Source of the DNA: Dermatophagoides farinae
Lineage: Eukaryota > Arthropoda > Arachnida > Sarcoptiformes > Pyroglyphidae
Direction of reading: 5' to 3'
DNA: 64,000 nucleotides
Assembly: GCF_024713945.1 (NCBI RefSeq)
Contig: NC_134686.1
Coordinates: 1,884,001-1,948,000, forward strand
Part shown: positions 1 to 64,000 of the stretch, piece after piece
How positions within the stretch are numbered: position 1 is the stretch's first letter
How the letters are laid out: every line of letters starts with the position of its first letter
Program-made: the position numbers and the translations under genes
The notes under the pieces: generated by a model
The model's input: the letters and a program-made list of their open reading frames with translations, nothing else
Databases searched by the model: none
What the model was told of the DNA's origin: nothing

Positions 1-2
1 GT

Positions 3-697
3 TGTAAAGATTTTGGTATTAAAATCACATATCCAACATTATTGATCAATGGTAAATGTGGTAAATTGATTGATTTTTTTTTCATTTGAGAATTCTAATT
101 CTTTCATTTTTCATGTTTCTCAACAAATTTAAAAGAACCACCATCATCCGAAGTGGATATGAAATCTGATTCCGAAATGCTAACGGATGTTAATAATACA
201 AATTCATTAGATCTAAATGTACATCGTGATGAAGTATTACGTCTTGTATCGGATCTTCATGTAGTCATGTTTGCCAAACAATCGGAACAAGGATTATTAA
301 GGTATGAAAAAACAAACATGTTTTATTTGATCATTTTCAATCGATTTATTTATTTATTTATAGTCTGAAACAAAAATTTCCAAAAATTTTTGAAAATTTT
401 TGCCTCTATTCTGATGTTTGTCTACAAATGGAACGTAATGATTATAAAGCAACAGCTAGAAGATTTTTACATGAACTTTTTATGGAAACCAATGTTGATC
501 AGGTAATGGCATTTTTTTACATTACTGTTGTTGTTTTTTTTCTAACAAAATGATTGATGTTTATTTTTGAAAAACAAAAGTTTTATCAACATGCTGATGC
601 TATAATGAAAAAATATGAACATTTAAAACCGATTGAATTATCATCGTCATCATTATTATCATCATCATCGACAACAACAACAACAACAACAACATGA
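3..697 (+). CDS. 3' end of an unrecognised protein-coding gene (four exons, 5' partial)
   Basis: Joined exons 3-51, 136-301, 364-502 and 581-697 give one frame ending in TGA at 695-697; every junction is GT-AG and phase-consistent. The peptide runs from CKDFGIKITYPTLLIN through VHRDEVLRLVSDLHVVMFAK and KATARRFLHELFMETNVDQ to a tail of Ser and Thr runs. The amphipathic Leu/Phe spacing suggests an all-helical, possibly HEAT/ARM-like, C-terminus. The last 20 or so residues are Ser (TCA/TCG) then Thr (ACA) runs, so the C-terminus is written by a microsatellite. I do not recognise the family. The gene begins left of the window. An AATAAA lies near 855, so the 3' UTR is probably short. Confidence 0.72.
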
Positions 698-1154
698 ACA
701 ATCGCACACACACACACACACACATCACGCAACGTAATGCAAATATCAAACGCAATCAAGATTAATTTATTTCAAAAATTTTAATAGCAGAATGAAAAAG
801 ATCAAGAAAAATCATTGAATCATTTGTTAAGTTTTTTTTCAAATTTTTTTTCTGAATAAATTTTATTCTTTTCATATGAAAAAAAGTCCATTTATTTTTC
901 ATTCAAAAAATCTGAATTAGAAAAAAAATAGACACACCTGTTGTTGTTGTTTTTGTTGTTGTTGTTGATTGCATGACACAACTACATTTTTATTCAGGTG
1001 TGTTCATTAATTACGCATGCGTTCGTATTCGTTTACCTTGATGAATATTTTCTATTGGTATTTCGTGAGCTCACCAATCAATCAATCAATCATTCATTCA
1101 TTTATTTTTGTCCGTTGACACGAATTTGAAATAAATTCAACCAATCGTTCCATT
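698..1154. other. Intergenic: 3' UTR of left-edge gene and promoter of the next
   Basis: No coding frame seen. It holds a CA run (703-724), AATAAA signals near 855, a TTG run (about 940-967), a palindromic acgcatgcgt at about 1012-1021 and a tandem caat/catt tract (about 1077-1105). The next gene's ATG follows at 1155. Confidence 0.6.
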
Positions 1155-1936
1155 ATGGAATTATATATGGTTTGTGTATTGATGGCAATGTAAGTGTAAT
1201 TCGATGAGAATTAGTTTGTATTGAATTTCTGTTTTTTTCTGTTGAATTTTCACCAGTGCATTAGCCCTTGTCATCATAAAAGGTATACAATGTGTATTAT
1301 CATTGATGCATCCGATGCCAAGTGAAGCAGATATACGATGGCGACAAAATCCACGATTACCATTGGAACAGTATAAAAAACAGATAAAAATGGCTAATAA
1401 AACCACGAAATCCGTTAATAATGGTGCCAATAAAGAGATGAATAAAACAAAAGAACCGAAAGGAAAACGTTTACCACGTAATATACGTCTGGAAAGATTG
1501 TATGCCGGTTCACCAGCATCGTTTGAAAGTGAATTTATTGACACAAGTTTTAGTCGTCGTTCAGATTTTGATTCAAATTATAATCGATCACCACCACCAA
1601 GATCGGTTGATGATTATGTTATTCATACACATGTACATCCACATGCACATTCACAAAATCAGGTATGTATTAAAAAAATCGGATTCCAGTGTTAATTGAA
1701 TTTTTTTTCAAAAATAACAGACACTTTTAGAACAAATATCATTCGCCGAAGATGTGGATGTTGATGATGATCCTATTGAAGCATATGTTTTACAACAACA
1801 TCGAAAAATATTAAAATCAAGCCAAAATCGATCATCAACTCCTATACAACAGCAACAAAATTTGAATATAAATACACGACCATTGTCACAAGCGACAAGT
1901 CCATCGTATTCTAAAAGTCATGCAACGATTGTTTGA
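1155..1936 (+). CDS. Hypothetical small secreted or single-pass membrane protein, three exons
   Basis: Exons 1155-1189, 1257-1662 and 1721-1936 total 657 nt, or 218 residues plus TGA; junctions are gtaagt/ccag and gtatgt/acag. The start was chosen because this short first exon adds a hydrophobic N-terminus (MELYMVCVLMAIALALVIIK) that reads as a signal peptide or anchor. Next come a basic Lys/Arg-rich part (about residues 40-95), a His-rich patch (HTHVHPHAHS), an acidic stretch (EDVDVDDDP) and a Gln/Asn/Ser-rich tail. No Cys framework or domain is recognised. If the anchor stays, a short lumenal N-end and a long basic tail would result; if cleaved, the protein is secreted. Exon structure is well supported, function unknown. 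Confidence 0.75.
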
Positions 1937-4900
1937 AATGGATTTTTTATTTTCATTTTTACTTGAATTATTTTGTCATCATTTGTATATTTAACCAGAT
2001 TTTATACCAAACAAAAACAAAAAAAAAAGATTTTGAAAAATTTTTTATCATAATCGCAATTCAATGCGCCGGCCACAGATGGCGGCAGCAGCAGCGATTC
2101 GAATAAAACAAAAAAAGAGCAAAAATTCGAAGAATCTCGAAGAATCTCGTTTTTATTCATCTGAATCAAAATTTAGTATATTGTAATTCATTATATTCTG
2201 ATTAGTTAATGTATAGAATTTGAATCGGAATTTGATCATCATCATTATCATCATTGAATTTGAATTTCAAATGGAGCCAACCAGTGAAAACAAAAATCAA
2301 CTTGGATTTCATCTGAAAGTCATCAACAATTGACATTATCATGTGGAAAAAAAACGCACACACATCTGACGCCCGAAATATTCTATTATTTTCTCTTGAT
2401 TTCAGTTCTTTTTTTTCTATGTTTAAAGTCATTGTTTTTTGCCTTTTTGTGTGTGTGTGTGTGTGCGTTTTTTGGTTCATTTTCTAATCAATTTGAATTT
2501 GAACACACACACACACACTCAAAACAAATATTCCCATTATCAAGTAAGTGTGTGTGTTTGTTCGTTATCATATATCCAAAAAATACTAATAATGTGGTCC
2601 TTACAATGTAGAATATATTGATATTCTCAATTACAATTGACACACACACACACACTCAATTGTTAACATTATCAAAAAAAAAAAAAATGAAATTGAAAGC
2701 AACGATATGCTTTTTTATTCTCATTCATTCATCCTCAAAATGCCATTTCCAAATGCAAAAAAAAAAAAACAAAAAAAAATCGATTCATTCCATTATATTC
2801 TTGTGCCCTTTGCAAGTGAATGCTCGCTCGTGCACACACACATATTCAATGTTCCGTATGATTATGATGATGATCATCATCATGATCATTATAGTCGAAA
2901 AAAAAATTCCATACGAAATGGACAATTTCCAAAGTAAAAAAAAGGAAAAAAAATTCAGATTTTTTTTCCTTTTTTTTTGCATTTCCATTTTCATTTGAAT
3001 TCTTTTGCTTTTTTTGTTGTTGTTGTTGAATGGATTTGAGAATGATGATTGCTTTTATTACAATTCACAAGTGTGTGTAAGAGATATTTTCTCGCAAAAA
3101 AAAAAAAAATTTCAACGATTGTCAATTGTCTAGTTTATTTTTTTCCGGGGCAATTGAATTATAGTCTCTCTCTGTGTGTGTGTGTTTGTGAGTTTTGATC
3201 GAAAAAATTGCTGATTCATATTTTGATCGAAACGGATTTTGATTTATATATCCAACTAAATATGAATTCTTATTTGCGTCAAAAAAGAATCCAACGAATA
3301 TGATCCAATATGATGATGTTTAGAATTCAAACCATCAAGAATGTGTGTGTTTTTATCGATAAAATTAAGTTGTGATTTATGAACTGAATATGGCTTGTTG
3401 GTTGGTTAGTTAGTTGTCACTTTTCTGTTGTTGTTGTTGTTGTTGTTGTTGTTGCTGCTGTATAGCAATATGTTTTTTTTTCATATGGAATCGAAAGTTT
3501 GGTTCACTAACTTTTGTGAATGAATGAAATGAAATGAAAAAAAAAATTCTTTCAATCAATTTTGTTGTTGTTGTTGTTTGTATTTGTGTTTGTGAATAAA
3601 TAATAAAAAAAATTTTTCCATGCCTCCAAGGCTTTCAAAGGCCAAATAAATTCATTTCATTCCATTCATTTATTCATTCATTCAATACTAACACACAGAA
3701 TTTTTCTTGTTCATACAGAATTTGTTTGTTTTTGTTTTTTTTTTATTTTTTGTTTTTGTCATTTCCATATATTCTAATATTCTATATTCTGCTGTTCAGA
3801 TGAAATTATTAAGAAATGAATTTCAAAAATTTTTTTGTTTCTCTTGAAAAAAAATGCTTGCTTATGAATCTCAATTTGTTTCCACTTTTTCTTTTTTTAT
3901 TATTATTATTATTATTACTACTACTACTACTAACAACCGAATATGAACTTTTTGTTATTGTTTTGTTCGTCCATCCATCCACATCCATTTAATCTATCTC
4001 TTGAGTATATATTTCTTTCTACATATACGTATCTGGTTTAAATATATTCTTTAAGTAAATTTTTTTTTTGTTCTTTTGCTAACGATTCTGATGAAAATTG
4101 GTCCAAATGATATGTCTCTGTTTTCGTTTTCCCTGGGTGATTTATGGTTCCAAGGAGAGAGAGAGAAAACAAAAACAAAAACAAAAAACATAATGATGCA
4201 ATCAACAACAACAACAACAACAACAACAACAAGAAAAAAAGAATCCATTCCATATGAATAATAAACAAATATTTTGTGATGACACAATGATGGTGTAGAA
4301 TTATTTAAAAAAAAAATACATACAAAAATGTTTATCATCAGAATTTGAGAATTTTTTCATGTCCCAAAAAAAAATTCTGTTCACATTCTTTCATGTGAAT
4401 ATATTACATTCTTCAATGAAAAAAAAAATTTTATCCCAAAATAATTATCAACATCATTCATGTTTTGTAGTTGTATTTTTTTGCCCACCCCTCCATTTTC
4501 CAATTACAATACTACATCAAGAGAGAGTGGGTGGGTGTGAGTTTATTCCATATTTTTTCTTGTTATTCTGGTTCAAATATATAAAATGGTTTCCTATTCC
4601 TAAAATAAAGATAATTGAATTCTTTTCCTTTTTTGTTTTTGTTTCGTTCACCATTATCCGATTATTTTTTTTTCTCATTTCATATTGATAAGCATTAATA
4701 TTCAATCTACACACACACACACACACATAGGCCGCCAACGAAACAAATTCAATGATGATGATGATGATGATGTTTGTTTCATTCGCAAACAAAACAAAAA
4801 AAATTTAATTATTTCATTTGTATTTTGTGCAATAATAAAATAATGATGATGATGATGATGAACAATAGTGTGTATTTCTGCTGTTGTTGTTGTTGTTGTT

Positions 4901-4945
4901 TTTTTTTGTCAACAACAACAACAAAAAAATTGTGTTAATTTATAG

Positions 4946-5057
4946 ACACAGGATGTGTTCCAAAACAAAAAAAAAACAAAAAAGAATAACACCCGAAGAA
5001 TGTCGAAAAAAAAATCCATTGTCCATGGTCTAATTGACCTTTTCGCACATCCTGTGT
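4946..5057. repeat. 12-bp perfect inverted repeat, about 88-bp spacer
   Basis: Left arm acacaggatgtg (4946-4957) and right arm cacatcctgtgt (5046-5057) are exact reverse complements. The spacer is A-rich with no frame. No flanking target duplication is visible, so a transposon origin is unproven. Confidence 0.6.
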
Positions 5058-7922
5058 TGGTTATCGATAACTTTTTTGTTTGTTTGTTTGTTGTCTTTTT
5101 TTCACATTTATAATCATAATAAATTGGATAAAATTAAAATATTTGAAACAAACAAGATTATCTTAAAGATTTCTTGTTGTTGTTGTTGTTGAAAATTCCT
5201 GACATCTTAAATAAAACAAACAGTGTACACATTGTATTGTTTGTTTAAGAATGAAATTAAACATTAATTCATCTGGCGTGTGTGTGTGTGTTGATAAATC
5301 GTGGTGTTAAATTTGGATTTTCCATTTGAAATTAAATTTTGTTTTTTTTTTTTGTTGTTCACATTCCTGTTTGCGTGTATACGTTAAGAAGATGGTGTAT
5401 TATTAATTTTTTTTGCTGCTTCAATTATTCTGGATTTATTTTTTTTTTCACGAGAAACGATAAACACTGAACTGAAAAGCAACAACAACAAAAAAAAACA
5501 GTTGTCCAGTGGATGAATGAAAAAAAAAAATTCATTCCAAAAGAGATTGTTTTTTGTTTTTTATTTTTTGCATGTTGAGATTCTGAGATTCTTTTTTTCG
5601 CTTGTTTCCAAACAAAACAGACTGTGAAAAAAAATTGCCAGTTTAAACTTTTTTTTGTCCATCACAAATTCACATGGATTTTTTTTTTTTTTTTTTTTTG
5701 CTAATGCTTTTCAACAGCCAAGATTCTTGGAAATATTATCAGAATGAGAGAGTTGAGAATCAGGAAAAAAAACATGTAGAAGAAGAATTGCAATTTTTGC
5801 AAAGTATGAAAAAATAAAACGTGAAATGCATACACGAATATTATATATATATTGAAATTAACTCGTTAAAATTTTCGTCGTCGTCGTCATCGTTGTTGTT
5901 GTTGTTGTTGTTATTTTGGATTTGATTTGATTCTTTCGTGTATTGTATAAGTGGATGTTTCACATATATGATGTTAATTTGCATCATCATCATCATCATC
6001 ATCGTCGTGAACATCTTTATCTTTCTATAAAAGATAAATGATTCTTTTGCCATTTTATTACATGAAAATCAGCAAAAAAAAAAAAGAAATAAAGAGTTGT
6101 ATCACGTACAAACTTTTCTTTCATCTCTCTGTAAAAACGTGTGTGTGTGTGTGTGTGTGTGGAAAAAATTGAAATTTTTTTTTCTTCTCAAAAAATCCAA
6201 AATCACTACTCCATTATGGAAAACTTTTTCCGAAACAGAAAAAAAAACACGTAAGAATGAAAAGTAAGTAAGAACCAAAACCAAAAAACAAAAAAACAAG
6301 AGAGAGAACACAAGAGATAAGAATTTGAATTGTTTTTTTTTCATTCAGCTATTGAAAAAAAAAATTTGAAAAATTTTTCATTCAAAAATCCGAAAACCAA
6401 GACTGTTACCATAACTTAATGACATGTTTATCGACAATTGAATGTTTTTTTTTCTACTTTTTTCTATTCAAACCTAAAAATTTTTTTTTTTGGCCATTAT
6501 GATGATGATGATGATAAACAATGGCTGGTTTATCATTTTCGTTTTTTTTTGTTTTGTTTTCGAATACCAGAATCCTTGAATCACACGATAAGAACAAACC
6601 AAAAAAAAAAAAAAAAAAAAACGCCATCATCACTTGTATGAATTGCGTGATTCTCTCTCACTTGTGTTTTTTTTTTTTGTAAACCAAGAAAAATGTCACT
6701 TTTCTTTTTTTTTCCTTTCTTTCCTGTTTTGTGGATATCCTATGTGTCTTTTTTCTTTTTTTTTCTGTTTGTTTGTTTCGGGTAAACCAAACACACAAAA
6801 CCAGATTCAGAATCGAAATCTTTTTTTTTTCTTCTTTTTGCTTATTGTTTTATGAAACAATACAAAAAAAACCTCATAAATAACACAATGTTTGACATAC
6901 ACAAAATTACACAATAGGCCACAAATCAACAAAAAAAAATCGAATCGAATCCAATCCAATATTGAATTGTGTCTGACGTAATTTTTTTTCCAACCAAAAT
7001 CCACAAAACAACAACAACAACAAAAATGAAAATTTCAAATGAACAAATAATTCATGATGATGAAAAGTATTGAAATGTAAAAAAAAATGGGCAAAACATC
7101 CGTATAATGTATAGATTATTAAATATTGAACATGAACAGCAGCAGCAGCAGCAACAACCACAAAATTCTTCACATCATGATTCTGCCAATATTCAATGTG
7201 TGTGTGTGTGGGTGTGTAATTGAATGAATGGAATCGAATGGAATGCAGCCAAAGAAAATTTTTTTTTCTTTCTTCTTCTCCTGCGGTTTGATCCGCTTGA
7301 TATTATTATTATACAACATCTATGTGGTGTATATAAATATAAATAATGATTTAAAGTTTGAAAGAAATAACTTGCCCTAATGTTGTGGTGGTGGTGACCG
7401 AACCAAAAAAAAAAAAAAAAAAAATGGATCCATAAGTTCTAGGTTTTGGGATTTTTTTTCAAATTTTGTGGTCAATTTAATTTTGTTTTTTTTTTTTTTT
7501 TGGTTTTTCTGGTTGTGTTAATTGGTGGCATGTATTCCTATCATATACCAGTGTATTCTTTCTTATACCACCACAAGACAGGACAAACGAATCAGCAAGC
7601 AAATCAATTTGCGATATTTCATATGCGTTCATTTTTATTTTGATTTATAAGCTTGATTCTACGAATTGAGTAATGCATTTGTGCATCTGTGTGTGTGTGT
7701 GTGTGTATGTGTTGTACATGCCATAATTTTTTTTTCTGATTCAAAAGAATTTCATTTGCTCAAGAATGAAAGTTCTGACAAACAAGATTTATTTTATGAA
7801 AAAAAAAATTTTTTTTTTCTGTTTCTGGCTGGTTAAAGTTGCCCATTTCAATGAATTTAGCAAAAGTTTTTCAATCTATAATTTTTTTGTTGTGATATAA
7901 ATTATCCACATCCAAAAAAAAA

Positions 7923-7956
<34 letters not shown>

Positions 7957-7957
7957 C
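7923..7957. repeat. ATTG tetranucleotide microsatellite
   Basis: About eight and a half uninterrupted copies of attg/gatt. It is one of several tetranucleotide runs in the window. Confidence 0.85.
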
Positions 7958-9296
7958 ATTATGATTTGATTGAAAATTTTTTTTTCATTATGAAAATATC
8001 CAATCCTTGCATGCTGTGTAATGTTAAAATCAATTTTTAAGTGCATGATATGATGATGTACAATACCTAGACACAAAAAAAGGTCAATTGTCCGTACACA
8101 TTATCATCGTTTGAAATAAATCTAATTGATTGATTATTGATATTTGTGTATGTGTGTGTTTTTTATATGTTCACTCAAGTGCACAATTGAACATACAGAA
8201 AATTTTTTTTTCTCCAAATAAAACCAAAAAAAAAAAAAAAAAAACACACACACACATACTCAGACAGACACTGTTTGCACACACACATTAACAAATACAC
8301 GATGATGACAAAATCAAACACGTATTAAGTGATATAATATTCAATAAATAATCATCAATGACAACAACAAAAAAATTTTTTCTAATCTAATCTTTTTCAC
8401 TGTTGTTGTTGTTGTTGTTGTTCATGTTTTATTTTTCTTGTATACTGTATAAATCAATTTATAATTTTACGAATCACGATGATGACAAATGACAATCACA
8501 CACATACACACACACACACACTAGGCTAATTTCCGTGGCAAATGAAAATGATCCCCAACAACAACAACAGCGAAAAAAAAATCCAAATTAAATCATGCAT
8601 ATATATCACACAGTGTGAATCAATATCAAAATCTCAAGTGTTCTAGTTGATATATTAAATGATGATTAGATAAAAAAAAAAACAACAACAACAACAAATC
8701 GAAATTAAATTTTGATTGATTTGCATGTGCATGTGCGTGTGTGTGTCAGAAATAAAAATTCGAACTTTGATTTTCGTTTTTTTTTCTACATTTTTCACAT
8801 AAACAATATTCAATGTCTTTTTTTCTGTTGTTTTGTTTGTTCCATCCATTCATCCATCCATCCATCCGCATTCTTTTTCAATCAGTCTGTTGGTTTATTC
8901 AATCATAGTCATCGTCAACGCAATATATATCGTCATTGTAATCAATTTAGAATGAAATGAATTTCGCTTCAATGACGAATACGACAATGACGATGATAAT
9001 AGGAGAGAAGAGCAAAGTTTTTTTTTCTTCTTTTCCCCCAGTGCGATTTATATCAATTCTCATATTTTATAACGAAAGTTTTTCTGTTGTTGTTGTTGTT
9101 GCTCTAATTCTATTCTCTTCTCCATTTGTGCCTGAATGTGTGTGTGTGTTTGTTGAATTTTTTATATGACCAAAAAAACTTTAGTGTCAATTAATTCGAT
9201 GCTAATCAATTTTGTTTTGATTTTCGAATGGTGAAAAAAAAAACTTTTTGAAATAGCCTTTTTTGTGTGTGTGTGTATATGATGTAAACTACGATA

Positions 9297-10230
9297 ATGA
9301 TGAAAAAAACAAATCTGGTCACTGTCCCTAATGATGATGATCATCATCATAGTAATGATGGACAAAATGAACAAAATAATAATGTTGATGACCAGGTGAT
9401 GATGAATACTACTACTGTTGTCAATTATAATAATAATGATGATAATGATAATACTCATCCACATCATCATCATCATCATCATCGTTCTTATTGTGATGCG
9501 AAAACAAATGTGCTGGAATTATCATCATCATCGGCCATCATTAAAAAACCAAATAATAATAATAATAATAATCTATTCGAATCGGATAGATATTGTAATA
9601 TTATTCGTGAAATTCTTGATTCACGATCAATAAATTCTGCTCGTTCATGTTCCACGTGTTGTAGTGCAACAATTAATTCACCATCTAGTGGTAAGTGATG
9701 TATTACATGACTTATTTCTTTCTTTCATGATGTTTTTCTTCATTCTGTAGATAAATCCTTAATTATAACAATTATTGATGATGGAGATTACGATGATGAT
9801 GATGATGATGTGAAAAAACAAAATAACGATAAAATTCTGGCTATGGATACACAAAAAACATTAAAAAAACGAACCATTATCCATTGTAATCTATGTGATT
9901 ATCTACATAGGATATTGCGGTATTTTTCCTTGTATATTGCAAAATGTTTTCATTATTTTAATTTCATTTTTTTTCCTGTTCTGTTCTGTTCTGTTTTGTT
10001 CATATAGTTACATCAAATTCATTGACGTTTTATTCATGATTGCGTCATTGTTATTCACATTGATTATGTTTTTATTATTACGACCGGATTTTCAAATAAC
10101 AAATGCTCATTCTATACTGCTATTCATATTGATCTGGTTATCAATCACCAGTATTTATCTATTATATCCTACATTTAAACGTTGGTTTTTCTATTGGAAT
10201 CCTGGTTTCAGTTTAACAAGGCCAAATTAA
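9297..10230 (+). CDS. Hypothetical two-pass membrane protein with low-complexity N-terminus
   Basis: Exons 9297-9690, 9751-9919 and 10008-10230 (786 nt) encode 261 residues; introns of 60 and 88 bp are GT-AG and phase-consistent. Two adjacent ATGs sit at 9297 and 9300; an upstream 5' exon cannot be excluded. Residues 1-110 are low complexity (Asp, His, Asn, Ser) from GAT/CAT/AAT repeats. A Cys-containing middle (ARSCSTCCSA) and a second acidic run (GDYDDDDDDV) follow. After a basic stretch (TLKKRT) come two hydrophobic helices, about IDVLFMIASLLFTLIMFLLL and HSILLFILIWLSITSIYLLY, joined by a short polar turn. The tail (FKRWFFYWNPGFSLTRPN) is aromatic. Likely a hairpin membrane protein with a long cytosolic N-terminus. 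Family not recognised. Confidence 0.75.
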
Positions 10231-13200
10231 ACGAATTTTCCATTTTTTTTAATTGATTGATAAAGAATTTTCTATGATAATGATAAAAATTCCAATTGTA
10301 AAAAAAAAGTTTTTTTTTTGTTTTTTTTCTGTGCAATTCTGTTTTTTTTTCCAAAAAAAATTGATTCTTTATAAACGCAGGAATCGTACTTTTTTTGTAG
10401 TTGTTGTTGTTCTGGTTGATTCCTGAAAGTTGTTTTTTTGTTATCGTATCTGTTGTTGTTGTTGTTGTTGTTGTTGTTCACATTATGGAATGATCCAAGA
10501 AAAAAAAAAACAACATTGCCTTCCTACACACACACACACACGCACATGCATGCATAAAAAAAAATTCTATCGCATTTATTCAGGTGCAACAAGCATCGTT
10601 GTTTACAATTTTCTCATTCAGAATCAAATAGAATGACGATAATGTTGTGCTCTATATGCATTCAATTCTATACTACTACGTGTATCTGATTCTGAATTTT
10701 TATTCTATCGCTTTCTCTTTCTCTTTCTCTTCCCACATCATCATACATATATATGTATGTGTCCTATGGGAATGTAGATAGTTGTATGGAAAAAAAAGAG
10801 GAAAAGGAATCCGCCTTGAATTTCTATCGTCATCATCATCATCATCATCATCACTATCAACTGTTTGGTTTTTTATTCGGATATTCTAACCACCCTGTGT
10901 TTCAAAACAGATTTTTTCTTTTTTCTATTTTTCATGAAGGTCATAACAATTGGTGTGTATGTGTGTGTGTGAGTGTAAAAGCTAAAGCCGCAGCATCAGT
11001 CATATTCAATACAAAAACATCATCATCATAACATCATTTTATTCGGCGACATTTTGGAAACTGAATTGCACACTTACACACACACACACACACACACAAC
11101 TTAACACATGGCCCATGGGTTTTTTTCCTATACCAGCTTTATATTATTATTTGGATTATTTTTGTTAGAACCTATCGCGTGTATCTATTGATGGTGGGCT
11201 TCCCCATTATCAATGTAATAGTTGTTGTCATAGTGATGTATACCATCATCATCATCAAACCAGGGAAACTGTATGGTTGGCTGGCTGGATGGACGGTTGA
11301 TTTTCCTCTCTCTCCCTTTGTATTTATGTGTCTTTATTTCTTTGGTCCCGTCGTTGTTCCATATACCACTGCTATCTCATTATATTTTGGAACACACACA
11401 CTAGAATAAATAGTGGTAATCGTAATGGTGGCTTTGAATTGGCGTGTTTGGAACAGTCGAATAAAACGGTTATTATTATTGTCCATAAGGGGGATACACA
11501 CAATGTGGAAACTGATCGACCGACCGGACCGAATCGTTCTGCCTGTTTTTTTTTCGTATTCCTTCTCCTACCCCCTCACCACTCTCGTATCCCACCTTTA
11601 TCAAACACATCCATCTTCAACGGTAGTAATACCCCATCCCCCTCACAAAGAGTATACATGATCCAGATAAAAACATTTGAAATGAAAAATTTTTTTTCCG
11701 TTTGAAAACGCATGCTCTTCAGGATGTGTGTGAGAGATAGGGGAATAAAGGAAGGGGAAATATTTTTTTTTTCTGAACATTCATTTTTTTTGTTATTTTA
11801 GCGCATGAGTTGATTTACCGAAATTTTTTTTTACGAATGGTCCAAACCAATTTCATACCACCACCACCACCATTATCACCACTACCACCATAACAATAAT
11901 CATCACCAAATAAAACGCTGGTTGTGTGTGTGTGTGTATATTTCCATAGATCGGAAAGATCCACTAGGATTCTTTTCATTTTCATTTCAAACTTTTGATC
12001 CAAATCGAATAGTATAAACAACAAAACACATTACACATCCGACATCGACACCTACAACATCACACACACACACACAACATTGAACAGACACACACACAAC
12101 ACACACGGCACTTTTTTTTATTCTTCGGTTCTCATTCTCTTTTTATTATTTTCTCCATTCTCTATCACTTTTGATCTTGTGTTTTTAATCATTTGTCATT
12201 TGTTGTCGTTGTTGTTGTTGTTGTTTTGATTTTGATTTTGATTTTTTTTTTGTTCTGTTCACATTATTAGTAATCTTTTTTTTTTATTTCTTGATTAATT
12301 TGGATTCGATTTTTTTTTTGGTTTTGTTTTTCCCGTTGTGGTGTTTGTTTGTTCGACAAATTGGTGGTCGTCTAAAAAATTGTCCGGTTCGAATTTAAAA
12401 ATTGTCAAAAAAAAAACGAAAAATTCCATACATTAACATCAGAACAACAACAACAACAACAAAAAAAATCAAACCAAACCTCAAGACAGCCATCCAAACA
12501 ACGACAACGACAACAACCACCAGAATCATCATATATCTGTTGATAGTGAACAAAAAAAAAATGATGATTTTCATCAATTTTATCATCCAAACATCATTCA
12601 ATAACATGATGATATGATCCATAATTCGTTTTTTTCTCTTTTGATTTTGATTTTCTGTTTCTGACATTGAAATTCTTTACTTTTTTTTCGTTCACTCTCT
12701 CTCTCTTTTTATCTAGTCATTAAAAACTAGTTTTATTTTGTCAATCTCAACCATATTCTCGTTAAATTCATTCATTCATTTATTCATTCTGGAATATTAT
12801 TTCTGCATTCTTATTCTCTGTTTTTAAATTCATTTTTCGTTTCTCTCTCTCTCGGTTCATTGATTATCATTGACATACTCATTCATTCACACACACACTC
12901 GATCAATAACTTGACCAATATACATTCCTTTCATATTTTTTGTTTGTTTGTTTTTTAAAAATTCCAATTTCAAGAATTCAATCAAATATCGAATCAACAA
13001 CAACAACAACAACAGCAGCAATTCAGTTAAAAAAAACTAGAAATTTTTTCAAGTAAGTTCTTTTCGTTTTCGTTTATTTTTTTTCAAACATCCGATCACA
13101 TCATCATTATTTCCTTTATTACCCAACAAAAACGGCCAGTTGAACAATTTCTCAATTATTATTATTGGCCCGTTTTGTTATACATGGTAAATGTTACATG

Positions 13201-14797
13201 TATATATTCACAGAAAAATTTATTTTTCGGCCAATTCTTCCGTTTTTTTTCACTCAAAAATTTTTTTTCCAATGTTGTGTTGTACGCAAACTCATTACAT
13301 GTTTGTCGCTCCCATTTTTTTTTCTCTTCATTTCATTCCAATTCCAATTCCAATTCTATGCTCTCTCTCTCTCTCTCACACGCTAAAAGCGTGTAAAGAA
13401 TCGTAGCTTTGCGTTTGCGTACCATCGCTTTACGTTATTATTGTGTGTGTGTGTGTAATTTATATTTCCATGTATGTTTATATGTTCCAACATAAGTATA
13501 TTTCTGATGGAGCAACATGAAACTAAAAACCAAAGAAATGTTATTGCTATAATAACCATAATAATAATGATGATGATGATGATGATGAACAATGGTTAAA
13601 TGTCTATGAGTGTGTCCAATAGTCTCTATTTTTTTTTGTTCAAAAAAAAAAAAATGTTTTCTTCTTGTTCTTATTTCGTTTCCTAGGCTTTTTTTTGGTT
13701 TAATTTTTCGTTGTTGTTGTTGTTGTTTTGCTTCAAAAAAAAACAAAACAAAAATAATCTCAAATTTCAAAAACAATTTGAAAATCAAAATGATGATGAT
13801 GATGATGATGATGATGTTTTATTTCGATTGCCTTGAATCAATTTTTATGATTTATGATGATTCTTTAATATTCTGGATGGATTGAACACATACACACACA
13901 CACATACACGTATTGAACAAACAAAAAAAAGTTCCAGAATCATCAGATAGAAAAACAAAATCAATTTACCTAATTAGTTTTTTCCAATCATCATGATGAT
14001 GATGATGATGATGATGATGAAGTTCATGTTTTAGTTGCTTGAATTTCATTGTCGCCAATGATTATTATTGTTGTTGTTGTATTGTTGATTGGATAGCAAC
14101 AGTTTATTCATCATCATCATCGAAATCAATTTTTTTTTCTCTGTTTTATAACCTAGAAACAACAACATTTCGTTTTTAAAATTATTGGATAATTTACAAT
14201 CAATCAAGCACGTACGTGAATAGTGATGATGATGATGATGATGATGTTATTTTCCAGGAATATAATATAAATGTGCTTGGTTGTATAATGAGAAAAGAGA
14301 ACATTGTTTACATTTCCTATTAATGTTTGATGATGATGATGATGACGATGATGATTTGAATCAATGTTCACTATGTCGACATTAGTTAGTTTGGTTATGA
14401 TTTTTTTTTCTCGGTCTGTTTTATTTCAGAATTTTATCCATCCTTACATACACACCGAGATAGAATACTTATTTTCCCGTTTTATGTGTTTTTCACTCTC
14501 TCTCTTTTAAATGTTTTGTTTTTATTTTTGAAATGAATCTTTTTCGTTTTTCAGAATCGACTGTGTGTGTGTGTGTGTGTGTTTCTTGTTTTTAGAAGAA
14601 TTAAAGAATTTTCACCCACTGTTGTGTGGTGAAAATGATTCCACTGTTAAAACCAAAAACAGAAATTTGGGGAAAAAAAATGCTGAAAACATAAACAAAT
14701 CATCATCATCATCATCACCAGTTTTTTGTGTGTGTGTGTGTTGGTTAAACACAATTTCTGTTTCCTCGTGTTTTTGTTACACCCTTATTTTAAAGTA

Positions 14798-14800
<3 letters not shown>

Positions 14801-14840
<40 letters not shown>
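14801..14840. repeat. AG dinucleotide microsatellite (20 units)
   Basis: Forty bases of perfect ag repeat, the longest AG tract in the window. Confidence 0.95.
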
Positions 14841-14843
<3 letters not shown>

Positions 14844-14943
14844 CATCCATCCATTTAAATTAAAGTGAAAATGAATTTTCCATAATTATTTGAACATTTT
14901 AATTCAATTTCAATGAACACACGTAGATGGTGATCAATGTGCT

Positions 14944-14974
<31 letters not shown>

Positions 14975-16253
14975 CATGTAATGTAATTAATGTCGTCCAT
15001 TTTATTTTCTGGCCATTATTTTTCTGTGTAGAAGACGACGATGAAAAAAATTCTCAATCTACCTGGATTTTCTTTTTTTTCCCATTATTTTAATTATTAT
15101 AACATTTTGGTTCACATTGTGTGTGTGTACGAGTGTGTTCCATAAAAAAAACTGTGCATGTTTGTCATTGTATATCCACTTTTTTGTATGCGTTTTATAA
15201 TATTGCCATTCTTAATTATTCTTGGCATTTTTTTTTCATCTGAAACCTTATTATTATTATTATTATGAATATATAATGTGTTTTCCAATACGATTATCAA
15301 TTCATGTTGTGGTGGTGGTGATGGTGGTTGTTGTTGTTTTTCATCCAAATATCGATTTTCTTTTCATTTAAATTGAAAATCTCTTCTTAAAAATACATTT
15401 CATAGGATTCATCGTTCGTTGTTTGGATTCAAAACCGTAGTTGTATGTTTTTTTTGTGTGTGTGTGTGGTGAACATCTCGATCTCGATGAACCATTGATC
15501 GATAATTTACTTTTGTTCTGGAACAGTCAACAATCATCAATACAATTCACATTTGAAAGTTTTGAGATATTCAGTTCATGAACTCTATTTATATGTGTGT
15601 GTGTCTGTGTGGAAAAACATTAGTACAATATACAGTATAGAAAAAAAACGAATGTGTTTGCACCCAACAACAACAACGACGAAAAAAAAATCCATATATT
15701 AATATAGCTAGTAATTTCACTATATCACGTTAACGTTAATCGATCCAAACGATCCCATTTCATTTTCTCTGTGTTCGTATGCGTACGTATTTCACGTGTT
15801 TGCTTATTGTTGAAATGTTTATTCCTGATTCGATTCCCGTTTTTTTTTATGATGATGAATCATTTTTTTCTATTTTTTTTCTTTTCTGTGAACACGTTTT
15901 TTTTCTGCACTGAAACTGTAGTATTTTCTGATATGTGACCGTTTTAATTTTTTTTTTTTACAGTCATCTGAATCTTTTTTTTGTTACCTTTTATTTCTGT
16001 TATTATTAACCTCGCTTGTTTTGGTTTCGGTTCGTAGATCGATAAATAAGTAGACGAATGACAGCTGTTGTTGTTTTTGTTGAAAATATGACATTCATTC
16101 ATTGTACACACACGCACACACGTGCACGCTTTTCCATCAAATTTTTTTTTGTTTTGTTTTTCGCGTGCAAACAAATCGACCTTTGCCCTTGCCGACAGTA
16201 ATAACAACATGAAAAACAGCCGATAGTATCAGGCTATTTAGATATAATATATA

Positions 16254-16258
<5 letters not shown>

Positions 16259-16303
<45 letters not shown>
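16259..16303. repeat. GT dinucleotide microsatellite
   Basis: About 45 bases of uninterrupted gt lying about 300 bp upstream of the probable ELAV 5' UTR exon. Confidence 0.95.
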
Positions 16304-16304
<1 letters not shown>

Positions 16305-16597
16305 TAACTGAATTGTTTGTATAACATCATCATCAACAATCATCATTTCAATGAAAATATCGAAATCAAATCGTGAACTTTAACATACGACATCTGGTGT
16401 ATGATGTTAATTTCCGTTTAAATTAATAGTTTTTTTCCATTCATTTATTCAGTTAGATTAAATCTGTGTCATTCATTTATTCATTCGTTTTTCTCTGCTA
16501 TACGGATGTTTTTATCAATGATTATTATTAACTTTTACCGTTATATATCAAGATTCATTTTCTAATTTTTTTTCATTATTTTTTTTTCTCTAAACAG

Positions 16598-16851
16598 AAT
16601 CCAGAATTCACAAGTTTTTACACGTCCACATTTTGTAAAAACCAACAAGCAAGCGAACAAGCTTATTTCCGTTCCATTCAAAAATTAAAAATTTCAATAC
16701 ATAAATACTCTAGTCATCATCAACATATATTAAACCGACAGCTACAAAAATATTCCATTCACATTTTTTTTCTCTTGTTCTCTTTCACTACCTCTGGAAA
16801 TTCTCATTTTTTTTGTCTTGTTTTGTTTCGATTATCATCATTATTATATAA
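16598..16851 (+). other. Probable 5' UTR part of the ELAV-family first coding exon
   Basis: A polypyrimidine tract and acceptor (ctctaaacag) end at 16597, and no coding frame precedes the ATG at 16852. The segment is AT-rich without open coding sense, as expected for leader sequence. Inferred from the splice signal only. Confidence 0.4.
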
Positions 16852-19162
<2,311 letters not shown>

Positions 19163-20419
19163 ATGAATGGTTGATGAATGAATCAAACAACAGAAGCAAG
19201 AAAAAAAAATTATCATAAAGATGTTACACACACTCTAGTCCATCCGTTTCAAAAAAAAAAATGTGTCTCTCTGTGTATGAAAGTTTCATCAAAACACACA
19301 CACACACATCACGACCATCATCCCTCACACCCTGTATCATCATAATTTATCATCATCATCATCGTCGTCGCTGAATATTTTCTTCATTACAACAACGACC
19401 AAAATATTATTCTTGGCATTTATTTTCAATTATTCATACAGTTTCATCATCATCTCGTAAATCAATATTGAGAGAGAGAGAGAGAGAGAGAGATTCATTT
19501 TCATTTTCAATTCAGAAAATTTGAATCTCGATTCTCAAGTGTTTATTTTTATTTTTTTTTGTTTGCTTTTTCTGGATTTCAAATTTTTCAATTTTCTCGA
19601 TCCTACACTTGAAAATATATGAAACAGACTGACGAAAATTTAATCCTTTTTTTCACGAAATTTTTTTTTTTATTTCCAATAACCAAAAAAAACAACAACA
19701 ACAACAACAAACCGACCATAATTCATCTAAAAATTTGATGATGATGATGATCACACCTCCATCACTACCACCGCTACCACCACTACAATTTGCATATCAA
19801 TTTTCATACACACATATGTCTAATCTATATTTTAAGAAAACGACAACAACAACTACAACAACTACAACAACAACAACAACAACAACAGAACTGGAATTGA
19901 AACGATTCTTTTAAATCTTTTTTCTACTTATATATTTATTATTATTATATTATCTATATTTTCAAGTTAAAACAAAACAAAAAACAAAAAACAGTATTTT
20001 GGAAACCAATATCATTGGCATAAGAAAACGATACGATATTGGATTTATTCGTTTTGTTTTTTTTTTGTCTCGCTGCTTTATATATATGATGATACGATGT
20101 TTGTGATGATTTGATCATTTGAAAAAAAAAATGTTGAACGTTGAACCAAAAAAAAAAAAAAAAAAAAAACAAAACAAAACGAAACAAAAAAAGTTGAATT
20201 ATTATTCTGATCGACCTTGATGTTTTTTTTTTTTTAAATATGAATTCATTCCATTTATTTATATATGCCATTTATAATTCTTATATATTCACACACCACC
20301 CACACATCCATACTACGCAAGCTACTCACTTGCTGACACACATACACACACACACACCGAATGATTCTAGTCTGATTTTATTTAGATCACAATTATGTTA
20401 TCATCATCATCGTCATCAA

Positions 20420-20457
<38 letters not shown>

Positions 20458-23400
20458 AAAAAAAAGGTGAGGGACCAACAAACACACAACAAAATTATTG
20501 ATTGATTCACAATCGATCTTTTAGTTGATTTTTTTTTCTCTGGTTTTCATTCGTTTGATTTCATCACCTACACACACACTTAATTTAATTTAATTTAATC
20601 ATCACCAGTATTGATCAATTCTTTGCACATTAATTATAATTTTTTTTCCATTGAAGGTAATAAACTAGTCAATTGAATATCATACACACACACACAACCA
20701 TTCACTCATTTATTTAAGGTAAATCTTAATTTTTTTTTGTTTCATTTAATAATCATTTGCATATTTATTCAGAATACAGAATGACATTACATTTACATTT
20801 TATTGAATTCATTGATTATGTATTTCTTTATTATTTATGGCCATTTAATTTCAATTTTAATCTTGATTTTTGATTTTGAATTTTGATTTTGATTGTCACA
20901 CACCATTATGATTATCATTATTGTATTTGATTTTATTGTGAGAAGAATAATTTCAAAATTTCCATGATTTTCGTTTTCATTTTTAAAAATTATTTGAATA
21001 ATGAAAAAATAACAACAATAATAATCCGTAGCTTTTTGTTTTGATTCTTGCTTTTTTTGAATTTTTTCCGTTTGTTTGTTGGTTTTTGAATAATTTTTTT
21101 TCTCAGTTTTTTTTCCACTTTCTCTCACTTGATTAATGCGCTCACACACACACACACCAGAAATACACTAGGACAGACATTGCAGCTATTCACACTATGA
21201 TCTCAATCATTCCAGTTCTTTTTTTTCCTTTCTTATCAATAATTTAATAAACCCCCTGCCTGATGATAAATTGAAAAATTTAATTTGATATTTCAACATC
21301 CACTACCACTAACACCACCATCATCAAACACTACCAGAATTTGAACAATATTCCAGCAAATCATACTGTATTTTTTTTGTCTGTTGTTTTACATATTGCA
21401 ATTACTGATTAACGATGAGAAGAAGAAAAAAAAACGAAAAAAACAGTGCCAAATAAACAACATATACCAGTAACAAGAACTTTACGTTTTTTTTTCGAGA
21501 GAGAGAGAAAGAAAGAATGAAAAAAAGGATTCATATCTGTGAAATATTTAATCATTGTGTGTGTGTGTGTGTACGACAGGTGAAAGTTTCAATCAATCAA
21601 TCAATCAATATATTGTTGATTGTCAATCGGCTAATTTTTTTTTTACTGAAACATCATTTGTTTCTCTTTCAATATATCATTGTTATGTTTGTATGTTTCA
21701 AACATTTAATTTTCAATATTCAATATTTTGTCATTGGAATTCAATACATACACACCATACACACACACACACACATTGAACATTGAACATCAATGGCATG
21801 TGTGTGTGAATTTAAAATGTTAAAAGTCAAATAATGTTTAATAGAATCGAATGAATGGACCGTTGATATCGAGTGCAATAATGTAGGAAAAAAATTTAAA
21901 GATTTTTGAACTGAACTGAACTAAACGACGGTCAAAAAGATGTTAATGTGTGTCATTGTTGATGGTACTACCATGGAAAGCGAAAAAAGAGCTAGAGAGA
22001 GAGAGAGAGAAAGAGAGTAAATGTTTAACGCACATCAACAAAAAAAAATTGCATAATAAATGACATTCCAAAATGTTCATCAACGACTATGAAGAAGAAG
22101 ATGATGATGGTGACAACCAACCAACAACAACAACAACAACAACAACAACAACGACGACGACGACAACAACAACCGAAAAGACATATTGCATTTTTTCCCT
22201 CTCTCTCTCTCTCTCTCTCACTCTCACTCTCTCAAAAAAAAATTCTTCTTTTCAAGAATCAATATTTGATATTTGATATTATTATTTGTAATAATGATGA
22301 CAAACATTTATATATTATTATTATTATATCATATATGACAAACAAAAACAAAAAACAAAACAAAAAAAACAAAATCATTGAAAGACTCAAAGATTCTATA
22401 TATTTATTTTTTGATACTATTGAATACTTGCAACAAAAAAAAATTCTTTATTCTTGAATCAACTATTTGCCATAATACACATACACATCCATACTATTTA
22501 CACAACACACACACACACACACACATATTTGATGTGTTTTGAAATTGAATCTTTGAAAATTCAAAGTAAAGAAGAAAAAAACATTTTGAACAACTTTTTT
22601 TTTCTTTTGCCGACTTGTCATAATCAATTGAATGGAAAATCCAAAAAAAAAAAAAAAAAAATTCTGCATCGTTTTTCTTTTGAAATTTTTTTTTTCGATC
22701 TCTTTTTTTTCTCACAAACAAAAACAAAAACAAAAAACGAAACTAAACCGACCAAATAACTAACGATGAGAAATTCTGTATTTAAAAACATTTTCATTCT
22801 GGATTGAAAAGGATAAAAATTCTGAACACAACAACAACAACAACAACAACAACGACAGAAGAATGGAAAAAATTTGAATACCAAAAAAAAAAAAAAAAAC
22901 AAAATCCACCAAATCATTCAGCTATAATTCGGTGAAATTCTTTATACCTAAATGATGATAATAAAAACAAATAATCCGCATATATTCACATTCACATTTA
23001 AGTAATGTGCTGCTTTTTATTTGAAAATTTTTTTCTTTACATTTTTTTCATTATTATTTTCATCCATATTTCATTTATTTATTCATTCATTCATTCATAT
23101 GATAATATATTAGCTTAATATCCATTATTATTATTATTATCGATTGATTTATATGATTGATTCAGTTGGACCAGTTTTTTTCGTTTATTCTTTATAATTC
23201 TGTAACCACTTTTACTTATTTATTTTAATGTTTTTCTTTTTTTCTGAACACAAACACCCACCCACACACACATACACCCACACACACACACACTGAATGA
23301 CAAATGTCTCTATCTATCTATTTCCGATTTTTATTATTATTATCATCATTATGATGATGTTTGTGTCCTAAAATCCATTCATATTTGAAATTCTAAACTT

Positions 23401-24106
23401 TATATATTTGAATTTGAGAATAAATTTTGCAAAAAAAAAAATGTTTCGATGATGATGCCCGACAAATGATCCATCCATCCATCCATCCATGTTGCTTGAT
23501 AGATAACAAGCATTAAAATTGGCTTATTATGTCCAATCCGTGGGTCGTGGATTAGAATATGAACGAATCAAAATTTTTGCGGAATTTACTCATTGAATTT
23601 CATTTTTTTGTGCATAAAAAATAATAAGAGATTAAATCTTTACAGAATAAATGTTTTCAATCAATCATTAAATTTCTATCATGTAAAAATGAAGAAAAAA
23701 AAAGAGAAAGAAAGTCGGAGAAAATACGAAGAAAAACATCAAACAAACGGAGGAAAAAAGATTCTTGGATGCAGTTGGATTCTAGAATGTGATATAGATT
23801 CAGATTCATTTATAGTGTGTTTTTGTTATCTGCAAATTATTTCATTCATAAATATAAAAGCTCTTTGTAAAGATAATTTTTTTGTTGTTTTTTCTTTTCT
23901 TTTTTTTTTAATCGAAACAAAAAAAAAACAAGAAAAAAGTGTTGGAAAAAAAAGAGAAAAAAAATATGCGTATAATGTGATGACATTTTCATTTCAATCA
24001 AAATTCCATTCGATTCTTCAGCCGTAAAAATTTATAATTCATATATACTGGCCCATCGTGCCACTGTTGACATCATTGCCATTTATTATTATTATTATTA
24101 TTATTA
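19163..24106. other. ELAV 3' UTR and convergent intergenic stretch before RAD23
   Basis: No exon supported. ELAV (plus) and RAD23 (minus) converge here. Repeats include AG near 19472-19490, CAA near 19690 and 20420-20454, TC near 22199-22218 and GT/CA throughout. Several AATAAA/AATAAT sites occur but I cannot assign cleavage sites. An ATT run (about 24081-24108) begins at the RAD23 stop codon. The segment 23480-23600 is poorer in repeats, with no frame recognised. Confidence 0.55.
20420..20454. repeat. AAC trinucleotide microsatellite
   Basis: About eleven uninterrupted aac units. In one frame it reads as poly-Gln, but no gene context supports coding. Confidence 0.9.
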
Positions 24107-25460
24107 TTAATCATCATATCCTTGTGATAGTAAAAAATTGGCCGCCATATTTTCATTTTTATCACAGGCGAAATACGCTTGTATGACAAGATATTCGGGA
24201 AAACCTAATGCTTTAAGCTGTTTTTGAAAAAAAATCAAAATTAGAATAGAATCAATTGAAATCAAATGACAAATTAATCTTACTCTATCAATGGCTTCTT
24301 TATCCTGTTCGGTCATATGAGCCGTACCAATCAGATTCATTAGATTTGGATTCGGTTGTTCTGAAGCACCATCGACAGCAGCAGCTGAAGCAGCAGCAGC
24401 AGCAGCACCGGTTCCACGGCCAGCCGTAGTCTGTTGAACTGATGATTCAATCGGTTCATTTAACATTTGTAAAAAGGCTTCCTGATTTTGGGTAATCAAT
24501 TCCAATAGACGTGGATTATTTTGGCTTATCTGTTGTATCATACTATTCAATAGATGTGGATTACTTTGAACCGTTTGTCTCATCGTACGAAACATTGGTT
24601 GATTACGTAGAAATTCAAATGGATTCGATTCCGAACCGGTATCGGATAATTCTGAACGTGAACTTCGATCTGATGATGCTGTAGCAGCTGCTAATGGAGC
24701 AGCATCAGCAGCAACAAAATCGGGTATACCCGATATCAAATATTCGACAGCACGATCAGGATTATTAAAACTAGCACGAAGTGCACGTTCAACTGAACTA
24801 CGATCATAGCCCATTTCCATAATCTGTGTTACCATTCGTTCATAATCTTCACCGACGACCACAGTGGATTCTGAAACATTTATATTAGGCATTGTACCGG
24901 CGGATTCAGTAGCTGTACTTTCTTTTGTTGTCGATGTAGTTGTTGTAGTTGTTTTTGTGGAAGTTTCAGGTTTTTTTGATTCTTTACTACTTTTTGCACC
25001 ATCATCAACAACATTGGCGACTGTCGAATCAGATTTTGATGATGTAGTGTTACTTGTTTCAGATGTTTTTGTTTCAGTTGTTGCTGCTGTTGTTGTTGTT
25101 GTCGTCGTTGTTGTTGATGACGACGATGATGATGATGATTGTTGTTGTGGCTGTTTTGGTTTGATAACCATAACTACAACAAATCTTGTTTCCTCAAATT
25201 TACAATCTTTAATGATTGAATCATCCAACAATACTTTGCCGGCATATATTAGTTTCAACCAATCGGCCATAAATTCTGATCCTTTTACTTGATGAATTTT
25301 TTCCTTCAATTTTCGTACCTAATTTTTATGATAAAAAAATGAAAAAACAAATTAATCCATTACAACAGAAAAAAAACTTTAAATCAAATCAAACCGTATC
25401 ATTTTCATCCATATCCACATCGAATGTTTCCTGTTGAAGTGTTTTGATGACGATCTTCAT
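24107..25460 (-). CDS. Rad23: RAD23: UBL-UBA proteasome shuttle and XPC partner
   Basis: Minus-strand exons 25460-25395, 25318-24284 and 24217-24107 give 403 residues, close to the usual length. The first 66-nt exon supplies [21 protein letters not shown], the start of the ubiquitin-like domain (1-77, with [12 protein letters not shown]). UBA1 is about 180-220 (ending EYLISGIP), the XPC-binding STI1-like domain about 254-311 (from [12 protein letters not shown]), and UBA2 about 358-400 ([20 protein letters not shown]). The UBL docks on the proteasome, the UBAs bind ubiquitin chains and the XPC-binding domain stabilises XPC in nucleotide excision repair. The 66-bp last intron has no in-frame stop, so an unspliced reading would insert about 22 residues; the gtaag/acag sites show it is an intron. 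The 78-180 linker is Ser/Thr-rich and microsatellite-derived. Confidence 0.96.
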
Positions 25461-27372
25461 CTTTGTAGTAATAAGCAGAATTAATATAATAAATTAATAG
25501 TCGTGGATGGCAATTTGATTTTACAGAGCCAAAAATTGAGCTTTATAAAATTCAATTTTATTCTCGAATTCAAATAATTAAAAAAAAAAAATATTCAATT
25601 ATTGTAAAAAAACGATCGATGGAAACAAAAAAAGAATTTTAAAAAAGACCAGCTTGAAAACCGAACACACGCACAAAGAGAAAAGAAAAAAAACATACAT
25701 ACAACACACACACGTAATGTGGTTATAGATGAGACTCAAGACTCGCGTGTCGGTGTGTGTGTGTGTGAGAGATGAATGAATAAGCATCTTGGTGGTATAG
25801 AGAGTGAAATAATTTAATGTGTGGGATATTAAAAAAAAATTCCAAAGACACGAGAGCCATCTGTTGTTGAAATTTTTCAAAAAAAAATATTGAAAAATTT
25901 AATCAACAAAAAAAAATATCAAAAAATTAAGACATCAGAATAATGTACAGCAAAATAATATTTAAAATAAAAATTGATTGATTTGATTTGAATATTAAAT
26001 CGATTAAACAATATAATTATTATTATACAAATACAAATTTGAAAATTCAAATTGGCCAAAAAAAAAAAAAGAAATTGAAAAAGAAAATGAAAAAGAAAAA
26101 ACAATTATATCAAGTAGTAATGAAAAAAAAACATCCACATTAACATTACAATATTATAACATTAATCATCATCATCATCATCATTATCATTATTAATTAA
26201 TTAATTAAAAATTATCATCAATTATCAGCTAATTAATCCACAGTGTGTGTGTATGTGTGTGTGCATGGAAAAAAAACATCAATTGAAAGTAGAAAATCAC
26301 AAAATTTGTTGTTGTTGTTGTTGTTGTTGGAATTGTTAATTTTGATTGATTTTTAATAACAAAAATGAAAACAATAAACAACTGGAAACAATTTCATAAT
26401 TTGATTTGATTTTTTTTTGCTGTTTTTGGTCAAGTTTTTGTTGTTGTTGTTACAATTACCGTTTGTGAAAAAAAAGGCACCCACAATTATCATCATCATT
26501 ATCATTATAATTAATTGAATTGATTACGTAATTAAATTTGGAATATATTTACGACAAAAAAAAACGAAAACAAAAATTATTCTGCAAGTGAATAGAAAAT
26601 GAATGGTGAAACCATAGAGTAAAAAAAAAACTAAATCTCTACACCCCCCTCCTACAATGATTGACAAAAACGAGAGACACACACACACACACGATAAATT
26701 ATATCTAATTATTTTCTAGCAATTTAAATACAAAAAAAAAATTAATTTTGATTAAATAAATATAAGTAAAACGAAAAAAAATAGCACATTATTCTCTGTT
26801 CCATAATAATAGATGAAATATGAGCAAATTTAAAGAAATTAGAATCATTACATTTTCTATTATGTAATCTATTATGAATGATGATAATAATAATTTTGAT
26901 TGATCCTAAACAAGTGATGAAACAAAAAAAAATGATTAAAGACTAGGTAAATTAATGATGATGATGATAATAAAAATAATAATAACAAATAGATATGATA
27001 CCCGCGATCTTCTTTTGGCATGCCAAAAGATTATAATTATAATAATATTTATAAATAAGCAGAAACATATTTTGTTGTTGTTGTTGTTGTTGAATCAATG
27101 AATAAATAGACATGGGTAGACGAGAAGAAGAAAAAAATCTTGATAATGATTGAATGATTGATGATGATCAGAATCAAAGCGAACCAAAAAAAAAAAATTG
27201 TGACCAGTGTTGTGTAATTAAAAAAAATTCTTCACACACACACACACACACACACTAAAACAGCAGCATTTCAATATAACTAATTATTATTATCGGATAT
27301 ATAAAGACCACCTTCACATATTTGATTTTTTTTTCTATTTTCTCTTGAATTATTGATGGTTAGAAATTTTCA
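25461..27372. other. RAD23 upstream region and transportin-1 3' flank
   Basis: No coding exon seen. It contains CA/GT and CAA/TTG tracts, TTAA-rich runs (about 26192-26220) and a 20-bp perfect palindrome at 27011-27030. On the minus strand the RAD23 promoter should lie just above 25460. A cagatggc motif (minus strand, about 25857-25864) about 400 bp upstream resembles the core at 2077-2084. Confidence 0.5.
27011..27030. repeat. 20-bp perfect palindrome
   Basis: The sequence tcttttggcatgccaaaaga equals its own reverse complement; the next pair outward mismatches. It lies about 340 nt past the transportin-1 stop on that gene's strand, with TA-rich sequence alongside. It could be a 3' UTR hairpin or a dimeric protein site. 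Confidence 0.7.
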
Positions 27373-30300
27373 TCATACACCATATTGAGTGGCAAGTCTT
27401 TCTTTTAGATTGGGTGGAAAATTTTCAGAAAATTGTCGCCAATTTTCTTCGCCAACTTGATTTTTGAAACCATGCAAAATCTATTCGAAATAAAAACAAT
27501 CACAATTTAGATTCAATTTTCTTTTATCATTTTATTTTAGAAAAAAATACCTCTAAAAACATGTTCTTCAAATCTGGTTCCGGATTATTCCAAGATGCAA
27601 CAGCATCACAAAAATAAATAAAATCCTGTAGCACACCATTTGGATTTTCGCTAATCATTGAACAAATACCACGGAATGCTGAATCTTTTGCCTCATTATC
27701 ACAAATGTTACGCATTGATAAACACCATGCACGAATAAATTGCTGTAGAAATGGAGAGATTTGTTGTTGGGTATGAAATTGTGTACTTACAAATCCCAAT
27801 CTTCCAATAGTGATAGCTGGAAAACAAAATTGATGGAAATTAAATTTCGAATTAAATACTAAAACAAAAGATAAATTACCAGTATTTTCCAGCAATGTTT
27901 TCGGTGAATCTGTTTGATTCAAATTAATGATCAATTGGGGCAATAATATCGGTACATATTCTTGCATTGATTGTTTATATTTAATTGATATTTCACCGAT
28001 AGCCCATGTTGCATTATTACAAACAGAAATGTTTTCAGGATTTAAATTTTGTGCCAATATAGGCATAAAATCACGAACACATGGTTCAACAAACACAAAA
28101 CATGCTCTGGTCAATTCTCCGAGTAAAGCGAATGAACTTTGTCGTACTTCTGGTGTTGGATCCTGAAATGAATTTAGATTCGGTTATCGATTTTTATCTA
28201 AATGAATGTTTGTCATACAATCACTTACTTTGATACATTCATACAATAATCTCATGGTATTGGTTTGTTCAATCAATGGAATCATGTGTTCACCTAATCC
28301 TTCGGCAAGACCGCTAAGCAAATCAAGTGCAACAATTAAAAAATCTTTATTTGGTGGATCATATTGTTCTTGATTCTCTTGAAATATCTGTTAATAAAAA
28401 CAAATTTTAATTGTAGATTTTTGAATTGAATGAAAATAAATTAAGCATTTAATTACCGCATTAAATTTTAACGTTTGCTCAACCAAAGAAAGGCAACGAT
28501 GAAACACTGGTTCACAATATGGTAAGAATCCTGTTTGTAAGGCAGTTGCAACGCTAGAAAAACACTGAAACAAGTTTCGAAATGAATTTTTGTAAATATA
28601 AATCAAAAAAAAATGATTGATAAAAATACTAACTTCTAACAAAGGAAATAGATCTTTATCATCATCTCTCAATGAATTCCATTTATGAATCAATGGTGGC
28701 ATTAACAATTCAATATATTCTGGTTTATTCAAATGATGGCCAACAGAATCGGCAAGCGTACCAATAGCGTCATATAAAATTAAAAGATTTTTGTGCTACA
28801 CAACACCATTAGATTATTGTATGAAAATTATGCAAAAAAAACAAAGTTATTTTTTACCTGATATTTTCCGAATGCGCTGACTAGGGTTTTTAGAATGAAT
28901 TCTAAATAAGGAATTAGATCCGTACCGGCTTCTTCTTCCAATGTTGCAAAAGCACTACATGCTGCTTCTTGTACACGTTTGTTTGGATCTAAGATTCGTT
29001 TCAAAAGCTAAATTATGAAATTTACATTATTATAAAGTGGCCGGAATGTAAAAAATGTAATTTAAAAACGAAAAAGAAAGACAAACCTCCATTATTAATG
29101 GTTTTAGATAGTTTTCGGGATTCTGTACAACCCAATGTGAGTATCGACTTAATGTCCAACATGTGATTGATCTGACCAAAGCTTTTTTATCCGATAAACA
29201 CGATACTAGATATGGTATGAGGTCATTTAGATGTTGTACAATGCCAAACATACATCCTAATAATAAATTGAGAAAAAAAATAGTGAATAACAAAAAAAAA
29301 TTACGAATTAAATTAGATTCTGGATTATTACCTTCTGCGATTGCCCCTAATGCTAGAACAGCTGCTTCTTTCGTCACCCAATCCTGATGGAATAATGTTT
29401 CACGTAAAATTGGTAAAACAACCGGTAATAGATCATCATGAAAAACATTAGCTAAAAAATCTAATGCAGCTGCCGAACATTTTCGTAGATTCCAATCACT
29501 ATTTCCTTTATGTAAATCAAAATCATCATCATCGTCATCAGAATCATCATCATCATGGCGATGATTTTCACTATCATCCATTCTTGGTTGTGCATGTGTA
29601 CGACCACTATAGAAACGTGGCCTAATATCTTCTTCTTTATCCGGTATCATTTCATCTTCTTCAACATCACCTTTTAAAAGAATAATATCCAAATCTGAAT
29701 ATTTCATCTTTTGCATCAATGTTGGTAATAATCGTGGAAGATGTGGTGCAAGTACTTCTTTACAAATTGGTTGTTCAGCTAATGTAAGCCAAAATTCACA
29801 AGCATCTAATGCAACATTTATATCTTGATCTTGTGTGCTCATTAACATAAACTGTGAAAAAGAAACGAAAAAAATTTGTCAGATTTATTCAATGATATAT
29901 AGTTAAACGAACATTGGCTGTTCGAATTTGATTCAGGAAAAAAAAAGATTTTCCAAATAAATCATTCATATTCATAATTTACTTTCATTGTCTGACCAAT
30001 AAGTAAATTGAAATAATCACTTATGGCGCGATTAGAAAGATGTATGTACATGTTTGAAATATTGTTTTAAAAAATGATAAATTACCTCGATTATATTATG
30101 GATTTGTGGTATCAAACGATCCATACGGATTTCCACTAATGTAACGAATGATTTACAAACATTTTGTCGTACTTGACGATCATTATCGGCAGCAAGTTTG
30201 AATAAACCCTGAAAATACAATTTATGATGATTTGAAAAAAAAATCCAAGAATTGTTATCATTACCTCGATAAATATATCAACATAGGGCATCATTATTTG

Positions 30301-30985
30301 TGTTCGATTTAGAATGAAATTATTCACACATGCCAATGCATAAGAACGAATTTTTGAATTTGGATTAGTAAAAAATTGAAAAAATTTCGGTATCAATAGA
30401 TTCAATTGTCGGCAAAAATTTTCATTATCCAATGCTTCAGCATTATCTTCAATAATTTTATGTAGTATGCTAAAAGCACCTTCACATTCGTAATAATTTT
30501 CTGAATCCAATTTATTCAATAGAATATCGAATAATTCTGGCCATTGTTGTAGTTCACCTTCTTGCATTAATGTTGATATTAGAATGCCAACTGTAGCACG
30601 TATCAATGATGATGGATCACCCATACAGGTTAATGCTTCAAATTTAACATAATTAATAACTTCACGTGGTAATTGGCGATATCTTGCTTTAATATTATTT
30701 TTTAATATTAGACCACTTAATGAACGTGTTGGTTCATCTGGTTATCATCATATAAAATAAAAAATCAAATCAATCAATAAAAATTAATGAATTTTTCACA
30801 AAAATTTTACCTTCATTAGTCATTTTGGATAGAACAAAAACAAGATAATTACTAAAATTTGGAAAATTATTCAATTCTTCCAAACGTTGTTGTACATGAT
30901 TCTGTGTTTGAATATCCGGTGATTGTGATTGCCGTAATAGCTGTAGAATTTGATCAAGACCTTGTTGTTCAGGTTGCCAATCCAT
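27373..30985 (-). CDS. Tnpo1: Transportin-1 (karyopherin beta-2), nuclear import receptor
   Basis: Twelve minus-strand exons: 30985-30811, 30737-30265, 30208-30086, 29851-29332, 29256-29087, 29007-28858, 28795-28634, 28564-28457, 28387-28229, 28162-27880, 27816-27551 and 27480-27373. They sum to 2697 nt, or 898 residues, the family's usual length, with phase closing at every junction. The product is a HEAT-repeat karyopherin that imports PY-NLS cargoes (hnRNP A1, FUS-like) and is released by RanGTP. Family-typical stretches are [18 protein letters not shown], the acidic H8 loop (about 320-370, with [12 protein letters not shown]), [47 protein letters not shown] and the C-terminal GEENWRQF. 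Several short introns stay open, so unspliced frames look longer than the exons. The H8 loop is expanded by GAT repeats but the helices look complete. Confidence 0.97.
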
Positions 30986-32016
30986 AATTATTGATCAAAA
31001 AAAATTTTTTCTTTTGGTAAACAAAAAAAAAAAACTGAAAACAGCCGTGTTTCAAGAAACCAGAAAATAATAAAAACCACGAATGATGATGATTTAGCCA
31101 CACATGTAATGATTTGGATTCATGGAATAAAATATTCAAGTTCAGCGTTGATTTTTTTTCGATTTGTTTCCAAAAGAATGATTCAAACGAGAATTTTTTT
31201 GTTTGTTTGTTTCTTGGAACACACTACCAACAACAACAACAACAACAAAAAAAACTGTTGATGATGGACAATAAAAAAAATTAATTGCAAAAAAAAATTG
31301 ATGCTCAAAAATGGATATTTAAGAATATAACGAACACCAACACACACACACAGACAAAACTAAACTCATGCCATTTATGTGTAACCAGCACCCTCATTGG
31401 GGGGCAAAAAACACACACACTGTATATACAGTGAATGTTCGTTTTTCTAATCTGTTGATTTTCATATATGAAAACTTTTGTGGTAACCAAAGTTTTTCTG
31501 TATAAAATATAAATTTTTATCCCCCTTTTTTCAACATGAGGGTGCTGTTAGCTTTTATACATACATGTGCTAGTGGTAGTGGTAGTGGTGGTACGTGTAT
31601 AAAAAAAATATAATAGCAAGCAGTGTTGTTGTTGGAAAGCGAATCCGGCTATATATCCACTATTTCCACCCAAAATGGTTAACACTACTATTGTTGAGAT
31701 GTTAAAAAAAAATTTTTTTTTTTTTTTTGCTTTGCTCATTAATTAAAAAAAAAATCAACAAAATTCAATCATTTAATTGGAATTTATTTATTGATCAATT
31801 TATTAATCGATAGGATAATAAGGACATAAAGGACGGATTGATTTAATTGATGGCATTGTTGTTTTTGTTGTTGTTGTTATTGTTGACGGAAATTTTTATA
31901 CAAATACATTTTGAGTTTGGACCCAAATGGATTATTAATGTATATGGAATAATAATTTGATTCATCTCTAATGGAACAAAATAATCATTACACATTCACA
32001 GGAAGCCAAAATGTGA
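30986..32016. other. Transportin-1 upstream region and Ggamma1 3' flank
   Basis: No exon seen. A 12-bp inverted repeat (31386-31397 and 31536-31547) brackets about 138 bp that includes a 16-bp palindrome (31418-31433). tttatt motifs near 31783-31795 would be AATAAA signals for the minus-strand Ggamma1 transcript. A poly-T run sits at about 31714-31728. Confidence 0.5.
31386..31547. repeat. 12-bp inverted repeat flanking a 162-bp unit with an internal palindrome
   Basis: Arms cagcaccctcat (31386-31397) and atgagggtgctg (31536-31547) are exact reverse complements. Inside is the perfect palindrome cactgtatatacagtg (31418-31433). Eight bases on either side do not match, so no target duplication is seen. 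It lies about 400-560 bp upstream of the transportin-1 start. Confidence 0.6.
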
Positions 32017-32284
32017 TTACAGTAGTACACAGGAACTTTTTTCACGGAATGGATTAGCTTTTTGTGAATGAAATCCAACCAGAAGACAATCTTCAGTTGC
32101 ATGTTCAAGGACGTATTTCTATTTTTTTTCGGGCGAGAAATGTTTAAAAAAAAAATTTGAACAACAACAAGACTAAGAATTTTACCTTTAAATCTTCAAC
32201 AGCAACGGAAACCATAATACGTTTGATATGCGATTCACGTCTTAATTGTTCGACAACACGACGTTGTTGAGTTAACGAAGACAT
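32017..32284 (-). CDS. Ggamma1: G-protein gamma subunit, Ggamma1 type, prenylated
   Basis: Two minus-strand exons, 32284-32186 and 32118-32017, join in phase 0 across a 67-bp GT-AG intron to give 66 residues. The N-terminal half (MSSLTQQRRVVEQLRRESHI) is the coiled-coil helix that pairs with Gbeta. The C-terminal half has the family signature SQKANPFREKSSC (51-63) and ends in the CaaX box CVLL, where the last Leu predicts geranylgeranylation and membrane anchoring. The NPFREKSSC ending matches the insect Ggamma1 class rather than the photoreceptor type. It would form the Gbeta-gamma dimer in GPCR signalling. A minus-strand donor at 33145 (ccg|gtaagt) and an acceptor near 32400 suggest a 5' UTR intron, unproven. 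Each exon is only about 100 bp, so simple open-frame scans miss this gene. Confidence 0.95.
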
Positions 32285-35200
32285 TGTTGTTGTTGTTGTT
32301 GTTGTTCAATGATAATTTTTTGAAAAAGAACAAAAATTGCTATGGATTTAAACAACAAATGACAATGATAATATAATAATCCTGATAATGATGATGACCT
32401 GAATGTTTTTTTTTTTTTTTTTTAGTTTTCCAAACACACAAACTTTGTTTATTGTATTTTTTTTCTTGGTATAATTATAAAAAATTATGATCCAAAACAA
32501 AAACAAATAAACATTGAGTGAGTAAAAATAGAAAATTAAATGAATGAATGATGATGATGGTGGTGGTGGTTGAGGAGGAGTACGATGGATGATGATGATT
32601 ATCGTTTTTGTTTGCCGTTTTATTTCTGCTACCACTACCACTATCTATGACCACTAGTTGCTAATAATAATAATAATAAAATTCGATAATTGAATAGAAA
32701 AATAATCGATTTTATTAAAAAAAAAAAATAAATACCTAGAATTTGGATCAAGTTTTGATCCAAAATTTTAATCAGACAAAAAAAAAGTTGCAAATTTTCA
32801 ACAAAAAAAACGATTGAATAATTTACTTGAACTTTGAATGAATGAGTGATTGAATACCCAAAAACAAAAATCCGCTATAGCAAATTACATACATATCAGT
32901 ATCGATTGTATCGCCGTTTTTTTTTCGAACACAATTGGTGGTTACATTAATCGCGTTTTATTTTGAAACAAAGGAACTAGATTTTTGGAAATTTTTTTTT
33001 GTTTTGTCCTAAATTTTTTTTTAACAAATTTCATTTCATATCATTGATAATCTGTAAACATTTTTCTTCAAGATCAAATATAATCAAATGTAAAAATGTT
33101 GCCACCGACTGGTACCGTTCTATATCTATATCATGCAATACTTACCGGATGAATGAATTGTTTATTCGGTAACAACAACGACAACAACGACAACAATAAT
33201 AATAATGATATATAACCCGAATTTACTGTTGGTCATGGATAAATGATCCGAAGTGTTAATCTGATTTCTATACCCGAAGATGTTTTCCGATATGTGAACC
33301 AAATGTATTTTGTAAGATTGTCTTTTGTCTTTTTTTCAAACAACCAAATAAAATATAATGATTGTATATTCACGTAATGATCATCATCAACATGAAATCA
33401 TTTACAAGAAAAAAAAACGACACAATGGTCTTTTCATCACGATCTGAACTAGTCATTCTTTTGTCTTTTCAGGTATTTCATATGGTCTGATTTGATTGAT
33501 TGATTGATTGAACGAATGAATGAATGATTGATTGATTGATCAGACTGGTTTTTTCTAATAATAATGAAATGTTTTATTTTCCATAGTTCAATATCGAAAT
33601 GATTCAAATGGTAATGATCATGGCTGGAGCAAGAAAAAAAATACATATGAATCACACAACGGTTTATCACAATTGATCATGAATTCTAATACAAAAAAAA
33701 TGGGTCAATGATTAAAAAAAACGACGACGACGAAGTAGAAAAATGTCATTATCGAAATCTGGTTATATGGTGAATGTAAAAATATAAATCAAACTGATAA
33801 CTGTATCCTGTTTGTGTCATGTGATCAAAACAACGAGATTTGTGTCAAAAATCAATGAACATAATTTACATAAAAATCAAATCTGGTCAAGATGACCAAG
33901 GTCACAGTGAATCTTATGAATTCATCAAAAAAGTGAAATTTCAAAAAACAGACATACCGATGATGATACATGATATGATATGACATTGCATCAAGAACAA
34001 GAAAAGCAAAAACAAAATCTTTGATTGCAATCCATAATGACAACTTTGTGTTTGTTTTTTTATATAAATGTAATGTGATCGCTCAAGAATTTTTCGAATG
34101 GACAAAAATTCTCATGTAAAAAATATCATTAGTGAAGAAAAAAAAATTGAAATCACAGATTCCGATGTGAATAAAGACACGATGGACGAAAAATAACATC
34201 AACAAAAGATCAATTTTTCGATTCGAAATTGATATCTCCTTGAATTTTTGTGATCATCATCGATTTCATCGTCAAATAAAAATGAATTCAATGATCATCA
34301 TCATCGTACGAAGATCTACAGGTCGTTTTTTTTTTTTTTTTTTTTTTTGATTTATTCGATTATTATAAAATTATCCATCATCATCATAATGATGATAATG
34401 AGCACATTTGGGTTGAAATAATAATACTGCAAATGAATGAAGCATTCAATTAAGTAATTTTTTTTTTTGCCTGCCTCTCAATATATATTACTTTTTTTGA
34501 ATGTTTCACTCACGAAACATTATATAATGTTTATTGTCCATCCATTGATTATTGATTGAATGATTCGGCTGTGTGTGTGTGTGTGTGTGTGTTTGTTAAG
34601 GGGTGAGAGGAGGGGGTACTTTGATCGTAGCTTCCACTAGCTAATTAGATGCTCAGAGCTTTAGTGATCATCATCTTAATCATCTTTTTAGAGTGTTATT
34701 TCCTTTATATATATCAATGTGTTCATCAGCCTTAATTATTATATTATGATCATCATGGTCTTTGAAATAATAATTATTTGACATACGAATGAAGAAGAAA
34801 TGAAAAAAAAACTTATCTGGTGGTCCAAAAAGAAAAAAAAACAATCTCATTCTAGTGTAATAATGATTCTTCTCAATGTTGTTGATGATGATGATGTTAT
34901 AAATGCAGAAACAAAATTTTAAAGAAAAAAAAACAGGCAACTAGAGAATAAACATGTCACATTGACAACAGCAGATCTTACTGCTTTTTTGCTGACTTTT
35001 TTTTGTCTATTCTGTGCATGTGTCAAAATGAATTAAAAATAACGATGATGATGACAATGATGACATCCATACATTGTTTTTTGTTGTTGTTGTTGTTGTT
35101 GTCTATTTTCATTCTTATTTCAAACTTGAAAAATATTCTCGTTTTTTTTCTTTAACAAAATTCTTTAGAATGAATTCTGTCGTTTCATTTCCGTTTCTTT

Positions 35201-37250
35201 TTTTTTCATTTCGTAGAAACATGCATCACCATCACCACCACCACCACCATCATCATCATGTTTATGATGTAAACATAATTTTAAAAACTTTTTTAAAGTT
35301 TTCATAATGATAAAATTGATGATACGGCCAAAATAAATGTTGGTTGTATATATGATGTTGAATTTTTAATTCATTTTAATCAATGAAATGAACAAACGTT
35401 ATTTAATATACAAATGTTTGATATTGAAAAAAAAGAATGCAAGAGAGAGAAGAGAAGAAATAAAACAAATTCCTATTACATACATACACACACAACAACC
35501 AATCATCGAGTCAATTAATGCATAGACACACACACACACACACCACTTATAAACATTCCAATAATAATAAAAAACAAAAGTTTCAATCATCAAATCTTCA
35601 AACGAAAAGTAGTAAAAAAAACAGTAATGTGTGTGTGTGTGTGACAATCCAATCCTGTCATTACTAAACAAAATCAAAACTTATATAATTTTATGACGAT
35701 AAACTAAAAGATTTTGTTTTTTTTTTTCGTTGTTTTTCTGGTTCAATGTCCTGTATATTATATATCCAAACTTGTCACTATACTACTATGTGTGTGTGTG
35801 TTTGACACTTAAAAAAAAAATTTCGGACCATCGATGTATAGATATTATATAGTCTATGTCCACTGTATATATACATACAATTTATTCATTCAAATCAAAG
35901 AATTTTCAATTTCTATTTACTGATGATGATGATGATGATGATGATGGTTATATGCATCTCTCACTCTCTCTCTCTCTTTATTTTCTACTATAATATGAAT
36001 GTGGAATGTGTCAGATCTCATTTTATTTGTTGTCTGTTTTGTTGTTGTTGTTGTTGTTTCCCAGATGTATTCTCATTTTGAGATTTGTTTGTTCAATTTT
36101 GTATTTATTCACTTCATGTGTATGTGGACAGTGAAATTGATACACACACACATTCATTGAACATGTCACTCTGGTGTTTTTTTTTCCTGTTCATAAATTC
36201 AATCTTCAATTACTCTTGTCCGAAAAGGTTTTTTTTCTATACCATGGCATATACATCCATCTACTTTTTTTCGTTTGTTTATTGAACACAACCAGAATGA
36301 ATGAATGAATGAATGAATAAATCAAATTTAGAATATCGATATCGAATTGGATTTAGATTTGTTGTTTTACTGCTGCTGTTGATGATGTGAGATTCTTTTT
36401 TTTTACTGTCCGTGTCCGTGTGTGTGTATTGATATTTCTCTCTCTCTCTCTTTCACATCGTTTATTAGTGTCTTGGAACCTAGCCCCTCTAGAAAAGAGT
36501 GTAATGAAATGAAAATCTTCCTATATACACACACACACACACCACTAATACCATCAACCATTGAGTTTGGATTTTTTTTTTATTTTATTTTCAACATTCA
36601 ATAAAATTATTTCTTCACTTGTTCTTGTATTTTGTCTTTAGATATATATAAAAATTTATAGTTTCGATTTTGGGTTAATAAATCTTTTTTTTTTCGTTGT
36701 TATTGTGAAGGGTGAATTTTACCCATTTGGAATGATGATGAAAATCAACATAGAGAGCCACAAAGAACTGGAGAAAGAGGGACACAATTATAATATACTA
36801 TATATGCATGGACCAAAATAAAAACAACAAACGAAACAAAATAAGAATAAAATGAAATGAAATGCATTTAAAAAAAAAATCAACGATGCAAAGCAAAAAA
36901 AAAAAGATGAGAATCCAAATGGAAAAATAAAAAGCGATTCTCTTTCCCATTCTCATTCTCATTCTCATTGCTTTACATAGTTGGTGTGAATAATAATGAA
37001 ATTTATTTTCAAAAAAAAAGAAAAAATTCAATTTACCATTAATATTTACGATATACGATAATGTTGTTGTTGTTGTTGTTGTTGCTATGTGTTTGTAAAG
37101 CCATCATCAATAATAATACATCCTTAACTGTTACTACTATAGTTTTTTTGTACGATGTCTCTGCAAAAAAATGTTCTTGAAATGATTGGATGGAAATTGT
37201 GACAAAAAAGATCTTTTTTTTTTGTTAATTTAATTTTTCTTTTCTTTCAG
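32285..37250. other. Repeat-rich stretch with two weak exon candidates at its ends
   Basis: No confident gene. A plus-strand candidate first exon (33243-33311, then gtaag) and a candidate last exon (from 37251) are described separately. Repeats include poly-T near 34328-34349, GT near 34570-34592, ATG/ATC runs, a His-coding CAC/CAT run at about 35222-35260 and TC/GT tracts. Other frames are repeat translations. Confidence 0.5.
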
Positions 37251-37331
37251 GTATATCTAAATTGTTATTCATATATTGAATATTGTGATGAATCCAAATC
37301 ATCACCATTGATTGGTTTTATGAAAATTTGA
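33243..37331 (+). CDS. Speculative two-exon small gene (candidate)
   Basis: A possible first exon 33243-33311 codes MIRSVNLISIPEDVFRYVNQ plus MYF and is followed by gtaagatt. A possible last exon 37251-37331, after a strong acceptor (tttctttcag), codes VYLNCYSYIEYCDESKSSPL plus IGFMKI and stops at TGA, followed by AT-rich sequence with AATAAA. Both are phase 0 and would give 49 residues, but the intron would be 3.9 kb, unlike the coding introns elsewhere, and no family is recognised. The two pieces may belong to different genes or to none. Shown only because the codon-like composition and splice signals are better than background. Confidence 0.2.
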
Positions 37332-37556
37332 TAGAAAAAAAAACAATATTGTTTGTTTATCTTATTTATTTCCAAATTTTTTTTTTAAATGAATTTCATT
37401 TTATAAACCAATTTAAAATTGATCGGCAATGGCCAATCATTAAGATCATAATACAAAATCAAATACAATAAATAAAATTAATATATCATGTAGCCAGGAA
37501 GGAAAAAAGGAAAGATTGAACAATATAAAATAAAGAAAAAATAAAAAGGATTATTT

Positions 37557-37844
37557 TTATCTTCCTCGATTTTGATAGTTATATCTTCTTTGCAAAAATT
37601 CAACACCATTTATATTTCTTGGTTGTTTACGTTTTTCACTGGCTCTTCTTATTGATTTAAGACCAAGGGCGTGTCAATTATACGAATAATGTTCATTATT
37701 TTGAAAATTTGAAGAATACGAATGTTGTACGTTGTGTAATAACTTGCTCAAAAATGATTGCAACGACATTATCTTCGTGATATCGAAATTTGCACGTAAC
37801 ATTGCTTGAAAAATATTGACCACGTCGTCCACGTGCTTTTCTAT
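37557..37844 (-). pseudogene. Coding-like patch with one in-frame stop, unidentified
   Basis: Read on the minus strand, one frame is open for 56 codons (37844-37677: IEKHVDDVVNIFQAMLRANF and onward), hits TGA at 37676-37674, and continues open for 38 codons to TAA at 37557 (Arg-rich end NYQNRGR). The stretch has few simple repeats and fairly even residue use, unlike neighbouring frames. It could be an eroded exon or chance; no family is recognised. Confidence 0.25.
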
Positions 37845-40513
37845 TCAGGACAAGAGAGCCATTCATATATACCATTACAAAGGTAAATTAAGTCTTTCCG
37901 TAGACCAATAGCTGCATCAGTATAAATAGCGTTTTTAACGTATACGTTTCTATACAATACGATACATTACATATACAATTTTTCCATTTGTATCCAAAGG
38001 GTTTCTGTGTTGTCCTGTTTTTTCTTTACATTTTATATATGTGCAGCAAATAAAATGACGATATGGTTACATTTTATTTATTTTATGATGATGATGAACA
38101 TTCAAAGCTGATATTCTGATCCATTAATGATAATGGAATAAAAAAAAAGTAAAGCCAATGTTGATCGTAAATGTGAGTATTTCTATTGACGAATGATAAT
38201 GATGATGATGATGATAAGATATTGTTGATTGCACATCTATTTCTCTGTTTTTTTGTGTTTGTGTGTGTGTGTATGTTTATTGCATCAAAATTTGTCATTA
38301 CTCATTGTATTGGATGATGATGCATCATCATTTTGTTGTATAATAGTAAAATATAAATCAATTTAAAATGTACACATTTTGGTATTTTCCCAAATTTTTT
38401 TTTTGTTTTGTGTGTTTGTTTATTTCCCCACCCTCAATCATTTGAATTTTTTTATCATTAATCACATAATATCGACAATTCGGGAAATTATTCAAATTAC
38501 TGTGTGCCTGTATGTGTGTGTGTGTGTGATGATTGGAATTTTGTTTTGTTCGAATTCTTGATTTTCCAACGATCTGATTATAATAATAATGATGATGCTG
38601 ATGATGGTCAATAATATTCATGACATTTGATTTTTATTCATTCATTCATTCGTATCCTATGATCATGATGTGTATTTTTTTTCGAGAAAAAAAAGACACG
38701 CCTTCAAGAATGACAAATATCATTCAATGGAAAAAATGGTGATACTGAATGGAGAAGATAAAAATTGTTCAATTTAGATAATGTTAGCAACCATGTTCAT
38801 CATGTATTTATTGTATGAATTTTGCACGATTTGGTACTAGTTTTATTATTGTAAATAATAATAATAATAGGATAGGATGCAATCGAATGAATGACCATTA
38901 TTTATCTAATGGATGCAAAACTATCAAATTATGAATATATACACTCGATCCATAATAACAACACTTAATTTAATTAAAATTAAAAAAAACCATAGAAAGT
39001 AAATTGAAATGTGGCGCACGAGCACAGATTATTCTTATCATCATCAATATAATGTTAATTTTGATGATTCCATTCTGTGTGTGTATGTGAAAATGAAAAA
39101 ATTCATTTCGTATCCAGCCAACAACAACGACAACAACAACAACTAGCTAAAGCTTTTCAATTATCAACGTTTATATTGTTTTTACCACCGCATTGTATTC
39201 ACATTGTACCGTTATGTAATACCTTTGGGATTGTTTGGAAATTATTTCACCGTTTTTTTTATCTGATTGAAATTTTTAATTTTTTTTTTCAAAAAAAAAA
39301 CAAAAAAAATCAATTGAAGCGTTTAATTAGAATCTAGTGCGATTTTATTATTATTGTCACACATATGCACACATATTTTATGAACATTTTTCTTTTTTTT
39401 TTTGGTCATTGTTTTTTTCCACTTTGAAAAATTAGTAAAGGGTTAACAACACTGTTGTGTTTGCATCCATTCATTCATTCATTTATTTATTATATATAGT
39501 GAGATGTGTTCATTGGATCATTCATTTTTTTCTGTTTTGTTTATAGTAAGTGATCCATATAAAGAATTTACTACAGTGGAGAATATATATATTCTGACAA
39601 TTCTGGCATTCTGATAAATTAATTTGTTCATTTTTAAATATAATTTTAAAGCATGATTGTTGCTGCTGCTGCTGGTCGCCATGATAACGATATCTATTCA
39701 GTGTTTTTAGTCTCTATTTTTTTCGTGTTCACAAATGAAATACGATAAGAACTTGAATTTTAAAAAAAAATGAAAATGAACTCTTTCCACTTTCTATTGC
39801 CAAAAAAGAAACTTTTTATTATCAATATAAATCTGCCTGAAATTTTTTTAAAAAAATGGAGTAATAATACAACGGGCAAAATGATGATGATGATGAAATG
39901 AATTTTAAAAAAATTTTGGATCCATCTTTTATGTATAGCCCAATTATTATTATTTTTGATCGTATTACCACCAATATAGATTGAATTGGAAATGAATTTT
40001 TTCATTCGTCAATAATGATGGGAAATGTGTACTTTTTTCTGTTTGTTTGTTGTCGATGATAATCCGATTTTATTATTCAAATTTATAATTTTTTTTCCTT
40101 CTCCCAGTTTGCTGTTTGTGAAAATAATCTAAAAAGAAGAAACCCTTTTGTTGTTGTTGTGCCATTTTAAATTGTGCCAAATGTGTGTGTGTGTGTGTTA
40201 TTTCATCATTTGAATGTTCAATCTCACGTTACTGTTGGTTGATTTGAATCATTTTTTTTTTTTTTTTTTTTGATTCCAATTTGTTCCAATTTTTCAAACA
40301 TAATATGAAAATGATTTCGGTCACATACACACACACACACACACACAATAATATTTTATTTGTTGTTTAGTTTTTTTTTTGGCAGTGATGACAAAATCAA
40401 AATATCAGATTTTCAAAAAAAAACAACATTATCATTTATGATTCAAATAAGAAGATTTTCTTTTCTCTACATATTGGTTTGGTTGTTGTGGAATCCAAAG
40501 ATAAAGAAATTGC

Positions 40514-40639
<126 letters not shown>

Positions 40640-43087
40640 AGTGAAACAGAACAGACATTAATAATGATCAAACTTTGCTTGCATTACTGCAAAAATAATT
40701 ATGTTTGTTTCCATCATCATCATCATTGGAATCATATCATATTATAATTAATAATTTATATGCTAATATGATTTTTTTCTCTCCCTTTCTCATTGTGTTT
40801 TTCTTTTTGGCCACCAGCAAACCCAAAAATAGATGAGTTTTGTATTACAAAGTATGGCATACATATATTGTTGATGTTGTGAATATTTTCTTTCCACGTT
40901 GAATAATAGAACGTGCTAGGTACATGAATGAATGAATGAATGAATGAATGGATGGATCGATTGATTGATTGAATCAAATGTGATGAACCATTTGAATAAT
41001 TGAAGATGGGTGGTGGGAACAAAATGGATGAAAAATTTTTTTCTTTCTCTTCGATTTTTTTTCAAATCAATCCATTTTGGATTTGATTGAATTTTATTAG
41101 TGTGTGTATGTGTGTGTGGGTGGTAATAGTGGTACCATTGTGTGTGTGTGTGACACATGACATTTTATCTATCATGATGATGATTGAATAATAATAATAA
41201 AAAAAGAAGAAATTAGTTACCACAGATCACACAGTGGTGTATATATACAAGTCAAAATTCTGTATTTAACGAATGTTTTTTTTTTTTATTCGGTAATAAT
41301 ATATTCACAAACCATCCATATATACAGCCATTATTTTTTTTCATATAATAATCATCATCATTATGATTATCATTATTATGATTATGATGTTTCACATTCT
41401 CAATGGTGTGTGTGTATGTGTGTGTAATTGCTACCCGACGTTTATTTTGTTTTTTGTCATTCCTGTTTTCCTGTGGTCCTATGTAATAAATCATCCATTA
41501 ATTTATAGTTTTTTTTTCTTCGTATATATATACACATTGTGGCCAAATAATTTGATGGTTTGGCTTTTTTCTTTCAGTATTTCTTCTTTTTTAATCATAT
41601 AGTGGAATTTAAAAAAAACGCGTTTTCCAAAGGCCAATATGAAATATAAAAAAAACAAAAACGATAAATGTGACCAAAACAATGTTTTTTTTGTTCTACC
41701 CATCCATTTATCCATTTATCCATGATGATAATCCATATGGATTATACACACACACACACACATGAATTAAGCATCAATGTTTACTTCACTTCAAGTTGAA
41801 ATTTCTGTTCTTTTGTTTTTTTTTTGTTGTTTTTTTTTTTGTTAATTATGCAGGAGTTGCCAAGTTATCATTATTATAGGATGTGTCTCTTTCTTTCTGT
41901 CTGTGTCAAGTTAATATAGTCAAATTTCAGTGTCACATATCATTTTTTTTCACTATTAACCAAGCGGTTATCATCATCAACATTAAACATCATCATCATT
42001 TATGAAAAAAAAAAAAATAAAAGAAAAGAGGTGGGATAATAATTTTTGGTTTTGGTTTGTTACATTTTTTTTAAGAGAGAAAAAACCTGGTTGATTTCAC
42101 GAAAAAAAATAAAATCACTGAAACCACTAATTCATTTGTATTTATACAAATTGTTTTTTTCTCTCTGGAAGCAAAAAAAAAAAAAAATACATAATTACCA
42201 TGTTTTGTGTGAATAATTATCGATGATGATGATGATGATGATGGGTGGTTCCCATTTTGGGGGGTTGGTCGGTTGCTTTTCATTCATTCATTCATTGACT
42301 ATGATGCCATATTATCATCATCATCGTCATGATCATCATTATTTAGGTTGAATCACACGTCACGAAAAAAAAGCTTTCAAATGTTTTCTGTACTTTTATG
42401 TCATGTCATTCATTCAAATGATGAATGACATGAATATAAAATGGCAAAATGTATTATTAAATCATAATTTGCATTAATTAATTTGGTCCGTTTTTTTTAG
42501 TTTCGATTCCCTTGAATAACCACAGGGCCAAAGAAAAAAAAAGAGAGGGAGAGAGAGAGAAAACTGAATTTTTTTCGTTTGCTTCCCATATATTTATTAA
42601 TATTGTGTCAATGACAATGAAAAGTGGATAACAAAAAAAACCTTGTAATTTGTCGCCATTCATTATAATAATAATCATCATCATTATAGATTTAATGTGT
42701 CACTTGATACTGATTTTTAGTGAAGCTTTTAATTTTTTTTTTTTAATTTTTGCTCTCGAAATTCCAGTGGAATTTCTTTCTCTTTCAATAATTAATAGAA
42801 TGGTGGTTGGTCATCAGTTTTAGTTGAAGGTTTTTTTTTGTGTGTGTTTCATATATAAGAATTATTATCATTATTGAATATAGTCGTCTATGTGTGTGTG
42901 TGTCTGTGTGAATTTTGTTTGTCTAAAAAACATTGTCATTGGCTTTTTTTTGCAGATTAAATCGCTCATCATCATCATCATCTTATTCGGATGATTAGTT
43001 TTTTTAATTGTATGGATTTTTTTTGGTTCGGTTAATAACCTGCACATAGACACACACACACACGCACACCTAAATATATACCCATTT

Positions 43088-43131
43088 AGCAAAATGGCAA
43101 ACAAAAAAACGTCATTTTTTGCCATTTTGCT
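43088..43131. repeat. 14-bp inverted repeat, short hairpin
   Basis: Arms agcaaaatggcaaa (43088-43101) and tttgccattttgct (43118-43131) pair perfectly around a 16-nt loop; further A-T pairs are possible across one bulged base. Too short for a standard pre-miRNA. Confidence 0.55.
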
Positions 43132-46100
43132 TTTTCTTTCTCTCTCTCTCTCGCTGATTCTATGATTTTAAATCCTGAAAGATGGCGTTGTTACCATGTT
43201 CGATTGGATTTTTTTTTTACTTCTGGACGATGGTTATTGGTGCAGTGGAAAATTTTCTTCAACAACAAAATGGATCGTTCCATCATCGGTTGTTATTGTT
43301 TGTTTGTTTGTTTCCTAGGTTATTTGGTACAATTTTTTTTTCATTCGCTGTTGTTCCTCGTTTTTTGAATGTCAATCACTTCAAGTATACTTGATCCATG
43401 ATTATTATGATGATGATTATTAACCACTTATCGATTATGGTGGGAATGCACACACAGATGTCAACCACACAACTATTTGACACACACACACAAAAAAATC
43501 CCGAATCATCACCTTCACTAATATACAGAACAATGATGATTATTATCATTATAATTATGTAATAACAGGAAAAAATGCAATGAATTTATTGTGTTAATGA
43601 ATGAATTTTGCAGTTTGATTCGGTGAGTGTGTGTGTATGTGTGTGCGTGTCAGCAATTATTATACACACATGCAACAATAAAAATGACTGACTGATGATA
43701 AAGAATTTATCACTATCTATTCGCTTGGTTGATGATGAAGATTGGCAAATGATTTTTTGATTTGATTTTCAATGAAAAAAAGGGCTGCAAATGAATGAAA
43801 TGAATGGCATATGGGGGGTGTAGGTTTTTTTTTTTTTTTTTGATTGAAGGACTTGTGTTGTTTGAATTCACCAAAGTTAATATAATATCACCCATCAATA
43901 AGGATGACAATGATGATGATGATGATGATGATTAATACAGAATTACTCTTTTGTCATTTGTGTATACAATTGGCAATTTCAATTGTGAATTTCAATCATA
44001 TTGATGATGATCACTCGATTTAATGGGCCAATCAATTTTTGATTTTGATTGATTGACAGTGTTTTCTGTAAAAAAAAAAAATTTCAATCAGATGAATTTT
44101 CGAATGAAGAAAAAAAATCGATAGAGAAAAAAAACCCTAGACAATTTAATTTTCAATTCAATCAACGAAGATAATTAGTGAATTTTTTTTTCACTGGATG
44201 CTGGTGATGAATTAAAAGCATCGAATGTCTGTACTAATACTTTGTTTGAATTGAATTGAAACTGTCATGTAGGTAAATTTGATTTTAACATTCAATTGCT
44301 AGCTGGATGGCTGGCTGGCTGGCTGGCCGGCCAAATCGATTGCTCACCAATCCAATATGTTGCATTGAAGTTTTATTCATCAAATTTCGCGTTGATTTTC
44401 GATATCTCTCTCCAGGTGTTTGTACGTCCATGTCTGAACCGATCATTAAATGGATGATTGGTGTGAATATTTTTTTTTCACTATTCAAAATTCTTATCGA
44501 TTTTTTTTTCTGTTTCTGTCGAATAAAATGATGATTTAATTTTCAATTTCAATTTTTCATCAATTTTTTTTTTTTTTTTTTGAAGACTGAGGTGTATATG
44601 TCTGTAAAATAATTTGATAACATTATTTCAGCCATCATCATCATCATCATCATAGGAATGAAAGAAAAAATTGAGGATCAATTGAGACAAAATTTTAAGA
44701 TAAGTGATAATGGATAGTTAGATGAATAGATCGAGACCCGTAGAAAATAATGGTAAAATGGTAATGTGTAAGGAAGGTATTGCGCCGATAGACAAAAAAA
44801 AGTAGGTGGAATTTCAAGTTTTCAAATGAAAAAGAAAAACTTGACAAATGATGATAATGACAACGATGATAACTGGATATGTGTGCTGTGTGTGTGTGTA
44901 CGCCTTCAGTTTTTTTTCGGTGAAAAAAAACCAAGGAAGAGAAACTCCTTAATAACAAGATCATCTTAAATACCTTGACCATGAAATGATGATCAAGTAA
45001 AAAAAATGAATGAATGATATATCTGCGTGAAAAAAAATAATTTTTTTGTCGTTTTTTTCCAACCATCATCATAGAACCCACACTCAGTGATGACTTAACA
45101 CCATTATTTTTTTTTTTTTTTTTTTTTTTTTTGCTTACTTGCAAATCGATTTAATCGAAATAATCTTAAAAAATCTAGTTCTTCACACCATTTTTTTCCA
45201 CACATTTGTTGTTGTTGTTGTTGTTTCTCACATTTCGATTTATCTTGAAAAAAAAAATTATGATGAGATGGGATCATCATCGTCATCGTATATTTGTGAT
45301 TGTAATTTGTAAATAAATAAATTTTTTTCCTGTGTTTGTTTGTCTGTCTGTCTGTGAAATTTTAAAATATTTCGCATTTGAAAATTTTTGGCTGCCATAT
45401 GTGTGTGATATCATTGAATTTTGATCAGATTTTCTTTTTATATTTCACTGATTCATAATTCACCTTGAATATATATGATGATAATCATTCAACAACGTTT
45501 GAAATTTGATGTGTGGTAATAATAATCATATATAATGATGAGATATAACAAGAGCAGACATTTTTTTTTTTTTTTTTTTTTGGTTACAAAGGTAAACGCC
45601 TTGAAAATATTAAACCAAACCAAACCCTTGTTGAATTAATGGTAACATTCGGTTTAAAATTTCTTTTTTTTTTCGGTATAACCGGTATATAATAACCATC
45701 TGGATCCATTTGTTACCGTTTTTATTTTATTTTCTCTGTCATTTGTAATCAATAATGATGATGATGATTATCATCATCATCATTATTCACCATGGATAAA
45801 TGATATGTTTTTTTTTCCATATACAATTTGTCATTCATTTCATTTCATTCATTTTTAAATGCTTTTTTTAGATTTCATTTCTATTTTTCTTTTTGATAAA
45901 TATAATAAAAGATTCAGTTATCATATCGATGATATCAATTTCTCTCTGTCTCTCTGTTTTTTTTTCACATTCATTCATTCATACACGATTCTCGTACAAA
46001 ATGTGCAAGTATATAAATGGAACAAATGCCTGAGTTTTTTTTTTTTCTCTCTCTCTCTCTCTCTCTTGTTACATTTCATTCAATTTTATTTCATTTCATG

Positions 46101-47799
46101 ATCATTGATACGTGTCTTAATTTATTTTTTATTTTTTTTTTTTGCCCATGGAAATTGTTCACCGGTTTCATGTTTGGTCGGACTACGATGACGAAAATGA
46201 AAAATAAAATAAAACGAAACGAATGATAATCATTTTCATTTTCGTTTCGTTTCGTTTCGTTTCTAATATTCTCTCGTTAGAACTTGCATAATGATGAATC
46301 TCTATTCTGGTATTTTTTTTTCTTTTTCATCTGTCCTTGTTGTTGTTTGGGTGGATAATAATAATCATTTCGATTAATAGCCATCCGTAGTAGTAGTAGT
46401 AGTAGTAGTTTATATATTCGAATTCATTTTCAATTTGATTGTCATTTTGTCGTTCCATTTTCAATAGTCGTATATAATAAATATTTGCCATACAATGATT
46501 CCGAAATGATGATCATCATTGCTTTTTTTTCGTTGGAGGGACATGATGGTGGTGGTGGTGGTTGATTTGTATTTTATTTTTATTTTTTTTTATACTGGTA
46601 CACACACACATCACCTCTTCATCTGTCAAATAATGATTAGGGATCATTAATTTAATTTGTTTTTTGCCCATTTTAAATTGTTATATTTGCCTATGTGTGT
46701 GTATTACACACTGTGTGTAATCAATTTGTTATTATTGAACACACACACACACACGCACACATATGTTCCAATATCTCGTATCATCTATCCAGATGAATGA
46801 TTTTTTATCGGAATCAAATAGAAAAAAAAACAACGATTCCAATGAATTTTTTTTATTCCCCATTCTATTTTGCCATTCAAATTCAAAATTGAAAACAAAA
46901 CAGTGTAGATCATCATCATCATCATCATCACCAATATAACCTGAGACCTGGGATTTCATATTCAATGATGATGATGATTTGTTTTACTTAATGATAAATC
47001 TATCATGGTTGACCCGAACAAATAGATGAACAAACAAAGACAAAAATTTTCATTTTTTTTTGTCTTTGTTTGTTTATTCAGTTTTTTTTTCTTCCATTCA
47101 AGTGAACCTAATTTCTTCGTTTCATTTATTTATTTTTGTCACAGCAAGTGGCCATCATCATCATTGTTGTTGTTGTTGTTGTTGTTGAATATAAAGCTAA
47201 TAATAACTATGATCATCATCCAGAAACAAAGGCCAATTGGGATTGGTCATTTTTTTTCTGTTGTCTTTTTGTGTTTGAACGGAAATTTTGTTGTTGTTGT
47301 TGTTAGGTTAAGTCACAACATGAAAATTGTTGGATGACCGTGATGATAAAAATGAGAAAAAAATGATTGAAGAATTTTCATAATCATAAAAAATTGATGC
47401 AACAGCAAGAAAGAACCTAATACAAACAAATGATAATTGCCGTGTCTTTGTCCATGTTTGTGTGTGTGTGTGTGATTGGATATTTGAGATGCAAAAAACA
47501 ACAACAACAACAAAATGAATAAAGAAATTGAAATAAGATTCGTATGATGATAAATGATGTTGGACCATTACATAATTGTTTTTCACTCCATTTTTATATG
47601 TGAGTGTTATTTTTCAATTTTTTTTTAAATATGAATTTCATCAAATGAATGTTGTTGGTGTTGTTGTTGTTCTTGTTTTTCAAAGAATTGGAACATTTAA
47701 TGTTGTTGTTGTTGTTGTTGATCTAGAATTGATTATGAAAATGATGATGTTTCACTTTCGTCTTTCTAATTAAAATGCATACAACTTTTATTTCCATTT

Positions 47800-47820
47800 T
47801 GTTGTTGTTGTTGTCGTTGT

Positions 47821-47850
<30 letters not shown>
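47800..47850. repeat. TTG trinucleotide microsatellite with TCG interruptions
   Basis: A run of ttg units broken by two tcg variants. Typical of the TTG/CAA class that recurs all over the window. Confidence 0.9.
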
Positions 47851-47851
<1 letters not shown>

Positions 47852-48160
47852 TCATGTAATAATAATTTATTTCAACTCATGAATGTGAATCATTTAATTT
47901 CAACAACCATCATTCCATTTATATAGATCAGTTTTTTTTCTGTGTTATGGATATTATGGTTATTCGGATGATTATGTCATAGACACACACACGTACCCGA
48001 AAAACTTGTTGGAGACAAATAGTTCCATTATCCAAATCAGTCATTCTTTTTTTTTCTTCACCTCCTTGCAGACACACAAGTGAAAATCAACAACTGGAAA
48101 CGAATGGAAATAAAAAAACTCATAGATTATTGTCCTAGATTAGAACTAGATTTTATGGCC

Positions 48161-48196
<36 letters not shown>

Positions 48197-48458
48197 CATC
48201 AATGTGTTTGGTTGGAAATTATTTTCGGCCATTTAGTTGGGTAATATGTCTCAATTTGTTTTTATTATCATTGAGGGGTGCGTGTGGGGGAAAGGAAATG
48301 TAGTTATAGCTGGCCATTTAAAATTGGCGACAACGACGACTACGACGACTATTATTTAACATTGTCGTTTCTTCGAATGATGATGATGGTGATGATGAAA
48401 ATGAATAACAACCTAACCATTTGATTACGGGCCATTTTATATTTACAAAAAAAAAATA

Positions 48459-48502
<44 letters not shown>

Positions 48503-49705
48503 AAACATTTAGCTAAACTACATTGTCGTTTTTCTTTTCTTGTCTTGATTTGTGTAAATAAATTTAAAAATGGGGTGCACACGCGTTTTTTTTCGGATGC
48601 ATGGTTCATTTTTGTTTTGTTTACGTGCATCTTGTGTATGGTAAAATTTTCATTTTGGATTTATTATCCAGATGTGTGTGTGCAAAGGAAAAGAAAAATG
48701 AGAGAAAAAGACAACAGAACAACAAGCCGACAACACACACATACACAGTGATTACCATGCCATATTTTGACCGCCAATGATGATGTATTTTCACTGTGTA
48801 TTTTTTTTTTAATGTCTGCCGAAAATTCTATTTGGTTGGTGTGAAATTATTATTATTTTTTTTTTGTTTTTTTTATTCACAACACAATGAATATTGAAAA
48901 TAAATGAACGTTGTTTTTATTACCGACAAAATTTGTTCATTTTTTTCTGTTGTTGTTGTTGTTTCAGTTGTTGTTGTTGTTGTTGTTGTTGCATCTCAGA
49001 CCAACGATCATAAAAAACAAGAATTTAAATGATTATGGTAATAATAATGGGCCACACAACGTGTATGTATGTTTGTGTGTGTTTACAAACACATATATAT
49101 ATATATATAGGATACGTTTTTCTTCCTATTCATGTTTTTTTGCATTGCTGTTTTTTTGTTTGTAAATTTTGTACAAAAAGATTGTATTATTAGATTCGAC
49201 ATTTTTATGATGATGATGATGATGATGATGATTTGATTTTATTCAGGATCCAAAGTTTTTTTGTTCACTTCTCTCAGGAAACAATTGAGCATCCACTGTT
49301 GTGGATGATAATGATGACGACCTTTGAACCAATTTTTTTTTCTTTTTGATTCATAAAAAAATATTTTGAAAAATCATAAATCAATAATACTGTCCATAGT
49401 TCCAGAGTTTTGGATTCTAAATAGTTTGATGGATTTATTTGTTTGTGTATATCTCAAAGAGAGAAAATAACAACAACAAAAAATTGTCGTGAAAATGAGT
49501 AATAAACGGCAATAAACTGAATCATAATCCCACTGAATCGTTTTCATCCATTCATTTTCATTTTCAATAATTGATATTTTTTAATTATTTTTCATCATTG
49601 TTCATTGAAGGGCCATCCCATTGTTGCACTTTAATCCTAGCCAGCAATTTTTTGTTGCAACCAAAAAAAAAAAAAATTATCATTTTAATTTGGGTACCAT
49701 TTTTC

Positions 49706-49923
49706 CGGTTAGTATTATATGGGGTTGGTCAGTAATTTTTTAAAAGTTTTGGTCAGTTAAAAACGATCAGTAAATATATCGATTTTGGTCAGTTTTTTAT
49801 GTGATTGATCAGTTAATTTAAAAATAAATTGTCAGTTTTAAAATGTAAACCGGTCAGTTTTATTTAAAAAAGCGGTCGGTAAAATAAGAAAAATAATCAG
49901 TAAAAATAAGAAAAATGATCAGT
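49706..49923. repeat. Array of GGTCAGT-like cores at about 22-bp spacing
   Basis: Cores ggtcagt, gatcagt, tgtcagt, ggtcggt or aatcagt start at about 49727, 49751, 49765, 49787, 49807, 49830, 49852, 49874, 49896 and 49917, with a weaker ggttagt near 49706. Most steps are 20-24 bp. The sequence between cores is AT-rich and diverged. A reverse-orientation actgacc occurs near 50073. Confidence 0.7.
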
Positions 49924-50104
49924 GAAAATTCAAAATAAGTTAATTTTATTAAATTAAAAATTAATTTAAAATATTTCTCGAATCTAGACTTTGTAGCCAA
50001 TATTTTAAGCATGGCATTTATAAATAGATGAATCATAAAGCTTGGTGATTTTAAAAATGATTTTAATACCCCACTGACCATTAGTGATAGGATTCGTCTG
50101 ATTT

Positions 50105-50354
50105 TCATCCATTCATTTTGTTGTCGTTGTCGTTGTTGTTGCTGTTGTTGTTTTCAATAATTTGAATTTTTTCCAACAAATAGAAAATTTGATAGTACAA
50201 AACTTTGAAATAAGCTCTTTTTGTTCTTCGGGAAAGCTTTTCATTCAATTGTTCATCATCATTTTCTTCATCAGATTCATATTGTTCAACTGGGACCATC
50301 CCATTGTTGCACTTTAATCCTAGCCAGCAATTTTTATTGTTGCAACCATAAAAA
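50105..50354 (-). pseudogene. Possible exon or gene fragment in the second duplicate copy
   Basis: On the minus strand, after a possible acceptor (ttttgatcag) at about 50355, the frame is open through Cys-x4-Cys-Trp and acidic/basic segments (MVPVEQYESDEENDDEQ; KLSRRTKRAYFKVLYYQIFY) and ends in Asn/Asp repeats and a stop near 50105. No clear donor is seen. The other copy at 49613 carries stops and a shift, so at least one is broken. Family unknown. Confidence 0.3.
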
Positions 50355-50391
50355 ACTGATCAAAATTAAAAAAAAAATTATCATTTTAATT

Positions 50392-53300
50392 TTCAAAAAA
50401 ATGGTGACATAATAAATGATGATGATCACTTTGATCGTTTATACTACTACACTACTCTATATATATATATACACACTGACCATTTGACTTTTCATTCATC
50501 TATTACACATATATGGTCATAGCTTACTTCCTTCTGCTGCTGTTATCATTATTTTATTGTCGGTTATTCTATATTCGGTCACTGAATAAAACTGAATTGT
50601 CGAGAAAAATTCACTGGAACACAATTAGCAGCTTCTGCTCTATATATATATAAATCGTGAAATGATAATTTTGGAACTTCTCTCTCTCTATCCATGGAAA
50701 ACATTTGTTCCAACATAATGATCATGATGTGTTAAGCTTTGAATACAATTCCATTTTTGTTTCCAGTGTACTTCGATTAGTATTGTCGATTGATGGAAAA
50801 TTATTATTTATGATGATGATGATGATGATTTGTTGTTTCCGATGATTTTAATGTTCATCATCACCATTATGATGATGATGATGATGATGATGATTATGTT
50901 GGCAGATGGTTAATGTTTAAAGGTTTTTAAACATAAAATGTCACCACATAATATATTTATGGGGGGGAAAAAAATAGGATCCAGCTGGAACTTGGTGGAA
51001 ACAAAAAATTTTTTTTTCTCTGAAACCATAATTATATTCGGACATAATTTGTTTTTGTAAATTTTTTTTCTTTTTTTGATTTCTTTCTATTTGATGAAAT
51101 TATTAGCCACGCAATGTAATGTGCACGCACTATACGCTCACCTTTATTATTATGTGATTATTATTGACCAAACAAAAAAAATTGGTGTGGTCGATTCCAT
51201 TATCTGGTTAAACAGAGAGAGAAAACAAAAAATTTCTAGTCTATAATCGGATATTGGTGAAGAAAAAAAAATTTCGGAAAATTACTTGTCAAAAATCACT
51301 TAAATATCTGATCTATATATATATAAATGATTGATATTTATCTCCAGATCATTATTCAGCGATTCATCATCGTCGTCGTCGTCGTCATTTTTCCGTTTGA
51401 TTGATAGATTAATTACATATTTGTTCGGTGGAAAAAAAATAAGTTTTTTTCATTTTCTCTTTCTCTCAAATATTTACAGCAAATGAAAATGATTCCATTT
51501 CAAAAAATGATCATATATTTCACATTTTTGTTGTTGTTATTCACAAAAAAAGACAAGACAAGACAATTGTTCAATGACAAATGTATAGCAAATCTACTGA
51601 GCTATATTAATTGATGATGATCATCATCATCATCATGGGCGTTTCCAGAAATTGATGTTTCATCATCGTCACGGTCATATTATTAATGAATTTTCATTTT
51701 TCTTCTTGTTCATGTTGTTGTTGTTGTTGTATCAATATCATTTTGGTGTTCATCATCTTCATCATCATTCATTCATCTATCCAGCCAATTTTTTTTTTTT
51801 TTTTTTTTTTGATAAACACTGGATATTATACATTCAATTTATTCCTATGTTGTTTAGTTGATTAATAACAAATTATTAATTGATAAATAAATCTTTAACC
51901 AATGATGATGGATGATGTGAAACCAAAAAAAAAAAAAAAAATCTTTCCAAGAATCAATGAACAAATTAGTAGAGCCAAATGAAAAATCTGGCCTCAAATG
52001 ATCTGGTTTTATTTTTTCTTTCATTCACTTGTTCATATATTCTCATCAGGCATAATATTTTTTTTTTTACAGTCAAATTATCAACAACAGAATTCTTGTG
52101 TTTGTTGGATTTTAGTCTTGTGAAAATTTAAAAAACCAAAAAAAAAAAAAAATCATGTGATACGTGTGTGTGTGTGTGTGTACATAGTGAAAACAAATAG
52201 TGAAATGAATTTCGCTCACGTTTTTTGGACAAACACAAGAATCAAAACCAAAAAAAAAAAAAAAAAAAGACAAAACAAACTTTGAGATTGGAATAAATTT
52301 CTGACGTTTTTTTTTCTGTTATTGTTTCTATCATTTGATCTACAGTCGAATTGTGATTTGTGATTTTTTTTTTGGTAAGAAAATAAATAAATAAATATAT
52401 AAGACAATGGATTGTGAATTTTGATTTCTGTCCGGCCTGTGTCCAGTGCGTGTGTCCAGTGTGTGTGTGTGTATGATGTCTAAATAAAGCATTTCATTTT
52501 TTTTTGTCTTACAATTTCCGTTTTAGCCTTAAAACTTTTTTTTTTTTTTGTTTCAACGTATAAAATCTTTTTAATTTAACGTTTGTTGTTGTTGTTGTTG
52601 TTGTTGTTGTTCAACAGGATCAAACATCATTTCCAAAAATAAATAAAAAAAAATTTTTGATTCGGCAACACGTCAACACATTCGTTTGTTTTAAAAAATT
52701 TCAATCGTTGTTGTTGTTTTTTTTTGGAACAAAAAAATTCATTCATGTGGAATCTTTGTGGTTTTCATTTCAATTCTTTTTGTTGTTGTTGTTGTTGTTT
52801 GAAATTCTTATCATCGTGGTCATTTTTTTTATGTTGGAATCGGTTTCTGTTTTTTTTCTATCACAATGGTCAGTAATTTTATTAAATCAATACACACACA
52901 CACACACACACCCTGAAAGCAAAATCGTTTTTTTCTTGCTTCTGTTGATGTCTTTATATCAATTATTATATTACACTGTATCGATTAGTTTGAGTTTCTT
53001 TTAGTCTACACACACACACAAGAGAAAAAAATGATCTATTCAATAAAAACAAACAATGTGTTTTCAGCGTTTGGACCCAATATATTTTGCTTTTCATTCA
53101 CTGATTACAATCTATATATATATGCGTAATTGGTGTACTACATTTGAACAATATTGAACAAATTCCCTATACATACAACAATCTTATTGTTCCATCAATA
53201 ATGGCTCTTGGCTTGTCGATCATCTTCATCATAGAGTTTCTGTTGTTCTGACAATTTCTGTTGTTGTTGTTGTTGTTGTGTTGTTGTTGTTGTTGAAATG

Positions 53301-56300
53301 ACAATTTTGTTTGTGTTTGTAAAATTTTACTGTTGTTCAATCTGTTTCAATTATATTTTTTTTATTCGCCGCTTTTTTTTTGTTGTTGTTGTCATCACGA
53401 TTAGACCATGAACAACAACAACAACAAAATCACTATCATTTTCGTTTGATTTTAGTACTATAGTAGCCGTCAAGATTTCAATGAAAAATAAAAAGATAAA
53501 AATCTACTGACTTGACTGAATGAATGTTTTGTTCTGTTCTGTTGTTGTGGCCAGTCTTTTTTATTTCAATTCTGGCCCAAAACAAAACGGTTTTTTTTCG
53601 AACGAAAATAAGTAGAAAAAAAAACTCCAGAAGCAATGAAAATATTTGTCCCTTGTGTGTGTGTGTGTTTTGTCTTTCCATGTATTTTTTGCTTATGTCA
53701 TGTAGGAACAAAAAAAAATGAATCTGACATCTTTATCTTTCCATGGTATGATGATCTGTAATCATTTTTTTTTTTTTTTTGAGCACAAATCACACAAATG
53801 TCAAATGGCTCATTTTGTCAAAAGAAGCTAATTTTGTCCCAATTTTTTTTTCTTGTTTGATGCTAAATCACAGAAAAATTTCTACCATGAAATCATCAAT
53901 CAACACAAATGCTCCTTGTGTCCATGTGTTTTCCATTTCATTCTTGTCTTGGAATGATGAAACAATGGTCCAACCAATGTGTAGTACATTGTAAAATAAT
54001 TATAATAATAGGGGTATATATAGGAGAAAGATGAGAAAAAAAAATACAAATTGAAATAATCAATGACCACCAAATTATTGACCACAAATTTTAAAGATTA
54101 CATGAACGAAAAAAAAAAATTTTCCCATTTTTTTTCGTTGTTGTTGTTCATCATCATTATTATTAGCTGTTTGTTTATGTTGTGATTCTTGAAAGAAGAA
54201 TTTTTTTTTTCCATATGATTGAAACATGGTAATTATATATGAATTTCTCAAGATTGAAAGAATTTCATTTTCAAGTGAGATGGATAGTCACACACACACA
54301 CACACACGCACACAATCAACACGATGTTGTGTATGTGTGTGTGTGTGTGATGAAAAATAACGAACGAACTTTTCAATTTTTCTCCACCTTTATCATCATC
54401 ATCATCATTATTATTGTTTAGTAAACAAAGTTTAAATATTAGGTGGATATAAGAGATCATCATCATGATGAACAAAATGCACAAAACTAATTGATACTGG
54501 AATAGACGAATGAACAAATGAATGAAATGAAATGAAAAAAAAAAATACCAGTCACGCCAATACTCACGTGTGGTCTCTCAATTTTTACTTTTTTTTTACT
54601 ATTAAGGATTTTTTTTCTGCTGTTGTTGATGATGATGATGATCATTGACTTGAAGATGTGCACGAGGTTTGTATTGTATTGTATTATATTGTATACTAAC
54701 CAAAATCTTTAAGAGGTTTGTCCCAAAATTTATGATTGAAATAATCATTTGATGGAAAGAATAAAAAGAAGAAAAAAAATTAAGGTCAACAAACAGACAG
54801 AAAAAAAAACTTTTGAACTTTCGCTTGTCTGTAGTGTGTGTGTGTTCCATGATGATTATGGTGATGTTTTCATTAAAAACCAAAAAAAAATTGTTCGAAG
54901 CTCTAGCTCCAGAAAACGTGAAATTTTTTTTTCTAGCAATAAAAAAACAACAATCCTAAACGCACCTCATCACACACACTCTCTTGTTGCACACAGTAAT
55001 CATATTTCAATGATTTTTTGGATGAATCAATTATGGTTGATGATGATGAAAAGAAATGGACGAACAAAAAATTACATGCACGAATTTACATGTGTGCTAT
55101 GGTGGCCACACACACACACACAGAATCTATATGTTTCTGACCAGCAAGAACATTCTTTAATTTTTTTTCATGGAATCTTTGAATATGAAAAAAAACCATA
55201 ATTTGATGACAAATTTTCAAATTAATTCCTAAATGTGAATTTTTCATTTTTCATTTCATTTCATGGTAAATTTGTTCAGCAGACAAATTTTTTTTACCAA
55301 TCATCATCACCATCATCATCATCATCATTTTCGTAAATTAATTGGCTGTCTATGTGAAAGAAAAAAAATTCATCGCTTCCTTCAGAGTAATGTTTGTGTG
55401 TGTGTGTGTGTATGTGGCTACTCTATTTGTAACTGATGATAATTTTCATCAAGAAAAAAGAGAGATTGGTTGTTGTTAAAATCATCAAAGATGATCTTTA
55501 CAAACATGTATGTTATACAATGACATGACATTGCCAAAAAAAAAAATAAAAATCCATGTTACATGTGTGTGTGCATGTATAAATAGCCAATAGCATCTTG
55601 TCGTATTTTTTTTCCTGGTTCGATTATCAACATATGTATTATGGACACACACACACACACACACTCACATTTTTTTCTGTTCACCACTAATAATACTACT
55701 AATAACACTAAAAAAAAATCTATCCATGACCATCAAAATGATAAATTGGGCTATTTATAATGAACGATTATGATGGTGATTACAATTAGCCAGAGAAAAA
55801 AAAGGACCAATCTGTGTGTGTGTGTGTATGATGTAATGTCGCCAAGATATATATATTTTTAAGACGATTTTTTGATTGAAAAAAGAAATTTTTTGGCTAA
55901 TCATCATGATTTGATGATTGAAATAGATTGAATACACACACACACACACACCTTTTGATAGATATACATTTTTTTTTGATCTTGGTGATGGTGGACATCA
56001 TCATAGGTTTATCATCATTAATCAAGATTGAAATTTTTTTTATTTTTTTTTTTTTGAAAATTATAGAGCAAACACTGTGTTATTTCTGCATTTTTTTAAT
56101 ACTGTATGTAATGTAATGTCATGTCATATGCCATATGTCATGTTTTTTTCTTGGTTCTGACTTTTAAAAAGCTTTTCATTTTTTTTTTGGTCCATCATCC
56201 ATCTATTTTTTTTGTTGTCCATTTTGTCATTCGTTTTTTTTTTTGGAGGGGGGAGGGGATTTTTATAAAATCACAAAATGTTCTGTCATTTTCGGCTGAA

Positions 56301-59300
56301 CAAGTGTATCAACAATTTTTAGTGAGAGAGAAAGAGAGAAAGACTGAAAAGATTTTGTCATCATTCACAATGTCAAATTTGGCAATGTCACACATCCACC
56401 ATATGCATAATATGCATGAAGAAAATTGTCACTTTTAGCAAATTCTTGATATGAAAAAAAAGAATTGTCACATAACACACACAGACAGTGGAAACATATT
56501 CATATTTTAAAGAATAAATGCTTGCTATATTAACTAATTTCAATTTTATTATTCACAGATGAAAAACAATTTAATTTTAGCATTTTTTGTTTGTTTGTTC
56601 TTGTTCTTGTTATTCTTGATATTCTGGTTCTTTTGTACATTTATCATGTTGATTCTTTACGTTGAATTTTTTTTTCTTGGATTTGTCATCACAACAATGA
56701 TGATGATGATGATGTTAAAGACAGAATAAATGTGCCATATATTCTTTTAATCACTGAATAACAATCATCAAACAAACAATCAAACGATGAAAAAAATAAA
56801 CTCAAGAATTTATCAAACGACAACAACGAATGTTTTTCAAAAGAAAGTTTTTTTTGTTCTGAATAAATCATTCATTCATTTATTCATTCATTTATTCATT
56901 CGCATCAATTTAACAAATTAGCAGCAGCACATAATCATTCACTTTTTTTTTGGATATTTTTCCTCTATATATCTAATATATCTAACTAAAGTGGTAATGG
57001 TGTTGGTGTTGGTGTTGGTATTGGTGGTGGTGTTGGTGGAATTGATAAAAATAAATTCCCATCCACTATGTATTCTTACACATCTAAAATGGCTTGACTG
57101 ATTTGTGTGTGTGTGTGTGTGTGTGTGTGTTAAACTTTAAATCATCATCATCTTCATCATAATCATCTTCTTGTGGTTGGTGGTTAATAACGCATCGATG
57201 TGAATATGGAGAAAGGGAGAGAGAGAAAGGCGAAAAAAAAATTATAAATTATGAATTTTTATTACAAACTTGTCAAAAAATTTTTCATTCATATCATTCC
57301 AGTTGGGAATGAAAAGAAAAATTATGAATTGAATTTGTGTGTGTGTGTGTGTGTGTGTGTGTTTTGATCGGGATTCATTCTTAATGTTCTGGTTGTTGTT
57401 GTTGTTGCTGTAGTGGTTAATCCTTTGCAATCAAATTATGATTTAGTCAATATTTTTTTTTTTAATTCACTTGTTGTTGTTGTTGTTGTTATTGGTCTCT
57501 TGATTTTTATTACTTCTATATGTCCATCTTCAATAATCATTATTGATGATGATGATGATGATCCTATCCTATGGATGGGCTGGAAAAATTAATCGTAGAA
57601 AAAAAAATCATAATCATCATCATGTTTGATGGTCATGATTATGACAATTATTATTATCATCATCATCATCCTTTTTAATATTTAAATTCTTTGCGTGTGG
57701 ACATTTTTTTTTTTTTTGTTCATGGTAGAAGAAAATGTGCATGCATGTATGTATGTGGTTCATATTTTTTTTTTCACATAACCCGCTTGTTTCCTGAGCG
57801 CCTCATTTCATTTCATGATAATGATGGGAATTTTTTTTTCATTTTTTTCGTTTTTTTTTTTTGGTATTTGAATGCAAACGACACACTCAGTTTATGAATA
57901 AAAAAAAAATTTGTGATTCACCCCCACCCTTATTCACCACACCGTTTATGGTCGTTTATTTATAGAACCGGAAATATCCTGATTTTAGTCCAATTTGATC
58001 GAAAATGATTTTGTGATTGGTACAAGCAAATAGAAAAATTTGGTTCGTTTTTTTTTGTCTCGTCTTATTCCATCATATTTCTATATATTGACTTTGTATC
58101 GAATGGCGATTGCGATCCATATCATTCAAAAATGAGAATCATTAAGTTTTTTTTTCGTGTCGTGTTGTTTAATCGAATTCTTGTATTGTTCTATGATTGT
58201 TCCAATATCTATATCTAGTTGAATGGAATCGGCCATTTTTTATCAGCCCGACATTTTTTTTTGTTCGATAATGATGATGATCATGGATTTGATTTTTTTT
58301 TCTATCATCTTCACATTCTTGATGATGATGATTCTACAATGTTTTTTTCGGCTAACCAAAAAGAAGTGAAGTAAAGTGAAGAAACGAAAAAAAAACGATC
58401 GAATCATTAATACACAGCTATGGACACAAAAATCAATTCGATAATCTTGTTAATGGCGACTTTTTTTTCTTCTTCTTCGTTGCTATTGATGATGATTATT
58501 AGTTTTCATAATAGTGATCAGAGCTTTAGTAAGCAGAAGCGATTCTGATATCGACCATTTGATTTTTTTTTCTTTTTTTTGCTCTCATTGATATTGATGA
58601 TGATCATGATGATGATAATAATAATAAGAATATTGTTTCTCACTGGAAAGATGACCAATGAAATTGATGATGATGACCATTGTGTTCAATTATATTCATC
58701 ATTACAAATTATTGTTTGTAATTTACGATTCTTAATGATGATGATGATCGAATTTATCGAGTTGAGAATTGTTCGATTTTTATCATTTATGTGTCGATAT
58801 AGCTGAATTTCGTTTATCATTCATTGATTCATTGACAATTAAGGCAGCTTTCTGGCTCTATTTCGATCCAATTTGACATTTGATTTGTCCTTTTTTGTTT
58901 GTTTGTTCTCATTCTATGATGAATTTTTTTCATTTTCATTTTTAATTCCTATGAAATGTATCTATAAATAAATATTTACAATCATTTCAATTGTTCCGTA
59001 GAACAACAACAACAACGGCGATGATTGATTGATTGATTGATTGAGTGAATAAATAAATGAAAAATAATAGGTAAAAATAGTCGCTATATATGGCTATTCA
59101 TCACCTTTTACAGTGTGTGTAGAGATAAAAATAAATTTAAAAAAACAAAAGAAAAGAAGAAAAGAATTTAGACACACACACACACATATCGCCTTTGACA
59201 AATAATACAAGGATTCTTATATATACACGATATGTGTGTGTGTATCATCATATCATATCATATCATATCAATATACAAACGAGATAGAGAACAAAAAACA

Positions 59301-59527
59301 AACAAACAAACAAGCAAGATTTTCATTCATTCATTCATATATGAAAACAATTGACCTGAAAGTTGAATAATAATTGATTAAACGAATGAATGAATTTTTT
59401 GATCTATTTTTTTTTATACTACACTCGAAAAAACTTGTACCACACACACTCATACACACACCTTGTCCAGCACCACACTTGACCATATTTTAATCACATC
59501 ACATCACATATATGTATATGGATAGCT
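50392..59527. other. Long repeat-rich stretch left of the retroelement
   Basis: No confident gene. Contents are GAT/ATC, GT/CA, TTG and poly-T tracts, a ggtgtt-type hexanucleotide run at about 56996-57041 and an atcat pentamer run near 59246-59270. A 56-codon hydrophobic frame at 56559-56729 is noted separately. Other frames are repeat translations. Confidence 0.55.
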
Positions 59528-59532
59528 GATTC
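59528..59532. repeat. Target-site duplication, left copy (gattc)
   Basis: Five bases immediately before the 5' LTR repeat exactly after the 3' LTR (63831-63835). Five-bp duplications are typical of Ty1/copia integration. Confidence 0.93.
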
Positions 59533-59775
59533 TGTTAGAGAAAACGATAGACGATGTCTCATGTTTGAACTATGTCTTCTAACATCTTTGATTGAACCCT
59601 AATCATTTTAGATTGAACATGCTTATAAAAGCAGATGTACATAGTGACACATACACTCTCATTCGTTACACACATCTCTGGCTACACATTATTATTATTA
59701 TTATGATATTTACATTGTTTCTTTTATCCACATCCATCTTTTCTTGTTCTGTTTAATAAACTAAAATCTCAAACA
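59533..59775 (+). repeat. 5' LTR (243 bp)
   Basis: Starts TG, ends CA. A TATAAAA box at 59634-59640 and AATAAA at 59755-59760 give the U3-R-U5 layout, with transcription probably starting near 59665. Matches the copy at 63588-63830 base for base as far as I can read. Confidence 0.95.
59634..59640 (+). promoter_or_regulatory. TATA box of the 5' LTR promoter
   Basis: TATAAAA in gcttataaaagcag, about 100 bp into the LTR. The same motif in the 3' LTR (63679-63685) could drive outward transcription into the right flank. Confidence 0.65.
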
Positions 59776-59787
59776 GGTTATGGGTCC
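59776..59787 (+). other. Primer-binding site for an initiator tRNA-Met fragment
   Basis: ggttatgggtcc abuts the 5' LTR. The complement matches the anticodon-loop region of eukaryotic initiator tRNA-Met (GGGCCCAUAACC), with one T that pairs as G-U. Copia of Drosophila is known to prime from this internal half-tRNA rather than the tRNA 3' end. Confidence 0.75.
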
Positions 59788-59880
59788 ACATGCTTAACGC
59801 TGTGATATATCCAGATTTATTTTATCTTTGTGATATCAATTTTGAATTTCATCATTTTTAAAATCTGCGATATATGAAAA

Positions 59881-62800
59881 ATGGATTTGTGCTTAAGAAA
59901 GAAAGCCAAACGTTTTGCTCAATCATCATCATCCCGCATCACCAATACTTCATCAATGAAGAATCAATCTAATGGTACATCGATGGTGTTTGCGAAGAAG
60001 ACAAAAGTCTTAAGCCCGAAAAGGCGTTTTCAACATGTTCGTCAAATCGTAAATCGATTCGTAAATTGCAAAAGCGGCATGAACGACGAACAACAACGGT
60101 ACGATGATGAAAAGAAACTAAAAGACCGAAAAGTTTCTCTGATTGCAGCAGTGTCAACGATTGAGTCAGCTGATCTGTCAACACCACCAACGCCAAAATT
60201 TTACGCTGGATATGGTACAAGTAATCACATTGTGAACGACCAAAATCTATTGATTAATCAGCGTCGTACTGAACAATCAATTCAATCAATGAATGGATCT
60301 GTTCGCAATACCATCATCGGCGATCTTCCTTGTGAAGTTTTCAATGGCAAACAGTGGATCAAAAGTGTAATTAGCGATGTATTGTTCATCCCAGATCAAC
60401 CATTTAATGTCATTTCAATCGGTCAACTTTGCCGCGAGAAGGGTTTTAATGGCGAAACTGATAGTGAAGGCATGATCCTTTACCGCCATGATCAACCAAT
60501 GATGATAGCCGATTGGAGCGATCAATATGTCAACATGTTTGAGCTTCGTTTACGTGTCGAGCAAAATACAGCGCCACAAACAATTGCTTCTAATCAAAAC
60601 GAATACGTTTCAAAACAAATGTGTGCTGCTGAATCATCACCAGATACCATCACCTCAACTATTGAATCAGAGGTTGATGAAGTTGGCCGCAATATCGTCG
60701 ATGAATCTATTGTTTCTTGTTTACCTGGTATTTCCAGAAGGGTTGCTGATGATCAACAGCTTCCAAACCGACATATTGGCATCAATGAATCAAATTTTAA
60801 CGGTGATACGACACAATTTCCATCCGAAAAGATGATGAACATCGGCGTAAACAACAAAATTCCCTTCTTTGGTTTTAAACGAATCGTGAATGAACATTAC
60901 GTTCTTACCGGCAACAATGATATTTTATCCTGGACATGTGTTTCCAGAGAAGCCGAGATTTTATTGAAAAATATTGGATCATTTCCTATTGATGTTTTTA
61001 AATCATCGTTTTCAAATCGTGGTATTTTTAATGAAATCGGCCATATTATCGATCCGCCACGTAATTTTTATGATTTCAATTATCATTATTTCAACATGCA
61101 GCATATGGCTCATAGTGTCATGGCCTACCATCAGTCTGGTTCGAAACGAACTGAATCTGATGATGTTTATCGAATCAACGATTTGCCTTTATTGATTAAA
61201 TCGGATGAAATTTTGTACAATTGTCAGATGAAGATGTACCGTATTGGCTATGATATTCCCGATCTCAAATTTTATCGTATTTTCACCAATATTGAATCGG
61301 ATGACCATTCTCTTATGAATTATCAGCCTATTTTCAAATGTTTAATTCCTGACAAATATCCCGATTTGAATCGTTTATCAATTTTTAACAAAAGTGAATT
61401 GAATATTTTTCATTTTGTCAATCGTCAGATGTTTTTCGATCCTGTTCCTGATGAATTTTCTGTTTTCAATCATTCACTTTGGTATCATCTGATTCGAAGC
61501 TCTTTTGTTGGGCACATTATTTATGAATATTATTTTGGCCAACACTCGATATTTTCTGGCTTTATTGTCATCATATTTTATACCCCCAAAATACCTCAAA
61601 ATTTGATTTTCATTTCTTATTTTTGCCAATTATCTGGCCAAACGATAAATGGTACGGGGATGACGCTGCATCGACACGATAAGCCGAATTATTTGCTGAC
61701 TGATCACGTTGTTAAATCATTGAAAATTTTTATCGATCATGTCACAGCTGATTTTATTGATATTGGTTCACTTGCTCTTTATTGTATGAGCAAACGTTTT
61801 AATTTACCCCAACAGGAACCATATCGTAAGTTTTTACCTGAAACAATTTCTTGTCTCGTTACAGACGACGTCAATGGACGATCATTTCATGGAAATTTAT
61901 TTCTGGTCGCAATTTTTGATTATTCTGTTTTTATGGAAAATCCATCTATTTTATCGTATGATTTTGAACGTATCGTAAATGCCTCCGTAGTCGATACCGA
62001 CTATGATGTTTCATCTATCCGGACAGACCATCGATCTGTGATATTTGCCAAGGATGCTGTTTTGTGTCTGGCACGGCATGGCATAAAATCTGGTTTTATT
62101 TCTTCTGAATTGCCATTGCAACATGGTCTTGTGGATTTATTGATACGAAAAATTGCGAGCCAACCAATATTATTATTCTCGTCAAAATTGTTTGCTCTTC
62201 ATGGTATAACAATCAACAATCATATGATCATTTCAAATTATTATTTTTCTATCGAGCAAAATTTTGGACGACGAATTTATTTAACGAATTTCCGTATTTT
62301 CACATTTATTGAATATTCCACGAACAATCGTGATGAAAACATTGTTAAATCAGTGAAAATCAAGTTTCTAATGATCGGATATTTTATCGAAAATTATTTA
62401 TGTTATCGTTATTATCGACGCATTGAGCTATCCGATCCTATCACTATTTATGAAAAAGTCTCATGGAAGTCGTCACATCAATCGTATTTAAAGAAATTTA
62501 CCGATTTTACAGCTATCAATGCTCTTTATCGTTTTAAGGTAAATATTCTCGAAATCAATGTCGATAATGGTGGAAGAAACAACGTAAAGATTATCACCAT
62601 CGATTCCGGTGGAAACGTTTTGAATTTTCTCGACACAAATTGTGGTGGAAGCAGCATATCTTTAATTTCCGAAAAGTTTTCTGGTACTGGCAATTTGATC
62701 ATTGCTCAAATTATTTATGAACAGTCTTATAGACGTTTACCAGCAGCTGCTAAGTTTTTCCGTAGACAAAACGACATATTTTTAGCATCATTTGAAAGAA

Positions 62801-63657
62801 GTCTACTGACCACCGATCATGTATTGTCAAATTATTCACCATTACTATTCGACATAGCTGGTAAAATCGCAAAACCAAGATTGGTTGACCCACCACCAAA
62901 TGAAATTATTGTATCACGTAAACGGGTTAACTTGAAGATTCGATTGTATCGAACCATACGATTTGATGATTTGATCATATCTCAAATTTTTAAATTAATT
63001 ATCGTTTTTATCGTCTTTAATTATTTCGTAAAATATTTATTTGATCCTTTAGACGAAACCTTTTATTGGTTGAATTTAACCTACGAAGTAGATTTACGTT
63101 TGTATTTAGTTTCATTTGATCATATCGTATCTGTCCTACAAACAATGAACAAACCAAAATGGTACAATTTTATCTCTTATTTGGACGTATTGATCAATTT
63201 CTACAAATCTACTTCGATTGGACGAAACCGATTACAAAATAACTTGGATTTTGAAAATATCCGTATTAAGTTATATTTATTGTTCATCAAGCGATTGATT
63301 TTCGCACGCATCGTTTTACTCGCTCATTTTCTGCTCAACACATTGGTCAATATCAAAACGGTAAAACGATTATATCGATATTTTGATTGGATTTCAATTG
63401 AACTTCTGGATTTATTATCGATGGATTACTTGGTATCATTGAAGCCCATTTCCATGGCATTTAAATTATTGGTCCTTTCATTTGTGGACATATTCATTCA
63501 TCATATCCATCGTTACAACATTCAATTTGTTTTTGATCACATCTTTATTTCCAGGAGCTGCATGACCATTCGTCAATCGGGTGGAAGTGTTAGAGAAAAC
63601 GATAGACGATGTCTCATGTTTGAACTATGTCTTCTAACATCTTTGATTGAACCCTAA
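59881..63657 (+). CDS. Degenerate copia-type Gag-Pol-like polyprotein, long open frame
   Basis: 1258 codons without a stop; an in-frame TGA sits just before the ATG. A protease-like segment begins only about 106 residues in, so a capsid/UBN2 region and a CCHC knuckle are missing. The protease D-S/T-G site is replaced (AGYGTSNH, 109-116), while the downstream part (DVLFIPDQPFNVISIGQLC, 166-184) is family-like. A similar tail recurs at 581-602 (RHDKP against RHDQP at 202-206). An integrase-like core follows: TDDVNG (661-666), FDYSVF (679-684), IRTDHRS (713-719) and QHGLVD (747-752), fitting D663, D716 and D752 with exactly 35 residues between the last two, D replacing the usual E. A second integrase-like trace starts at IDSGGN (907-912). 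RT is reduced to YLDV (1100-1103) for YVDD, and KRLYRY (1162-1167) recalls the RNase H leader. The last 23 codons lie inside the 3' LTR. Alignments are by eye. Confidence 0.7.
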   Translation: MDLCLRKKAKRFAQSSSSRITNTSSMKNQSNGTSMVFAKKTKVLSPKRRFQHVRQIVNRFVNCKSGMNDEQQRYDDEKKLKDRKVSLIAAVSTIESADLSTPPTPKFYAGYGTSNHIVNDQNLLINQRRTEQSIQSMNGSVRNTIIGDLPCEVFNGKQWIKSVISDVLFIPDQPFNVISIGQLCREKGFNGETDSEGMILYRHDQPMMIADWSDQYVNMFELRLRVEQNTAPQTIASNQNEYVSKQMCAAESSPDTITSTIESEVDEVGRNIVDESIVSCLPGISRRVADDQQLPNRHIGINESNFNGDTTQFPSEKMMNIGVNNKIPFFGFKRIVNEHYVLTGNNDILSWTCVSREAEILLKNIGSFPIDVFKSSFSNRGIFNEIGHIIDPPRNFYDFNYHYFNMQHMAHSVMAYHQSGSKRTESDDVYRINDLPLLIKSDEILYNCQMKMYRIGYDIPDLKFYRIFTNIESDDHSLMNYQPIFKCLIPDKYPDLNRLSIFNKSELNIFHFVNRQMFFDPVPDEFSVFNHSLWYHLIRSSFVGHIIYEYYFGQHSIFSGFIVIIFYTPKIPQNLIFISYFCQLSGQTINGTGMTLHRHDKPNYLLTDHVVKSLKIFIDHVTADFIDIGSLALYCMSKRFNLPQQEPYRKFLPETISCLVTDDVNGRSFHGNLFLVAIFDYSVFMENPSILSYDFERIVNASVVDTDYDVSSIRTDHRSVIFAKDAVLCLARHGIKSGFISSELPLQHGLVDLLIRKIASQPILLFSSKLFALHGITINNHMIISNYYFSIEQNFGRRIYLTNFRIFTFIEYSTNNRDENIVKSVKIKFLMIGYFIENYLCYRYYRRIELSDPITIYEKVSWKSSHQSYLKKFTDFTAINALYRFKVNILEINVDNGGRNNVKIITIDSGGNVLNFLDTNCGGSSISLISEKFSGTGNLIIAQIIYEQSYRRLPAAAKFFRRQNDIFLASFERSLLTTDHVLSNYSPLLFDIAGKIAKPRLVDPPPNEIIVSRKRVNLKIRLYRTIRFDDLIISQIFKLIIVFIVFNYFVKYLFDPLDETFYWLNLTYEVDLRLYLVSFDHIVSVLQTMNKPKWYNFISYLDVLINFYKSTSIGRNRLQNNLDFENIRIKLYLLFIKRLIFARIVLLAHFLLNTLVNIKTVKRLYRYFDWISIELLDLLSMDYLVSLKPISMAFKLLVLSFVDIFIHHIHRYNIQFVFDHIFISRSCMTIRQSGGSVRENDRRCLMFELCLLTSLIEP
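63579..63587 (+). other. Polypurine tract before the 3' LTR
   Basis: gggtggaag directly precedes the TG of the 3' LTR, in the position where plus-strand DNA synthesis is primed. It is short, with one T interruption. Confidence 0.7.
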
Positions 63658-63830
63658 TCATTTTAGATTGAACATGCTTATAAAAGCAGATGTACATAGT
63701 GACACATACACTCTCATTCGTTACACACATCTCTGGCTACACATTATTATTATTATTATGATATTTACATTGTTTCTTTTATCCACATCCATCTTTTCTT
63801 GTTCTGTTTAATAAACTAAAATCTCAAACA
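63588..63830 (+). repeat. 3' LTR (243 bp)
   Basis: Same sequence and length as the 5' LTR, with TATAAAA at 63679-63685 and AATAAA at 63810-63815, the latter serving as the likely polyadenylation signal. The polyprotein stop codon (63655-63657) falls 70 bp inside it. Confidence 0.95.
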
Positions 63831-63835
63831 GATTC
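63831..63835. repeat. Target-site duplication, right copy (gattc)
   Basis: Exact match to 59528-59532. The remaining 165 bases of the window are AT- and TTG-rich with nothing recognised. Confidence 0.93.
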
Positions 63836-64000
63836 AGGTATTTCGATATATATATATACAGAAACATTTAAAATCAACAACCCAGAAAAAAAAAATTTCT
63901 CGTTGAATGAAATCCATCCTAAACACACACTATACACACAGGCTATAAGTTGTTGTTCCTGTTGTTGTTGTTGTTGTATTTAATTAAGACTACACATTCA

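Follow-up and report, generated by a model that had tools for sequence, protein, structure and literature searches.

The window analysed here is a stretch of 64,000 nucleotides of Dermatophagoides farinae (contig NC_134686.1, positions 1,884,001 to 1,948,000), in which reanalysis confirmed a copia-type LTR element at positions 59533-63830. An LTR pair with TG..CA ends, a 5-bp target-site duplication, a primer binding site (PBS) and a polypurine tract (PPT) give it the structure of Ty1/copia elements. Its features are listed below; residue numbers refer to the open frame, and L044 is an autonomous copia element of the same genome.

59528..59532, no strand: 5' target-site duplication GATTC, read directly, the same as 63831-63835
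59533..59775, + strand: 5' LTR, 243 bp, TG..CA, 100% identical to 63588-63830
59776..59787, + strand: primer binding site GGTTATGGGTCC, PBS-like, adjoining the 5' LTR
59881..63657, + strand: open frame of 1258 codons, stop codon 63655-63657 within the 3' LTR
59881..60195, + strand: residues 1-105, basic stretch resembling the pre-protease region of copia (nucleocapsid tail)
60196..60585, + strand: residues 106-235, protease beta-barrel (Pol_BBD), Gly110 at the catalytic Asp position
60874..61065, + strand: residues 332-395, first, partial integrase-like copy (L044 532-585, E 0.003)
61444..61686, + strand: residues 522-602, putative second, degenerate protease-barrel copy (L044 300-383, E 5e-4)
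61867..62460, + strand: residues 663-860, eroded integrase core and C-terminal part (L044 491-707, E 1.6e-20)
62959..63387, + strand: residues 1027-1169, putative remnant of the RT end and RNase H start, weak, collinear
63579..63587, + strand: polypurine tract GGGTGGAAG, adjoining the 3' LTR
63588..63830, + strand: 3' LTR, identical to the 5' LTR
63831..63835, no strand: 3' target-site duplication GATTC, pairing with 59528-59532

The initial annotation had described a recently moved element with a non-randomly open but catalytically eroded frame. The LTRs are indeed identical (243/243 nt) with GATTC on both sides, supporting recent movement, and the other two forward frames across 59881-63657 contain 71 and 100 stops. 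TTATAAAAG lies at nt 91 of the 5' LTR and AATAAA at nt 223. The PBS GGTTATGGGTCC is presumably of the half-tRNA-iMet type, and nine of the ten copia loci compared have GGTTATGGG at the PBS position. The frame runs past the PPT and 70 nt into the 3' LTR; near its 3' end it departs from the presumed ancestral phase, still remaining open for 22 codons into the LTR, and the TGT TAG at 63588-63593, which is the stop site of the nearest autonomous families, is out of phase with it. An antisense captured host gene was ruled out, the sole minus-strand ORF of at least 60 aa in the element being 83 aa long. A novel fused gene was ruled out for residues 663-860 and, more weakly, for 1027-1169, both of which are collinear with pol. 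A tblastn search of the window copy with pieces of nine copia frames (E<=0.05) matched frame 1 only and thus found no residual pol in other frames.

Judged by sequence similarity, the frame is a rearranged copia pol with partly doubled protease and integrase segments, in which the order protease, integrase, RT/RNase H is retained and collinear apart from the partial duplication, the RT/RNase H part being weak. Pfam searches of five overlapping pieces of the frame (E<=1, with HMMER filters discarding most matches above E ~0.1) returned PF22936 Pol_BBD (E 1.5e-9) as the single domain, while gag, rve and RVT_2 were not matched, in agreement with the proposed lack of a capsid region. No CCHC knuckle and no [YF]xDD motif (the RT YVDD) occur anywhere in the frame, the YVDD stretch falling in an in-frame gap relative to L055. 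The protease D-x-G site reads GYG in 4/4 copies of the family, as expected from the aspartate reported missing, whereas Asp is kept at 10/10 other aligned copia loci. In the integrase the D,D,E triad is incomplete, since two Asp align and the catalytic Glu position is Asp. The features of an autonomous element that are missing or incomplete are thus the gag capsid and CCHC, the protease Asp, the RT YxDD and the integrase D,D,E. Residues 1-105 were assigned by alignment to L050 and L047, and carry neither a CCHC knuckle nor a capsid. Support differs among the other segments: hhalign probability is 97.7% for residues 663-860, only 14.9% for 332-395 and only 7.6-9.8% for the second barrel copy (522-602), which has a tblastn E of 5e-6; residues 537-606 match residues 140-210 within the frame itself (E 0.014). 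The RT/RNase H remnant ends at residue 1167-1169 against 6/7 autonomous frames. Profile searches against PDB, covering residues 1-270, 501-870 and 841-1235, gave no match for 501-870 and one chance-level match for each of the other two. The claimed catalytic erosion therefore stands; collinear traces of integrase and RT/RNase H, though weak, are still present, so that pol is eroded rather than absent.

The autonomous Ty1/copia elements that the genome also carries (L044/L045, L047/L048 and L049) resemble the window element in their TG..CA-type LTRs, GGTTATGGG PBS, PPT and single long frame. However, they possess the CCHC, protease Asp and YVDD that the window family lacks (the Pfam order of L044 is gag, Pol_BBD, gag_pre-integrs, rve, SH3, RVT_2), and they share neither its partial internal duplication nor any clear LTR similarity with it. 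The comparison with L044 traces an apparent gradient of conservation, from a barrel kept as in autonomous families through an eroded integrase to a barely recognisable RT/RNase H. Barrel identity is 50% (61/123 residues) against 32-50% in autonomous families, with L047, L049 and the window element falling within 46-50%; the integrase core is 41% identical against 52-62%, and RT is 39% identical over only 36 residues against 56-62% over 167-173.

A search for copies with the same LTR, using two LTR types, recovered three more, giving at least four in the genome (the window copy W, C3, C8 and C4). In every one of them the two LTRs are identical and the target-site duplication is intact. Three are open (1258, 1258 and 1243 codons), a 7-nt LTR indel within the LTR extension of the frame shifting the end of the C3 frame, and the fourth, C4, is broken. 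The copies are mosaic, with LTRs ~14% apart and internal regions 2-3% apart, which bears out the suggestion of a recent recombinant only in part. Given that the two LTRs agree within each copy, the divergence among copies probably dates from replicating lineages before the present insertions. C4 contains 24 private deletions (7 of them multiples of 3) and six in-frame stops, five of which lie beside deletions; of its 10 private in-frame changes that are not next to a deletion, one is a stop. Its identical LTRs and intact target-site duplication imply a recent insertion; C4 was either broken during its last copying or mobilised already broken.

The three open copies differ by 130 substitutions, comprising 93 replacement, 37 synonymous and 0 stop changes, against a neutral expectation of 88.8, 34.2 and 7.0, respectively. 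Across five mutation models omega is 0.72-1.02 and the probability of no stop is 0.0006-0.008; between pairs of real copies, which are not independent, spectrum-corrected omega is 0.79-1.27 (0.54-0.89 by Nei-Gojobori) and the probability of no stop 0.003-0.032. Counting in C4, the probability that at least 3 of 4 copies lack substitution stops is 0.015. Indels in the internal frame of the open copies are all multiples of 3 (4/4), as against 1/9 in the LTR and 5' UTR. Unlike this near-neutral family, close pairs of autonomous copia have an omega of 0.03-0.24: three control pairs (dS 0.012-0.039) gave Nei-Gojobori values of 0.029, 0.185 and 0.237, and with spectrum correction two of them gave 0.043 and 0.24. 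A single copy with dN/dS near 1 had been named as evidence against a retained frame; dN/dS is high, but there are at least four copies. Replacements are distributed in a way that suggests clearer protein constraint for residues 1 to ~235 alone; 9 fall there against 17.0 expected (p 0.017 relative to the total of replacements, p 0.26 for the replacement/synonymous ratio alone), and omega is 0.37-0.47 in pairs with the window copy and 0.95-1.00 in C8/C3. Residues 236-1242 accumulated 84 replacements against 71.8 expected and 31 synonymous changes against 27.9. Downstream constraint may nevertheless exist: W/C3 has a lower dN than dS (Fisher p 0.006, with p 0.14 and 0.67 for the remaining pairs), and the replacements seen are more conservative than neutral ones would be (mean BLOSUM62 -0.065 vs -0.403, p 0.023). 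Amino-acid composition did not discriminate as a test of drift.

Of four deletion derivatives with LTR pairs that belong to other copia families, three are open to the 3' LTR, with 4/5 deletion joins in phase within these three, and the remaining one is broken. Besides C4, young elements with broken frames are L061, whose 104-bp LTRs are identical, and L063, whose LTRs show one difference across 140 positions. Nine Pol_BBD matches with stops were weighed as counterexamples; the two fetched (L060 and L065) were dropped because neither showed a direct LTR pair, L060 having long inverted repeats instead. Loci without a full LTR pair (L057, L058, L062 and L064, the last with paired pieces of 36-38 bp only) and loci lying between direct repeats of 0.9-1 kb (L046 and L051) were left out. 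No autonomous partner sharing the LTR was present among the at least four matches of the genome searches with two LTR types. When LTR likeness was compared with shuffles at 10 loci, L055 scored weakly above them, its level being reached by 4 and 3 of 100 shuffles; the other nine did not.

Non-autonomous LTR elements are usually viewed as coding-empty or as keepers of functional gag. LARD and TRIM elements are defined by the lack of a coding frame, which sets them apart from an element with 1258 open codons. BARE-2 of barley is the subject of a study by Tanskanen (2007) titled 'Life without GAG ... a parasite's parasite'. This element is said not to translate gag and yet to be packaged, keeping its remaining coding capacity and sharing LTRs with its helper. 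The window family resembles it as a putative Gag-deficient parasite of autonomous copia, but differs in its eroded pol and in that the searches above revealed no helper with a shared LTR. Athila of Arabidopsis, according to PMC2410132, likewise comprises non-autonomous LTR elements with intact open frames; those frames are reported to be under purifying selection and the ten intact elements keep Gag residues, unlike the window family with its missing gag and near-neutral replacements. TR-GAG elements, as outlined in PMC8704663, are also non-autonomous with one frame, which encodes an intact GAG that is lacking here. Open frames are also retained by defective-interfering RNAs of coronaviruses, going by titles cited in PMC8255065; these are RNA-virus replicons with a known helper, whereas here a genomic retrotransposon is concerned and the mechanism is a proposed one.

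We propose, with a probability of about 0.45, that the family is a trans-mobilised, non-autonomous copia-type parasite under selection to remain translatable as far as its 3' end. Such a parasite would keep its LTRs, PBS, PPT and a frame traversable by ribosomes into the 3' LTR. Residues 1 to ~235, the basic nucleocapsid-like tail and the barrel without Asp, may join helper particles, and the ~1000 downstream codons, a wreck of partly doubled protease/integrase, RT and RNase H, would be constrained mainly against stops. With a stop, the 3' UTR would extend over kilobases and the RNA would become a target of nonsense-mediated decay, or its supply to helper particles would fall in some other way, so that only stop-free RNAs would be copied; openness is perhaps kept for RNA stability. 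The initial annotation proposed that the frame is kept for another role, which agrees mainly with residues 1-235 (barrel identity and few replacements) and less with the remaining ~1000 codons, where near-neutral replacement without stops or frameshifts is better explained by selection on openness than by conservation of a packaging protein. More tentatively, the target of selection may be the openness of the ~1000 codons and not the amino acids they encode, leaving a decoy that protects the RNA (for example from nonsense-mediated decay) while the helper supplies all enzymes. Confidence is limited because only three copies are open and because C4, L061 and L063 are young yet broken. The LTR indel that alters the end of the C3 frame, the failure of the searches to reveal an LTR-sharing partner, and an Arabidopsis LTR element without long ORFs that transposed, according to PMC8704663, also count against selection for translatability.

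The frame could instead be open because a fast-evolving protein is functional as a whole, in a structural or RNA-binding role or as a dominant-negative partner of a helper protease. Since retropepsins act as dimers, a chain with the D-to-G change could combine with one from the helper, and barrel identity at the autonomous level, the replacement deficit in residues 1-235, the mild replacements and dN below dS in W/C3 are all in line with this. It is nevertheless rather unlikely, as the replacement rate at residues 236-1242 is neutral, the downstream part gave no Pfam match and, over residues 501-870 and 841-1235, no PDB match above chance level, and the frame ends out of its presumed ancestral phase. 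Ordinary decay, in which the source died recently, three copies are stop-free by chance and erosion reflects fast evolution plus a few in-frame rearrangements, is improbable. It accommodates the few copies and the young yet broken C4, L061 and L063, and the 0.015 above is not negligible given how the case was chosen; however, it must explain 1258 open codons despite near-total loss of RT similarity, and missing stops together with wholly in-phase internal indels. A cis-acting RNA need for translation other than nonsense-mediated decay, such as translation-coupled packaging, predicts the same sequence pattern and seems just as doubtful, since BARE-2 is said to be packaged without gag translation.

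Searches joining mite, copia, LTR retrotransposon and Dermatophagoides found no paper, and among the matches listed for nonsense-mediated decay, intact frames, TR-GAG, BARE-2 and trans-mobilisation, the excerpts describe no retrotransposon with a frame kept for openness only. If selection on openness and not on amino acids is correct, the family would be a retrotransposon counterpart of defective-interfering RNAs that need translation but are free to encode anything. If amino acids drift near-neutrally while stops are purged, translation itself would be a replication requirement for a retrotransposon RNA, and neutral replacements combined with absent stops and in-phase indels would form a signature searchable in any genome.

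The copia-type LTR element of the window is flanked on either side by GATTC, and its 1258-codon frame crosses the PPT and extends 70 nt into the 3' LTR; the remaining two forward frames of the same stretch contain 71 and 100 stops. A TATA-like motif at LTR nt 91 and AATAAA at LTR nt 223 would leave a 3' UTR of about 170 nt. The element and its further genome copies, named by contig, are as follows:

59533-63830: whole LTR element
59533-59775: 5' LTR, identical to the 3' LTR over 243 bp
adjoining the 5' LTR downstream: primer site, GGTTATGGGTCC
59881 (ATG) to 63655-63657 (stop): single open frame
just upstream of the 3' LTR: PPT, GGGTGGAAG
63588-63830: 3' LTR, identical to the 5' LTR over 243 bp
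C4:2065156-2069088: C4 copy
C8:1272165-1276496, minus strand: C8 copy
C3:2573682-2578088: C3 copy

Five matches to the mite group-7 allergen family are consistent with a mite as host. Searches of the genome (62.4 Mb, 22 contigs) with three queries (the LTR, the internal region and a second LTR type) listed at least four family members, and no solo LTRs were among the matches listed for both LTR types and the internal region. Within each of the four copies the two LTRs are identical (243, 243, 260 and 293 bp), and the 5-bp target duplication is intact. The frame is open over 1258 codons in the window and C8 copies and over 1243 in C3, and is broken in C4. The copies are mosaics, since the window copy and C4 share one LTR type and C8 and C3 another, the two being ~14% apart, almost wholly in their 3' part, whereas the internal regions of the open copies differ by 2-3%; the 3' half of the LTR was either swapped or is evolving very fast. 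Both LTR types match nearly exactly over the first ~100 bp and diverge strongly at LTR nt 100-243.

Pfam at E<=1 found no domain in the window frame beyond Pol_BBD (the protease beta-barrel, here the barrel), whose match covers residues 111-189. Comparison with 12 copia loci of the host genome, nine of them with frames of at least 1237 codons, shows the frame to be a rearranged and eroded pol. Residues 300-383 of L044, an autonomous Ty1/copia frame, are matched a second time by segment 3, so that the protease-integrase stretch occurs partly in two copies.

Segments of the window frame matching L044 (window residues; L044 residues; E; hhalign)
Segment 1: 86-283; 272-466; 2e-43; 99.8%
Segment 2: 332-395; 532-585; 0.003; 14.9%, weak
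Segment 3: 522-598; 300-383; 5e-4; 7.6-9.8%, weak
Segment 4: 663-860; 491-707; 2e-20; 97.7%

Residues ~1027-1169 align weakly to the RT end and RNase H start. This alignment terminates at residue 1167-1169 with six of seven autonomous frames, its score being reached by 1-38 of 200 shuffles; with the seventh, L054, it is absent (186 of 200 shuffles score as high). At the protease Asp position all four copies have Gly, vs Asp in all ten other copia loci; the YVDD stretch falls in an in-frame gap of the window frame aligned to L055, and Asp stands at the position of the integrase catalytic Glu. In autonomous copia families RT is more conserved than the barrel, whereas in the window element the barrel is more conserved than RT.

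Identity to L044 (window frame; autonomous families)
Barrel: 50%; 32-50% (five families)
Integrase core: 41%; 52-62%
Integrase C-part: 35%; 45-60%
RT: 39%, only 36 residues; 56-62%, 167-173 residues
RT end-RNase H start: 31%; 49-63%
Rest of RNase H: 26%, 19 residues; 45-52%

Over the 1240 codons common to the three open copies, 130 substitutions comprise 93 replacement, 37 synonymous and no stop changes, the numbers expected from the observed mutation spectrum being 88.8, 34.2 and 7.0, respectively. The share of stop-free simulations was 0.0004 of 5000, and five mutation models put the chance of zero stops at 0.0006-0.008 and omega at 0.72-1.02, all of these counts and estimates being based on the per-site majority state. 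Pairwise comparison without the majority state gives an omega of 0.79-1.27 and puts the chance of zero stops at 0.003-0.032; one two-change codon in the window/C3 pair would go by way of a stop if one of its changes were counted singly, the actual codons being sense. Nei-Gojobori omega for the three pairs is 0.69 (Fisher p 0.14), 0.54 (p 0.006; window/C3) and 0.89 (p 0.67). Eight control copia pairs were treated by the same simple method: three close pairs (dS 0.012-0.039) gave 0.029 for L044/L045 (27 synonymous, 3 replacement), 0.185 for L047/L048 and 0.237 for L044/L046, L046 being a 917-codon fragment; among more distant pairs, three gave 0.111-0.341 and two were saturated. Spectrum-corrected omega is 0.043 for L044/L045 and 0.24 for L047/L048. 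Indels in the internal frame of the open copies are all multiples of three (4/4), vs 1/9 in the LTR and 5' UTR; a 7-nt LTR indel shifted the frame end of C3 inside the LTR.

Residues 236-1242 hold 84 replacements (71.8 expected), 31 synonymous changes (27.9) and no stop (5.4). Residues 1-235 hold 9 replacements vs 17.0 expected; p is 0.017 when they are taken as a fraction of the replacement total and 0.26 relative to synonymous changes. This constraint is present in window-copy pairs (omega 0.37-0.47) and absent in C8/C3 (0.95-1.00). Observed replacements are also milder than neutral (p 0.023), which counts against pure openness, that is, freedom from stops and frameshifts as opposed to amino-acid constraint. 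The 3' end bears on the same choice. The frame ends at LTR nt 4-6 (corrected for repeat boundaries beginning 2-3 nt early in two loci), reading TGT TAA or TGT TGA, in L050 and in the autonomous families nearest by protease (L044/L045, L047/L048, L049); in L052, L053, L054 and L055 its end lies 6-120 nt upstream of the LTR. The window LTR carries TGT TAG too, out of phase with the frame, and stops occur at 63384, 63399, 63462 and 63534 in this other phase, so that the frame seems to have departed from the ancestral phase between ~63387 and the LTR, still stop-free. Such a departure would fit an openness-only constraint naturally and is difficult to square with conservation of the protein's end.

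The broken copy, C4 (L009), carries 24 private deletions (371 bp in total, 7/24 multiples of three) over window-equivalent 60043-62984, many junctions having altered bases. Among the 65 substitutions private to C4, 53 are <=10 nt from a deletion, leaving 12 elsewhere in 2980 compared sites, against 17-32 in other copies. Such an abundance of deletions with few changes of other kinds suggests a single aberrant reverse transcription, and the notion of an open template would then stand; possibly, instead, the RNA was broken before mobilisation. With C4 counted in, the chance of at least three of four copies lacking substitution stops is 0.015. Thirteen further loci, picked mainly on frame length from Pol_BBD matches, include four deletion derivatives with an LTR pair. 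Three (L050, L056, L059) are young (2.65-3.2 kb, LTR pairs 99-100% identical) and open as far as the 3' LTR, with 4/5 deletion joins in phase; the second join of L059 is out of phase close to the parent's end, and the frame is nonetheless open to the LTR. The fourth, L061 (G000:C3:1845700-1849500, 153-3105; identical 104-bp LTRs, TSD AAATA), is young and not open, its frame lying in pieces of 482, 154 and 250 codons. L063 is full length, its LTRs differ at one position in 140, and its frame is broken.

Other loci showed further structures. In L060 (G000:C3:883900-887400, about 222-2376), inverted stretches of ~235 bp, 89% alike, enclose decayed copia gag-protease remains; it is a repeated element, as is L065, these being the two examined of nine stop-bearing Pol_BBD matches of the kind in the genome, and L060 looks like a DNA-type element with captured copia sequence. 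The direct repeats around copia fragments L046 and L051 are 0.9-1 kb long (93% and 98% alike) and of two kinds that do not match each other; the fragments are possibly nested within other elements. The primer-site region of copia-type L054 (G000:C3:232000-238000) reads TGTGGTAGCAGAGC vs GGTTATGGG in nine other loci compared.

The reading preferred here, at a probability of about 0.45, is that the window family lives as a parasite mobilised in trans, with an RNA that has to stay translatable to near its 3' end; confidence goes no higher because the evidence is statistical and based on three open copies. None of the ten LTRs compared was clearly related to the window LTR as that of a helper. Retroviral RNA with a long 3' UTR is exposed to nonsense-mediated decay (NMD), and Rous sarcoma virus carries a counter-element (PMC2925335); later steps of yeast Ty1 depend on Upf factors (PMC3522557), so links between NMD and retrotransposons are possible in both directions. 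Sequence-indifferent translation has been published for coronavirus DI RNAs, by the title of a paper cited in PMC8255065, and no retrotransposon case was among the literature matches listed for NMD and non-autonomous or trans-mobilised LTR elements. Athila (PMC2410132) and TR-GAG (PMC8704663) are non-autonomous LTR elements with intact frames, but these show protein selection or a gag. In the parasite proposed here, translation of the RNA would be required to near the 3' end, and a possible reason for retaining the barrel and the basic tail is entry into helper particles or their manipulation.
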